Shown here: one piece after another, positions 1 to 36,105 of the stretch | Layout: every line of letters begins with the position of its first letter | Numbering within the stretch: the stretch's first letter is position 1 | IMG/VR virus record: IMGVR_UViG_3300036851_000490 | Coordinates: 1 to 36,105 of that record | Length of the DNA stretch: 36,105 nucleotides | Reading direction: 5' to 3' (one strand) | Source of the DNA: a virus | Notes under the pieces: model-generated | What the model was told of the DNA's origin: nothing | Database searches by the model: none | The model's input: only the letters and a program-made list of their open reading frames with translations | Made by a program: the position numbers and the translations under genes

Positions 1-66
1 AAAGTTCTCATGAACATTAGCGACATCGATCGCACACTCGCCGCTAGTGAGCGAGTTGTGACGTAG
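1..66 (+). CDS. possible C-terminal end of an upstream gene (partial)
   Basis: Frame 1 is open from the first base to a TAG at 64-66 and would encode the last 21 residues of a protein ending in SERVVT. The other two plus frames stop within the first 18 bases. The orientation matches the plus-strand cluster that follows. The stretch is too short to recognise, and a 21-codon open frame can occur by chance. The opposite strand is also open here (see the finding on window ends), so this call is weak. Confidence 0.25.
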   Translation, partial: KVLMNISDIDRTLAASERVVT

Positions 67-107
67 TGGATAACGTTCTCCAGGGCACAAGCTGTCTGGC
101 GGGTTGT

Positions 108-113
108 AAGGAG
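108..113 (+). promoter_or_regulatory. ribosome binding site of the first plus-strand gene
   Basis: AAGGAG lies 8 bases before the ATG at 122, a near-ideal Shine-Dalgarno sequence. It is the strongest initiation signal of the left cluster, and the following genes overlap, so it probably loads ribosomes for the coupled set. I could not assign a convincing -35/-10 pair in 1-107. An inverted repeat ACTCGC...GCGAGT sits upstream at about 35-55. Confidence 0.6.
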
Positions 114-121
114 ATAGAAGG

Positions 122-337
122 ATGAAAGGAATACTAGGCTACGGCAGATACGACAGTGACCCAAATTACGTTGGCTGTCCGCGAGCAAAGACGGATATGA
201 CGCCTTGCGTTGCACGGGACGGAAGATTGGCTTGCGCTGACGACGGGGACTGTGTTGGCTGTGGCGAACATCCTGCCGACTTGCTGCTGGCTCTAGTTTA
301 TGAAGCAACAAAGCCAGTCCGTTCAGCGAGTGAATGA
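122..337 (+). CDS. small cysteine-rich protein, unknown function
   Basis: A 71-residue protein with five cysteines (C19, C29, C38, C44, C47). The last two form a CVGC motif, which suggests metal binding or a small zinc-binding fold. No family is recognised. The start is fixed by AAGGAG eight bases upstream. The stop TGA overlaps the next ATG as ATGA, so the two are probably translated together. It opens the plus-strand cluster of eight small genes. Small early actinophage genes of this kind often encode host-takeover factors, but that is only a guess from position. Confidence 0.6.
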   Translation: MKGILGYGRYDSDPNYVGCPRAKTDMTPCVARDGRLACADDGDCVGCGEHPADLLLALVYEATKPVRSASE

Positions 338-693
338 GTGGTCACATGAGACGTGGACCCGCGCCCGCTTTGACGGGTCCGCAACCTCAGAGCTCTGGGT
401 CCGCCTCTCGTCGGGGTAGTGAGCCGGCGGACTCGGGCTCTGGGGACGAGGGGCGGGAAATGGATTATGTGCATCCAGATTGGCCTAAACATGCGACCAA
501 GGTTGCTGTATCAGCCCATCTCTTGCTGAAATGGCTTGATGGTCTTGAACTGCCTCCATTGGCTGAGAAAGAGCGGAGTCGTTTAAAAGAACGTTTGGAT
601 CTGCTTCACAAGGTAAGTAGCGGCGGAGATCCTGACTTTATTAATGAGGCGTTAAGACGGTTCGCTGCAGATGAAATGGACACCGAGCCATGA
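334..693 (+). CDS. hypothetical protein
   Basis: A 119-residue protein. Residues 1-42 are rich in Ser, Gly, Pro and Arg and look disordered. Residues 43-119 look helical and charged (HLLLKWLDGLELPPLAEKE and onward). The start at 334 is supported by its ATGA overlap with the previous stop. An alternative is ATG 460, at residue 43, where the low-complexity segment ends and a purine-rich GAGGGGCGGG precedes it. No family recognised. It ends in an ATGA overlap with the next gene. Confidence 0.55.
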   Translation: MSGHMRRGPAPALTGPQPQSSGSASRRGSEPADSGSGDEGREMDYVHPDWPKHATKVAVSAHLLLKWLDGLELPPLAEKERSRLKERLDLLHKVSSGGDPDFINEALRRFAADEMDTEP

Positions 694-968
694 CCCCTTC
701 CAAACAAGCCGTTGAGGTAGTGGCTGAGGCGCTGAACAATCATGTGTTCTCGGCGATAACGGGCACCTGTGCCTGCGGATTTACTGTTGCGGGTGCTAGT
801 CAGTACGACATTCGTAGGCAGCATTTGGCTGAAGTAGCTGTCGAGGCGTTGGGGATTGAGGAATTGCGATTCTCGCCTGAGCTGCAAGCGTGGTTGGACA
901 CAGCTCCTAAGACTTACCGCCTCCGCGGACTCGAACAAGCCGACAAACTAAGAAGGATGGAAGGGTGA
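690..968 (+). CDS. hypothetical protein with CxC motif
   Basis: A 92-residue, mostly helical protein. A TCACGF segment at about residues 26-31 is followed by a charged stretch (YDIRRQHLAEVAVEAL). That arrangement recalls small actinophage proteins with a zinc-finger-like C-x-C...H-x-x-H core. I see only two cysteines, so the metal site is uncertain. ATGA overlaps the preceding stop and GTGA joins it to the following gene. Function unknown. Confidence 0.6.
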   Translation: MTPSKQAVEVVAEALNNHVFSAITGTCACGFTVAGASQYDIRRQHLAEVAVEALGIEELRFSPELQAWLDTAPKTYRLRGLEQADKLRRMEG

Positions 969-1195
969 ACGGCATCGGCTATCACACCAAGTTCGACTGC
1001 ATTTGCGGCCCCGTCTGGAACTATTTCTGTGTGCGCTGTCGACATTGGGCATCAAGCTGCCGCTGCGGAAGTATGTCAGGAGGTTGCACTTGTCCTGATG
1101 AGAGTTACTGGGCAGGTAATGCAGAAGAGCGTCGGGCGTTACAAATGCAACTCACCCACCCCCAGCCAGCTATCAAGGAAGGGAAAGAGGGGTGA
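965..1195 (+). CDS. cysteine-rich putative zinc-binding protein
   Basis: A 76-residue protein with eight cysteines in its N-terminal two thirds: C12, C14, CVRC at 22-25, CRC at 32-34, and CTC at 41-43. This spacing looks like one or two small zinc ribbons. The GTG start overlaps the previous TGA as GTGA. The last bases contain GGGAAAGAGG, which serves as the ribosome binding site of the next gene. No family recognised. An overlapping frame at 1029-1214 is judged to be a shadow. Confidence 0.55.
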   Translation: MNGIGYHTKFDCICGPVWNYFCVRCRHWASSCRCGSMSGGCTCPDESYWAGNAEERRALQMQLTHPQPAIKEGKEG

Positions 1196-1512
1196 CCCCC
1201 GAAGAACTAGCTGAGATTGAGGCCCGGGCAGAGGCGGCGACTCCGGGGCCCTGGGAGTTGGAGATGGCTTGGAATTCATTGCCATATGGAGAGGAAGTCG
1301 CTGGGTATTGGGATTGGTACCTGCACATTGATGGCGACACCATTATCGGGGGCCAGGAAGCAGACAAAGATCCGTCAGATGACCTCAAGCTGATTAAGGA
1401 AGCCCGTCAGGACATCCCCAAGCTCATCGCTGAGGTTCGGCGGTTGCAGGAAGAACTGGAGGAAGAGCAGAGATACGCGGCCGCGATGCGGAATAGGGCT
1501 TTGGAACTATGA
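1192..1512 (+). CDS. ead/Ea22-like phage protein
   Basis: A 106-residue protein. Its N-terminal core reads IEARAEAATPGPW. The C-terminal half has KEARQDIPKLIAEVRRLQEEL. The AATPGPW motif followed by a 'DIP.LIAEVRRL' coiled coil is typical of the widespread ead/Ea22-like accessory proteins of phages, whose biochemical role is unknown. GTGA overlap at the start and ATGA at the end. The next gene looks like a relative, so the pair may be an old duplication. Confidence 0.7.
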   Translation: MTPEELAEIEARAEAATPGPWELEMAWNSLPYGEEVAGYWDWYLHIDGDTIIGGQEADKDPSDDLKLIKEARQDIPKLIAEVRRLQEELEEEQRYAAAMRNRALEL

Positions 1513-1964
1513 CCCCCGACGAACTCAAGGCAAAGGCGATTGAGGCTGCTAACAGTGACCCAGGCGAATTACCCGGCTATAAAGAACACCATCGCCTCGC
1601 TCGACGGAAAGCCATCGAAGCCGCTCATCCCCTGTACATGGCTGAGATAGGACGGCTGAAAGCAGAACTTGCCGGTGCCAAGACGAGCCTAGAGTTTCCG
1701 AAATACTCTTCGGTGGAAGTGGGCCAGAAGCTCCTTGAGCAACAGGCCGAGGTCACCCGACTACGGGAATTGCTGGGGGCGCTGGTCGGTGAACATGAGC
1801 CAATCATTGTGGAGTTTGATCGTGGAGGCGATGAGTGGCAGGTCGGTGCCTATTGCAAGGGACCAATGGCCGAGGAATCCTTTGATCCGGCGCAGATGGT
1901 TGACCACTTTCCAGATTGCCACTGGCTCAAAGCCCGCCAATACCTCAACGATGCCAACTCCTGA
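1509..1964 (+). CDS. hypothetical coiled-coil protein, possibly Ea22-related
   Basis: A 151-residue protein. Residues 1-45 are charged and helical. A likely coiled coil covers about 45-95 (AEIGRLKAELAGAK, then EQQAEVTRLRELLGALV). The C-terminal third, with paired Trp and Cys residues (YCKG, DCHWLKAR), may be a small globular domain. It begins MTPDELKAKA, like the MTPEELAEIEA start of the previous gene. The start overlaps the preceding stop as ATGA. The end overlaps the next gene by 14 bases. Function unknown. Confidence 0.6.
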   Translation: MTPDELKAKAIEAANSDPGELPGYKEHHRLARRKAIEAAHPLYMAEIGRLKAELAGAKTSLEFPKYSSVEVGQKLLEQQAEVTRLRELLGALVGEHEPIIVEFDRGGDEWQVGAYCKGPMAEESFDPAQMVDHFPDCHWLKARQYLNDANS

Positions 1965-2133
1965 GCGCCAGACCTACAGCGTGTCGGTGGTTTTGGAGGT
2001 CTCAGCCCTGTCTGCTGAGCATGCATCGCGAGTCGTGCATCAATGCATCGGCCCCACGGTACGGACGGCGCGGATGGGAATGGTTGTGATAGAGGTAACT
2101 ATGACAGACAAGGAAGACGCGACGGCATTCTGA
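1951..2133 (+). CDS. hypothetical small protein
   Basis: A 60-residue protein starting at ATG 1951 (MPTPERQTYSVSVVLEV). The same frame is open further upstream, but that part lies wholly inside the previous gene in another frame and has poor composition, so I choose 1951. It resembles a small alpha/beta fold (YSVSVVLEV... MGMVVIEVTM). No family recognised. The stop TGA at 2131-2133 overlaps the presumed start of the next gene as CTGA. Confidence 0.5.
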   Translation: MPTPERQTYSVSVVLEVSALSAEHASRVVHQCIGPTVRTARMGMVVIEVTMTDKEDATAF

Positions 2134-2381
2134 GCCATCCTCCCGACGAGGGCATTTTCGAGCCCGGGAGTCTGATTAAGGGCCAACACCCGCAATCGCG
2201 GTATGTGCACCGAGTGAAGAGCAGTTGGTATATCAGCGACTATAAGGAACTATCAGGTCAATCGGCGGTGGTCCAAGCCGTGTGCCACAACCTAGTCGGC
2301 TCCGCGGCAAGTATCGAAGAAGAGACGGGGGGCCTCATGTGTCCAAACTGTGAAAGCTGGTCGGCGAGCCGCTCCACATAG
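2130..2381 (+). CDS. hypothetical protein, non-canonical start likely
   Basis: The open frame ends at TAG 2379-2381 and encodes a plausible globular protein (RYVHRVKSSWYISDYKELSG, then a CPNC motif near the end). The only in-frame ATG is at 2043. It has no ribosome binding site, would overlap the previous gene by 91 bases, and adds a low-complexity segment that mirrors the other frame. A CTG at 2130 gives a CTGA overlap like the ATGA/GTGA overlaps elsewhere in this phage, and AGGAAG lies at 2111-2116. ATT at 2127 is a second option. Last gene of the plus cluster, ending 7 bases from the convergent minus operon. Confidence 0.45.
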   Translation: MSHPPDEGIFEPGSLIKGQHPQSRYVHRVKSSWYISDYKELSGQSAVVQAVCHNLVGSAASIEEETGGLMCPNCESWSASRST

Positions 2382-2388
2382 AAGTCGT

Positions 2389-2778
2389 TCACGACGGGGC
2401 CACAAATGCCTTCTCGTCAGCTTCATGAGACGGAAGCCTGAGCTGCAATACCTTGAGATACGCCCAGACAACGACGCCCAGCATCACAGTCTCCGCAAGG
2501 ATGAAGCCAAATAGAACAAGGCTCGCTCCCGGAGGTGTTGGAGATATAGCCGGCAGGTTCATAGCACGCAGGCCGGCCAGCGCAAACACCATCTGCAGAA
2601 AGACGAAGGCCGTCAGGAAGACGACGAGCACTTGGAAGACAAGTCCGGCCTGCTGCTGCTTGAGCTGCTTAGCCACACGCCAGTACCGTCCGCACAGGTG
2701 CATTACCAGGCTGGTCACTCCAACCGCCAGCACGGCCTCGACGGTCCAGATGGTTTCCAACGGTGCGATGGTGGTCAA
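2389..2778 (-). CDS. multi-pass membrane protein of the lysis region
   Basis: A 129-residue protein with three predicted transmembrane segments at about residues 10-28, 45-70 and 85-110, and a charged C-terminal tail. It is the last gene of the minus-strand lysis cassette. Size and topology fit a second holin or antiholin, or a membrane-integrated accessory protein. No sequence family is recognised. GTG start, with a GTGA-type overlap with the gene upstream. It converges on the plus-strand cluster with only seven bases between the two stops. Confidence 0.6.
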   Translation of the reverse strand: MTTIAPLETIWTVEAVLAVGVTSLVMHLCGRYWRVAKQLKQQQAGLVFQVLVVFLTAFVFLQMVFALAGLRAMNLPAISPTPPGASLVLFGFILAETVMLGVVVWAYLKVLQLRLPSHEADEKAFVAPS

Positions 2779-3041
2779 TGTGCTCTCCTTGGACGTTTGG
2801 ACTGGGGTTCGGATAGGTGTCTTCGTATCTCTTCAAGGTTGTGCTGGAAGTTCATCACCACGTCTCGATCTGCGACATCCCAAGGAATTGGTGGAATGGG
2901 GACGCCGGCGTCGCGTAGCCGCTCGATGCTGTCCTTGGCTTCCTCGAGCTGTTGCTCGATAACCTGCTTGAGCTCCTCATCACCAGCCTCGTCATCAGCT
3001 CTGAAGCGAAAGAGTTTCCAAACCACTTCAAGCGCCTCCAT
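2775..3041 (-). CDS. hypothetical helical protein
   Basis: An 88-residue, strongly charged protein with a helical or coiled middle (EELKQVIEQQLEEAKDSIERLRDAG) followed by PIPPIPWD. There is no membrane segment. It overlaps the end of the upstream gene by 14 bases and the next gene by 4, so it is cotranslated with the small membrane proteins of the lysis block. Role unknown; a cytoplasmic partner of a membrane protein is possible. Confidence 0.55.
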   Translation of the reverse strand: MEALEVVWKLFRFRADDEAGDEELKQVIEQQLEEAKDSIERLRDAGVPIPPIPWDVADRDVVMNFQHNLEEIRRHLSEPQSKRPRRAH

Positions 3042-3255
3042 TTTGGGTCTCCAGAGCTACTGTGGTGGCCTTGAGACCCTGAACGGCAGGTACCCCTATA
3101 GAGCGCCAGTAATCCCGCTCTGAGGCAAGCGAGCGCATCTGAGGCAGGACCAAGTACTTCAGGATCAGCACTGTCGCGACAATCGTAAGAACGAGAATCA
3201 GTACCAAGCAGCGTGCATCGATCCCTGTGAATAGCCCCGCAATGGCGTCCCACAC
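3028..3255 (-). CDS. small single-pass membrane protein
   Basis: A 75-residue protein with one strong transmembrane segment at about residues 16-37 (CLVLILVLTIVATVLIL), followed by a charged, probably helical tail. GTG start directly after the stop of the upstream gene. The layout, an N-terminal anchor plus a short cytoplasmic or periplasmic helix within the lysis cassette, would fit a spanin-like or holin-accessory protein. Actinophages rarely carry classical spanins, so I leave the role open. Confidence 0.55.
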   Translation of the reverse strand: MWDAIAGLFTGIDARCLVLILVLTIVATVLILKYLVLPQMRSLASERDYWRSIGVPAVQGLKATTVALETQNGGA

Positions 3256-3708
3256 CTACTCAGCCGCCTGCATTTGAGCATCGACCTTCGCCTGCTGCGT
3301 TGCTCGATCTTTGACCAAGGCCTCCAACGCCTCAATCTTGGATTGAGTTGCCCCGATGATGTCTCGGTCCTCCTGGGTAGGCGTGATGCCCTCCTTATCG
3401 TCTCGGGCGATGATCCGCTTCGCCAGGATGAGGGTCAGCCGGGCGCTGTCTAGCTCGGACACCTTGGCGTCGGTAAGTTGTGAATTGACCAGCGTATGAA
3501 TTTCCTTAAGAGACTCCTTAGTCTCCCGTGCTGCTAGTTCAACCGTATGGTTCAGGCGACCCGCTATGCCTGCAAGCGCCGCCTGGTCCTCGTTGCGTTC
3601 CCGGCGCCGTTGCTTGCCGATTAGGAGTACGGACATCAAGGCAGCACTCAATAGAGCCGATGCCGCAGAGGTCAGTACCACGATGAGGGCAATTTCGAGG
3701 GCGCTCAC
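3256..3708 (-). CDS. membrane-anchored coiled-coil protein of the lysis cassette
   Basis: A 150-residue protein. A transmembrane segment at about residues 5-30 (IALIVVLTSAASALLSAAL) is followed by basic KQRRRER and a long charged helical region. It contains the stretch IHTLVNSQLTDA, a motif I associate with small proteins near actinophage holins. The GTG start overlaps the upstream stop as GTGA. It may work with the adjacent holin candidate. A spanin-like function is an alternative but there is no direct evidence. Confidence 0.6.
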   Translation of the reverse strand: MSALEIALIVVLTSAASALLSAALMSVLLIGKQRRRERNEDQAALAGIAGRLNHTVELAARETKESLKEIHTLVNSQLTDAKVSELDSARLTLILAKRIIARDDKEGITPTQEDRDIIGATQSKIEALEALVKDRATQQAKVDAQMQAAE

Positions 3709-3968
3709 TGTCCCCGGAATTCCTTCGTGAAGTAACCGGCAGCGAAGGTGACGATCGGTAGAACCAGGGCCACGTCCTCAGCGGTGATCTCAAGATCGAA
3801 CCGTGCCTTCAGCCAGGCGATAGCCACTCCTGTGAAACCCCCGCCGATGCCAACCGAGGTCATCTTTGGGGTAGGAGTCCTAGTGGGCTGATTAGCGGTT
3901 ACTGGCTGGATATCAGCGGGCTCAACAGCGGGTACCGACGAAGTGAAGAACTCCTCTGAGCCAGTCAC
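3705..3968 (-). CDS. putative holin
   Basis: An 87-residue protein. A polar N-terminal 35 residues is followed by two hydrophobic segments at about 38-51 (VGIGGGFTGVAIAWL) and 66-81 (VALVLPIVTFAAGYF), then a short charged end (TKEFRGQ). Small size, two weak membrane segments, a charged C-terminus and position directly after the endolysin gene are standard for holins, which form the membrane lesions that set the timing of lysis. GTG start with GTGA overlap to the endolysin stop. The family is not certain. Confidence 0.55.
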   Translation of the reverse strand: MTGSEEFFTSSVPAVEPADIQPVTANQPTRTPTPKMTSVGIGGGFTGVAIAWLKARFDLEITAEDVALVLPIVTFAAGYFTKEFRGQ

Positions 3969-5077
3969 GGCATGCTCCCGGAGAGACTCGGGTGAACTCT
4001 CTCAAAGCGAAGCAGGAAGTCACGGCTCATTGGCCCCACATCCTTGATGCCTGCCCGCTTCATCGCTTCCAGATCCTCAGGTTTGGGGACGTGATGCGCC
4101 CTGCCGTCACCAGCCAAGAGCCACACACCTCCCTCAGCAGGATCCGGGCTTGATATTCCGAAAATGAACATGTCCTCCTCCTCGTCTGTAAGCAGCGGCG
4201 TTCCCGGAGAGTAGTACTGGGAGACGGGGCCAAGGCCCTGCCCAGGCTGCCGACTACTTGACTTCGCTTCGAGCGGTTGCGCATGCCACGGTTCTTTTGC
4301 AACCGGAAAGTGGATACCGTGCCTTTTGCCCGCGGCATGCAGCCGAGTCCAGTTCCCATCCTTCGGATGGATATCTGCTGCCTGGGCCAAAGTGGAGCCG
4401 TCCTCGTCGTACTCATGCCAACTCGTCCCCGGTGCGTTGGCTGGATTGCCCTTGCCTGCCTTGAACAACCGGTAAAGTTCCGCCTGACGCTGCCGGGAGC
4501 GTCCCCCTGACTTGTTGGTAAAAGGCGCTTCGTCGTACACCCGCTCAAGTCGTTGTTTGAACTCCGGATGCAGCCATTCAGCCTTAGCGAACTTCGAGGA
4601 TGGCCCACGTTGCAGTCCTGGCGCTGCTGGCACTTGGGAGCCGTAGGGCGTGCGGAACTGATTCATCTCACCCCGGCGCCGGCCGACAATCTCCGGGGGT
4701 TTGTTCCACAGCATCAAAGCGGTGGCTGCGCCCTCGTAATCACCAGCGTTCAGGCGCTTCAGAACCGTGGAGGAACGAAAACCGTTGACTCCAACGTTGT
4801 AGGTGAAGCTGACTAAGGCGTCGAACTGATTCTGAGAGAGCGGAACCTTGACCTCGTTCACGGGAAGCTCGTACTGCACGACATCCTGTCGGAACAGGTC
4901 TATGGCCTGTTGACGGGTCATCGTGCCCCACTGCTGACGATCAGCTGGCGTGCAGTTGCCTCGGTGGATGAGGTGGCCTATTCCGACGGTGCAGTGGCCC
5001 CGGCTGTCGTTGTACGGCTTGAGAACAACACCTTCCCGCTTGACCAGCATGTCGGCGCCGATGTCAGAGAGTTTCAC
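3965..5077 (-). CDS. endolysin: GH24-type lysozyme plus M15-type peptidase
   Basis: A 370-residue modular murein hydrolase. Residues 1-145 are a T4-type lysozyme (muramidase) with the expected triad E15, D24, T30 (E-x8-D-x5-T), cutting the glycan strand. Residues about 190-270 resemble a zinc D,D/L,D-peptidase of the M15/VanY group, with candidate ligands H221, D235 and H265 and catalytic E262 (EPWH). The C-terminal 80 residues form a separate segment (GVWLLAGDGRAHHVP) seen in actinophage proteins and perhaps used for binding. The GTG start overlaps the upstream stop as GTGA. It should digest the host wall at lysis together with the neighbouring transglycosylase-like protein and holin. Confidence 0.85.
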   Translation of the reverse strand: MKLSDIGADMLVKREGVVLKPYNDSRGHCTVGIGHLIHRGNCTPADRQQWGTMTRQQAIDLFRQDVVQYELPVNEVKVPLSQNQFDALVSFTYNVGVNGFRSSTVLKRLNAGDYEGAATALMLWNKPPEIVGRRRGEMNQFRTPYGSQVPAAPGLQRGPSSKFAKAEWLHPEFKQRLERVYDEAPFTNKSGGRSRQRQAELYRLFKAGKGNPANAPGTSWHEYDEDGSTLAQAADIHPKDGNWTRLHAAGKRHGIHFPVAKEPWHAQPLEAKSSSRQPGQGLGPVSQYYSPGTPLLTDEEEDMFIFGISSPDPAEGGVWLLAGDGRAHHVPKPEDLEAMKRAGIKDVGPMSRDFLLRFERVHPSLSGSMP

Positions 5078-5445
5078 CTACATGCCTTCCACGGCTGCCA
5101 ACCCCTGTCTAAGAACAACTCGTGAGCAGCTTCCACCTGAGTCCTCGCATCCTCACCATGCCCATATCGAGCACGCTCTCTTGCCCCGAGCTGGAAGATG
5201 CCTTTATGCTGGCCATTCGCTGCTGTTATCCGGAAGTCCGATTCGCAGTCAGCTACTTCCAGGGCAGCGCGGCCGTCCGGCCCGAACACCTCAAGGATCG
5301 TTTCCTCCACAGACCTCGGAGCAGTAGGGACCGGTGGAGCCACCACCGGGAGCGGAGCAGGGCGCACCTCTTCAACGACGTGCTTCGCATGTTGAGCGGC
5401 GAGCATGCCCACAGCCCAGGTCACTAGCGGGGTGAGGTCGATCAA
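5074..5445 (-). CDS. lytic transglycosylase-like protein
   Basis: A 123-residue protein. A weakly hydrophobic N-terminus (LVTWAVGMLAAQ) and a Pro-rich linker at 28-43 lead into a compact lysozyme-like domain at 48-123. The core reads VADCESDF, then NGQHKGIFQLG, then a C-terminal GWQPWKAC. The SLT/Rpf-like fold suggests E68 as the catalytic acid and a C67-C122 disulfide. The start is TTG 5445, with AAGGA seven bases upstream. First gene after the terminator that closes the virion operon. It could cooperate with the endolysin or act from outside the membrane if exported by its weak N-terminal signal. Confidence 0.75.
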   Translation of the reverse strand: MIDLTPLVTWAVGMLAAQHAKHVVEEVRPAPLPVVAPPVPTAPRSVEETILEVFGPDGRAALEVADCESDFRITAANGQHKGIFQLGARERARYGHGEDARTQVEAAHELFLDRGWQPWKACR

Positions 5446-5458
5446 TAGGTTGTCCTTC

Positions 5459-5488
5459 CAATAAAAGAGCCGCCCCAGGGGACGGCCC
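5459..5488 (-). terminator. rho-independent terminator after the virion operon
   Basis: On the minus strand a 9-bp stem GGGCCGTCC / GGGCGGCTC (two G-T pairs) with loop CCTG is followed by TTTTATT. The hairpin occupies 5467-5488. It lies 20 bases after the stop of the last tail gene and before the lysis cassette. Transcripts would stop here unless read-through or a nearby promoter supplies the lysis genes. Confidence 0.8.
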
Positions 5489-5508
5489 GAATGGATAGGG
5501 GGATTTAA

Positions 5509-6351
5509 CTAGGCGCTTCCTATGTCCTCGACGAGGATGAAGTTTGGATAGGGACTGCCCGAAACCGTCAAAGTACCTGAACCCACCCGGAGACCTCGGA
5601 GCTTGTAGGTATGACTTCCAGAAGAGGGTGTTCGGACAGTCTGCGCAATGGTAGTCACTCCATTAGTTGCTTGGGGACCATAAGAGATTCCCGTGCCTAC
5701 TGATGAGCCATCTTCTTGAATCAATACTTGCAAACCGTCATCCGCAACAGTTGAAGTCCATCCAACACGACCGGTGACTTTGATGCGCCGACCCGATCCC
5801 GCGGTTACTGAGACGCTAAGACCGGTGAGATCAACCTGACTTGATACCGATTGACTTCCTGTGGTAGAGGCATATCCAAGAGTTCCTCTGGGCAAAGCCG
5901 CAGCCAGCTTGGGATCGGTAATCGCTCCATCCGCCACTTTGGCGGTGGTGACCTGGCTATCCCCGATCATCGCCGTGGTGTGGCTCACCAGAGCATGACG
6001 GGCGGCGTTGTGGAGGGTGGAGTGCTCCGTCTCGGATTGGGCGGTGTCGTTGATGTGCCGGTTGGCCTCATCTGCATCTGTTTTGCTAAACGTGTGCTCC
6101 ACCGCCACACCGGAGGCATGAGTGGTCGCCGTGGTCCCGTCGAAGGCCCGGGTGATCCCGGAGAAGCTGTTAGATGAGCGGGTGCCCACGAGGATCTTCT
6201 CCTCAGATACCGTGCCCCGCTCGAGCGTCGCGATAAACGTGGACGACGGCCAGCCCGTAGCGTCAATGACGCTCAAGCTGGTGTCGCTGGCATTGATGCC
6301 AGCGCTCAGCGTAGTTGCGCGCGCGGTGCCAGAGTAGCTTCGTCTAGTCAT
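5509..6351 (-). CDS. tail fibre / minor tail protein
   Basis: A 280-residue virion protein. The N-terminal 95 residues (YSGTARATTLSAGINASDTSLSV, and later SGITRAFDGTTATTHASG) match a common attachment domain of actinophage minor tail proteins. A helical linker with HST/LHN motifs follows (HINDTAQSETEH). The C-terminal 100 residues are beta-rich and end in SPYPNFILVEDIG, the sort of domain that ends receptor-contacting fibres. Last gene before the terminator. Probably involved in host recognition; the receptor is unknown. Confidence 0.7.
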   Translation of the reverse strand: MTRRSYSGTARATTLSAGINASDTSLSVIDATGWPSSTFIATLERGTVSEEKILVGTRSSNSFSGITRAFDGTTATTHASGVAVEHTFSKTDADEANRHINDTAQSETEHSTLHNAARHALVSHTTAMIGDSQVTTAKVADGAITDPKLAAALPRGTLGYASTTGSQSVSSQVDLTGLSVSVTAGSGRRIKVTGRVGWTSTVADDGLQVLIQEDGSSVGTGISYGPQATNGVTTIAQTVRTPSSGSHTYKLRGLRVGSGTLTVSGSPYPNFILVEDIGSA

Positions 6352-6360
6352 GGGGCCTTC

Positions 6361-8196
6361 CTACTCGATGGTGGACATGCGGACGATTGCCGTCCCGCTC
6401 CAGCCCTTCCGGTCAACTGTCTGGTGATCGGCAATCCATTCGTAGTCGTCTAAGAACACGGTGAATGCCTCGGTGCCCAGCTGGAAGGACACCGCTCGTT
6501 GCTCCTCGAAAACCGACTCGATAGCACCTAAAGCTACCGAGGGGTCGCTGATGAAGTCTTGGCCGTTCTTCTCGTAATGGTCGAACAGCAGCAGCGGAAC
6601 GGTAAAGGAGACGTTGCGCTTGGCTGCGGGTTTGGCTCTGAGAGTCCAACCTCTGAGACTGGGGCCGGCAGTCAATGTGGTAGGCGAGCGGTCTAATTCG
6701 AACTTCATCTCGAATCGCTCGCCGGCCGTCTGCGCTAGGGGGAAGCTCTCAGGCTCGGTCGCGCCAGCGGTGTGGGTGCCGATGAGGCTGTAACCTGCAT
6801 CGTCCTTAGACACGTAAATCCGATAAGTACCGTTGGTCGTGACATGCCTGGCAGTGACGGTGGCCAGGGTCTTGTAATCGGCCAGCCCATAGGTCACATA
6901 GCCGGTCTCAAGACTCCCGGTTGAGACCTTGTCGTCGGACTCCTTGTAAAAACCCGTTCCGGAGATGGCGAAGATCCTCTTGTTCGAGTAGGTACCTACC
7001 GAGGTCACATCTGCCTGGGCGGTCACCATGAGGTCCGAAGCATAGGCAGGGATGGACTCATTCAGCACCGACAAGTCCAGCCTTCCCAAGCCGCTCGATA
7101 CAGAGTCATACCGTTCGTACCCGAACCAGACGTAGCGGTCCTGCGGCTCGAAGCAGCGAACGGCGCTGGGGGTTCGGATAAGACCTCCGATGGTGATATC
7201 CGCCGCATCCACCCCGCCGATGATCTGAGCGAAGCGCACCCCGCGATCGGTGCCAATGATGATGTAAGTGCCGAGATACCCCTGGATCGAGCGGACGATC
7301 TCTCCATCTGGAAGCTCGCCGGCCACAACGGGGGCATCCAGGGCGGTTCCGTCGGTCTTCAGTGAGGTCCGGTAGATGATCGACCTGTCGCCCGAGTAGC
7401 CGGCCATGTACAGGGCATTCCGGCCCTCTGCGAATCCTACCCAGGTAAAGTCGGTGTTGTTCTGGGTGAACAGCGCAGCCGGTGCGGCTCCTGAGGCGGT
7501 GATGTTGTAGATCGAGTTGTTCCGGGCAGCCATGAGCCGGCCTTTGACGTAAGCCACCAGCGAAGCTTGCAGATCGCTATAGTGAGTCGAGGTAGCCGCT
7601 CCCCGGGTCGTGGTGTGTACTCCGTTGGTTCCCAGTGCGGCGTAGACGTTGAAGCCGTCGGAGGTGATCGACTGAACCGTCGTAGCCGCTTCCCCGTTAT
7701 GAATCACTGCGCTGGTGAAGGTTGGGGAGGTCAGGGTATTGGTGTGATGGACCTGCTGCCCGTCTGCGATGTACCAGTAGCTTCCCACCGGCAGAACGGC
7801 CAGATTGGTGTTGACCGATGATCTCAGTTGTGTGGTATCCGGAAGAAGCGACAGGCTCCATTTGGTCCAGATGTCGATGCCCTTGGACTGTCTGAATCTG
7901 GCCCGGTTGGACGCTTCCCGATCGTAGTAGAGCTGCCCAGCCCCGTGATTCCAATCATGCCCCGACCGGCGCCAAAGATCCTGGCGAGACAGCGACCCTT
8001 CCCCGGGTTCGTTGCTGGTATCCTGCTGCTCCGCTCCCAGTTCGATCGAGCGGCGGCGGAATGCCTCCTGGGTGTATTTGGTATCGATGATGTAGGGACG
8101 GCCGTCCAGAGCGCAGTCGTACTGGAAGGGAATGAGCGTCGATGTCGCCGCCGTAGAGGTGGTGTACGGCGCATTGAGAAGGTCTGCTAAAGAGAT
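6361..8196 (-). CDS. tail protein, beta-propeller-like, apparent ATC start
   Basis: The frame is open from the stop at 6361 back past 8240 without an ATG, GTG or TTG before GTG 7788. Starting at 7788 would drop 136 residues of good protein sequence (ADLLNAPYTTSTAATS, later DVWTKW-like GIDIWTKWSLSLLPD). The best start is ATC 8196, eight bases after AGG in AGGTAAAG and six bases after the upstream stop, giving 611 residues. The middle (about 130-350) has repeated Y/W-rich beta blades, as in propeller-like tail-hub or tail-tube proteins of podoviruses. The last 200 residues are a beta sandwich. Probable role: tail tube or receptor-binding hub next to the adaptor protein. Confidence 0.7.
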   Translation of the reverse strand: MSLADLLNAPYTTSTAATSTLIPFQYDCALDGRPYIIDTKYTQEAFRRRSIELGAEQQDTSNEPGEGSLSRQDLWRRSGHDWNHGAGQLYYDREASNRARFRQSKGIDIWTKWSLSLLPDTTQLRSSVNTNLAVLPVGSYWYIADGQQVHHTNTLTSPTFTSAVIHNGEAATTVQSITSDGFNVYAALGTNGVHTTTRGAATSTHYSDLQASLVAYVKGRLMAARNNSIYNITASGAAPAALFTQNNTDFTWVGFAEGRNALYMAGYSGDRSIIYRTSLKTDGTALDAPVVAGELPDGEIVRSIQGYLGTYIIIGTDRGVRFAQIIGGVDAADITIGGLIRTPSAVRCFEPQDRYVWFGYERYDSVSSGLGRLDLSVLNESIPAYASDLMVTAQADVTSVGTYSNKRIFAISGTGFYKESDDKVSTGSLETGYVTYGLADYKTLATVTARHVTTNGTYRIYVSKDDAGYSLIGTHTAGATEPESFPLAQTAGERFEMKFELDRSPTTLTAGPSLRGWTLRAKPAAKRNVSFTVPLLLFDHYEKNGQDFISDPSVALGAIESVFEEQRAVSFQLGTEAFTVFLDDYEWIADHQTVDRKGWSGTAIVRMSTIE

Positions 8197-8201
8197 GGTC
8201 T

Positions 8202-9134
8202 TTACCTGAATCTGGGCGGATATAGGGCATTCAGACGGGCGATTTCAGCCTGTATCCGCAAATGCCTTTCCTGCCTCATTCCGGCGGCGCTGCGAATAAG
8301 GGAGCCGACTGGGATCTCCTCTGCACGTCGCGAGTCTCCCTGGGAATTCAAGTCGGTTCGCCTCGCCTCCCTGGCCTCGGCCAGCCGCGCTGCAGCACCC
8401 CATACGACGATGTCCTGGGCAATTCCGGGCAAACCAGTGGTGGTCTCGAAGTTCTGCCCAAGCGTCGTCGGCTGGGTGAAGCCTGATTTGTAGAACACTC
8501 GGATCGTCTGGCCAGAAGTACCCCCATGCCAGAGAAAGATCGCCCTGCCCGAGGCAAACTCCGAGGTAGACAGGTCGGATCGATAGCGGTAGCCAACCGA
8601 GGTCCAGTCCTTGCTTGATCCCACATCCTTCACTGCCACGTCCCACGGAGTGCCGAGAATATCTGTGACGCTGGTGAGGTTATAGCCCTGGATGGATGGG
8701 GAGTAGGTCAGGTCCACGGTCTTCATGCGAAACAAACCCTCTCCTACCAAAGAGGCGAGCTCGTCCTTGATGGCCTTGAAGACCTGCCATTTCGAATATC
8801 GGGGGTTGACGTAGACAAGAGTCCCACCCGCGTGAGCGTCGGTAGAAGAACCTCGATGAGCGGCCTCTACCGCGACTGTCTTATCGGTCTCGTTGACCGC
8901 CCATACGTAGTAGTCCTCAAGGTCTATGCCGAGAATCGCTCCTTCCTTGATCCGGGCCACGTCGTAGGTAAGGGACAGGCTGGTAGTACCTCCTGCCGCT
9001 GTGATGCTCAGTTTGTTCAGGACTTCCCTCTGGCCGGACAACAGAATCCGAAACACGGAGTGGATAACGTCGTCGACGGTACCGGGAGTGGTGACAATCT
9101 CGCTGGTTATCGGTCCTACGATGAGGTCTGACAT
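8202..9134 (-). CDS. head-to-tail adaptor / tail completion protein
   Basis: A 310-residue protein. An N-terminal helical part (VDDVIHSVFRILLSG) is followed by a small beta domain with EAAHRGSSTDAHAGGTLVYVNPR, a motif I associate with actinophage connector proteins. The C-terminal third is helical and Arg-rich (WGAAARLAEAREARR). It lies between the fibre genes and the propeller-like tail protein. ATG 9134 abuts the preceding TAA. The position and helical character suit an adaptor docking on the portal ring. An assignment to the gp11-like tail tubular family is possible but not visible from sequence alone. Confidence 0.6.
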   Translation of the reverse strand: MSDLIVGPITSEIVTTPGTVDDVIHSVFRILLSGQREVLNKLSITAAGGTTSLSLTYDVARIKEGAILGIDLEDYYVWAVNETDKTVAVEAAHRGSSTDAHAGGTLVYVNPRYSKWQVFKAIKDELASLVGEGLFRMKTVDLTYSPSIQGYNLTSVTDILGTPWDVAVKDVGSSKDWTSVGYRYRSDLSTSEFASGRAIFLWHGGTSGQTIRVFYKSGFTQPTTLGQNFETTTGLPGIAQDIVVWGAAARLAEAREARRTDLNSQGDSRRAEEIPVGSLIRSAAGMRQERHLRIQAEIARLNALYPPRFR

Positions 9135-10208
9135 TTAGATCAGCATCGTCCTTGCTCTGCGCCGGCGCAGGCTGTAGTTGGCCGAGGCAGCAGAAAGAGC
9201 GATCGTCACAGCGAGATCCTGATTGGAAGTGGTATCTATAGTCCCCGTCTCCAATTCACCCAGATAGACGGCCGTCGTGTCCGTGATGCTTCCTTTACCA
9301 ACGGCAGGGTCCGCAGCAGCACCTCCGAAGAACATCTTCAGATTGCCTTCCTGGGCAGAGGCCGATACGGCCATCAGCAATACCTCGATTGAAGTTATTC
9401 GCCGAATGCCGGAGGTCGCCAGAGTGGCGGTGGTGTCTTCGAATACAGTCGTCCCCCCAAACTTGACCTTGAGGACAAATGTTTGATTGGACCCGGTGTT
9501 GTTGAGAAAATCGCCCTCAATCAACATCTGGACAAGGCGGTCCGTACTCATCGCGTTAGCCGAGACCGTCACTGAATAAAGCGTCGTCTCCGCGGCACTG
9601 CTAACGATGTCGAGATCAGATGTGGTGCGGTCCAACACGTAGGGTGCTTTTACCCAGGCCAGTCCGGTGGACTGTGCCGAGTCGGTACTCAGTAATTGGC
9701 GATCAGAACCTACAGCTAGCCTTGCTACCGTATCCGCAGCTGTTGCTGCGATCAGGTCGCCCTTTGCATCGACAACCGATTTAGGAACTACATCTCCCCC
9801 AACGGCCAGGAGAAGGCTCGTATCTGTGATGCCATGCACGCTGGTAGTGTCGGCCTCATGGGCTTCCAAGTTTGCTGTTGTGAACAACTCATTGCCCGGG
9901 GGGAGAACGTTAATCGTCTCGGTTATCGAGGCGAATGAGAGCAGAGTCGTAGGGGTCGCCGGGTAATACGCAGCCGAAGAGTTGTCGGTGACCAGCAGGT
10001 CGATCTGCTTCGGGCTTGCCAGCCAGCCGCTAATCTCACCCTGCGAATTTGAGGTCAGAGTAGTAACGGCATTACCGCCCGATTCGGCGTCGAACGCATC
10101 CGAGACGTAGGTTGTGGTCCCCTTGACGTACAGATGAACAAGGGAGTTCTGGATAACCAGCCCATTGTCCCGGTTTCTGACGTAGTGCTTAAAAGGTGAG
10201 CGCGCCAT
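9135..10208 (-). CDS. minor tail / fibre protein with shared C-terminal domain
   Basis: A 357-residue protein. N-terminal about 110 residues: beta-rich attachment domain (NGLVIQNSLVHLYVKGTTTYVSD). Middle: VHGITDTSLL, then VVDAKGDLIAATAADTVARL and the SDRQLLSTDSAQSTGLAWVKA linker, a signature of many actinophage tail fibres. C-terminal about 150 residues from TSDLDIVSS are clearly homologous to the C-terminus of the protein at 10688-11464. It ends in a basic RRRRAR motif. Host-recognition or decoration role inferred. Confidence 0.7.
   Translation of the reverse strand: MARSPFKHYVRNRDNGLVIQNSLVHLYVKGTTTYVSDAFDAESGGNAVTTLTSNSQGEISGWLASPKQIDLLVTDNSSAAYYPATPTTLLSFASITETINVLPPGNELFTTANLEAHEADTTSVHGITDTSLLLAVGGDVVPKSVVDAKGDLIAATAADTVARLAVGSDRQLLSTDSAQSTGLAWVKAPYVLDRTTSDLDIVSSAAETTLYSVTVSANAMSTDRLVQMLIEGDFLNNTGSNQTFVLKVKFGGTTVFEDTTATLATSGIRRITSIEVLLMAVSASAQEGNLKMFFGGAAADPAVGKGSITDTTAVYLGELETGTIDTTSNQDLAVTIALSAASANYSLRRRRARTMLI
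9541..9634. repeat. duplicated fibre-domain DNA, copy A
   Basis: These 94 bases align without gaps to 11097-11190 at roughly 80% identity, including an exact ACCGTCACTGAATAAAGCG. Both encode the start of the same C-terminal fibre domain (TSDLDIV...AETTLYSVTV). It is a within-genome duplication and a possible recombination site between fibre genes. Confidence 0.8.
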
Positions 10209-10220
10209 TCACTCTCCTAA

Positions 10221-10688
10221 CTACGGATGCACCGAGGTACTGGCGACCACGCCAGAGCCAGGCTGCAAGAACACGTTCGAGCCGTTGACCTCAGATCGCC
10301 ACTGCAAAGAGACACTGCCCTCATTGGGACCATTCACGACCGTGGCGTCGATCTCAGCCAGCAAGAGTGCCGGGGTGAGGATTCCAGCGCTCACCAAAAG
10401 CTCGCTGCCGAAAGCGGTGTTGATCTTGAGGGAGGGTACGGCGGTCAGGCTCGTCCAGATGCGAGTGATGTATCGCACCAGTGCGGGGCTGGCTGGCCCC
10501 GCCAGAGCCAGAGCGATGCCGGTGGTTGCAGCTTGCGAGTTCCACAGCAGAACATACCGCAACGACATGGACTCGTTGGGCACGATCGGAACATCAAAAT
10601 CTGGAGCGATCACTAGAGTGTTGACGCTGCGGGATAGGGTCGCATCGGGTCCGGCCTTGGCGTAGGTGCGAAGGAAGGAAATGCCCAT
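10221..10688 (-). CDS. virion-associated hypothetical protein
   Basis: A 155-residue, beta-rich protein with few charged residues (LVIAPDFDVPIVPNESMSLRYVLLW, and a C-terminal SLQWRSEVNGSNVFLQ). It sits between two fibre proteins that share a C-terminal domain. The composition fits a small trimeric or jelly-roll capsid or tail decoration domain. The ATG overlaps the upstream TGA by one base (TGATG). No named family recognised. Confidence 0.6.
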   Translation of the reverse strand: MGISFLRTYAKAGPDATLSRSVNTLVIAPDFDVPIVPNESMSLRYVLLWNSQAATTGIALALAGPASPALVRYITRIWTSLTAVPSLKINTAFGSELLVSAGILTPALLLAEIDATVVNGPNEGSVSLQWRSEVNGSNVFLQPGSGVVASTSVHP

Positions 10689-11464
10689 CAGAGTAGCGTC
10701 GCTGCCGCGTACCGACGCCGGAGGCTCAGGCTGGCATTCGATGCGGAGTGCTGAATGGTAAGTTCAAAAGTCTGATTAGCCGTGCTATCTATCGTGCTGT
10801 CGGCAAACAGAAAGCACCATGGCGCAGCAGCGGTGACGCTCATCGCGCCGGTACCTGTGGTGGGGGCGGTGCTTGGGGGTATCCATAGATGTCCCGACCC
10901 GGATTGGGCATTTGTGGCTCCTTGATTCGCCAGAAGGAGCGTGCATACCCACGGACGACGAGTTGCGGCAGCGGTAATGGAGATGCTTGCGTCTTGGTAG
11001 ATGATCGTCCCGCCGAACTTCACCTTGAATGTGTAGGTCCGCCCCGCCCCCGAGTTGTTGAAGTAGTCGCCGATTATGTCCAGTTCAACCGCCCGGTCCG
11101 TGCCCATCGCGTTGGCCGGAACCGTCACTGAATAAAGCGTTGTCTCTGCCGCAGTTGAGACGATGTCCAAGTCGGAGGTGGTGCGATCCAGGAGTCGAGC
11201 AACCTCCAGCCCGTCTACCGTTAGAGCTGTGGGTGCCAGCGTCGTACCGTCTCCCGCTACGGAATGATTATGCGACTGGGTGTGGTGAGCCGAACCTGAA
11301 TGAGTGGCGTCGATCGTTGGCGAGGCCCATGTTCCGCCCAGTTCTCCTGCGGGAGCGGTGCCGACAACGATCTCGTTTGTGAGAGTGGCATTGGCAGTCC
11401 CGACCAGATAGTCCACAGTGGTAGGAGCCCCGCTGCCGGACAAGGCTGGAGGGTAATAAGGCAT
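10688..11464 (-). CDS. minor tail / fibre protein with shared C-terminal domain
   Basis: A 258-residue protein. The N-terminal 90 residues include LVGTANATLTNEIVVGTAP and GTWASPTIDATHSGSAHHTQSH, typical of fibre stalk segments. The C-terminal 165 residues repeat the domain of the 9135-10208 protein: TSDLDIVSTAAETTLYSVTV, NNSG, KVKFGGT, and an ending of SLSLRRRYA. The two genes probably arose by duplication of this tip domain and may form alternative or stacked fibre parts. ATG 11464 lies directly after the preceding TAA. Confidence 0.7.
   Translation of the reverse strand: MPYYPPALSGSGAPTTVDYLVGTANATLTNEIVVGTAPAGELGGTWASPTIDATHSGSAHHTQSHNHSVAGDGTTLAPTALTVDGLEVARLLDRTTSDLDIVSTAAETTLYSVTVPANAMGTDRAVELDIIGDYFNNSGAGRTYTFKVKFGGTIIYQDASISITAAATRRPWVCTLLLANQGATNAQSGSGHLWIPPSTAPTTGTGAMSVTAAAPWCFLFADSTIDSTANQTFELTIQHSASNASLSLRRRYAAATLL
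11097..11190. repeat. duplicated fibre-domain DNA, copy B
   Basis: Partner of 9541-9634: 94 ungapped aligned bases at roughly 80% identity, encoding the same entry into the C-terminal fibre domain. The similarity weakens at the DNA level on both sides, but the protein similarity continues to the end of both genes. Confidence 0.8.
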
Positions 11465-13927
11465 TTAGGTGATCTCTGTAACCCGCAAAGTACCAGTCGC
11501 TGCGGTAGCAATCACATCTATCCGCCCGGTGTAGATCGGAGCCGGGATCTCGTAGTAGCCCCCCGGAGCGATCTTGATCGTGAAGCTGGTGCTTGAAGCG
11601 GTGGTACCGAACTTCAGGTAAACCGAGGCGTCGGTGTCGTCGTTGTAAAAGGTAGCCTGGCGGCGAGAGGTGTTTGAGGCCAAGGCCTGGGCGCTGCTGA
11701 CCGAGTTGGCAACATTTGTGAGCGTGGCGGTCCCCGGCTGCGTCTCCTTGGTGGCAAACGTCCCCGTCCCGGCGTTTGAGGTAACCGTCCCTGTGATCGC
11801 CGGGAGAGTGAGCACATCCACATCCCCGATGTTGTTGCTCCCCGCAGGAAGAGCAGGAAGGCTCAGAACATCTACGTCTCCGATATTGTTCGTTCCCGCC
11901 GGGATGGCTGTGGCCAGACTCACCGAGCCATCCACGGTCAGAGAACCACCGTTGTCTGAAACAGGGAACGGCCCCGTCCCTGCGTTCGCCGTCACTGTTC
12001 CAGATACGGGTTGTGTGGTGGAACCGGTTGGATCTGTTCGGACCGGGTTGGTTGCAGTCCCCCCGGCTACCGGACCTCCCGAGGCGGGAAGGGCCAGACC
12101 GATCATCGCCTCGGTGACTGTTCCTGCTCCGGTGTCGTAGTCGGCAGTGTTGAGGTTGGAGACCCCGACCGTTCCATCCACCGTGACAGAGCCGCCGTTG
12201 TCGTCAATCGACACAGGTTCGTTCAGAGTGACGTTGGGCATGGTCACCACATCAACTTGCATCTCCGCTCCCGAGACTGCCCCGGCCAGAGTCCCGGTAT
12301 CGGCGTCGATTGTGGTCAGCAGACCCTCTACCCCATCGAGGTGGCCGATCACCGTATCCTGCTTGGCTGAAGTAGCGGCGCCTGTCGGCAAAGCTGAGCT
12401 CAGCACATCAACATCACCAATGTTGTTGGTCCCTGCGGGGAGTGAAGGAAGACGAGTCACGTCTACGTCTAACCCATTCGAGGTGTCTCCGGGTATCGCA
12501 ACCGGACCCCCTGAAGCAGGGACTACAAGCCCGGCGACAGCCGTCGTGGCGGTTCCGGCCCCGGAGTCGTAGTCCTGGGTGGTGAGCTCCGTATCCACCG
12601 CGCCGGTGATCGAGACGGAGCCATCCACAGTGAGAGACCCGCCATTATCTGAGACCGGGAAGGGTCCGGTGCCTGCATTTGCGGTAACCGTTCCGGAGAT
12701 CGGGACCGGGGTCGCTCTCAGTTGGGTGTCGGTGACAGGCCCATCGACAGTGAGACTTCCGCCGTTGTCGTCGATGGAGATTACCCCGCCCAGATCTGTG
12801 ATCCCAACCCGGCCTGCTGAGTCGGTGGCTACCGCAGAGTAATCCCCATCGGCGGAGGTGAGTGCGCTTGCGGCGTCGTTCCGAACACCCAGGCCCAATG
12901 TGCCTAGAGCGCCAGTCGTATGAGCAGAATCCTCAGCGAACTCAGTCCCCCCGCCTCCTCCGCCTCCGGTGGCGTTGTAGAAGCTCGTACCGTCGCTCAG
13001 ACGAACCGGCAGATAGTCGTTTCCTGCGGGGGATGCAGGAGTGACGTCCACAACACCTGAGACTCCGACGGTCCCGTCAACGGTCAGACTGCCCCCGTTG
13101 TCCGATACAGGGAAGGGACCAGTCCCAGCGTTGGCGGTGACAGTCCCCGACACAGGTACGGGCGTGGCTCTGAGTTGTCCATCCGTCACTGGGCCGTCTA
13201 CGGTGACTGATCCTCCGAGGTCAGCGATACCGACTCTGCCGGCGGAATCAGTAGCGAAACCTGAGTAGTCTCCATCCGCGCTGGTAAGAGCCGCAGCGTT
13301 GTCATTTCGCACACCGAGCGAGAGCGTTCCCAGGGCACCACTTGAGTGAGCCACGTCCTCGGCGAATTCAGTCCCCCCTCCGCTTGCCGCGACTGGGTTC
13401 TGAACGTGAACCTTGACTCCACCATCAGGGTCGAGATCTGCTGGGAGGTTGGAGACGTTGATGCTGGAATTGCGTGCCAGCGAGACGGTTCCGCCTCCAT
13501 AGGCCTGGGTTCCCACACCCTTCAGACGGAAGCTCAATTCCTCCAGAGCTTTAGCTACAGCTTTCAGGGTGCTGGTGGTCTCCTTGGAGTCGCCATTGGT
13601 TGAGGGAACCAGAACGGTCTTGACCGCCTCGGCTATGTCCTGTGCGTTTGCTCCGGGCTTCAGGCCGTTGACAGCGGTAACTATGTCGGTGAGATCCTGT
13701 GGCTCCACGTTGATGATCGGAGCGGGTATCTCGGGCATCTCCGGAGGTGGAGGGATGAAGTCGATCGCCTGTTTGATTAGGTGAAGGGCTTGAACCACCT
13801 GGTGCAGGAGCTCGATCTGCTTTGTCAGTTGGGGATCGGGCTTGTTCTCCTTCTTCAGAACGATTCGCCCCAACTCCTCAAGCTCGGCAGCCTTCTCACG
13901 AAATTCCTCGCCCAGGTTTACCGGCAT
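11465..13927 (-). CDS. large repetitive tail fibre protein
   Basis: An 820-residue protein. Residues 1-75 are helical and coiled (EKAAELEELGRIVLKKENK), probably an anchoring and trimerising part. The remainder is a Gly/Thr/Val/Asp-rich beta stalk with recurring units: GTVTANAGTGPFPVSDNGG, GSLTVDG, PAGTNNIGDVDVL and a long GTEFAED... ALTSADGDYS... DSAGRVGI module present twice. The C-terminal 90 residues (TSRRQATFYNDDTDASVYLKFG) are a beta domain common at the ends of actinophage fibre proteins. It starts within the last 10 bases of the glycosyltransferase gene and may be its substrate, since the stalk is very rich in Thr and Ser. Confidence 0.75.
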   Translation of the reverse strand: MPVNLGEEFREKAAELEELGRIVLKKENKPDPQLTKQIELLHQVVQALHLIKQAIDFIPPPPEMPEIPAPIINVEPQDLTDIVTAVNGLKPGANAQDIAEAVKTVLVPSTNGDSKETTSTLKAVAKALEELSFRLKGVGTQAYGGGTVSLARNSSINVSNLPADLDPDGGVKVHVQNPVAASGGGTEFAEDVAHSSGALGTLSLGVRNDNAAALTSADGDYSGFATDSAGRVGIADLGGSVTVDGPVTDGQLRATPVPVSGTVTANAGTGPFPVSDNGGSLTVDGTVGVSGVVDVTPASPAGNDYLPVRLSDGTSFYNATGGGGGGGTEFAEDSAHTTGALGTLGLGVRNDAASALTSADGDYSAVATDSAGRVGITDLGGVISIDDNGGSLTVDGPVTDTQLRATPVPISGTVTANAGTGPFPVSDNGGSLTVDGSVSITGAVDTELTTQDYDSGAGTATTAVAGLVVPASGGPVAIPGDTSNGLDVDVTRLPSLPAGTNNIGDVDVLSSALPTGAATSAKQDTVIGHLDGVEGLLTTIDADTGTLAGAVSGAEMQVDVVTMPNVTLNEPVSIDDNGGSVTVDGTVGVSNLNTADYDTGAGTVTEAMIGLALPASGGPVAGGTATNPVRTDPTGSTTQPVSGTVTANAGTGPFPVSDNGGSLTVDGSVSLATAIPAGTNNIGDVDVLSLPALPAGSNNIGDVDVLTLPAITGTVTSNAGTGTFATKETQPGTATLTNVANSVSSAQALASNTSRRQATFYNDDTDASVYLKFGTTASSTSFTIKIAPGGYYEIPAPIYTGRIDVIATAATGTLRVTEIT
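12600..12950. repeat. fibre stalk repeat module, copy 2
   Basis: This segment encodes (on the minus strand) GTEFAED, ALTSADGDYS, DSAGRVGI, LRATPVP and GTVTANAGTGPFPVSDNGG in the same order as 13040-13376. It contains a short extra ISIDDNGG insert. Boundaries are approximate. The two modules look like a tandem duplication of about 110 residues. Confidence 0.7.
13040..13376. repeat. fibre stalk repeat module, copy 1
   Basis: Partner of 12600-12950 with the same motif order. Protein similarity is high while the DNA has drifted, mainly at third positions, so the duplication is not recent. Shorter GSLTVDG and GDVDVL units continue between 11800 and 12450. Boundaries approximate. Confidence 0.7.
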
Positions 13928-15240
13928 AGTTCCACCTCGCTTCTTTGAATCCCCGAGTTGAGCTTCTGATTGCAGGTCGGACAGAAAGAGTGCTCGGCCT
14001 GGTACTCCTCCAGGCGGGCGATCTGCTCCGGCAACAGTCCCGGCGACTCAGTGATGCAGGATGAGTCCAGGACTCCCGCCTCGAACATGATCCGCTTCAC
14101 GTCTGCCGGTTCGTGGTAGTCCTGCCCGGGACGGAAACGGTAAGTCGAACCCGCAATATCCGCGGTCCACGGCCTCTGCACCCTGAGGGGGAACAGCTGA
14201 AAGGTAGGCTTCACCCACTCATCTGTGATCTCTGATTCGGAAGTCTCGAGCCCGATGGCTTGGATGAAGTTCTCGGCCGTGTGCTCCCACAGGAAACGGT
14301 CTTCCACGATCTGTGCCGACTGCCAGGCCTTCTCCGTGGCCTCGTCGTAGTGGTGATAGACGTACTCCATCCACTCGCATAGGGATTCGAAGTCCGGCTC
14401 CCACCACTCGCCGGCATCCCCGAAGATGAAGTAGGCACTCTTCGAAGCAGAGGTGGGGAGCGCATATCCGAGGTGGGCGAAGGACGAATGCCCGTGATCG
14501 CCGGTGAGAATGGTAGGACATCCCTGCGCGATGGCCTGAAGAGGCTGAAGACCAAACCCCTCCCCCCTCGACGGTGCGAGAAAGCAGTGTGCCGAAGCGT
14601 ACAAATCGACCTCTTCCTGAGCCGATACCTTGCCCGGGAGTACCTGAATTCGGTCCCCATAGAAGCTCTCGTTGCGAGGGTTCTTCATGATGAGCATGGG
14701 GATCGGGCCGTCTCCCCAGGATCCGTCAGAAAAGACCTTGCGAAATGCCTTGTAAGCCAGGTCGGTTCCTTTTCTCTCTCCAGATCCAGCACACAGGAAG
14801 TTGAAGGTGGCTCCCGGGGGATCTCGGGGGATGTAGTACCAGTCCTTCGGGTCAACCCCGAGAGTCACCAATTTCACGTTCGGGTGATACCGACTGAACA
14901 GCTCCACGTTGTGCCGAGAAGGAACCACCACAGTTTCGTAGTTGTGAATCCCCTCCCGAAACGCCTCCGGCAGGGTGCGGGATTCGAACATGGTGAAAAT
15001 GGAAGGAACCTGTCCTTTCCACCAGCCGCGGGCATGGGAGGGTGTTGAGACCCAGCAAACATGTTCTGCTTTGCCGTAACTGCGGGGTTCTTTCTGGGCA
15101 GCCTGATCTCTGGAATCAGGGGAGATCATGCCGTCGAAGACCTCTACTCCTGCCTTCGTCAGCCACTCATGAAGCTTCACGCCTAAACGTCCATATCCGA
15201 GACTGTCGGAATGAACGTAGTTCAGGTTGAGTGTGGTCAT
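13918..15240 (-). CDS. GT-B glycosyltransferase (GT4-like)
   Basis: A 440-residue protein from ATG 15240 (MTTLNLNYVHSDSLGYG). That start overlaps the upstream stop as ATGA; a longer open frame to 15432 is out of frame with a real gene and is rejected. The N-terminal half has the Rossmann features of retaining GT-B enzymes. The C-terminal half has FLCAGSGERKG and SRGEGFGLQPLQAIAQGCP, the region of the GT4 E-x7-E motif, here ending in Gln rather than Glu. A C-terminal CPTC pair may bind metal. It transfers a sugar from an activated donor; virion proteins such as the Thr/Ser-rich fibre encoded next to it are the likely acceptors (inference). Confidence 0.8.
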   Translation of the reverse strand: MTTLNLNYVHSDSLGYGRLGVKLHEWLTKAGVEVFDGMISPDSRDQAAQKEPRSYGKAEHVCWVSTPSHARGWWKGQVPSIFTMFESRTLPEAFREGIHNYETVVVPSRHNVELFSRYHPNVKLVTLGVDPKDWYYIPRDPPGATFNFLCAGSGERKGTDLAYKAFRKVFSDGSWGDGPIPMLIMKNPRNESFYGDRIQVLPGKVSAQEEVDLYASAHCFLAPSRGEGFGLQPLQAIAQGCPTILTGDHGHSSFAHLGYALPTSASKSAYFIFGDAGEWWEPDFESLCEWMEYVYHHYDEATEKAWQSAQIVEDRFLWEHTAENFIQAIGLETSESEITDEWVKPTFQLFPLRVQRPWTADIAGSTYRFRPGQDYHEPADVKRIMFEAGVLDSSCITESPGLLPEQIARLEEYQAEHSFCPTCNQKLNSGIQRSEVELCR

Positions 15241-15554
15241 ATCAAGCCTGCTTCCCGCGCCCTCTCGGTCCCGGCCCGGACTTCCGCCCATTCCCTCTTT
15301 GTGAACAGATGCCCCATCTGGACCTCTTCCTTCGTTGCTGCACGATCGGCCAAGACCGCGGAGCCGTCGATTCCCTTCGGCTGAAGACCCTGCTTCCGAA
15401 GACTCCTGTACGCCTGATGATCCCGACCCCAACGCTTCTCCTTGGAGTCGATCCCGATCACATGCGCCTTACTCGTAGGAGTGGCGTGGGCAGAGATATT
15501 CAGGCTCAGGTAGTGGTCCCGGTTGGTAGGGCAGCAGCCGTTAGAGCAGGGCAG
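15237..15554 (-). CDS. small Cys-rich actinophage protein, apparent CTG start
   Basis: The frame ends in an ATGA overlap with the glycosyltransferase. From CTG 15554 it encodes 105 residues starting MPCSNGCCPTNRDHY, then HVIGIDSKEKRWGRDHQAY and RKQGLQPKGIDGSAVLADRA. This order (a C..GCCPT.R.HY start, then a basic helix and 'GLQP') recalls a small protein common in actinophages, of unknown function. Upstream of 15554 the frame lies inside the methyltransferase gene and carries no suitable ATG, GTG or TTG; ATG 15674 and 15749 would overlap that gene by 130-200 bases. GGATGG lies about 9 bases before the CTG. Confidence 0.6.
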   Translation of the reverse strand: MPCSNGCCPTNRDHYLSLNISAHATPTSKAHVIGIDSKEKRWGRDHQAYRSLRKQGLQPKGIDGSAVLADRAATKEEVQMGHLFTKREWAEVRAGTERAREAGLI

Positions 15555-16158
15555 TGGACACCATCCAGAAATGATTGCGATACACGATTGATTCCTCCCT
15601 GTACTGGGACTGACGGACGTTTGTGAGGTTGTAAGACGGGAGCATCTGCCTGATCTCTTGCTCTGCTGGTTCATGGTGGATCTCGATGCACAAACGGGGA
15701 TGAAACTCTCCAAGAAACTCCAGCCCGCCTCGAATAACCTCCACCTCATGACCCTCCGTGTCGACCTTCACGAAGTCGGGATAGCCGTACTCCTCGACCG
15801 CGGTATCGAGAGTGATCGCGGGAACATCCCGGCTGGCATCAAGGTTGCCCCAGTGAAGTCCCGGCTTCGAGACAAGCTGTCCGCTCTGGATCGAACGCCT
15901 AGCCTCGTGCAAGGTGAGATCCCCGTCCTTATCGCTCACCGCGAAGGAAAGAGGCAAGACATTCGTCGCCGCCTCCTCTTCCAAGAACTCGAAACTCTCC
16001 CGGCAAGGCTCGAACGCCACCACGTGCTCGAAGTTGAGAGCCAGACGAGAAGAGGTCATCCCGATATTGGCCCCGATGTCGTATGCGATGGAGCCGGTCA
16101 CCGAATCCAACAGCAGCTCGATACGCGGATCGTCGGTGGCGCCTCTCCACCGCTTCAA
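15541..16158 (-). CDS. FkbM-type SAM-dependent methyltransferase
   Basis: A 205-residue protein of the FkbM family (methyltransferase 21). It shows the SAM-binding motif DIGANIG at 27-33, an acidic strand end at FEP (49-51), and the family's KVDTEGHE signature at 131-138. Family members O-methylate sugars or natural products. The TTG start overlaps the upstream stop as TTGA. Placed two genes before the glycosyltransferase, it probably methylates the glycan that the latter attaches; this is inferred from context. It is shorter than many bacterial FkbM proteins but includes the full core. Confidence 0.8.
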   Translation of the reverse strand: MKRWRGATDDPRIELLLDSVTGSIAYDIGANIGMTSSRLALNFEHVVAFEPCRESFEFLEEEAATNVLPLSFAVSDKDGDLTLHEARRSIQSGQLVSKPGLHWGNLDASRDVPAITLDTAVEEYGYPDFVKVDTEGHEVEVIRGGLEFLGEFHPRLCIEIHHEPAEQEIRQMLPSYNLTNVRQSQYREESIVYRNHFWMVSTALL

Positions 16159-16442
16159 CTCACCGTGTAGCCAGCAGCCGCCAGAGCATCGGCAACGGTC
16201 TGCGTCACTTCGTACAAATGCCCCCCCAGGTAAACCTCGGTGGCAGAGTCAATCTGATCCTGGGAAGGCACATCGATGGTCTGATAGGTACCCGCGATCT
16301 TGAGCACCGACCGACCGCGCGGGTTTGGGCCGTAGTAGCTACGGAGCCTCTGCGCCACCCGCGACACAGGGTAGTAACGGTCGGGCCAAACTACGTACAC
16401 CGTCGGCACATCGTTGACCGTCGGCGGCTCGAAAATGGGCAC
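16155..16442 (-). CDS. small virion-region protein
   Basis: A 95-residue protein. The C-terminal half (TIDVPSQDQIDSATEVYLGGH, then VADALAAAGY) resembles short actinophage head-region proteins, in which a 'Y.GGH.Y.VT...A..L..AGY' segment recurs. GTG start. It is linked to the methyltransferase by a TTGA overlap. A head-tail joining or capsid-associated role is plausible from position, but nothing catalytic is visible. Confidence 0.6.
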   Translation of the reverse strand: MPIFEPPTVNDVPTVYVVWPDRYYPVSRVAQRLRSYYGPNPRGRSVLKIAGTYQTIDVPSQDQIDSATEVYLGGHLYEVTQTVADALAAAGYTVS

Positions 16443-16634
16443 CTATCGCTCGTCGAATGCCTTTACGTCTGCATATCCCCGTAAGCCGGAAGTGGGTCTA
16501 CCCTGCGCGACATCCATCTCGGCCTGATCCACGAGAGTCTGAGGACCGTAGTAGTCGCACTCGTGCATGTAGTCCTCCCGGCTTCCTGACGGTCCTACCC
16601 GCGAGGAATCGGAGCACTCGTCTCGAAGAACCAT
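16443..16634 (-). CDS. hypothetical small protein
   Basis: A 63-residue polar protein (DYMHECDYYGPQTLVDQAEMD). ATG start one base after the stop of the zinc-ribbon gene, and a stop directly before the next gene, so it is packed within the operon. No family or membrane segment recognised. The location among head genes suggests a minor structural or assembly factor. Confidence 0.55.
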   Translation of the reverse strand: MVLRDECSDSSRVGPSGSREDYMHECDYYGPQTLVDQAEMDVAQGRPTSGLRGYADVKAFDER

Positions 16635-16991
16635 TTACTTCTTGCTCCCCGCGGTGGTGGTGACCTCATCCCCTCCCGCCCGCGGCGGGGTGTTGACCAG
16701 GCCATCGGTTTTCTGCTCCTCTATCTGTTTCTTACTTTCTTCCTTCGCTAGTTTGGGATCGACGTTCGGAGGGATCATGAAAGCGTCGGAGACGGAGCCT
16801 GCTGAGATTCCGGCCACCTGCCGCTGGCCCATCCTCTGAAGGTCTGCCAGGTTCCCCACCAGGTTGATAGTTCCGGTGGGGTCGACGATGTTGCCCTGGA
16901 AGTCAAAGGTAGTCCGGCAGCTCAAACAGGTCTGCTCACCGAAACCAGCCTGAACGTCCGTCTTGCCACAGTTCGGACATGCAACAGCCAT
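16635..16991 (-). CDS. zinc-ribbon protein next to the capsid gene
   Basis: A 118-residue protein with an N-terminal zinc ribbon: CPNC at 5-8 and CLSC at 22-25. A hydrophobic beta part follows (GTINLVGNLADLQ), then a Lys/Glu-rich disordered tail ending in SKK. ATG with AAGGAGAG upstream, a strong ribosome binding site. Immediately downstream of the major capsid gene. Similar short ribbon proteins occur beside actinophage head genes with unknown role; DNA or head-protein contact is possible. Confidence 0.65.
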   Translation of the reverse strand: MAVACPNCGKTDVQAGFGEQTCLSCRTTFDFQGNIVDPTGTINLVGNLADLQRMGQRQVAGISAGSVSDAFMIPPNVDPKLAKEESKKQIEEQKTDGLVNTPPRAGGDEVTTTAGSKK

Positions 16992-17005
16992 ATCAGCTCT
17001 CCTTT

Positions 17006-17968
17006 CTAGGCGTTGGCGCCGATCGAGCTGGCCGACTCGACTGCACGCAGAGCCGCCTCACGGAAGATGGCGAAGCCAGCGAGGAAATACCAGCCAATCG
17101 GCTGGAACCTGCGCAGCCTGTCGGTTACCGGCCCCAGCACGACCCGAGGGTTAGGGCCGTTGCCGTCGATACTCGACCATGCCTTCGCGAGAACCTGCCG
17201 ACCGGCGAACATGGTCCGGTACACGTCGGTCAGAGTGGTCGAAGAACCGACGTCGGCGAAGATCGGAGCTCTCGGGGTCTCGATAAAGCGGAACCCCTCG
17301 AAGGCTCCTACCTCTCCGGTCCAGATCTCGTCCGGCTTGGAGTAGGTGTGCGGGTCACGCCATGCGGCCGCCCCGGTTTCCTCCCGAAGATCGAGCGCCA
17401 CATCGGGATGAATCCACGCTACGTACATACCGCCGAAGTCCGAAACGTTGGCACCGGCCAGATCCGCTCTCGCCCGTCTCACGTCGTGAGCGTTGAGAGT
17501 GTCCTCGGGCTGCACAGTGTTGCGTGTGGTGGGATCGGTGGTTCCGCCCGAGGCATACCGGACATTGAATCCGGCAGCCAGGACGTTTCGCACAATGGTG
17601 TCCACTGAGACGCCGGCGTTGAAACCGACCACGTTCGCTGCCACCGGGTCGATCTCGATGTAAGAGGTTCCTCGCAGCTTCGCGGTCGTGACCACTGCGT
17701 TGCCGTACTCAGCCAGGGTCACGGTGACGGTGGTGTCGGCCAGCGCCATGGCGTCGATATCCACTGACTCAGAAATCGCGGTAGAAGCCACTGCGAGGTC
17801 GTTGAACAGCCGGAACACAACTGACGAGCCCGGCATCGATTGTCTGGTTGGCTGCACGTCGGCAGCCTGGTCGAAGTAAAGTTGAGGCCGAAGGGCAAAG
17901 TACGCCAATCGGTCATAGGCAGTTTGATCAGTGCCTATGGATGCGGTGGTGGTTACAGCATCAACCAA
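17006..17968 (-). CDS. major capsid protein, N4-gp56-like
   Basis: A 320-residue protein. The block FDQAADVQPTRQSMPGSSV, then the run DTTVTVTLAEYGNAVVTT, then VVGFNAGVSVDTIVRN are characteristic of the N4-gp56 family of HK97-fold major capsid proteins. The C-terminus (GPVTDRLRRFQPIGWYFLAGF) also matches. It forms the icosahedral shell. The start is TTG 17968, with AAGG nine bases before, unusual for the most abundant virion protein. It directly follows the scaffold candidate, the normal order for capsid operons. Confidence 0.85.
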   Translation of the reverse strand: MVDAVTTTASIGTDQTAYDRLAYFALRPQLYFDQAADVQPTRQSMPGSSVVFRLFNDLAVASTAISESVDIDAMALADTTVTVTLAEYGNAVVTTAKLRGTSYIEIDPVAANVVGFNAGVSVDTIVRNVLAAGFNVRYASGGTTDPTTRNTVQPEDTLNAHDVRRARADLAGANVSDFGGMYVAWIHPDVALDLREETGAAAWRDPHTYSKPDEIWTGEVGAFEGFRFIETPRAPIFADVGSSTTLTDVYRTMFAGRQVLAKAWSSIDGNGPNPRVVLGPVTDRLRRFQPIGWYFLAGFAIFREAALRAVESASSIGANA

Positions 17969-17985
17969 GTAATTTCACCTTCTTT

Positions 17986-18477
17986 CTAGTCTCCTGCGAC
18001 TCGCATGCCGTGCTTTCGCGCCAGCGCCATCACCTCTTCGGGTGATTGGGCCTTTTGCATTAGCACAGAAATGTCTTCTTCAGCGGGAAGCTGAGCGTCG
18101 GTGGCGATATCGGACATCTCCTGGATGCCTTTCTTTTCCTCCGCTGGGATCTCTTCCTTACGAGCATCAAAGATCCCTGCCTTGACTCCCCATTCATCCA
18201 CGGCATCGAGATCGGTGAGCTCCAGATCCTCGGGCCACTTCACTACGTCGGGCTTCACTCTGGCCCCCCGTTGCTGAAAGTGGGTCTCCAGAAGACGAGC
18301 CTGAGCACTCTGCAGCTTGGTCCGATACTCTTCGGCCTCCCTGCGAGCCTGCTCCCGCTCCTGGCGAAGCTGCGAGCCCTTGTAAGAACGCAGAGCCTCC
18401 TTGATCTGGGGCATGTCTCCCTCGTCCTCGTACTGCTCCAGCAGGTTGAGGGCGTCCTCGTACGACATCGTTGCCAT
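17986..18477 (-). CDS. putative capsid scaffolding protein
   Basis: A 163-residue, highly charged and helical protein with a coiled coil at about 30-65 (LRQEREQARREAEEYRTKLQSA), an acidic middle and a C-terminal helix (SPEEVMALARKHG). Size, composition and position immediately upstream of the major capsid gene are those of scaffolding proteins, which guide procapsid assembly and then leave. ATG with a strong AAAAGGAGGAG site. No sequence family recognised, so the call rests on context. Confidence 0.6.
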   Translation of the reverse strand: MATMSYEDALNLLEQYEDEGDMPQIKEALRSYKGSQLRQEREQARREAEEYRTKLQSAQARLLETHFQQRGARVKPDVVKWPEDLELTDLDAVDEWGVKAGIFDARKEEIPAEEKKGIQEMSDIATDAQLPAEEDISVLMQKAQSPEEVMALARKHGMRVAGD

Positions 18478-18688
18478 GGTCTCCTCCTTTTCGGCGCGTG
18501 CCGACGTGGTGTTGCCCTGTTGCGCGACGGACCTAGGGAGCCCGCCGAGGGCGCAGTTAATTCAGGGATGCGGGTCTACAGGAGATTCCCGGACCTCGCC
18601 ATACGAGTTGGCTAGCTCACCCGGTCGCCGGGGCCATCACGGCCAACTTTTCTACAACTGGTTAGAGTGCCTGACTGCTATACGAAAG
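18478..18688 (-). promoter_or_regulatory. structured non-coding leader upstream of scaffold and capsid
   Basis: There is no credible gene in these 211 bases, the only sizeable gap in the structural operon. They hold a nested inverted repeat (GTTGGC 18607-18612 with GCCAAC 18642-18647, enclosing CCCGG/CCGGG) and a second hairpin TCGGC-GCGT-GCCGA just before the scaffold ribosome binding site. TTGACT on the minus strand at 18692-18687 resembles a -35 box, but I see no good -10. It may be a promoter and mRNA leader for high capsid expression. On the plus strand the larger repeat is followed by TTTT. Confidence 0.4.
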
Positions 18689-18925
18689 TCAAGCCTTGGC
18701 TCTACGTTTCTTCCTCTCCTCTTTGAATCTGTCGTCAGTCCAGAACATCTCGTAGTCCTCCGGAACCACATCATCCCGGATCACTTCAACAGAAGTCACC
18801 TTGTAACCCGACTTTACTCTGACGCTGTCTCGAGCCTGTGCTGCGGTCGGTCCGATGCCGTGCTGGACGAACTTGAGCCCGCCGCGATGCTGCGCTTCTA
18901 CGCGGACTTCCATCCAGTCGCTCAT
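18689..18925 (-). CDS. hypothetical small basic protein
   Basis: A 78-residue protein with a beta-alpha start (MEVRVEAQHRGGLKFVQHG) and a very basic C-terminus (KEERKKRRAKA). It is coupled by an ATGA overlap to the peptidoglycan-binding protein upstream. It is the last gene before the structured gap, so it closes the ejection-protein group. Role unknown. A nucleic-acid-binding tail is suggested by charge only. Confidence 0.6.
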   Translation of the reverse strand: MSDWMEVRVEAQHRGGLKFVQHGIGPTAAQARDSVRVKSGYKVTSVEVIRDDVVPEDYEMFWTDDRFKEERKKRRAKA

Positions 18926-20166
18926 GTAGAGGTCAGCCCCACAACGCCGCGAGCAGTCTGGGCGAACCCACCGCCTCCCTCAAATTCAGCCTTACGTCTA
19001 GCTCTCTTCTTCTCCAGCGCACCGATGGCCTGCTGCTCACCGGCCAGGATGTCGATCTGCTCCCCCCGTCCCGTAACCTGCTCTGCCTGGCCTGGGAGAG
19101 CTTTGAACAACTCCTCAGCAGCGACCATGCCGCGGAAGGCCTCGTCTGAGACATCCAGCGGGGCCAGGCGCTCGGCCTCTCCTCTGCCCAGCGGTCCGAA
19201 GCCGCTGCGAATAGCTGCGCCGGCCGTAAAGGCTGCGCCAATCTGCTGTTGAAGCGCTCCGATAGCCCTATCTGGATCGGTCACGAACCCAGTCAGATCA
19301 GTGATCCCGTACAGACGAGCGAGTTCCTGCTTGGTCTCGATCGGCATCCCGAAGGAAGCCTGAACGTATAGGTCGATTCTGCGCTGGATCTCCTCCGGCG
19401 GCAGGCCTGCGAATCTCTCTGCTCGTGCAACACCGAGATCTGCCAATCCCGCCCGCTGAGCCAGCCCGGATACCTGAGCGGTTTGGAACTGCTTCTGCAA
19501 CAGAGGCAAAGCCCGGTCGGCGTCGATGTAAAACGCCAACAAGCCCCCTTCGTCCACACCGTAAAGACGGCGGAGCTCGTCCCGAGTCTCCCGCGGTGCC
19601 TCGAAGACTGCCTGCTGATATAGATCCAACCGTCGTTGCAGCTCCACCGGCGATACGTCCTTGGAGATGAATCCGGCGAAGTCATCCGTACCGTCATAGA
19701 AACCCGCCGGCAGACCGTAGCTGCGCATCAACTGCGTGTATTGGGTCTCGAGTCCTATGTACTCAGCCTCGGAGATGGCCCTTCCCCGTGAAGAGAGGGT
19801 CTCCATCGCCGGGAACCGGGTCTTATACTCCGAGCGCTGCCTGAGGTCGAGCATGATCTGCTCGACGGGCTTGCCCGAGAGGTACTCGTTCCATGCCCAA
19901 TCGGCCAGACCACCCAATCCGAACTGACCCAGAGTCCCGGCGATAGCCGCCTTAGCACTTAGGTTAGGTCCGGGAGCCGGAGGGAGCGGTGCGGGTGCGG
20001 GTGGCAGCACCCCCGGAGCGCCAGCCGCGTTGAACGCCGCCTCAGCCGCCTGAGTCCTCGGACCGTAGATCCCATCAAGCGGCCCCGGGTCGAAGCCCAT
20101 AGCCTTGAGGTGCCTCTGATAGGCAAGGACCTCCGGACCCCGGGTCCAGAGCGCAAATGCAGCCAC
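18922..20166 (-). CDS. virion protein with peptidoglycan-binding domain and internal duplication
   Basis: A 414-residue protein. Residues about 9-48 match a peptidoglycan-binding type 1 domain (EVLAYQRHLKAMGFDPGPLDG, then YGPRTQAAEAAF). A Pro/Ala-rich linker follows at 52-70. The rest is helical and contains a duplicated unit: ELQRRLDLYQQAVFEAP, then ELRRLYG and DRALPLLQKQF; and again EIQRRIDLYVQASFGMP, then ELARLYG and DRAIGALQQQI. It lies between the virion lysozyme-like gene and the capsid genes. Likely an ejection or internal virion protein that holds the murein during DNA entry. Confidence 0.7.
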   Translation of the reverse strand: MAAFALWTRGPEVLAYQRHLKAMGFDPGPLDGIYGPRTQAAEAAFNAAGAPGVLPPAPAPLPPAPGPNLSAKAAIAGTLGQFGLGGLADWAWNEYLSGKPVEQIMLDLRQRSEYKTRFPAMETLSSRGRAISEAEYIGLETQYTQLMRSYGLPAGFYDGTDDFAGFISKDVSPVELQRRLDLYQQAVFEAPRETRDELRRLYGVDEGGLLAFYIDADRALPLLQKQFQTAQVSGLAQRAGLADLGVARAERFAGLPPEEIQRRIDLYVQASFGMPIETKQELARLYGITDLTGFVTDPDRAIGALQQQIGAAFTAGAAIRSGFGPLGRGEAERLAPLDVSDEAFRGMVAAEELFKALPGQAEQVTGRGEQIDILAGEQQAIGALEKKRARRKAEFEGGGGFAQTARGVVGLTST

Positions 20167-21033
20167 CTAGCCAACCGCTCCAAACTGCTTCGCCAGCGAC
20201 ATAGACAGCTGTGCCGCCTCTGTACGAGCTCCCTTTGTGGCGTCGTATCCGTAGATGGGGTCCTTCTTGAGAAGGGTCTCCACCTCCCACAGAGCCATTG
20301 CCGAGCGCTTGCCATCCGGGAGTACGTTGTCCAGGAACTTCCGGTACTTCGGCTCGGTCAGATCGATCGCTTCCGGTGATATCTCCAGTAACTGCGCCGT
20401 CCTCTGAATGTAGGGATCGGCGTACTGCCTGACGGTGATTCCCTGATCTATCGCCGCAGCCAGAGCCGGGAACATGCTTTTGGACTGCTCCCGAACGTAT
20501 TTCTGGTAAGCATCGAGAGAAGTTCCGACGAACTGTCCCGGTGCAGAAGCCGCTCCTGCCGCACCACCCAGATACTTCTTGTAAGCGCCGGTCTTGTAGA
20601 CCGTCCAAGGCGACCAGTTCTGCCCTCCGCCCGAGATCTGAGCCATTGCCCAGGCGTTGAAAGCTGGGTCGTGCAGGCGGCTGGCATCGCGCGGGCGTCC
20701 GGTCCCATAGTCTGCCTTGAGGCTACGGATCTGCCACAGTCCGATCGATGGCCCCCACTTGGCGTCTTGGAGCGAGGTGTCGCCAACCGCTGCGGGGTTT
20801 CCTCCGGATTCCCCCATGGCGATCGCCGCCGCAGTAGCCGCCTGAGCAGGTGATAGGCCCTGGCTGAGAGCAAGGTTGTAGAGCTGGTCGTAAGCTCCCC
20901 CACCCATGCCGCCGCTAGAAAGGCTGGTGGTGGACGTGATTGGAGCAGTGAGCATCTTAGAGGTGGAGGTGCTCTTTGGAGCTATATATCGCTGCGCGGT
21001 GGGCGAGAGATTGTACGGCTGGCCCCAGGCCAT
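20167..21033 (-). CDS. virion-associated SLT-type murein hydrolase
   Basis: A 288-residue protein. A Ser/Thr-rich N-terminus of about 45 residues precedes a lysozyme-like domain at about 47-150. Its motifs are IAMGESGGNP with probable catalytic E75, PSIGLWQIRS, and DPAFNAWAMAQIS, then W-SPW and YKKYL. These belong to the transglycosylase SLT group as found in actinophage virion proteins. The C-terminal 120 residues are helical and of unknown function. Its place between portal and capsid, far from the lysis genes, indicates a particle-borne enzyme that opens the wall for genome entry. Confidence 0.75.
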   Translation of the reverse strand: MAWGQPYNLSPTAQRYIAPKSTSTSKMLTAPITSTTSLSSGGMGGGAYDQLYNLALSQGLSPAQAATAAAIAMGESGGNPAAVGDTSLQDAKWGPSIGLWQIRSLKADYGTGRPRDASRLHDPAFNAWAMAQISGGGQNWSPWTVYKTGAYKKYLGGAAGAASAPGQFVGTSLDAYQKYVREQSKSMFPALAAAIDQGITVRQYADPYIQRTAQLLEISPEAIDLTEPKYRKFLDNVLPDGKRSAMALWEVETLLKKDPIYGYDATKGARTEAAQLSMSLAKQFGAVG

Positions 21034-21846
21034 CTATCCCACCGTAGGCTGCTGAAGCTGCCCCTGAACTATGTCATGCGCCCACTTGCGCAAAACCGGA
21101 TCAGAAACCGGCACCAAGTAATCGTTGGCGTAATCTCGAAGTACTCCCATCGTGTTCTCCACGTCGTAGGGATTGACTCTTTCCAGTTCCTCTTCCTGTT
21201 GGCTGCGCAGGGCTGCCTGCTGCGCTGGGGTCAACTGGCCGTACAGGACCTGATCCAGATCACCCGTAAGCGTCGCCACCCCCAGAGCCTTCTCAAAGGC
21301 GCTGATCGTATCTGGCTCCATCACCCCGAAAGCGACCTTCTTGGCTTCTCCGAAGTAGCCCCGCTCGAACAACCTCTGTTGGATCAGTGCGAACTGTCGA
21401 GGGTTAGTTCTATATAGCTGGGTAAACTTCTCCACCGCCGCGTCCGCGGTAAGCGACTGGCCGTCAAACTTCAGCCCCTGAACCGTGAACCGTTCTTGTC
21501 CCGGAAGTGCATACTGCTGTGCCAGTTCTTGGCGCTCTCTCTGCGAAAGGGTGACCCCTCCCGTTCGGCCGGTTCTGATTGCCGACTGGATATCTGGCGG
21601 GATGTCGTAGTAAGAGCCCCCCGCGCCGGCCGAGATATTACCGAGACCGCTTGGACCCTTGTATCCACTCGATCCTGGTAGTCGATTGCCCGCTGGATCC
21701 TTGCTGGTACCCCTACCCTTGGCTCTCCTCACGTCCCAGGCCTGTTTGTTCAAGATTGCCCACGTTTTGGGATCTTTCCTCTTCCCCTCCGCGGTGTAGT
21801 AGATCTTCTGACCTCTGGAGTTGATCATCCATCGGTTTGCAGCCAT
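21034..21846 (-). CDS. putative internal virion protein
   Basis: A 270-residue protein with a basic, Gly-rich N-terminal 75 residues and a helical C-terminal part. The stretch LIQQRLFERGYFGE, then KVAFGVMEPDTISAFEKALG, has the helix pattern of peptidoglycan-binding-like repeats found in actinophage virion proteins. The start overlaps the previous stop by one base (TAATG). Packed between the giant protein and the murein hydrolase, it probably belongs to the same ejected complex. No definite family. Confidence 0.55.
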   Translation of the reverse strand: MAANRWMINSRGQKIYYTAEGKRKDPKTWAILNKQAWDVRRAKGRGTSKDPAGNRLPGSSGYKGPSGLGNISAGAGGSYYDIPPDIQSAIRTGRTGGVTLSQRERQELAQQYALPGQERFTVQGLKFDGQSLTADAAVEKFTQLYRTNPRQFALIQQRLFERGYFGEAKKVAFGVMEPDTISAFEKALGVATLTGDLDQVLYGQLTPAQQAALRSQQEEELERVNPYDVENTMGVLRDYANDYLVPVSDPVLRKWAHDIVQGQLQQPTVG

Positions 21847-24800
21847 TAAGCCGACCTCCTGATAGGCACATCTATGGGTCCCAGGTCGTAGGCGAAGTAC
21901 CGTTTGTACTTCGCGATAAAGCCCTTGTCTTTCTTGGCAAAGCGGATTGCCAGGGTACGAAGGTAGTCGACCTCCTCCTCGGAAAAAGAGTCATCCCCCA
22001 GCCTCGTGCTTGTTGCGCCACTGGGGAGACGGTGCCTGGTCCTGGTTCTCCGTGCCCGTTGATGAGCATCGATCTCTACCTTTGCGTACTCGGCGGCGAA
22101 CGCCAGGGTCATGGCCTCGGCCGGTGAGAGCACCACCTGGCTTTGCGCTAGGTCCTGCAGCTCCTGAGCCTTGTCGGACAGGTCATCCGCGTAGCGCTTG
22201 GCAAAGATGGCCCCCGAGGGGTACTTGTTCCTGATGCGGCTGCGCTCCTGCTCCACGGCGTAACGGAACTCTGGGTTGACCTGGCTCGATTGCAGCGACT
22301 GGAGGTTGGGCTTCAGTCCCAGCTCGGCCATCTTCAATTCGACGAACCGGGTCAGCTCCCGCATCTCAAGGTAGTAGTTGTCCACCTGCCAGTCCTCGGA
22401 CCCGCCCTGGTCGAGGACTCGCTTTTGGTCTGCCATTGAGGTCAGGGCGGAATCCACCTGGCGAAACAGCGGGACCAGGCTCTTGAGCACCCCCTGACCC
22501 TTCTGGTAGTCCTCGGAGGTGAAGCCCACGGGTATGAAGGCTCCCAGCATAGGGTTCTCGGCTAATGCGGTAGCAAGGGCCTGGGCTCCCCGCTCGATCA
22601 GCTTGTTGCGGCCTCCCAGGTATCCGGTCGTTATTCCGAAGCCTCGGGCGAAGGTATTCAGCCGGTTGAGCTCCTTGACGATGGGGAGGTAGCGCTCGAC
22701 CTTCTCACGCCACCCCAAGTCTTCGGATACGTGATCAAAAGCCGCCAACCCCGCCTGAGTCATCAGGATCCTCGCCGGCGCCGCCGTGTACCAATCCAGC
22801 AATGAACGGGTCATCTTCAAGTTGAAGCTCAGAGGGAAGAAAATGTAGTTGGCCGACTTCTCCGCTGCGGAGCGAGGGCCGTAGCGATAGATCTCGTCTA
22901 CCTTGGTGCGGATCTCGTCGTAGTCGATGGCACCTCGCACGCCGTCGTTGACCTCATCCAACTGCCTTCTGTAGAGCCGCCAAGTGTCCACCGCCTCGGC
23001 GTCCAGGAGGTTGAAGCCGAAGAAGCCATGCGCCCCCTGCCGAGTCTCGTCGAGAGTGGTGGCATAGACCTTCCCCCTGCCACCCATGACCTGCTCCTGA
23101 ACCGCGTCAAACTCATCCCCGAACTGAGCTCTCAGCTTCTCCGCGGTCTTGCGTGCTTGAGAGGGACGCAATTCCAGAGGCAGGTCGGTTGCACCTCTCA
23201 ACAGCTTGGCCTCCACCATGTTACCCAGAGTAAAGTAAGGGCTCAGCTGGAATTGGATGAAGTCCCGGGCACGGATCAGGTTCTCGGGAAGGTTCAGGCC
23301 ACCCTTCCACGCCTGAGGCCTATTGGATACCGAGGTCCTGGCCCAGTCCTCAAAGGCAGATAGACCATTGATCCGAAGGGCTTCTCCAAGATCCCGAACC
23401 GTTTTCAAGGGATGATGAAAGTCGGCACCAAACGCTGCCCCTCGTCTGATTGCCGCGTAGACAGACTGTGCCTGCTCGGGGGTCCATCCCAAGTCTCTAG
23501 TTAAATCGGCAACCTTGATCTGGCGCAGATCGAATAGCTGCCCGGAGTTCCAGATCTTCCTCCCGCCAACACTGAGCACCCTGGATCGATGCTCTGGAAG
23601 GTTCTGCCTAAGCTCCCCCAGTTGCTCCAGCAGATCACGTCCGCTGGCGGCCAGCTTCTGCTCCTTGGCTACCAGGTCGAGCTCGTTGACCGTGGCGAGG
23701 GTTCTCAGTTGGCCGATCTCACGATTTGCCAGACGACGGTTGGTAAGACCCAGCCACTCTGCCACCGGGGCCAGTCGTGAGGCCTCACCCAACGTTGCTG
23801 TTATGTGTCCTGGATCCACATCCCTCAGAGTGAGAGCGTCCTTGTTGAGCAAGATCGGCTGTTTTCCATCCGCGATCATCCTGGCTTGAAAAGCTTCGTC
23901 CTTGAGATTTACTGCCCTGCCAGCTACCTGCGTCAACCGGCGCATCTTGCGAATGAGCTGGGCGTCGTCCTCAATACCGGCAGTCTCGGGAAGGAAGGTC
24001 TTGATAGTGTCCCGAATCTCGTCCAGGCGTTGACTCACAGAACCATTGAGTCTCTGTGCTTCCTCCAGGGTCAGGACCCGCCGTACCTTGGGATCTGCAG
24101 AAAACTGAATCGTGGCTGGGTCTAGACCCGCCGCCACCAGATCTCGCACCTTAACCTTTGTGGGCATCTTCACAGCCACGTCAGTTGCCAGGCCGGTAGA
24201 GGCTGTCCGGGTAAGCCCCAGCTTCAGGTCATCTGCCACCCTGACCAACTGTTCCAACACCCTGGTGGTCGCAGCACGGTCCTGAGCCGTGGCCAAAGGG
24301 TTATCAGTCCTTGCGTACGCAAGCTCCCCCTCTTTGACTGCTTCGGCAAACTTCCGCTTCATTCGCGCTTCGTACTTCAGCTTCCCTTTGAGGCCAGGGA
24401 AGCCCTCCCCCGCCTCAGCAATTCCGGCTCGAACCTTTTCCGGCGTCGGCATCAGCCTTGCCAGCTCGTCGTAAGCCTCATCCAATGCTTGCGCGTTGCC
24501 GGGTGCCTGTGCCCAGACCTTGGTTCCACGGACAAAGGGTCTGACCCTGACCTTATCCAGAGTGATCTCGCCAAGGCCCATCATCGTGTCGTACCAATTT
24601 CGAAGATCGACCTTCCCCTGGCCTCGGACCTCCAGCTTTTCCGGATAGTCCTTGAAAAGGAACCTGATGGTCTCACCCATCTCGGTGTCGTTCACCTGGC
24701 TCATCACAGACTCCATGCGCTGGGGGTCTTTCTTGAACTCCGCCTTCACGGTCTGGACCATCTCAGGCATGGCTTCTTCCCACTTCTCTGCCGGGATGCC

Positions 24801-26285
24801 CTTGGCCCTCAGTCTCTCCGACGCCTCGGCGAATGCGGCCGCCTGCGCACGAAAGTAGCGCATGGCCCTACTGAGATGCTCCGCTCCACCGATCTCATCT
24901 ATCAGACCGGCCCGGGTCACTCGTTCTCCAGTTGCAGCCCGAAGGTAGCGGGTCAAGGGGCGCACCTGGTCGTATCCCACAAGATTGGTCACACCGTTGC
25001 GAATGTCTCTCACCCGCAGAGGAAGGCTCTGGGTGGGGTTCCAGATGAAGTGAGCCAGGTCGACCGGATTGCCGAGAGGATTTTCCTTCCCCAAGATCTC
25101 GTACCGAAGTGACGAGCCCAAGGCTGGCGCCTCGTCGATCATTTGAGAAAGCCTGGTCTTCTGGATGTCGGAGATGTCCACGTTGGGCAGAATCTCGCCG
25201 GCACCGAGCGCTCCCAGAGCCCGGGCGGAGATGGATGTCTGCACCCCGGCGTTGGTGATTGCAGTCCCGATCATGCCAAGTGGAGTGGACTTAGCCCTGG
25301 CGAGAACGTCGGACGCATGAAGGATGTGCTCGGCTATCCGCCTGTATCCTCCGGGACCAAACTGTGCAATCTTGGCCGCAGTGGCTTCCTTGGCTGGATT
25401 GACTGCTTTGGTGGCCAGCCTCGATACAAGGGTAGGAGCGGTTCCTCCTCGAACTCCCGCGCCGGCGGTAAGCAGCCCTCTCTCCGCTGTAAGAGCGGCT
25501 CTTGCACCGCCCGACACAACCTTGGCGCCGCGTGCCAGTGGAAGAAACGACAGGATGTTGATCAGGTCGTTGACCTGCGTAGCTGTGTCTTGACTAGTCT
25601 CCCCGGTACGCTCTATCTCGATTGCTTTGGTCTTGGCTACCTCCCGACGCCACTCCTCCTTGCTTCTGGTCAAAGCCCCGACATGGGTGGGGGTTCTTTG
25701 CACCCCAATGGCTACCCGCTCAGCCGTCTCCCCCAGGCCGGTTACGAGGTTCTTGGCAAAGCCAGACAGGCCTCGCCAAACCTCTGAGTACATGAAGTTC
25801 CCCAGGTACTCAAGAGCATTTCTGGAAGACATCGAGCCCGTCTTGTTCCCGCGAAACTGCTCCTTGCGAATGTGATCCTCCATATTCCGAAAGCCCTGCC
25901 AGAACGGGTCGCCCGGTTTCCAGTTGGCATCGATGGGAGTGTCAGGGTGAACCCATCCACCCTCGATGAGCTTTTGCTTGAGGGATAGGACAGAGCGGGG
26001 AGTGAACACTCTCGTGCCCTGCCTTTCGGCCACTTGATCGAGAAGCTCCACCAGGCCGTATCCCTTGCCCGGCTTCCCCCCCAGCCGTTCGATTGCCACG
26101 TCCAAGTCGTCATCCTCCAGCGGGGATAGGGCCAGGGTGGCGATCACATCAGGGCTATAACCAGAGCTTTGCAGGTAGCTCTGAGCTCGCGTCAACCTAG
26201 AAATCATGTACTGGTCGGCCCCAGTAGCACCGCGCTTTGGCCCGCTGACAACCCCGTATCGGGGTCTGATCAAGCTCTCAGCCAC
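21846..26285 (-). CDS. giant ejection / internal virion protein (1479 aa)
   Basis: This is by far the largest gene (1479 residues, 4.4 kb, 12% of the window). It is helical throughout, with Ala/Gly-rich, mildly hydrophobic stretches at about 250-300 (ILSFLPLARGAKVVSGGARAAL) and near 1150-1280 (NYIFFPLSFNLKM, and later ENPMLGAFIPVGF). No catalytic motif is visible. The GTG start has GGAG seven bases before it. Giant helical proteins between portal and capsid are typical ejection proteins of short-tailed phages. A fused polyvalent protein carried into the host is an alternative. It lacks the long heptad pattern of a tape-measure protein and has no tail-assembly neighbours. Confidence 0.6.
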   Translation of the reverse strand: MAESLIRPRYGVVSGPKRGATGADQYMISRLTRAQSYLQSSGYSPDVIATLALSPLEDDDLDVAIERLGGKPGKGYGLVELLDQVAERQGTRVFTPRSVLSLKQKLIEGGWVHPDTPIDANWKPGDPFWQGFRNMEDHIRKEQFRGNKTGSMSSRNALEYLGNFMYSEVWRGLSGFAKNLVTGLGETAERVAIGVQRTPTHVGALTRSKEEWRREVAKTKAIEIERTGETSQDTATQVNDLINILSFLPLARGAKVVSGGARAALTAERGLLTAGAGVRGGTAPTLVSRLATKAVNPAKEATAAKIAQFGPGGYRRIAEHILHASDVLARAKSTPLGMIGTAITNAGVQTSISARALGALGAGEILPNVDISDIQKTRLSQMIDEAPALGSSLRYEILGKENPLGNPVDLAHFIWNPTQSLPLRVRDIRNGVTNLVGYDQVRPLTRYLRAATGERVTRAGLIDEIGGAEHLSRAMRYFRAQAAAFAEASERLRAKGIPAEKWEEAMPEMVQTVKAEFKKDPQRMESVMSQVNDTEMGETIRFLFKDYPEKLEVRGQGKVDLRNWYDTMMGLGEITLDKVRVRPFVRGTKVWAQAPGNAQALDEAYDELARLMPTPEKVRAGIAEAGEGFPGLKGKLKYEARMKRKFAEAVKEGELAYARTDNPLATAQDRAATTRVLEQLVRVADDLKLGLTRTASTGLATDVAVKMPTKVKVRDLVAAGLDPATIQFSADPKVRRVLTLEEAQRLNGSVSQRLDEIRDTIKTFLPETAGIEDDAQLIRKMRRLTQVAGRAVNLKDEAFQARMIADGKQPILLNKDALTLRDVDPGHITATLGEASRLAPVAEWLGLTNRRLANREIGQLRTLATVNELDLVAKEQKLAASGRDLLEQLGELRQNLPEHRSRVLSVGGRKIWNSGQLFDLRQIKVADLTRDLGWTPEQAQSVYAAIRRGAAFGADFHHPLKTVRDLGEALRINGLSAFEDWARTSVSNRPQAWKGGLNLPENLIRARDFIQFQLSPYFTLGNMVEAKLLRGATDLPLELRPSQARKTAEKLRAQFGDEFDAVQEQVMGGRGKVYATTLDETRQGAHGFFGFNLLDAEAVDTWRLYRRQLDEVNDGVRGAIDYDEIRTKVDEIYRYGPRSAAEKSANYIFFPLSFNLKMTRSLLDWYTAAPARILMTQAGLAAFDHVSEDLGWREKVERYLPIVKELNRLNTFARGFGITTGYLGGRNKLIERGAQALATALAENPMLGAFIPVGFTSEDYQKGQGVLKSLVPLFRQVDSALTSMADQKRVLDQGGSEDWQVDNYYLEMRELTRFVELKMAELGLKPNLQSLQSSQVNPEFRYAVEQERSRIRNKYPSGAIFAKRYADDLSDKAQELQDLAQSQVVLSPAEAMTLAFAAEYAKVEIDAHQRARRTRTRHRLPSGATSTRLGDDSFSEEEVDYLRTLAIRFAKKDKGFIAKYKRYFAYDLGPIDVPIRRSA

Positions 26286-26802
26286 TCACTGTCTCCGGCC
26301 CCGGTTCCTCAAACAACGGCTGAACGATTTCGGGTTCGATCGGCGGAAGACCGACTCCCCGACGAGGCTGTCCAACTCGAAAAGCCAGATCCTTGACCTC
26401 TTGAGTGGCAATGGGAAGGGACGCAAGGTAGGCGAGGAGATCTCCAGCTCTAGGTGGATTGAACAGCCGTCCGAAGATTTCCGACCCTGGACCTGGACCC
26501 ATGTCGATCCCAGCCGTGACTGGTTCGTCACGGAACTCAGTAGGTCGGTCAATCGGGGCCAGTTCCGGAAACTGGTAGGCCTGGGCAGCTGCCAGTCCTG
26601 GGCCGGGGGTTGGGGCAGTTTGAGTGGGCGGAGGAGCCACGGGGACCGCACGCTGCGCTTCGAGCTGTCTAGTTCCCTCTCCGTAGGTCTGCCCTGGGAC
26701 TACCTGCAGCTTCGGTTTGTTCAAATCCAGACGATTTGAGTAGGCCTTCCCCGGCATACCCCTTCGCGCGCCCCCGCGGTTGTTCTTACGTCCGCGAGGC
26801 AT
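26278..26802 (-). CDS. proline-rich virion-region protein
   Basis: A 174-residue protein. A basic N-terminus (MPRGRKNNRGGARRGMPGKAY) and a central Pro/Ala/Gln-rich segment (about 50-85) are followed by a short ordered end. The basic MPRGRK...GKAYSNR start recalls proteins encoded after the portal in several actinophages, whose role is not established. It overlaps the small gene upstream by 17 bases and the giant protein by 8. It is probably flexible and may bind DNA through its N-terminus. Confidence 0.6.
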   Translation of the reverse strand: MPRGRKNNRGGARRGMPGKAYSNRLDLNKPKLQVVPGQTYGEGTRQLEAQRAVPVAPPPTQTAPTPGPGLAAAQAYQFPELAPIDRPTEFRDEPVTAGIDMGPGPGSEIFGRLFNPPRAGDLLAYLASLPIATQEVKDLAFRVGQPRRGVGLPPIEPEIVQPLFEEPGPETVSG

Positions 26803-26956
26803 ACAACCACTCCGCTAAAACAATCACTTCGGCTTCAATAATGCTGGCTGCTTCATTGAAGTCATAGCCCTCCAATGAGAGCTTGAAATATTTCTTATCA
26901 ATGGCGTCACTGATAAGTCGCCGCGTTTCAACCCAACAATCATGCTCTTCTTCCAT
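26786..26956 (-). CDS. small acidic protein downstream of the portal gene
   Basis: A 56-residue protein found by reading the gap. ATG 26956 overlaps the portal stop as TGATG, and TAA is at 26788-26786, inside the next gene. It begins MEEEHDCWVETRRLISDAIDK, is acidic and looks helical (AASIIEAEVIVLAEWLY). Its exact fit between two stops and starts and its sensible composition make it likely real. No family known. It could be an assembly chaperone for the portal or neighbouring virion proteins. Confidence 0.6.
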   Translation of the reverse strand: MEEEHDCWVETRRLISDAIDKKYFKLSLEGYDFNEAASIIEAEVIVLAEWLYASRT

Positions 26957-28797
26957 CAGACTCCTACCGGGGCCTGCTCTTGCGGCGTCTGCCTCTGAGC
27001 AGAGCGCAGGCTGAACAGAAGTTGTGAGAGTCCTTGAGCCGAGGGGGCCTCAGGTGCAGCAGTGGTAGGCACCTGAGCGCCCTGACCCTCGGCTGTGATG
27101 CCAGGCATGGATTCGGGGGAGCCGGGGAGGGCAGTATCGGGTGCTCCCTCTGCCGTGATCTCTGCCTGGCGTTCTTGAGCCTCCAGTTGAACTTGAGCTA
27201 TCGCGTCCGCTAAATCCATCTTGTCCTGCTTTACCAATTGCTTAATGCGAGCCAGATCTGTAATTGGAATGGGGCTGTCGGGATTAGCCGCTTGGGACTG
27301 GAGACCAGCCAGGACTGCATCATCTATCGCCTCGGCCTGCATACGATCCTTCTCCCGCTCCACGTCGTCGATCAGGGGGTTTAGCTCCATCGCCCGCTGC
27401 TTAGACATGGTTCCGGTACCAACGGCCTGGCCGGTCAGGATCATCAGCCCATTCTGATCGGAGCCGGGCATGGAATAGACCACCTGATGCTCGTCGGTCT
27501 CGAAGTGTACGTTCGGGGTGTAGGTGACAGCTCCCTTAGCGCCTTTCCATGACACCCAGAAGTTTCTCGGGATGTTCCCGAACCACCCTTTTGCAGTGGC
27601 GATAGCTCTGATGTTCTCGGCCTGAAGCGACCGGGCGAACATCCTCTGAGCCGCAGCGATGGGGAAGTCGATCACGTTTGCCAGAACCGATTCGCCCCGG
27701 CGTCCGGTACGTATGTTCGACGCGCTCTCCCCCCCGAACTCGGCAGGAATCCCGCCAGCCAATCTCTGTGCCCTCTCCAGGCGGTCGATGGTGGTGTTGG
27801 TCATGAAACCTGGCTGGACGGGGAAGTCCCTCAGATCACCGCCCTTGATCTGGCCGATAGTCCCGTCCTTCGGATTAGCCACCACCGTCACATTCGCGGT
27901 CTCGTTGGGCCGTGAGATCGCCCACATGCTGGGAAGGACTCCCCGCTCCACCGCAATGATCTCCAAGGCGGTGAGACGCGCCTGGGCCTCGAACATTCCC
28001 ACCATGTCGTCGAACTGGCCCTTGCGCGCATCCAGCGTGACCCGCCCGGCCACGACTGCAGGACAGATCCCCGCCCGGTTGGGAATCCTGAATAACGGCT
28101 CTATCTCGCTGCCCCGAAACTCCCAGTCATACCCGTCGTCGGTGCGCTGAGCCTTCCCGAGAATGAAAGTTGAGAGCTCAAAGGCATCGACGTACTGCAG
28201 GCACTCGTACTTGTCGTCCGGTTCGGGATTGTCCCCTCTGGCCAATCTTGCAATAGCATCTGGATATCTGCTCTCCAGATACGCCAGGGTCTTCGAGTAG
28301 CAGAAGATGCAGTCGGGCACCTCCACGTCGTCGGGGTCAATGGTAGGCGCCGGGTAAGTCATAAGCGGATTGCGCGGCTCCCAGCGAGGAATCCCCCGGT
28401 CGAAATCCGGCATCACAAGAGCGGGGGAGTGGGCATAGGCGATCAAGTGCCGGCCCCGGCGGGCCATCTTCACGTCCAGGGCGTTCATCTCCCACCATCC
28501 GAGGTTCGCCCGCCGGCGAATGCTGGCGTACTCGTCGGCCTTCTTCTGCCCGGGCTTCTGGGAGGGGTAGACGATGTCCGGCAGGAGCGAGGCGATCCTC
28601 TCGGCGTTCTGGTCGATGCCCTGAATCATCAGGTTCGCTATCGCCGGGCGCTTCGAGACGTCGTCTATCTCCGGAAGCGGAAGGGTGATATCGACGAAGT
28701 TGTAGTAATCCCGGATCTCCCGCATCTTGCCCATGACAGGCCCGGCGGCCTTTTTGCGGGCCAGATACAGATTCAGGATCTCGCGAGAATCTCTCAT
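26956..28797 (-). CDS. portal protein
   Basis: A 613-residue protein from ATG 28797, which overlaps the terminase stop as ATGA and has GAGG five bases upstream. An alternative ATG at 28824 adds nine residues but sits with no spacing behind its purine run. Portal identity rests on its place right after the large terminase, its size, and conserved-looking segments (GIDQNAERIASLLPDIVYPS, and LERAQRLAGGIPAEFGG near the middle, the region of the portal stem and wing). It forms the ring at the capsid vertex through which DNA is packed. The Pro/Gln-rich last 90 residues look flexible. Confidence 0.75.
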   Translation of the reverse strand: MRDSREILNLYLARKKAAGPVMGKMREIRDYYNFVDITLPLPEIDDVSKRPAIANLMIQGIDQNAERIASLLPDIVYPSQKPGQKKADEYASIRRRANLGWWEMNALDVKMARRGRHLIAYAHSPALVMPDFDRGIPRWEPRNPLMTYPAPTIDPDDVEVPDCIFCYSKTLAYLESRYPDAIARLARGDNPEPDDKYECLQYVDAFELSTFILGKAQRTDDGYDWEFRGSEIEPLFRIPNRAGICPAVVAGRVTLDARKGQFDDMVGMFEAQARLTALEIIAVERGVLPSMWAISRPNETANVTVVANPKDGTIGQIKGGDLRDFPVQPGFMTNTTIDRLERAQRLAGGIPAEFGGESASNIRTGRRGESVLANVIDFPIAAAQRMFARSLQAENIRAIATAKGWFGNIPRNFWVSWKGAKGAVTYTPNVHFETDEHQVVYSMPGSDQNGLMILTGQAVGTGTMSKQRAMELNPLIDDVEREKDRMQAEAIDDAVLAGLQSQAANPDSPIPITDLARIKQLVKQDKMDLADAIAQVQLEAQERQAEITAEGAPDTALPGSPESMPGITAEGQGAQVPTTAAPEAPSAQGLSQLLFSLRSAQRQTPQEQAPVGV

Positions 28798-30650
28798 GCG
28801 GTCCTCAGCCAGCTTGGCCTCCATTCCCTGACTGGCTTTACGTCGATTGAGTCACGCATCTCCATCCAGTTCTTCCAGCAAAACCAGCAGCTCATCACAA
28901 GATCTTGTTCAAGCAGGTTCCCGGAGATGTTGGGGCGCCAGTTCAGCAGCTCTTCGATCAGAGGGTTCATCCGGCTGCGGGTCAGCTCGTCTGAGAAGGG
29001 GATCCGGAACTCACCTCTCTGGAAAGAGCCGGCCATCGACGCGACGCCCAGCACCTCGTCGGCCTTGTTTCTAGAAGAGGTGTGGGGGATGAGCTCGAAG
29101 CCGTACAGGTTGGAAAGCCTTCTCAGTCTCTCGTCGTAGGCCAGACCCTTTTGAAAGGCATCCCGCTCCACCACCAGGCGACGGGGCTGATATCGAATGG
29201 CAAACTCTTCCACCCGGTTGAGGATGTCCTCCGTGCGGGCGAGGTGAAAGACCTTCTCGCAATCCAGCAGGTGCAGGCGATCAATCGTGAAGGCGAAGGC
29301 AGATAAAGCATTTCCGCCGCCTAGAGCCGGGTCCAGGCCCATGACCACGAAGTCCCCGAACTCCAACCGTCCTACGGAGCGGTCGTAGTCCTTGCACTCG
29401 TCGATGTACTCGCCGGTGAAGGTCGCCAGTTCATCGGAGTGAGGGGCCTGCATGTAGGCGCAGGCCCAGGTCTGCTTGCCCGACTGACGCTTTCTCTCGG
29501 CTAGGTCCACGGGCCCCCACATCTCGGGACAGAGAGGCTGACCCTCCAGGCCCGGAAGGGTCTTGCCTCGAAGCTCTATCGGCTCGATGGGCTCCGTTCC
29601 CGGCCGGCAGGCGGCTAGGACGATGTACTCGTGGGGGATGTCCTCCTCCATCAGGCGCTCGTAGATATCCCCCACCCCAACCCGGGTGCCGATGATCACC
29701 GTTCGACCCGCCTTTCCGACCCTGGTTAGCAGGGTGTGGCGAATGACCGTGAGCATGCTGGCAGTTGAAGCGAGGGACTCCGGCTGCTGGATATCGTCGA
29801 TGATCAACGTGTCCCACCGGGAGCCGTAAACCTTGGAAGTCCACCCTGCGGCAGCTACGGAGGGATCGCGCTCGTCATGCTCCGATTTCCATACCGAGAA
29901 GTGGGTGGCCGTCCAGGGCTTGCCCTGCCGCTCCTGGCCCTCCTGGTAGAAAGGGCCGAACCTCGCCGTGAAGTCCGTTGCAATCGAAGGATGCATCCGC
30001 TCCTGGCAGCGATGGATGATCTTCTTCGCATGCTCCCCGGATTGGGAGACCACTCCGAAACGATGATTAGGGTCTTTCGCCAGGGTGTAGCAGATGAAGT
30101 CCTCGATGGTGGTTGTCTTCCCATGGTCAGGAGGCAGAAGGCAGAGGGTGACGTGCTGGGGATGGGTCTTCTCGAGAGCGTGGACCAATCTCAGTTGATG
30201 CTCGTAGGTCTCGAACCCGAAGTACTTATGCCGGAAGTTGGCAAACCCTCCCAGATAGTCGTCCGCCAGGCGCGTTCCTTTAGCCTTAGCCCGGATGGCA
30301 TCACACTCAGCAGCAAAGTTCGGCACCTCGCGGCGCCACCCCTTGTAGGTGCCCGGCGTGCGATTGATCGCTAGGAGGGCTTCAGGAAGGGTATCGCCCT
30401 GTCTCAGGCGCTCCTTGAACCTTTCCCTGACCGGATCTGCGGGCCGCTTGCGGGGAGGGTGGAAGTTGGGGTTGAGCTCCCGCCACCGCTCCGCTCCTAC
30501 TCTGAGCTTGCACCCCTTGCACCAGTCGTGATAGGTGCCATTGGCCCTACGGTGGAAGCTGCGTACATCTTTTGTCTTCCCGCAGCGCGTACAGATCCGG
30601 GTCTCCTCCGGTCGCAGGAAGACCGGATCGCGGGCTTTCTGAATCGCCAC
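28794..30650 (-). CDS. terL: terminase large subunit with N-terminal zinc-finger and HTH
   Basis: A 618-residue packaging motor. The ATPase has a Walker A-like PPDHGKTT at 173-180, Walker B LIIDD at 282-286, and a GTRVG coupling-type motif at 321-325. The RNase H-like nuclease shows D440 (GLDPALGG), E495 (VVERD) and D531 (NKADE). Ahead of it lie a zinc finger (C20, C23, C44, C47) and, at about 73-125, a helix-turn-helix of small-terminase type (EALLAINRTPGTYKGWRRE, then NFAAECDAI). No separate small subunit is seen nearby, so this may be a fused small and large terminase. It overlaps the portal gene as ATGA. Confidence 0.9.
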   Translation of the reverse strand: MAIQKARDPVFLRPEETRICTRCGKTKDVRSFHRRANGTYHDWCKGCKLRVGAERWRELNPNFHPPRKRPADPVRERFKERLRQGDTLPEALLAINRTPGTYKGWRREVPNFAAECDAIRAKAKGTRLADDYLGGFANFRHKYFGFETYEHQLRLVHALEKTHPQHVTLCLLPPDHGKTTTIEDFICYTLAKDPNHRFGVVSQSGEHAKKIIHRCQERMHPSIATDFTARFGPFYQEGQERQGKPWTATHFSVWKSEHDERDPSVAAAGWTSKVYGSRWDTLIIDDIQQPESLASTASMLTVIRHTLLTRVGKAGRTVIIGTRVGVGDIYERLMEEDIPHEYIVLAACRPGTEPIEPIELRGKTLPGLEGQPLCPEMWGPVDLAERKRQSGKQTWACAYMQAPHSDELATFTGEYIDECKDYDRSVGRLEFGDFVVMGLDPALGGGNALSAFAFTIDRLHLLDCEKVFHLARTEDILNRVEEFAIRYQPRRLVVERDAFQKGLAYDERLRRLSNLYGFELIPHTSSRNKADEVLGVASMAGSFQRGEFRIPFSDELTRSRMNPLIEELLNWRPNISGNLLEQDLVMSCWFCWKNWMEMRDSIDVKPVREWRPSWLRTA

Positions 30651-31325
30651 CTAGCGCGTGTAGGAAATCTTCATCCCAGCGGGGTAAGTGACTCCGCCGA
30701 TGGTCACAGTTCCCTGGGTACCCACGGTGCCCTTTGTGCCGGAGATTGCAGTCGTTCCGGAGGTTCCCTGGATACCCGAGCCACCGGACAGCCCCGTCGC
30801 CCCTTTGGTGGAGGTGCCCGAAATTCCCGTCCCCGCCTTACCGGAAATGCCCGTCCCTGCCTTTCCTGCCGTCCCCGTTCCGTAGCTTGCCCCTTTCTTC
30901 CCGGGCACGCCCTGGATGTAGCGGGGGATGGAGGCCTGGGACACCGCCGGCAGACGCCGAGCAGAAGCTATCTGCCTCGATGTGGCGTAGGTGTTGCGGG
31001 TCATCGAGGAAAGGGCATTGCCCGAATAACGGGGTGCTCCCCAGCCGGTCCGTCGGGTAGGACCTTGCGCAGTTGGGGTAGGCCAGTCGGCTGCACCGCC
31101 TTCCTCACTGTAGAGCTGAGAGGTTCCGGGCATGGCGTAATGGCGAGCCTCGGCCACGCTTGTGGCCTTGCGTTGCATGATCATCCCGGCTGCCCCGCCC
31201 TCAGGCCCCGGAGGTGCGTCATAGTAACGCGGCTGCCTCGGAAACAGGCCGTACTGGCCGGTGGAAGCGTTGAAGTAAAGATCGCTGCCCGGCAACTTTT
31301 TGTACCCACTTGGGACGTAGCTCAT
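30651..31325 (-). CDS. Gly/Thr/Ser-rich repetitive protein upstream of terminase
   Basis: A 224-residue protein. The N-terminal 130 residues are aromatic and polar (SGYKKLPGSDLYFNASTGQYG). Residues about 145-205 are a collagen-like low-complexity run with units such as GKAGTGISG (twice), GTSGT and GTKGTVGTQGT. A short VTIGGVTYPAGMKI end looks like a beta hairpin. ATG with AGAAGGGGAAG upstream. This composition suggests a fibrous virion or surface protein, but the position directly before the terminase is unusual for a fibre. No family recognised. Confidence 0.55.
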   Translation of the reverse strand: MSYVPSGYKKLPGSDLYFNASTGQYGLFPRQPRYYDAPPGPEGGAAGMIMQRKATSVAEARHYAMPGTSQLYSEEGGAADWPTPTAQGPTRRTGWGAPRYSGNALSSMTRNTYATSRQIASARRLPAVSQASIPRYIQGVPGKKGASYGTGTAGKAGTGISGKAGTGISGTSTKGATGLSGGSGIQGTSGTTAISGTKGTVGTQGTVTIGGVTYPAGMKISYTR

Positions 31326-31373
31326 TTCAACTTCCCCTTCTCTTGAACAGATGGTTCAGGTAGGATCATCTCG

Positions 31374-31568
31374 ATGAGGATTGGCTGGGTCGTTGTATTC
31401 ATACTGACCCTGGTTCTATTCGCGATCCTGTTAAGTTCTCCAGTGAATCAGATCACCCAGACTCCCCAGTCTCACCCAGACTCAGCACGGACTCTGGAAT
31501 GCGTGGTCGTTGGAGGAGACGGAGGCGGCCACGAACAGCCCACAGAGACGGGTAGCCCTTGTCTCTAA
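31374..31568 (+). CDS. small membrane-anchored or secreted protein on the opposite strand
   Basis: A 64-residue protein on the plus strand inside a minus-strand block. ATG 31374 has AGGA eight bases before it. Residues 4-21 are a strong hydrophobic segment (GWVVVFILTLVLFAILL), followed by a polar, Thr/Gly-rich tail with two cysteines (C43, C63). It may be a membrane-anchored or exported moron-type gene acting on the host envelope, for example in superinfection exclusion. That role is a guess. It fills the only gap between two minus-strand genes. Confidence 0.55.
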   Translation: MRIGWVVVFILTLVLFAILLSSPVNQITQTPQSHPDSARTLECVVVGGDGGGHEQPTETGSPCL

Positions 31569-31578
31569 ACACGCGACG

Positions 31579-31863
31579 CTAGCGCTTCGGCTTCTTCTCC
31601 GCAGCTTTGGCCTTGGCCTTCTCCGCTATAGCCCTCCCCGGTGCCACGCCGGTTCTCGAAGCAGCCAGCTCGGACTTTCCGGGAGTTGCTCCACCGACTC
31701 TTGAAGCAGCTGAGGCCGAGCGGCCAGGGGAGGAACCAAGTGAAGACTTCTTCTTGGCCTTAGCGTTAGAGATCTTCGCCGCCCGTTCTTTGGACATTCC
31801 CTTCTCCCGCAGTGCCTCATAGACTTTCGGCCGGCGGATAGAGGCATACTTCTTACCAGGCAT
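31579..31863 (-). CDS. basic protein with conserved N-terminal 'SI..PKVYEALR' motif
   Basis: A 94-residue, very basic protein. Residues 1-35 (KKYASIRRPKVYEALREKGMS, then AAKISNA) match a small domain common in actinophages, which I believe is the DUF7218 group. The tail is a histone H1-like run of Lys, Ala, Ser and Gly (AEKAKAKAAEKKPKR). The tail suggests DNA binding. ATG 31863 lies directly after the upstream stop. Function not established. Confidence 0.65.
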   Translation of the reverse strand: MPGKKYASIRRPKVYEALREKGMSKERAAKISNAKAKKKSSLGSSPGRSASAASRVGGATPGKSELAASRTGVAPGRAIAEKAKAKAAEKKPKR

Positions 31864-32076
31864 TTACTTCCTCCCTAGATCTGGATACTTGCGATGGACC
31901 GCGGCTCTTACTCGAGCCTTCTCGGATGGAGAGCCGTGCTGAGCCACCCGAGCCAAAGCATTGCGGGCATGAACCTTGTCATGGATGGGATAGGAACCTG
32001 ACCCCGGCGCCTTACCTGGAATGGCAAACTGCTTCTTGGGCAATCTCTTGCGTGCCTTGGTAGTTAGTTCAGCCAC
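31864..32076 (-). CDS. small phage protein with 'FAIPG...YPIHDKVHARNALARV' motif
   Basis: A 70-residue basic protein. The motif KQFAIPGKAP, then YPIHDKVHARNALARVAQHG and VHRKYPDLG, recalls a small family found both alone and fused to phage prohead proteins (I think DUF6582). The GTG start abuts the upstream stop and is preceded by AGGAGGAGG, a very strong ribosome binding site, so it should be well expressed. Function unknown. Confidence 0.7.
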   Translation of the reverse strand: MAELTTKARKRLPKKQFAIPGKAPGSGSYPIHDKVHARNALARVAQHGSPSEKARVRAAVHRKYPDLGRK

Positions 32077-32235
32077 TCAATCCTCCTCCTGTACCTGATC
32101 AGCCGTGGAATTGGCGTAGAGCTCCATGTACACCATCTCCGGCTCCTGGCCGTTCTGGACCCGTTGCAAAGCAAGCAGAAGTTCCCAGCCGTTGATCGTC
32201 CACCAGCAGTCGTAAAAGCTCTTTTCTTCAGACAA
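32077..32235 (-). CDS. hypothetical small acidic protein
   Basis: A 52-residue protein found in the gap, from TTG 32235 to TGA 32077 (MSEEKSFYDCWWTINGWELLLALQ). A TAG two codons upstream rules out a longer form. It overlaps the small membrane protein by eight bases and abuts the next GTG, the packing usual in this genome. The acidic end (ADQVQEED) encodes the strong ribosome binding site of the following gene. No family. Confidence 0.5.
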   Translation of the reverse strand: MSEEKSFYDCWWTINGWELLLALQRVQNGQEPEMVYMELYANSTADQVQEED

Positions 32236-32365
32236 CGAAAGCTAGAGCGAGGAAGAACAACCCGAACGAGATAGTGTCAATCGGTCCGAGCCCCAAACCG
32301 AGAGCAGCGAGCAGAAACAAGACCGCGGCGATGATGGCGCAGATCTTGGAAGGGGTGATGGTCAA
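32228..32365 (-). CDS. small two-segment membrane protein
   Basis: A 45-residue protein found in the gap, from TTG 32365 (MTITPSKICAIIAAVLFLLAAL) to TGA 32228. Nearly the whole length is hydrophobic: a segment at about 8-26 and another at 32-45, separated by GPID. AAAGGA lies eight bases before the TTG. Small proteins of this form (TP.KI.AI.A...LL.....G...I...LG..FLAL) recur in actinophages, without known function. Confidence 0.6.
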   Translation of the reverse strand: MTITPSKICAIIAAVLFLLAALGLGLGPIDTISFGLFFLALAFVV

Positions 32366-32398
32366 CAGATCATCCTTTCTGGGGAATAGGATTAAGGA

Positions 32399-32578
32399 AT
32401 GAAGCTTGACCGTAGGTGGCGAGTTACCATCGGCCCAGATTGCGCGATGTGCGGACAGTCACTACCAAAGGAACACCTGGAACAATTGAGGGGCAGCCGT
32501 CTTCCTACTGAGATGATCTGGCCCGCGAGCCTTTGTAAAAGGTGCCGTGAACTTGAGCGTCAGGCAGTCAACCGCTGA
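32399..32578 (+). CDS. small zinc-finger-like protein on the opposite strand
   Basis: A 59-residue plus-strand protein found in the gap. ATG 32399 has AGGA seven bases upstream, and TGA ends at 32578. Two CxxC pairs (C15/C18 and C46/C49) suggest a zinc ribbon, and the protein is basic (MKLDRRWRVTIG... RCRELERQAVNR). It fits the space with no minus-strand gene and overlaps the regulator gene tail-to-tail by 19 bases. It starts 33 bases from a divergent minus-strand gene, leaving little room for promoters. It may be a small regulator. Confidence 0.5.
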   Translation: MKLDRRWRVTIGPDCAMCGQSLPKEHLEQLRGSRLPTEMIWPASLCKRCRELERQAVNR

Positions 32579-32961
32579 TTGCAGCGAGTGCACCGATCCT
32601 TCGTCGGATGCTTCACCCCACCGCACGAACAACGAATGAGTCCGTAGTCGGCAGGGAGCTTGCCGGGAGGAGGGAGACGGGGAAGGATCGGGTCCGGTTC
32701 AGAAAACCTCTGTTTCTGAGGAGCAATGGCCTCAGTTGGATTGGAATTCTTATGGAGCCAGTCCGTTAGAAGCGTACGTACAAGCTCTGAAATGGTCTGC
32801 GTACGTACGTCATCCGAGGTCTGTTTTTGGAGTGTTGTACGTACGGTTTCGAGAAGCTCAGAATCGATTCTCAGTTCAAATCTGCCCACTGATCTCCTTG
32901 AAAATGGGGTGGAAAACTCTGAGAGAAATGTGGGGGGCAAGACATTCCCTTCCACGCTCAC
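32560..32961 (-). CDS. ribbon-helix-helix-like regulator with C-terminal zinc ribbon
   Basis: A 133-residue protein. Residues 27-69 (RFELRIDSELLETVRTTLQ, then ISELVRTLLTDWL) have the pattern of a ribbon-helix-helix DNA-binding domain: a beta strand that inserts into the major groove and two helices. A Pro/Gln-rich linker leads to a zinc ribbon at C111, C113, C124 and C127. It is probably a transcription regulator. GTG start after a GGGTGGGG run. The upstream gap is AT-rich and non-coding. Three identical GTACGTAC palindromes lie inside the gene and may be its own binding sites (see finding). Confidence 0.6.
   Translation of the reverse strand: MSVEGNVLPPTFLSEFSTPFSRRSVGRFELRIDSELLETVRTTLQKQTSDDVRTQTISELVRTLLTDWLHKNSNPTEAIAPQKQRFSEPDPILPRLPPPGKLPADYGLIRCSCGGVKHPTKDRCTRCNQRLTA
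32774..32844. promoter_or_regulatory. three GTACGTAC palindromes inside the regulator gene
   Basis: Perfect 8-bp palindromes at 32774-32781, 32801-32808 and 32837-32844, spaced 27 and 36 bases start to start. Each encodes Val-Arg-Thr in the host gene, with the same GTA CGT AC codons every time, while other valines there use GTG or GTC. The identical choice suggests selection at the DNA level, for instance as operator or silencer sites. Confidence 0.4.
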
Positions 32962-33133
32962 CCCACCCTCGGCACATCCCCGGTCAAACAGTAATCAGTG
33001 AGAGATTTCTTCCATTTCCCTGCTGAGTTCCTGAGTTCTCAGGTGCATAAAGCCCTCTGCACTACCAGGTACCTGCATACCTATGTCTTAAGAGACCAAC
33101 TCAGGCACATTAGAGGCTTTCATAATTGATCTT

Positions 33134-33146
33134 ATGGAAGTTCCAT
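33134..33146. promoter_or_regulatory. perfect inverted repeat, operator candidate
   Basis: ATGGAA G TTCCAT, two 6-bp arms around a single base, in a non-coding region about 170 bases upstream of the ribbon-helix-helix gene. The size and symmetry suit a dimeric repressor site. No protein can be assigned. Confidence 0.35.
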
Positions 33147-33200
33147 GGTTCTAGGCGTGAATCTCACTATCAAATGGATAGATGGTACTGATTTAGTACT

Positions 33201-33226
33201 GGTTTACTCGGGGTAAACCTTTTTTT
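33201..33226 (+). terminator. rho-independent terminator reading on the plus strand
   Basis: A perfect 7-bp stem GGTTTAC / GTAAACC with loop TCGGG, followed by seven T. The T run is only on the plus strand, while the genes on both sides are on the minus strand. It must therefore stop a plus-strand transcript, perhaps one from the 32399-32578 gene crossing the regulator gene in antisense, or a short RNA from within the gap. Confidence 0.75.
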
Positions 33227-33311
33227 CTCTCCCGACCAATCACACATTACTCAGCCCAGGACTCAGCAACATCTCACCTGACATTCAAAACTGGAGTGAT
33301 TGCTTGTTAAC

Positions 33312-33503
33312 TCAGGCCCAGCGAGAGCGATAGAGACGTTCCCGAGCTGAGATCAGGAGATGTTCTGGTCTGTCTATGCCGTGACGATAGAAGAACTTGG
33401 AACACGTATCACAGCGGCCGAGGCGCCTTGCTGGAGATAATCCACACACTCGACAGACAGAGCGTCCGCGCCGGACAGTAATCAAAGTCCCCACGTTTGT
33501 CAA
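33312..33503 (-). CDS. small zinc-finger-like protein
   Basis: A 63-residue basic protein with CRVC at about 17-20 and CDTC at about 31-34 (CRVCGLSPARRLGRCDTC), followed by KFFYRHGIDRPEHLL. Short proteins of the form C..CG......G.C..C...RHG are frequent in actinophages and are probably zinc-binding, perhaps nucleic-acid-binding. TTG start with AGGA and GGAAA upstream. Last gene before the AT-rich gap. Confidence 0.6.
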   Translation of the reverse strand: MTNVGTLITVRRGRSVCRVCGLSPARRLGRCDTCSKFFYRHGIDRPEHLLISARERLYRSRWA

Positions 33504-33515
33504 GTATTTCCAGTC

Positions 33516-33974
33516 CTAGCCATACCCCTCTCCCCGTTCCTGTCTGCGCTGCTGGTAAGCCAGCTGGCGGTTGTGGTCCCTCCTCAGATATCCAGGAAGG
33601 GCCGGCGCCATATCGTCCGCCTCGTATCTCGACTCCTGGCTGTCTGTAGGCGTCCAGGTGCCTACCGCCTGCTCCATGAGGTGAATTGCTTTGTCCAGCC
33701 TCACATCAATGTTCTCGAGGATCCTGAACGCCTTGCGAGCCAGATCCCGCCTCTCATCTAAACCTGCCTGTTCGGTGGGTTTGTTGAGCTCCCCTCCGGT
33801 GATCCGCTGCCGGCTGCCTTGGGAGTTCAAATACAGGCCTGGGTAGGCCCATCGATAAGCCTCGCAGAAGACGGAGTACTTCTCTCTCCACCGCTTCGGC
33901 AAGCCGTTGTGGCGAGCTTCCATCCTTGAAGGGAGAAAGAGCCTTGTCTGCCTCTGGGGAAGTCGCTCTGTCAA
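33516..33974 (-). CDS. hypothetical protein
   Basis: A 152-residue charged protein, helical in its second half (LDERRDLARKAFRILENID, then LDKAIHLMEQAVG). The N-terminal third is Arg-rich and aromatic (RWREKYSVFCEAYRWAYPGL). The TTG start overlaps the upstream stop as TTGA. No family recognised. Position among small regulatory and nuclease genes suggests an early or accessory role. Confidence 0.55.
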   Translation of the reverse strand: MTERLPQRQTRLFLPSRMEARHNGLPKRWREKYSVFCEAYRWAYPGLYLNSQGSRQRITGGELNKPTEQAGLDERRDLARKAFRILENIDVRLDKAIHLMEQAVGTWTPTDSQESRYEADDMAPALPGYLRRDHNRQLAYQQRRQERGEGYG

Positions 33975-34165
33975 CTTGTCCCCTTGTCTACTTGCTTTTG
34001 CTGCTGATTAGCTTTTCGCAAAAGCTCCTCGCCTTCAGCAAGCGCTAGCTGCCGTCCTTCCGCTTCGGGGTACGGCTTAGGCCAGCCTCGGCGCGCAGAC
34101 CGCTCATTCCGCTCCCGCATCTTCTCCAAGCCTGCGCCATAAGGCCATTCCTGAAAATCACACAT
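33971..34165 (-). CDS. hypothetical small protein
   Basis: A 64-residue, strongly charged protein (GLEKMRERNERSARRGWPKPYPEAE, then a Gln/Lys-rich end). The ATG lies inside the last codons of the small membrane protein upstream. Joined to the next gene by a TTGA overlap. No motif recognised. Confidence 0.5.
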   Translation of the reverse strand: MCDFQEWPYGAGLEKMRERNERSARRGWPKPYPEAEGRQLALAEGEELLRKANQQQKQVDKGTS

Positions 34166-34325
34166 CAGGATTCCTCAAATATTTTCGCACTTCAGGGTGG
34201 CGATGAACGTACCAACGCTCCCACGTTCTTACGATCTGGTCATGAACCACAAACCCAGCTATCACGAGACTGAAAATGCTCAGCCAAAGCAATATCCAAG
34301 CTAGTGCTTCTACCCAAGGGCTCAC
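34158..34325 (-). CDS. small single-pass membrane protein
   Basis: A 55-residue protein found in the gap, from GTG 34325 (MSPWVEALAWILLWLSIFSLV) to TGA 34158. One transmembrane segment at about 6-27 is followed by a basic, aromatic tail (IVRTWERWYVHRHPEVRKYL) that should stay cytoplasmic. GGAAAGG lies seven bases before the GTG. It begins 14 bases after the WhiB-like gene and overlaps the next gene by eight bases. Function unknown; small anchored proteins next to regulators can act in superinfection exclusion, but this is only a suggestion. Confidence 0.6.
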   Translation of the reverse strand: MSPWVEALAWILLWLSIFSLVIAGFVVHDQIVRTWERWYVHRHPEVRKYLRNPDV

Positions 34326-34339
34326 TCAGCCACCTTTCC

Positions 34340-34651
34340 TCACGCCACCCTCTCCAGCACCTTCACGACCTTGGGATTCCCAGAGGTTCCCGAGCGGTAG
34401 AAATACGCCCCTCCCCAGATTCCCTCGCTCTTCGTCACTGCTCCATGATGACGGCAGCGGGCTAGAACTGGGCAGTGGGCGCAGAACTCCTCCACCGTCG
34501 TCACCAGCCGGGGATTTCGTCGGAGCTCTGGATATCTGTCGGTGGATTTCACGTCGGGGAAGAAGAGCCTGTCGGCAAGAGATGAGGGAAGACCCCTGCA
34601 TAGGGCTTGATCCATCCAGTCGGGGTAGTCGAGTTGAAGGAAGGGCCTCAC
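34340..34651 (-). CDS. WhiB-like iron-sulfur transcription regulator
   Basis: A 103-residue protein with all WhiB hallmarks: four cysteines (C18, C57, C60, C66; the last three as C-x2-C-x5-C) that bind a [4Fe-4S] cluster, and the turn GIWGG at 77-81. A Lys/Val-rich C-terminal end may contact DNA. WhiB proteins occur only in Actinobacteria and their phages. In mycobacteriophage TM4 the phage copy interferes with host WhiB2, cell division and superinfection. GTG start, overlapping the upstream TAG by one base. It probably reprograms host transcription through the primary sigma factor. Confidence 0.88.
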   Translation of the reverse strand: MRPFLQLDYPDWMDQALCRGLPSSLADRLFFPDVKSTDRYPELRRNPRLVTTVEEFCAHCPVLARCRHHGAVTKSEGIWGGAYFYRSGTSGNPKVVKVLERVA

Positions 34652-34875
34652 TACTGCTCCCGCCTTCTTGCAGCATCCAAAAGCGGTCCTATATGGAAGT
34701 GCTCCTGTTCCAGTTTGAGAGCGAGCGCTACCTTCTCACCCAACTCAATCTGCTCTTGCTCGGTACGGAATAGGTAGAAAGCCCTATTACCAGCGCCCTC
34801 CTTCCAAAAAGCACCAGGTAATGGCCCCCAACTGCCACCAAAGTGCAGGTTCCAGACCTTCGAGTACCGACCCAT
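34651..34875 (-). CDS. hypothetical protein
   Basis: A 74-residue protein. Residues 1-40 look beta-rich with many Gly and aromatic residues (KVWNLHFGGSWGPLPGAFW). Residues 40-74 are helical (EQEQIELGEKVALALKLEQ). The ATG directly follows the preceding TAA. The alpha/beta layout does not match a family I know. It is translated just ahead of the WhiB-like protein. Confidence 0.55.
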   Translation of the reverse strand: MGRYSKVWNLHFGGSWGPLPGAFWKEGAGNRAFYLFRTEQEQIELGEKVALALKLEQEHFHIGPLLDAARRREQ

Positions 34876-35097
34876 TTACCTTTCCTGGCCTTCGGACACA
34901 AGGCAAGTGGCACACGTTTCAATGACCGGCTGCGGCGCGACATCCTTTGGAATCCAGATTTTGTACTTCAGGCACCCGTCACAAATGACTTGGGTATGCG
35001 TCTTCGACATTCGCCGAGCCCAGTCCTGCCAAGCCATATAACCTTCCGGTGCTGGCGTGTGTTGATCCGCTCTTGAACAATTCTCTGAATCCTTCAT
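34876..35097 (-). CDS. small zinc-ribbon-like protein
   Basis: A 73-residue protein from ATG 35097, which overlaps the nuclease stop as TGATG. A TTG two codons upstream (35103) is an alternative. Two CxxC pairs (ICDGCLKYKIWIP and CATCL) about 24 residues apart suggest a zinc ribbon. Three further features are a Trp-rich N-terminal helix (MAWQDWARRM), a polar linker and a Glu/Arg end. Possibly nucleic-acid-binding; function unknown. Confidence 0.6.
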   Translation of the reverse strand: MKDSENCSRADQHTPAPEGYMAWQDWARRMSKTHTQVICDGCLKYKIWIPKDVAPQPVIETCATCLVSEGQER

Positions 35098-35486
35098 CAG
35101 CAAGGCACCCCCTCAACCTCGTCGAACATCTCCACCGGGGCATTCCTCAGCGCCGATTCCACCCGTCCGCTGGACCAATCGGCTGGCCGGAAGATGTAGG
35201 TCTCAACGCCGGGGCATTTCCGCAGAGCTTCGAGCCACTCTTCCTGCTCCATGGAGGTCCGGCCTTTGGCGGATTTCAGTTCAACGAAGAGAACCCTGCC
35301 TTGGCCTTTGGCATCCACCTTCACTAGGACCAAATCTGGGAAGCCAGGATCTCCTTGGATGTGAGTAGCAAAACTCCCGTCCGCGCGTCTGGCTGGACGG
35401 TCGTGGTGGCAGAGGAAACCGAGATAGCCTGCCAACGAAACAATGGCGTCTTGCAAACTACGCTCTGAGACTGAGATGAGAGTCAT
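35097..35486 (-). CDS. VRR-NUC-type nuclease
   Basis: A 129-residue PD-(D/E)xK nuclease. Motifs: GFPDLVLV with D51, VELKSAKG with E69 and K71, and SMEQEEWL with Q81, in the order and spacing of stand-alone phage VRR-NUC proteins. These often act as structure-specific or Holliday-junction nucleases in phage recombination and DNA clean-up. ATG start overlapping the methyltransferase stop as ATGA. It is followed by the zinc-ribbon gene. Confidence 0.8.
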   Translation of the reverse strand: MTLISVSERSLQDAIVSLAGYLGFLCHHDRPARRADGSFATHIQGDPGFPDLVLVKVDAKGQGRVLFVELKSAKGRTSMEQEEWLEALRKCPGVETYIFRPADWSSGRVESALRNAPVEMFDEVEGVPC

Positions 35487-35989
35487 GCCAACACCTTTGC
35501 ACTCGCAACTCGGCTCATTACTCCCGTACCTGGGAATAGGTCAACAACCTCGTCGCCTGGAACAAATCCGAGCAGGGTGAGAATCCAATCACAGAAGGCT
35601 TCGGGTTTAGCTCCTGTCAGACCTCTTTTCAGGGTGATTGAGCAGGACAGGTGGTCACGTCCTACAGGAGCGCCGTCTCTCGATCTATCCCGTCCCGGCT
35701 TGAAAAGCACCGGCTCCCACGTATAGGCAATACGCACGTTTTTCTTATAGGCAGCGAATGGTTTCACCCAGGCTGCAATTCGAGTACCAGCCGGAGCACT
35801 CGGCAGGATCGTTGCCAAGGACGTCGACGATAACGAGTAGGCCCATCCATCGTATTGACGGTCAAGCCGTTCCAGCAAACGGTTATGAGTCTCCAGTGAA
35901 TCGAAGGACGGAGCTTCCGGATGCTCAGGATAAAAATGAGAGCAGCCGAGATAAGGTGGGTCGGCATAAGCAAGCCGCAACGCGCTCAC
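35483..35989 (-). CDS. DNA methyltransferase (DPPY type), compact
   Basis: A 168-residue protein from GTG 35989, which gives a GTGA overlap with the upstream gene; GTG 35998 would add three residues. Catalytic motif IV is DPPY at 10-13 and the SAM-binding motif I is DLFPGTG at 150-156. The order IV before I is that of beta-class N6-adenine or N4-cytosine methyltransferases. It is short, with little room for a target-recognition domain. It may modify phage DNA to escape host restriction. The neighbour nuclease is not a recognisable restriction partner. Confidence 0.75.
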   Translation of the reverse strand: MSALRLAYADPPYLGCSHFYPEHPEAPSFDSLETHNRLLERLDRQYDGWAYSLSSTSLATILPSAPAGTRIAAWVKPFAAYKKNVRIAYTWEPVLFKPGRDRSRDGAPVGRDHLSCSITLKRGLTGAKPEAFCDWILTLLGFVPGDEVVDLFPGTGVMSRVASAKVLA

Positions 35990-36105
35990 CCCACCCACCG
36001 CCGAGGCACAATTTTCGTCAGTTCCTCGCTACGGCTCTCCAGAGTCAAATAAACCGCCCATCCAAGCAGTTCCAAAGCAAAAGCGTGCAGCACATCCCGA
36101 TTCTC
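35986..36105 (-). CDS. C-terminal part of a gene running off the window
   Basis: The minus frame is open from the window edge to a TGA at 35988-35986 that overlaps the methyltransferase start as GTGA. The 39 visible residues look helical (HAFALELLGWAVYLTLESRSEEL) and end in KIVPRRWVG. The coupling overlap and the sensible composition support a real gene. It cannot be assigned to a family. Confidence 0.55.
   Translation of the reverse strand, partial: ENRDVLHAFALELLGWAVYLTLESRSEELTKIVPRRWVG

Follow-up and report, generated by a model that had tools for sequence, protein, structure and literature searches.

Does a short plus-strand frame lying opposite a regulator gene in this virus record represent a hidden zinc-finger gene, and does it form an antisense switch with the regulator, as a sequence-only reading had proposed? 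The window, that is the whole stretch of DNA analysed, comprises the complete IMG/VR virus record of 36,105 bases, whose minus strand carries the structural genes. The frame is located upstream of the terminase gene, among small minus-strand genes that include one for a WhiB-like protein. Between the capsid protein and its counterpart in Streptomyces phage Kumquat, which belongs to Manuelvirus, identity amounts to 49% in the alignment and 47% by tblastn, the terminase is 27-29% identical to its relatives, and both the regulator and the small gene are absent from these terminase and capsid relatives.

A 59-codon frame in the gap beside the regulator

The features that define the gap and its borders are as follows:

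32399..32578 (+): frame of 59 aa with two CxxC pairs, probably the gene of a small zinc-binding protein (ATG, upstream AGGA, phrog_4923 match at E 0.0016, gap fit)
32385..32388 (+): AGGA that probably serves the 59-aa frame as ribosome binding site (position counted by eye, maybe one base off)
32228..32365 (-): 45-aa hydrophobic-protein gene bordering the gap, its start 33 nt from the ATG of the plus-strand frame
32560..32961 (-): regulator gene, 133 aa, with a probable ribbon-helix-helix domain and a C-terminal zinc knuckle

The frame opens with an ATG at 32399 and closes with a TGA at 32576-32578 (59 codons plus stop), encoding CxxC pairs at residues 15-18 and 46-49. It is preceded by a sequence ending in GGGGAATAGGATTAAGGAATG, which holds an AGGA at a 7-nt spacer and a second AGGA abutting the ATG. 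It fills the 194-nt gap between the regulator gene and the 45-aa hydrophobic-protein gene and overlaps the former tail-to-tail by 19 nt (32560-32578). The length, ribosome binding site, cysteine pairs and overlap that had been claimed for this frame were thus all verified. Gene callers miss short genes in gaps opposite their neighbours; the 59-codon frame is a fair candidate. We envisage a small zinc-binding gene that would sit in the gap, with a minus-strand gene on either side; where it runs into the end of the regulator gene, the overlap would be an ordinary convergent one.

To gauge chance, we generated random gaps of 194 nt from a second-order Markov model built on the local DNA. An ATG frame of at least 50 codons arose in 9% of such gaps per strand, one that also holds two CxxC pairs in 0.017%, and one with a ribosome binding site in addition in about 0.001%. 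In random 36-kb windows, however, the number of double-CxxC frames between 40 and 80 aa long averages about 0.6, so that the cysteines by themselves were ruled out as proof of a gene, and the case for the 59-codon frame rests on its gap position together with start codon and ribosome binding site. Two CxxC pairs occur in 5 of the 303 window frames of at least 40 aa, the other four (the terminase among them) being on the coding strand.

Comparison with the PHROGs profiles matched the 59-aa protein to phrog_4923, a family of small phage proteins of unknown function, at E 0.0016 (8.8e-5 within the window). The match is weak, and what the two have in common is the segment spanning both CxxC pairs (protein residues 15-49 on profile positions 8-41 of 49). 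Among 40 shuffles of the protein in which the cysteines were kept fixed, the best E value was 0.0062, to a different family, and none of 88 other viral records gave a phrog_4923 match (E up to 0.1 or 0.01). In the structure model of the protein (pLDDT 60), a low-confidence helix at residues 47-57 starts at the second CxxC. Treble-clef zinc proteins have their second CxxC at a helix start. A structure search with the model returned weak hits (all with Z of at most 2.6), including PHD, FYVE, TraR and ClpX entries. Rfam gave no match.

The frame could instead be open by chance, in a gap that codes for nothing, leaving the terminator and the regulator with the sites inside its gene as the only functional elements, a reading that we place somewhat below even odds. 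It draws on the 0.6 double-CxxC frames expected per random window, on the codon usage of the frame, which falls inside the distribution of non-coding frames and below 99.7% of structural-gene windows, and on the search for homologues, of which none was found in IMG/VR, in GTDB genomes or in 44 kin-phage records, nor was any relative found that holds the frame. Since neighbours that are probably real (the regulator, a 63-aa CxxC gene and WhiB) score low on codon usage too, this test is weak in this module. Set against a chance origin are the joint improbability of gap fit, ATG, ribosome binding site and double CxxC, and a phrog_4923 match that beats all 40 shuffles and is unique among the 89 viral records, the window included. 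We therefore lean towards a real gene. It would probably be an ordinary phage gene for a zinc-binding protein of the treble-clef type, both its translation and zinc binding by its product being inferred. Of the hidden zinc-finger gene proposed earlier, the gap fit, ATG, ribosome binding site and CxxC pairs speak for a likely real gene, whereas its non-coding codon usage and the lack of a close homologue do not. Five matches of the frame to T7-like phages (E 0.5) were rejected because the one that was examined lies antisense to an annotated gene.

Other frames in the surroundings were recorded as well. The large terminase (28794-30650, minus strand) has two CxxC pairs in an N-terminal segment that gave matches to endonuclease VII / HNH families (for phrog_1035, over residues 15-126, E 3e-5) and is missing in both aligned relatives. 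Two further small double-CxxC frames of this module lie on its coding strand, at 33312-33503 and 34876-35103 (both minus); short zinc-type proteins seem to be abundant in this phage. A second plus-strand frame, at 31374-31568, encodes 64 aa with a hydrophobic N-terminus and has an AGGA 8 nt before its start; it occupies the gap 31326-31578 between minus-strand genes and may be a further hidden gene.

Three palindromes inside the regulator gene

The sequence-only reading had also pointed to palindromes within the regulator gene. These are real, and comprise three copies of GTACGTAC:

32774..32781 (no strand): in-gene palindrome GTACGTAC, Val-Arg-Thr in the regulator
32801..32808 (no strand): in-gene palindrome GTACGTAC, Val-Arg-Thr in the regulator
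32837..32844 (no strand): in-gene palindrome GTACGTAC, Val-Arg-Thr in the regulator

All copies of GTACGTAC in the window lie within the regulator gene (three versus 0.15 expected), and no other 8-mer of the window recurs three times, as separate copies, within 100 nt. Kin-phage loci that had not been selected for the motif (1.8 Mb) contained three identical 8-nt palindromes within 100 nt otherwise solely as AT repeats. Each copy writes Val-Arg-Thr as GTA CGT AC, while GTA CGT is used for none of the 33 Val-Arg pairs in the structural genes. Of 225 papers that contain GTACGTAC, the 30 listed describe no phage in-gene element in title or abstract.

An IMG/VR scan for three spaced copies of GTACGTAC yielded 47 contigs, among them L218, which encodes a homologue of the regulator (39% identity over 108 aa, E 2e-17) and is hence motif-selected. 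Because L218 had first been found via the motif, we repeated the search by protein alignment with degenerate codons, and recovered L218 again and nothing else. All three palindromes recur in L218 at matching places of the protein, the middle one displaced by one codon, and the codons for Val-Arg-Thr are identical between window and L218 at 6 of 7 aligned identical residues, versus 11 of 31 elsewhere. L218 keeps the probable ribbon-helix-helix-zinc protein, with its gene directly upstream of a same-strand small terminase gene, whereas a CxxC frame opposite the tail of the regulator gene is absent from this sole detectable homologue. Since L218 retains the three sites without the CxxC frame, the palindromes, on this comparison, accompany the regulator, unlike the small zinc gene.

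We consider the regulator to be probably a DNA-binding ribbon-helix-helix protein with a zinc knuckle. The zinc-knuckle residues are modelled at pLDDT 86-89, and the low-confidence N-terminal model has helices at 34-46 and 57-72 and no strand. No ribbon-helix-helix profile matched the window regulator significantly, and hhalign against the Arc-like repressor set gave a probability of 3.8%; the L218 homologue has weak scores to phrog_6506 (E 0.036, its best family) and to RHH_1 (E 0.11). By eye, an inverted repeat, ATGGAAGTTCCAT, is discernible at 33134-33146, in intergenic DNA upstream of the regulator gene, and is a possible further operator.

Arrays of the palindrome in other viral contigs

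Of the 47 contigs, 22 have their triple GTACGTAC array just upstream of a gene that encodes a short protein (about 53-62 aa), at a distance of 16-25 nt and mostly 20 nt, and all 12 of the array-associated proteins scanned matched phrog_6506, an Arc-like repressor family (best E value 2e-10). These 22 contigs are motif-selected and represent one protein family. phrog_6506 was absent from 50 motif-unselected records, and a query with the Arc-like repressor drew no hits from either the phage or the plasmid collections. From their position about 20 nt upstream of phrog_6506 genes, the GGTGTACGTACACC triple arrays are predicted to be an operator for the Arc-like family. The 22 contigs with GGTGTACGTACACC triple arrays (in L198-L243, e.g. 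L200:2496-2744) are GC-rich and viral, and the spacing is mostly 23 and 34-35 nt.

Copies inside genes were detected in several other contigs. Another Arc-like repressor gene, in L215/L222 (L215:11127-11603), holds five in-gene copies of GTACGTAC, and in-gene arrays also occur in replication-initiation genes of L210/L223 (L210:3114-4181; phrog_16167, E 4.5e-18), in a gene of L205/L225 whose replication-initiation match is weak (L205:3905-4762), and in Phd-like and MazE-like genes (L233:2814-3125 and L237:6313-6573). Nearly all in-gene arrays of these unrelated DNA-binding-type genes are in the same frame and read Val-Arg-Thr. TGTACGTACA occurs in 8 papers, one of them on the AraR operator, and GTACGTAC is the core of the AraR operator consensus, AraR being an unrelated protein of the GntR family (PMC4218819). 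As this unrelated operator shares the core palindrome, the fold of the binder cannot be told from the motif by itself.

Proposed autoregulation and possible antisense transcription

The downstream terminator that had been claimed was confirmed as a plus-strand element:

33201..33226 (+): intrinsic terminator of plus-strand transcription, 8-bp hairpin plus T7, with a second hairpin before it

Its 8-bp hairpin (33201-33219) is perfect, its T7 is the sole run of at least six T or A in the 36-kb window, and the region folds better than its shuffles (z -2.4). Because a real plus-strand terminator is present, a plus-strand transcript through or near the regulator gene is likely; its start could be either before the small gene or solely within the 350-nt region upstream of the regulator.

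As GTACGTAC arrays co-occur with Arc-like repressor genes in 22 contigs, we infer that the three sites are putative in-gene operators for autoregulation, binding and repression included. Taken as a whole, with a probability that we put at roughly 0.5, the locus would hold a small zinc-binding gene in the gap and, beside it, the gene of a repressor of the Arc-like ribbon-helix-helix kind, which would bind GTACGTAC and regulate its own expression. Here, as in L218, the operators would reside inside the repressor's own coding sequence and not upstream of it, such that the bound protein would block the elongating RNA polymerase, and the same sites could equally block plus-strand (antisense) transcripts ending at 33226.

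Other readings of the sites and of the transcript have to be weighed against autoregulation from within the gene. The arrays in replication-initiation, Phd-like and MazE-like genes allow that the in-gene GTACGTAC array serves another factor, for instance as origin iterons within the gene, and the position of the L218 regulator gene directly upstream of the small terminase gene also fits with this; we deem it unlikely, however, as the surroundings of the sites in the window showed no recognisable replication-initiator gene and as, in 22 contigs, Arc-like repressor genes have such arrays at their promoters. More doubtful again is the antisense switch proposed at the outset, in which plus-strand transcription through the small gene would cross the regulator gene up to the terminator at 33226, with mutual hindrance. 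The convergent 19-nt overlap, with no terminator between the two genes, the one strong plus-strand terminator past the regulator and the filling of the gap at 31374-31568 by another plus-strand frame with a good ribosome binding site are in its favour, but a search of 31300-34800 revealed no plus-strand promoter of the sigma-70 type, and the partner is missing opposite the regulator tail in L218. The check for the same arrangement in related phages, which had been suggested, was run on this one homologue of the regulator and left the switch unsupported. Most speculative of all is a combined scheme, in which an autoregulatory repressor with operators written as Val-Arg-Thr codons would also block the antisense plus-strand transcript of the small zinc gene, and in which unrelated DNA-binding genes (replication initiators, other Arc-like repressors, Phd-like and MazE-like genes) would have evolved the same device.

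The autoregulated repressor with in-gene operators is better supported than the antisense switch, and the regulator with its in-gene sites is the part worth following. The in-gene sites in a distant homologue and the 22 promoter arrays together provide a predicted binding site for an uncharacterised repressor family.

The locus can be set beside three kinds of known system. Phage lambda O carries the initiator-binding sites (iterons) inside the initiator gene. Lambda O and the L210/L223 arrays share with the window repeated binding-type sites in the gene of a DNA-binding protein, yet the window regulator has no similarity to replication initiators. Excludons and noncontiguous operons, cited in PMC8745188 and PMC7457138, resemble the window in that one gene faces its neighbours from the other strand and transcripts may overlap; a difference is that the arrangement seen here is not shared by the one homologue. 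The Arc-like ribbon-helix-helix phage repressors (phrog_6506, phrog_582; Pfam RHH_1) are short proteins with a strand-helix-helix pattern, and in the 22 contigs their genes, like that of the regulator, come with a single 8-bp palindrome in three copies. In the window, however, the sites are within the coding sequence rather than upstream, and the regulator has an extra C-terminal zinc knuckle and no ribbon-helix-helix score of its own.
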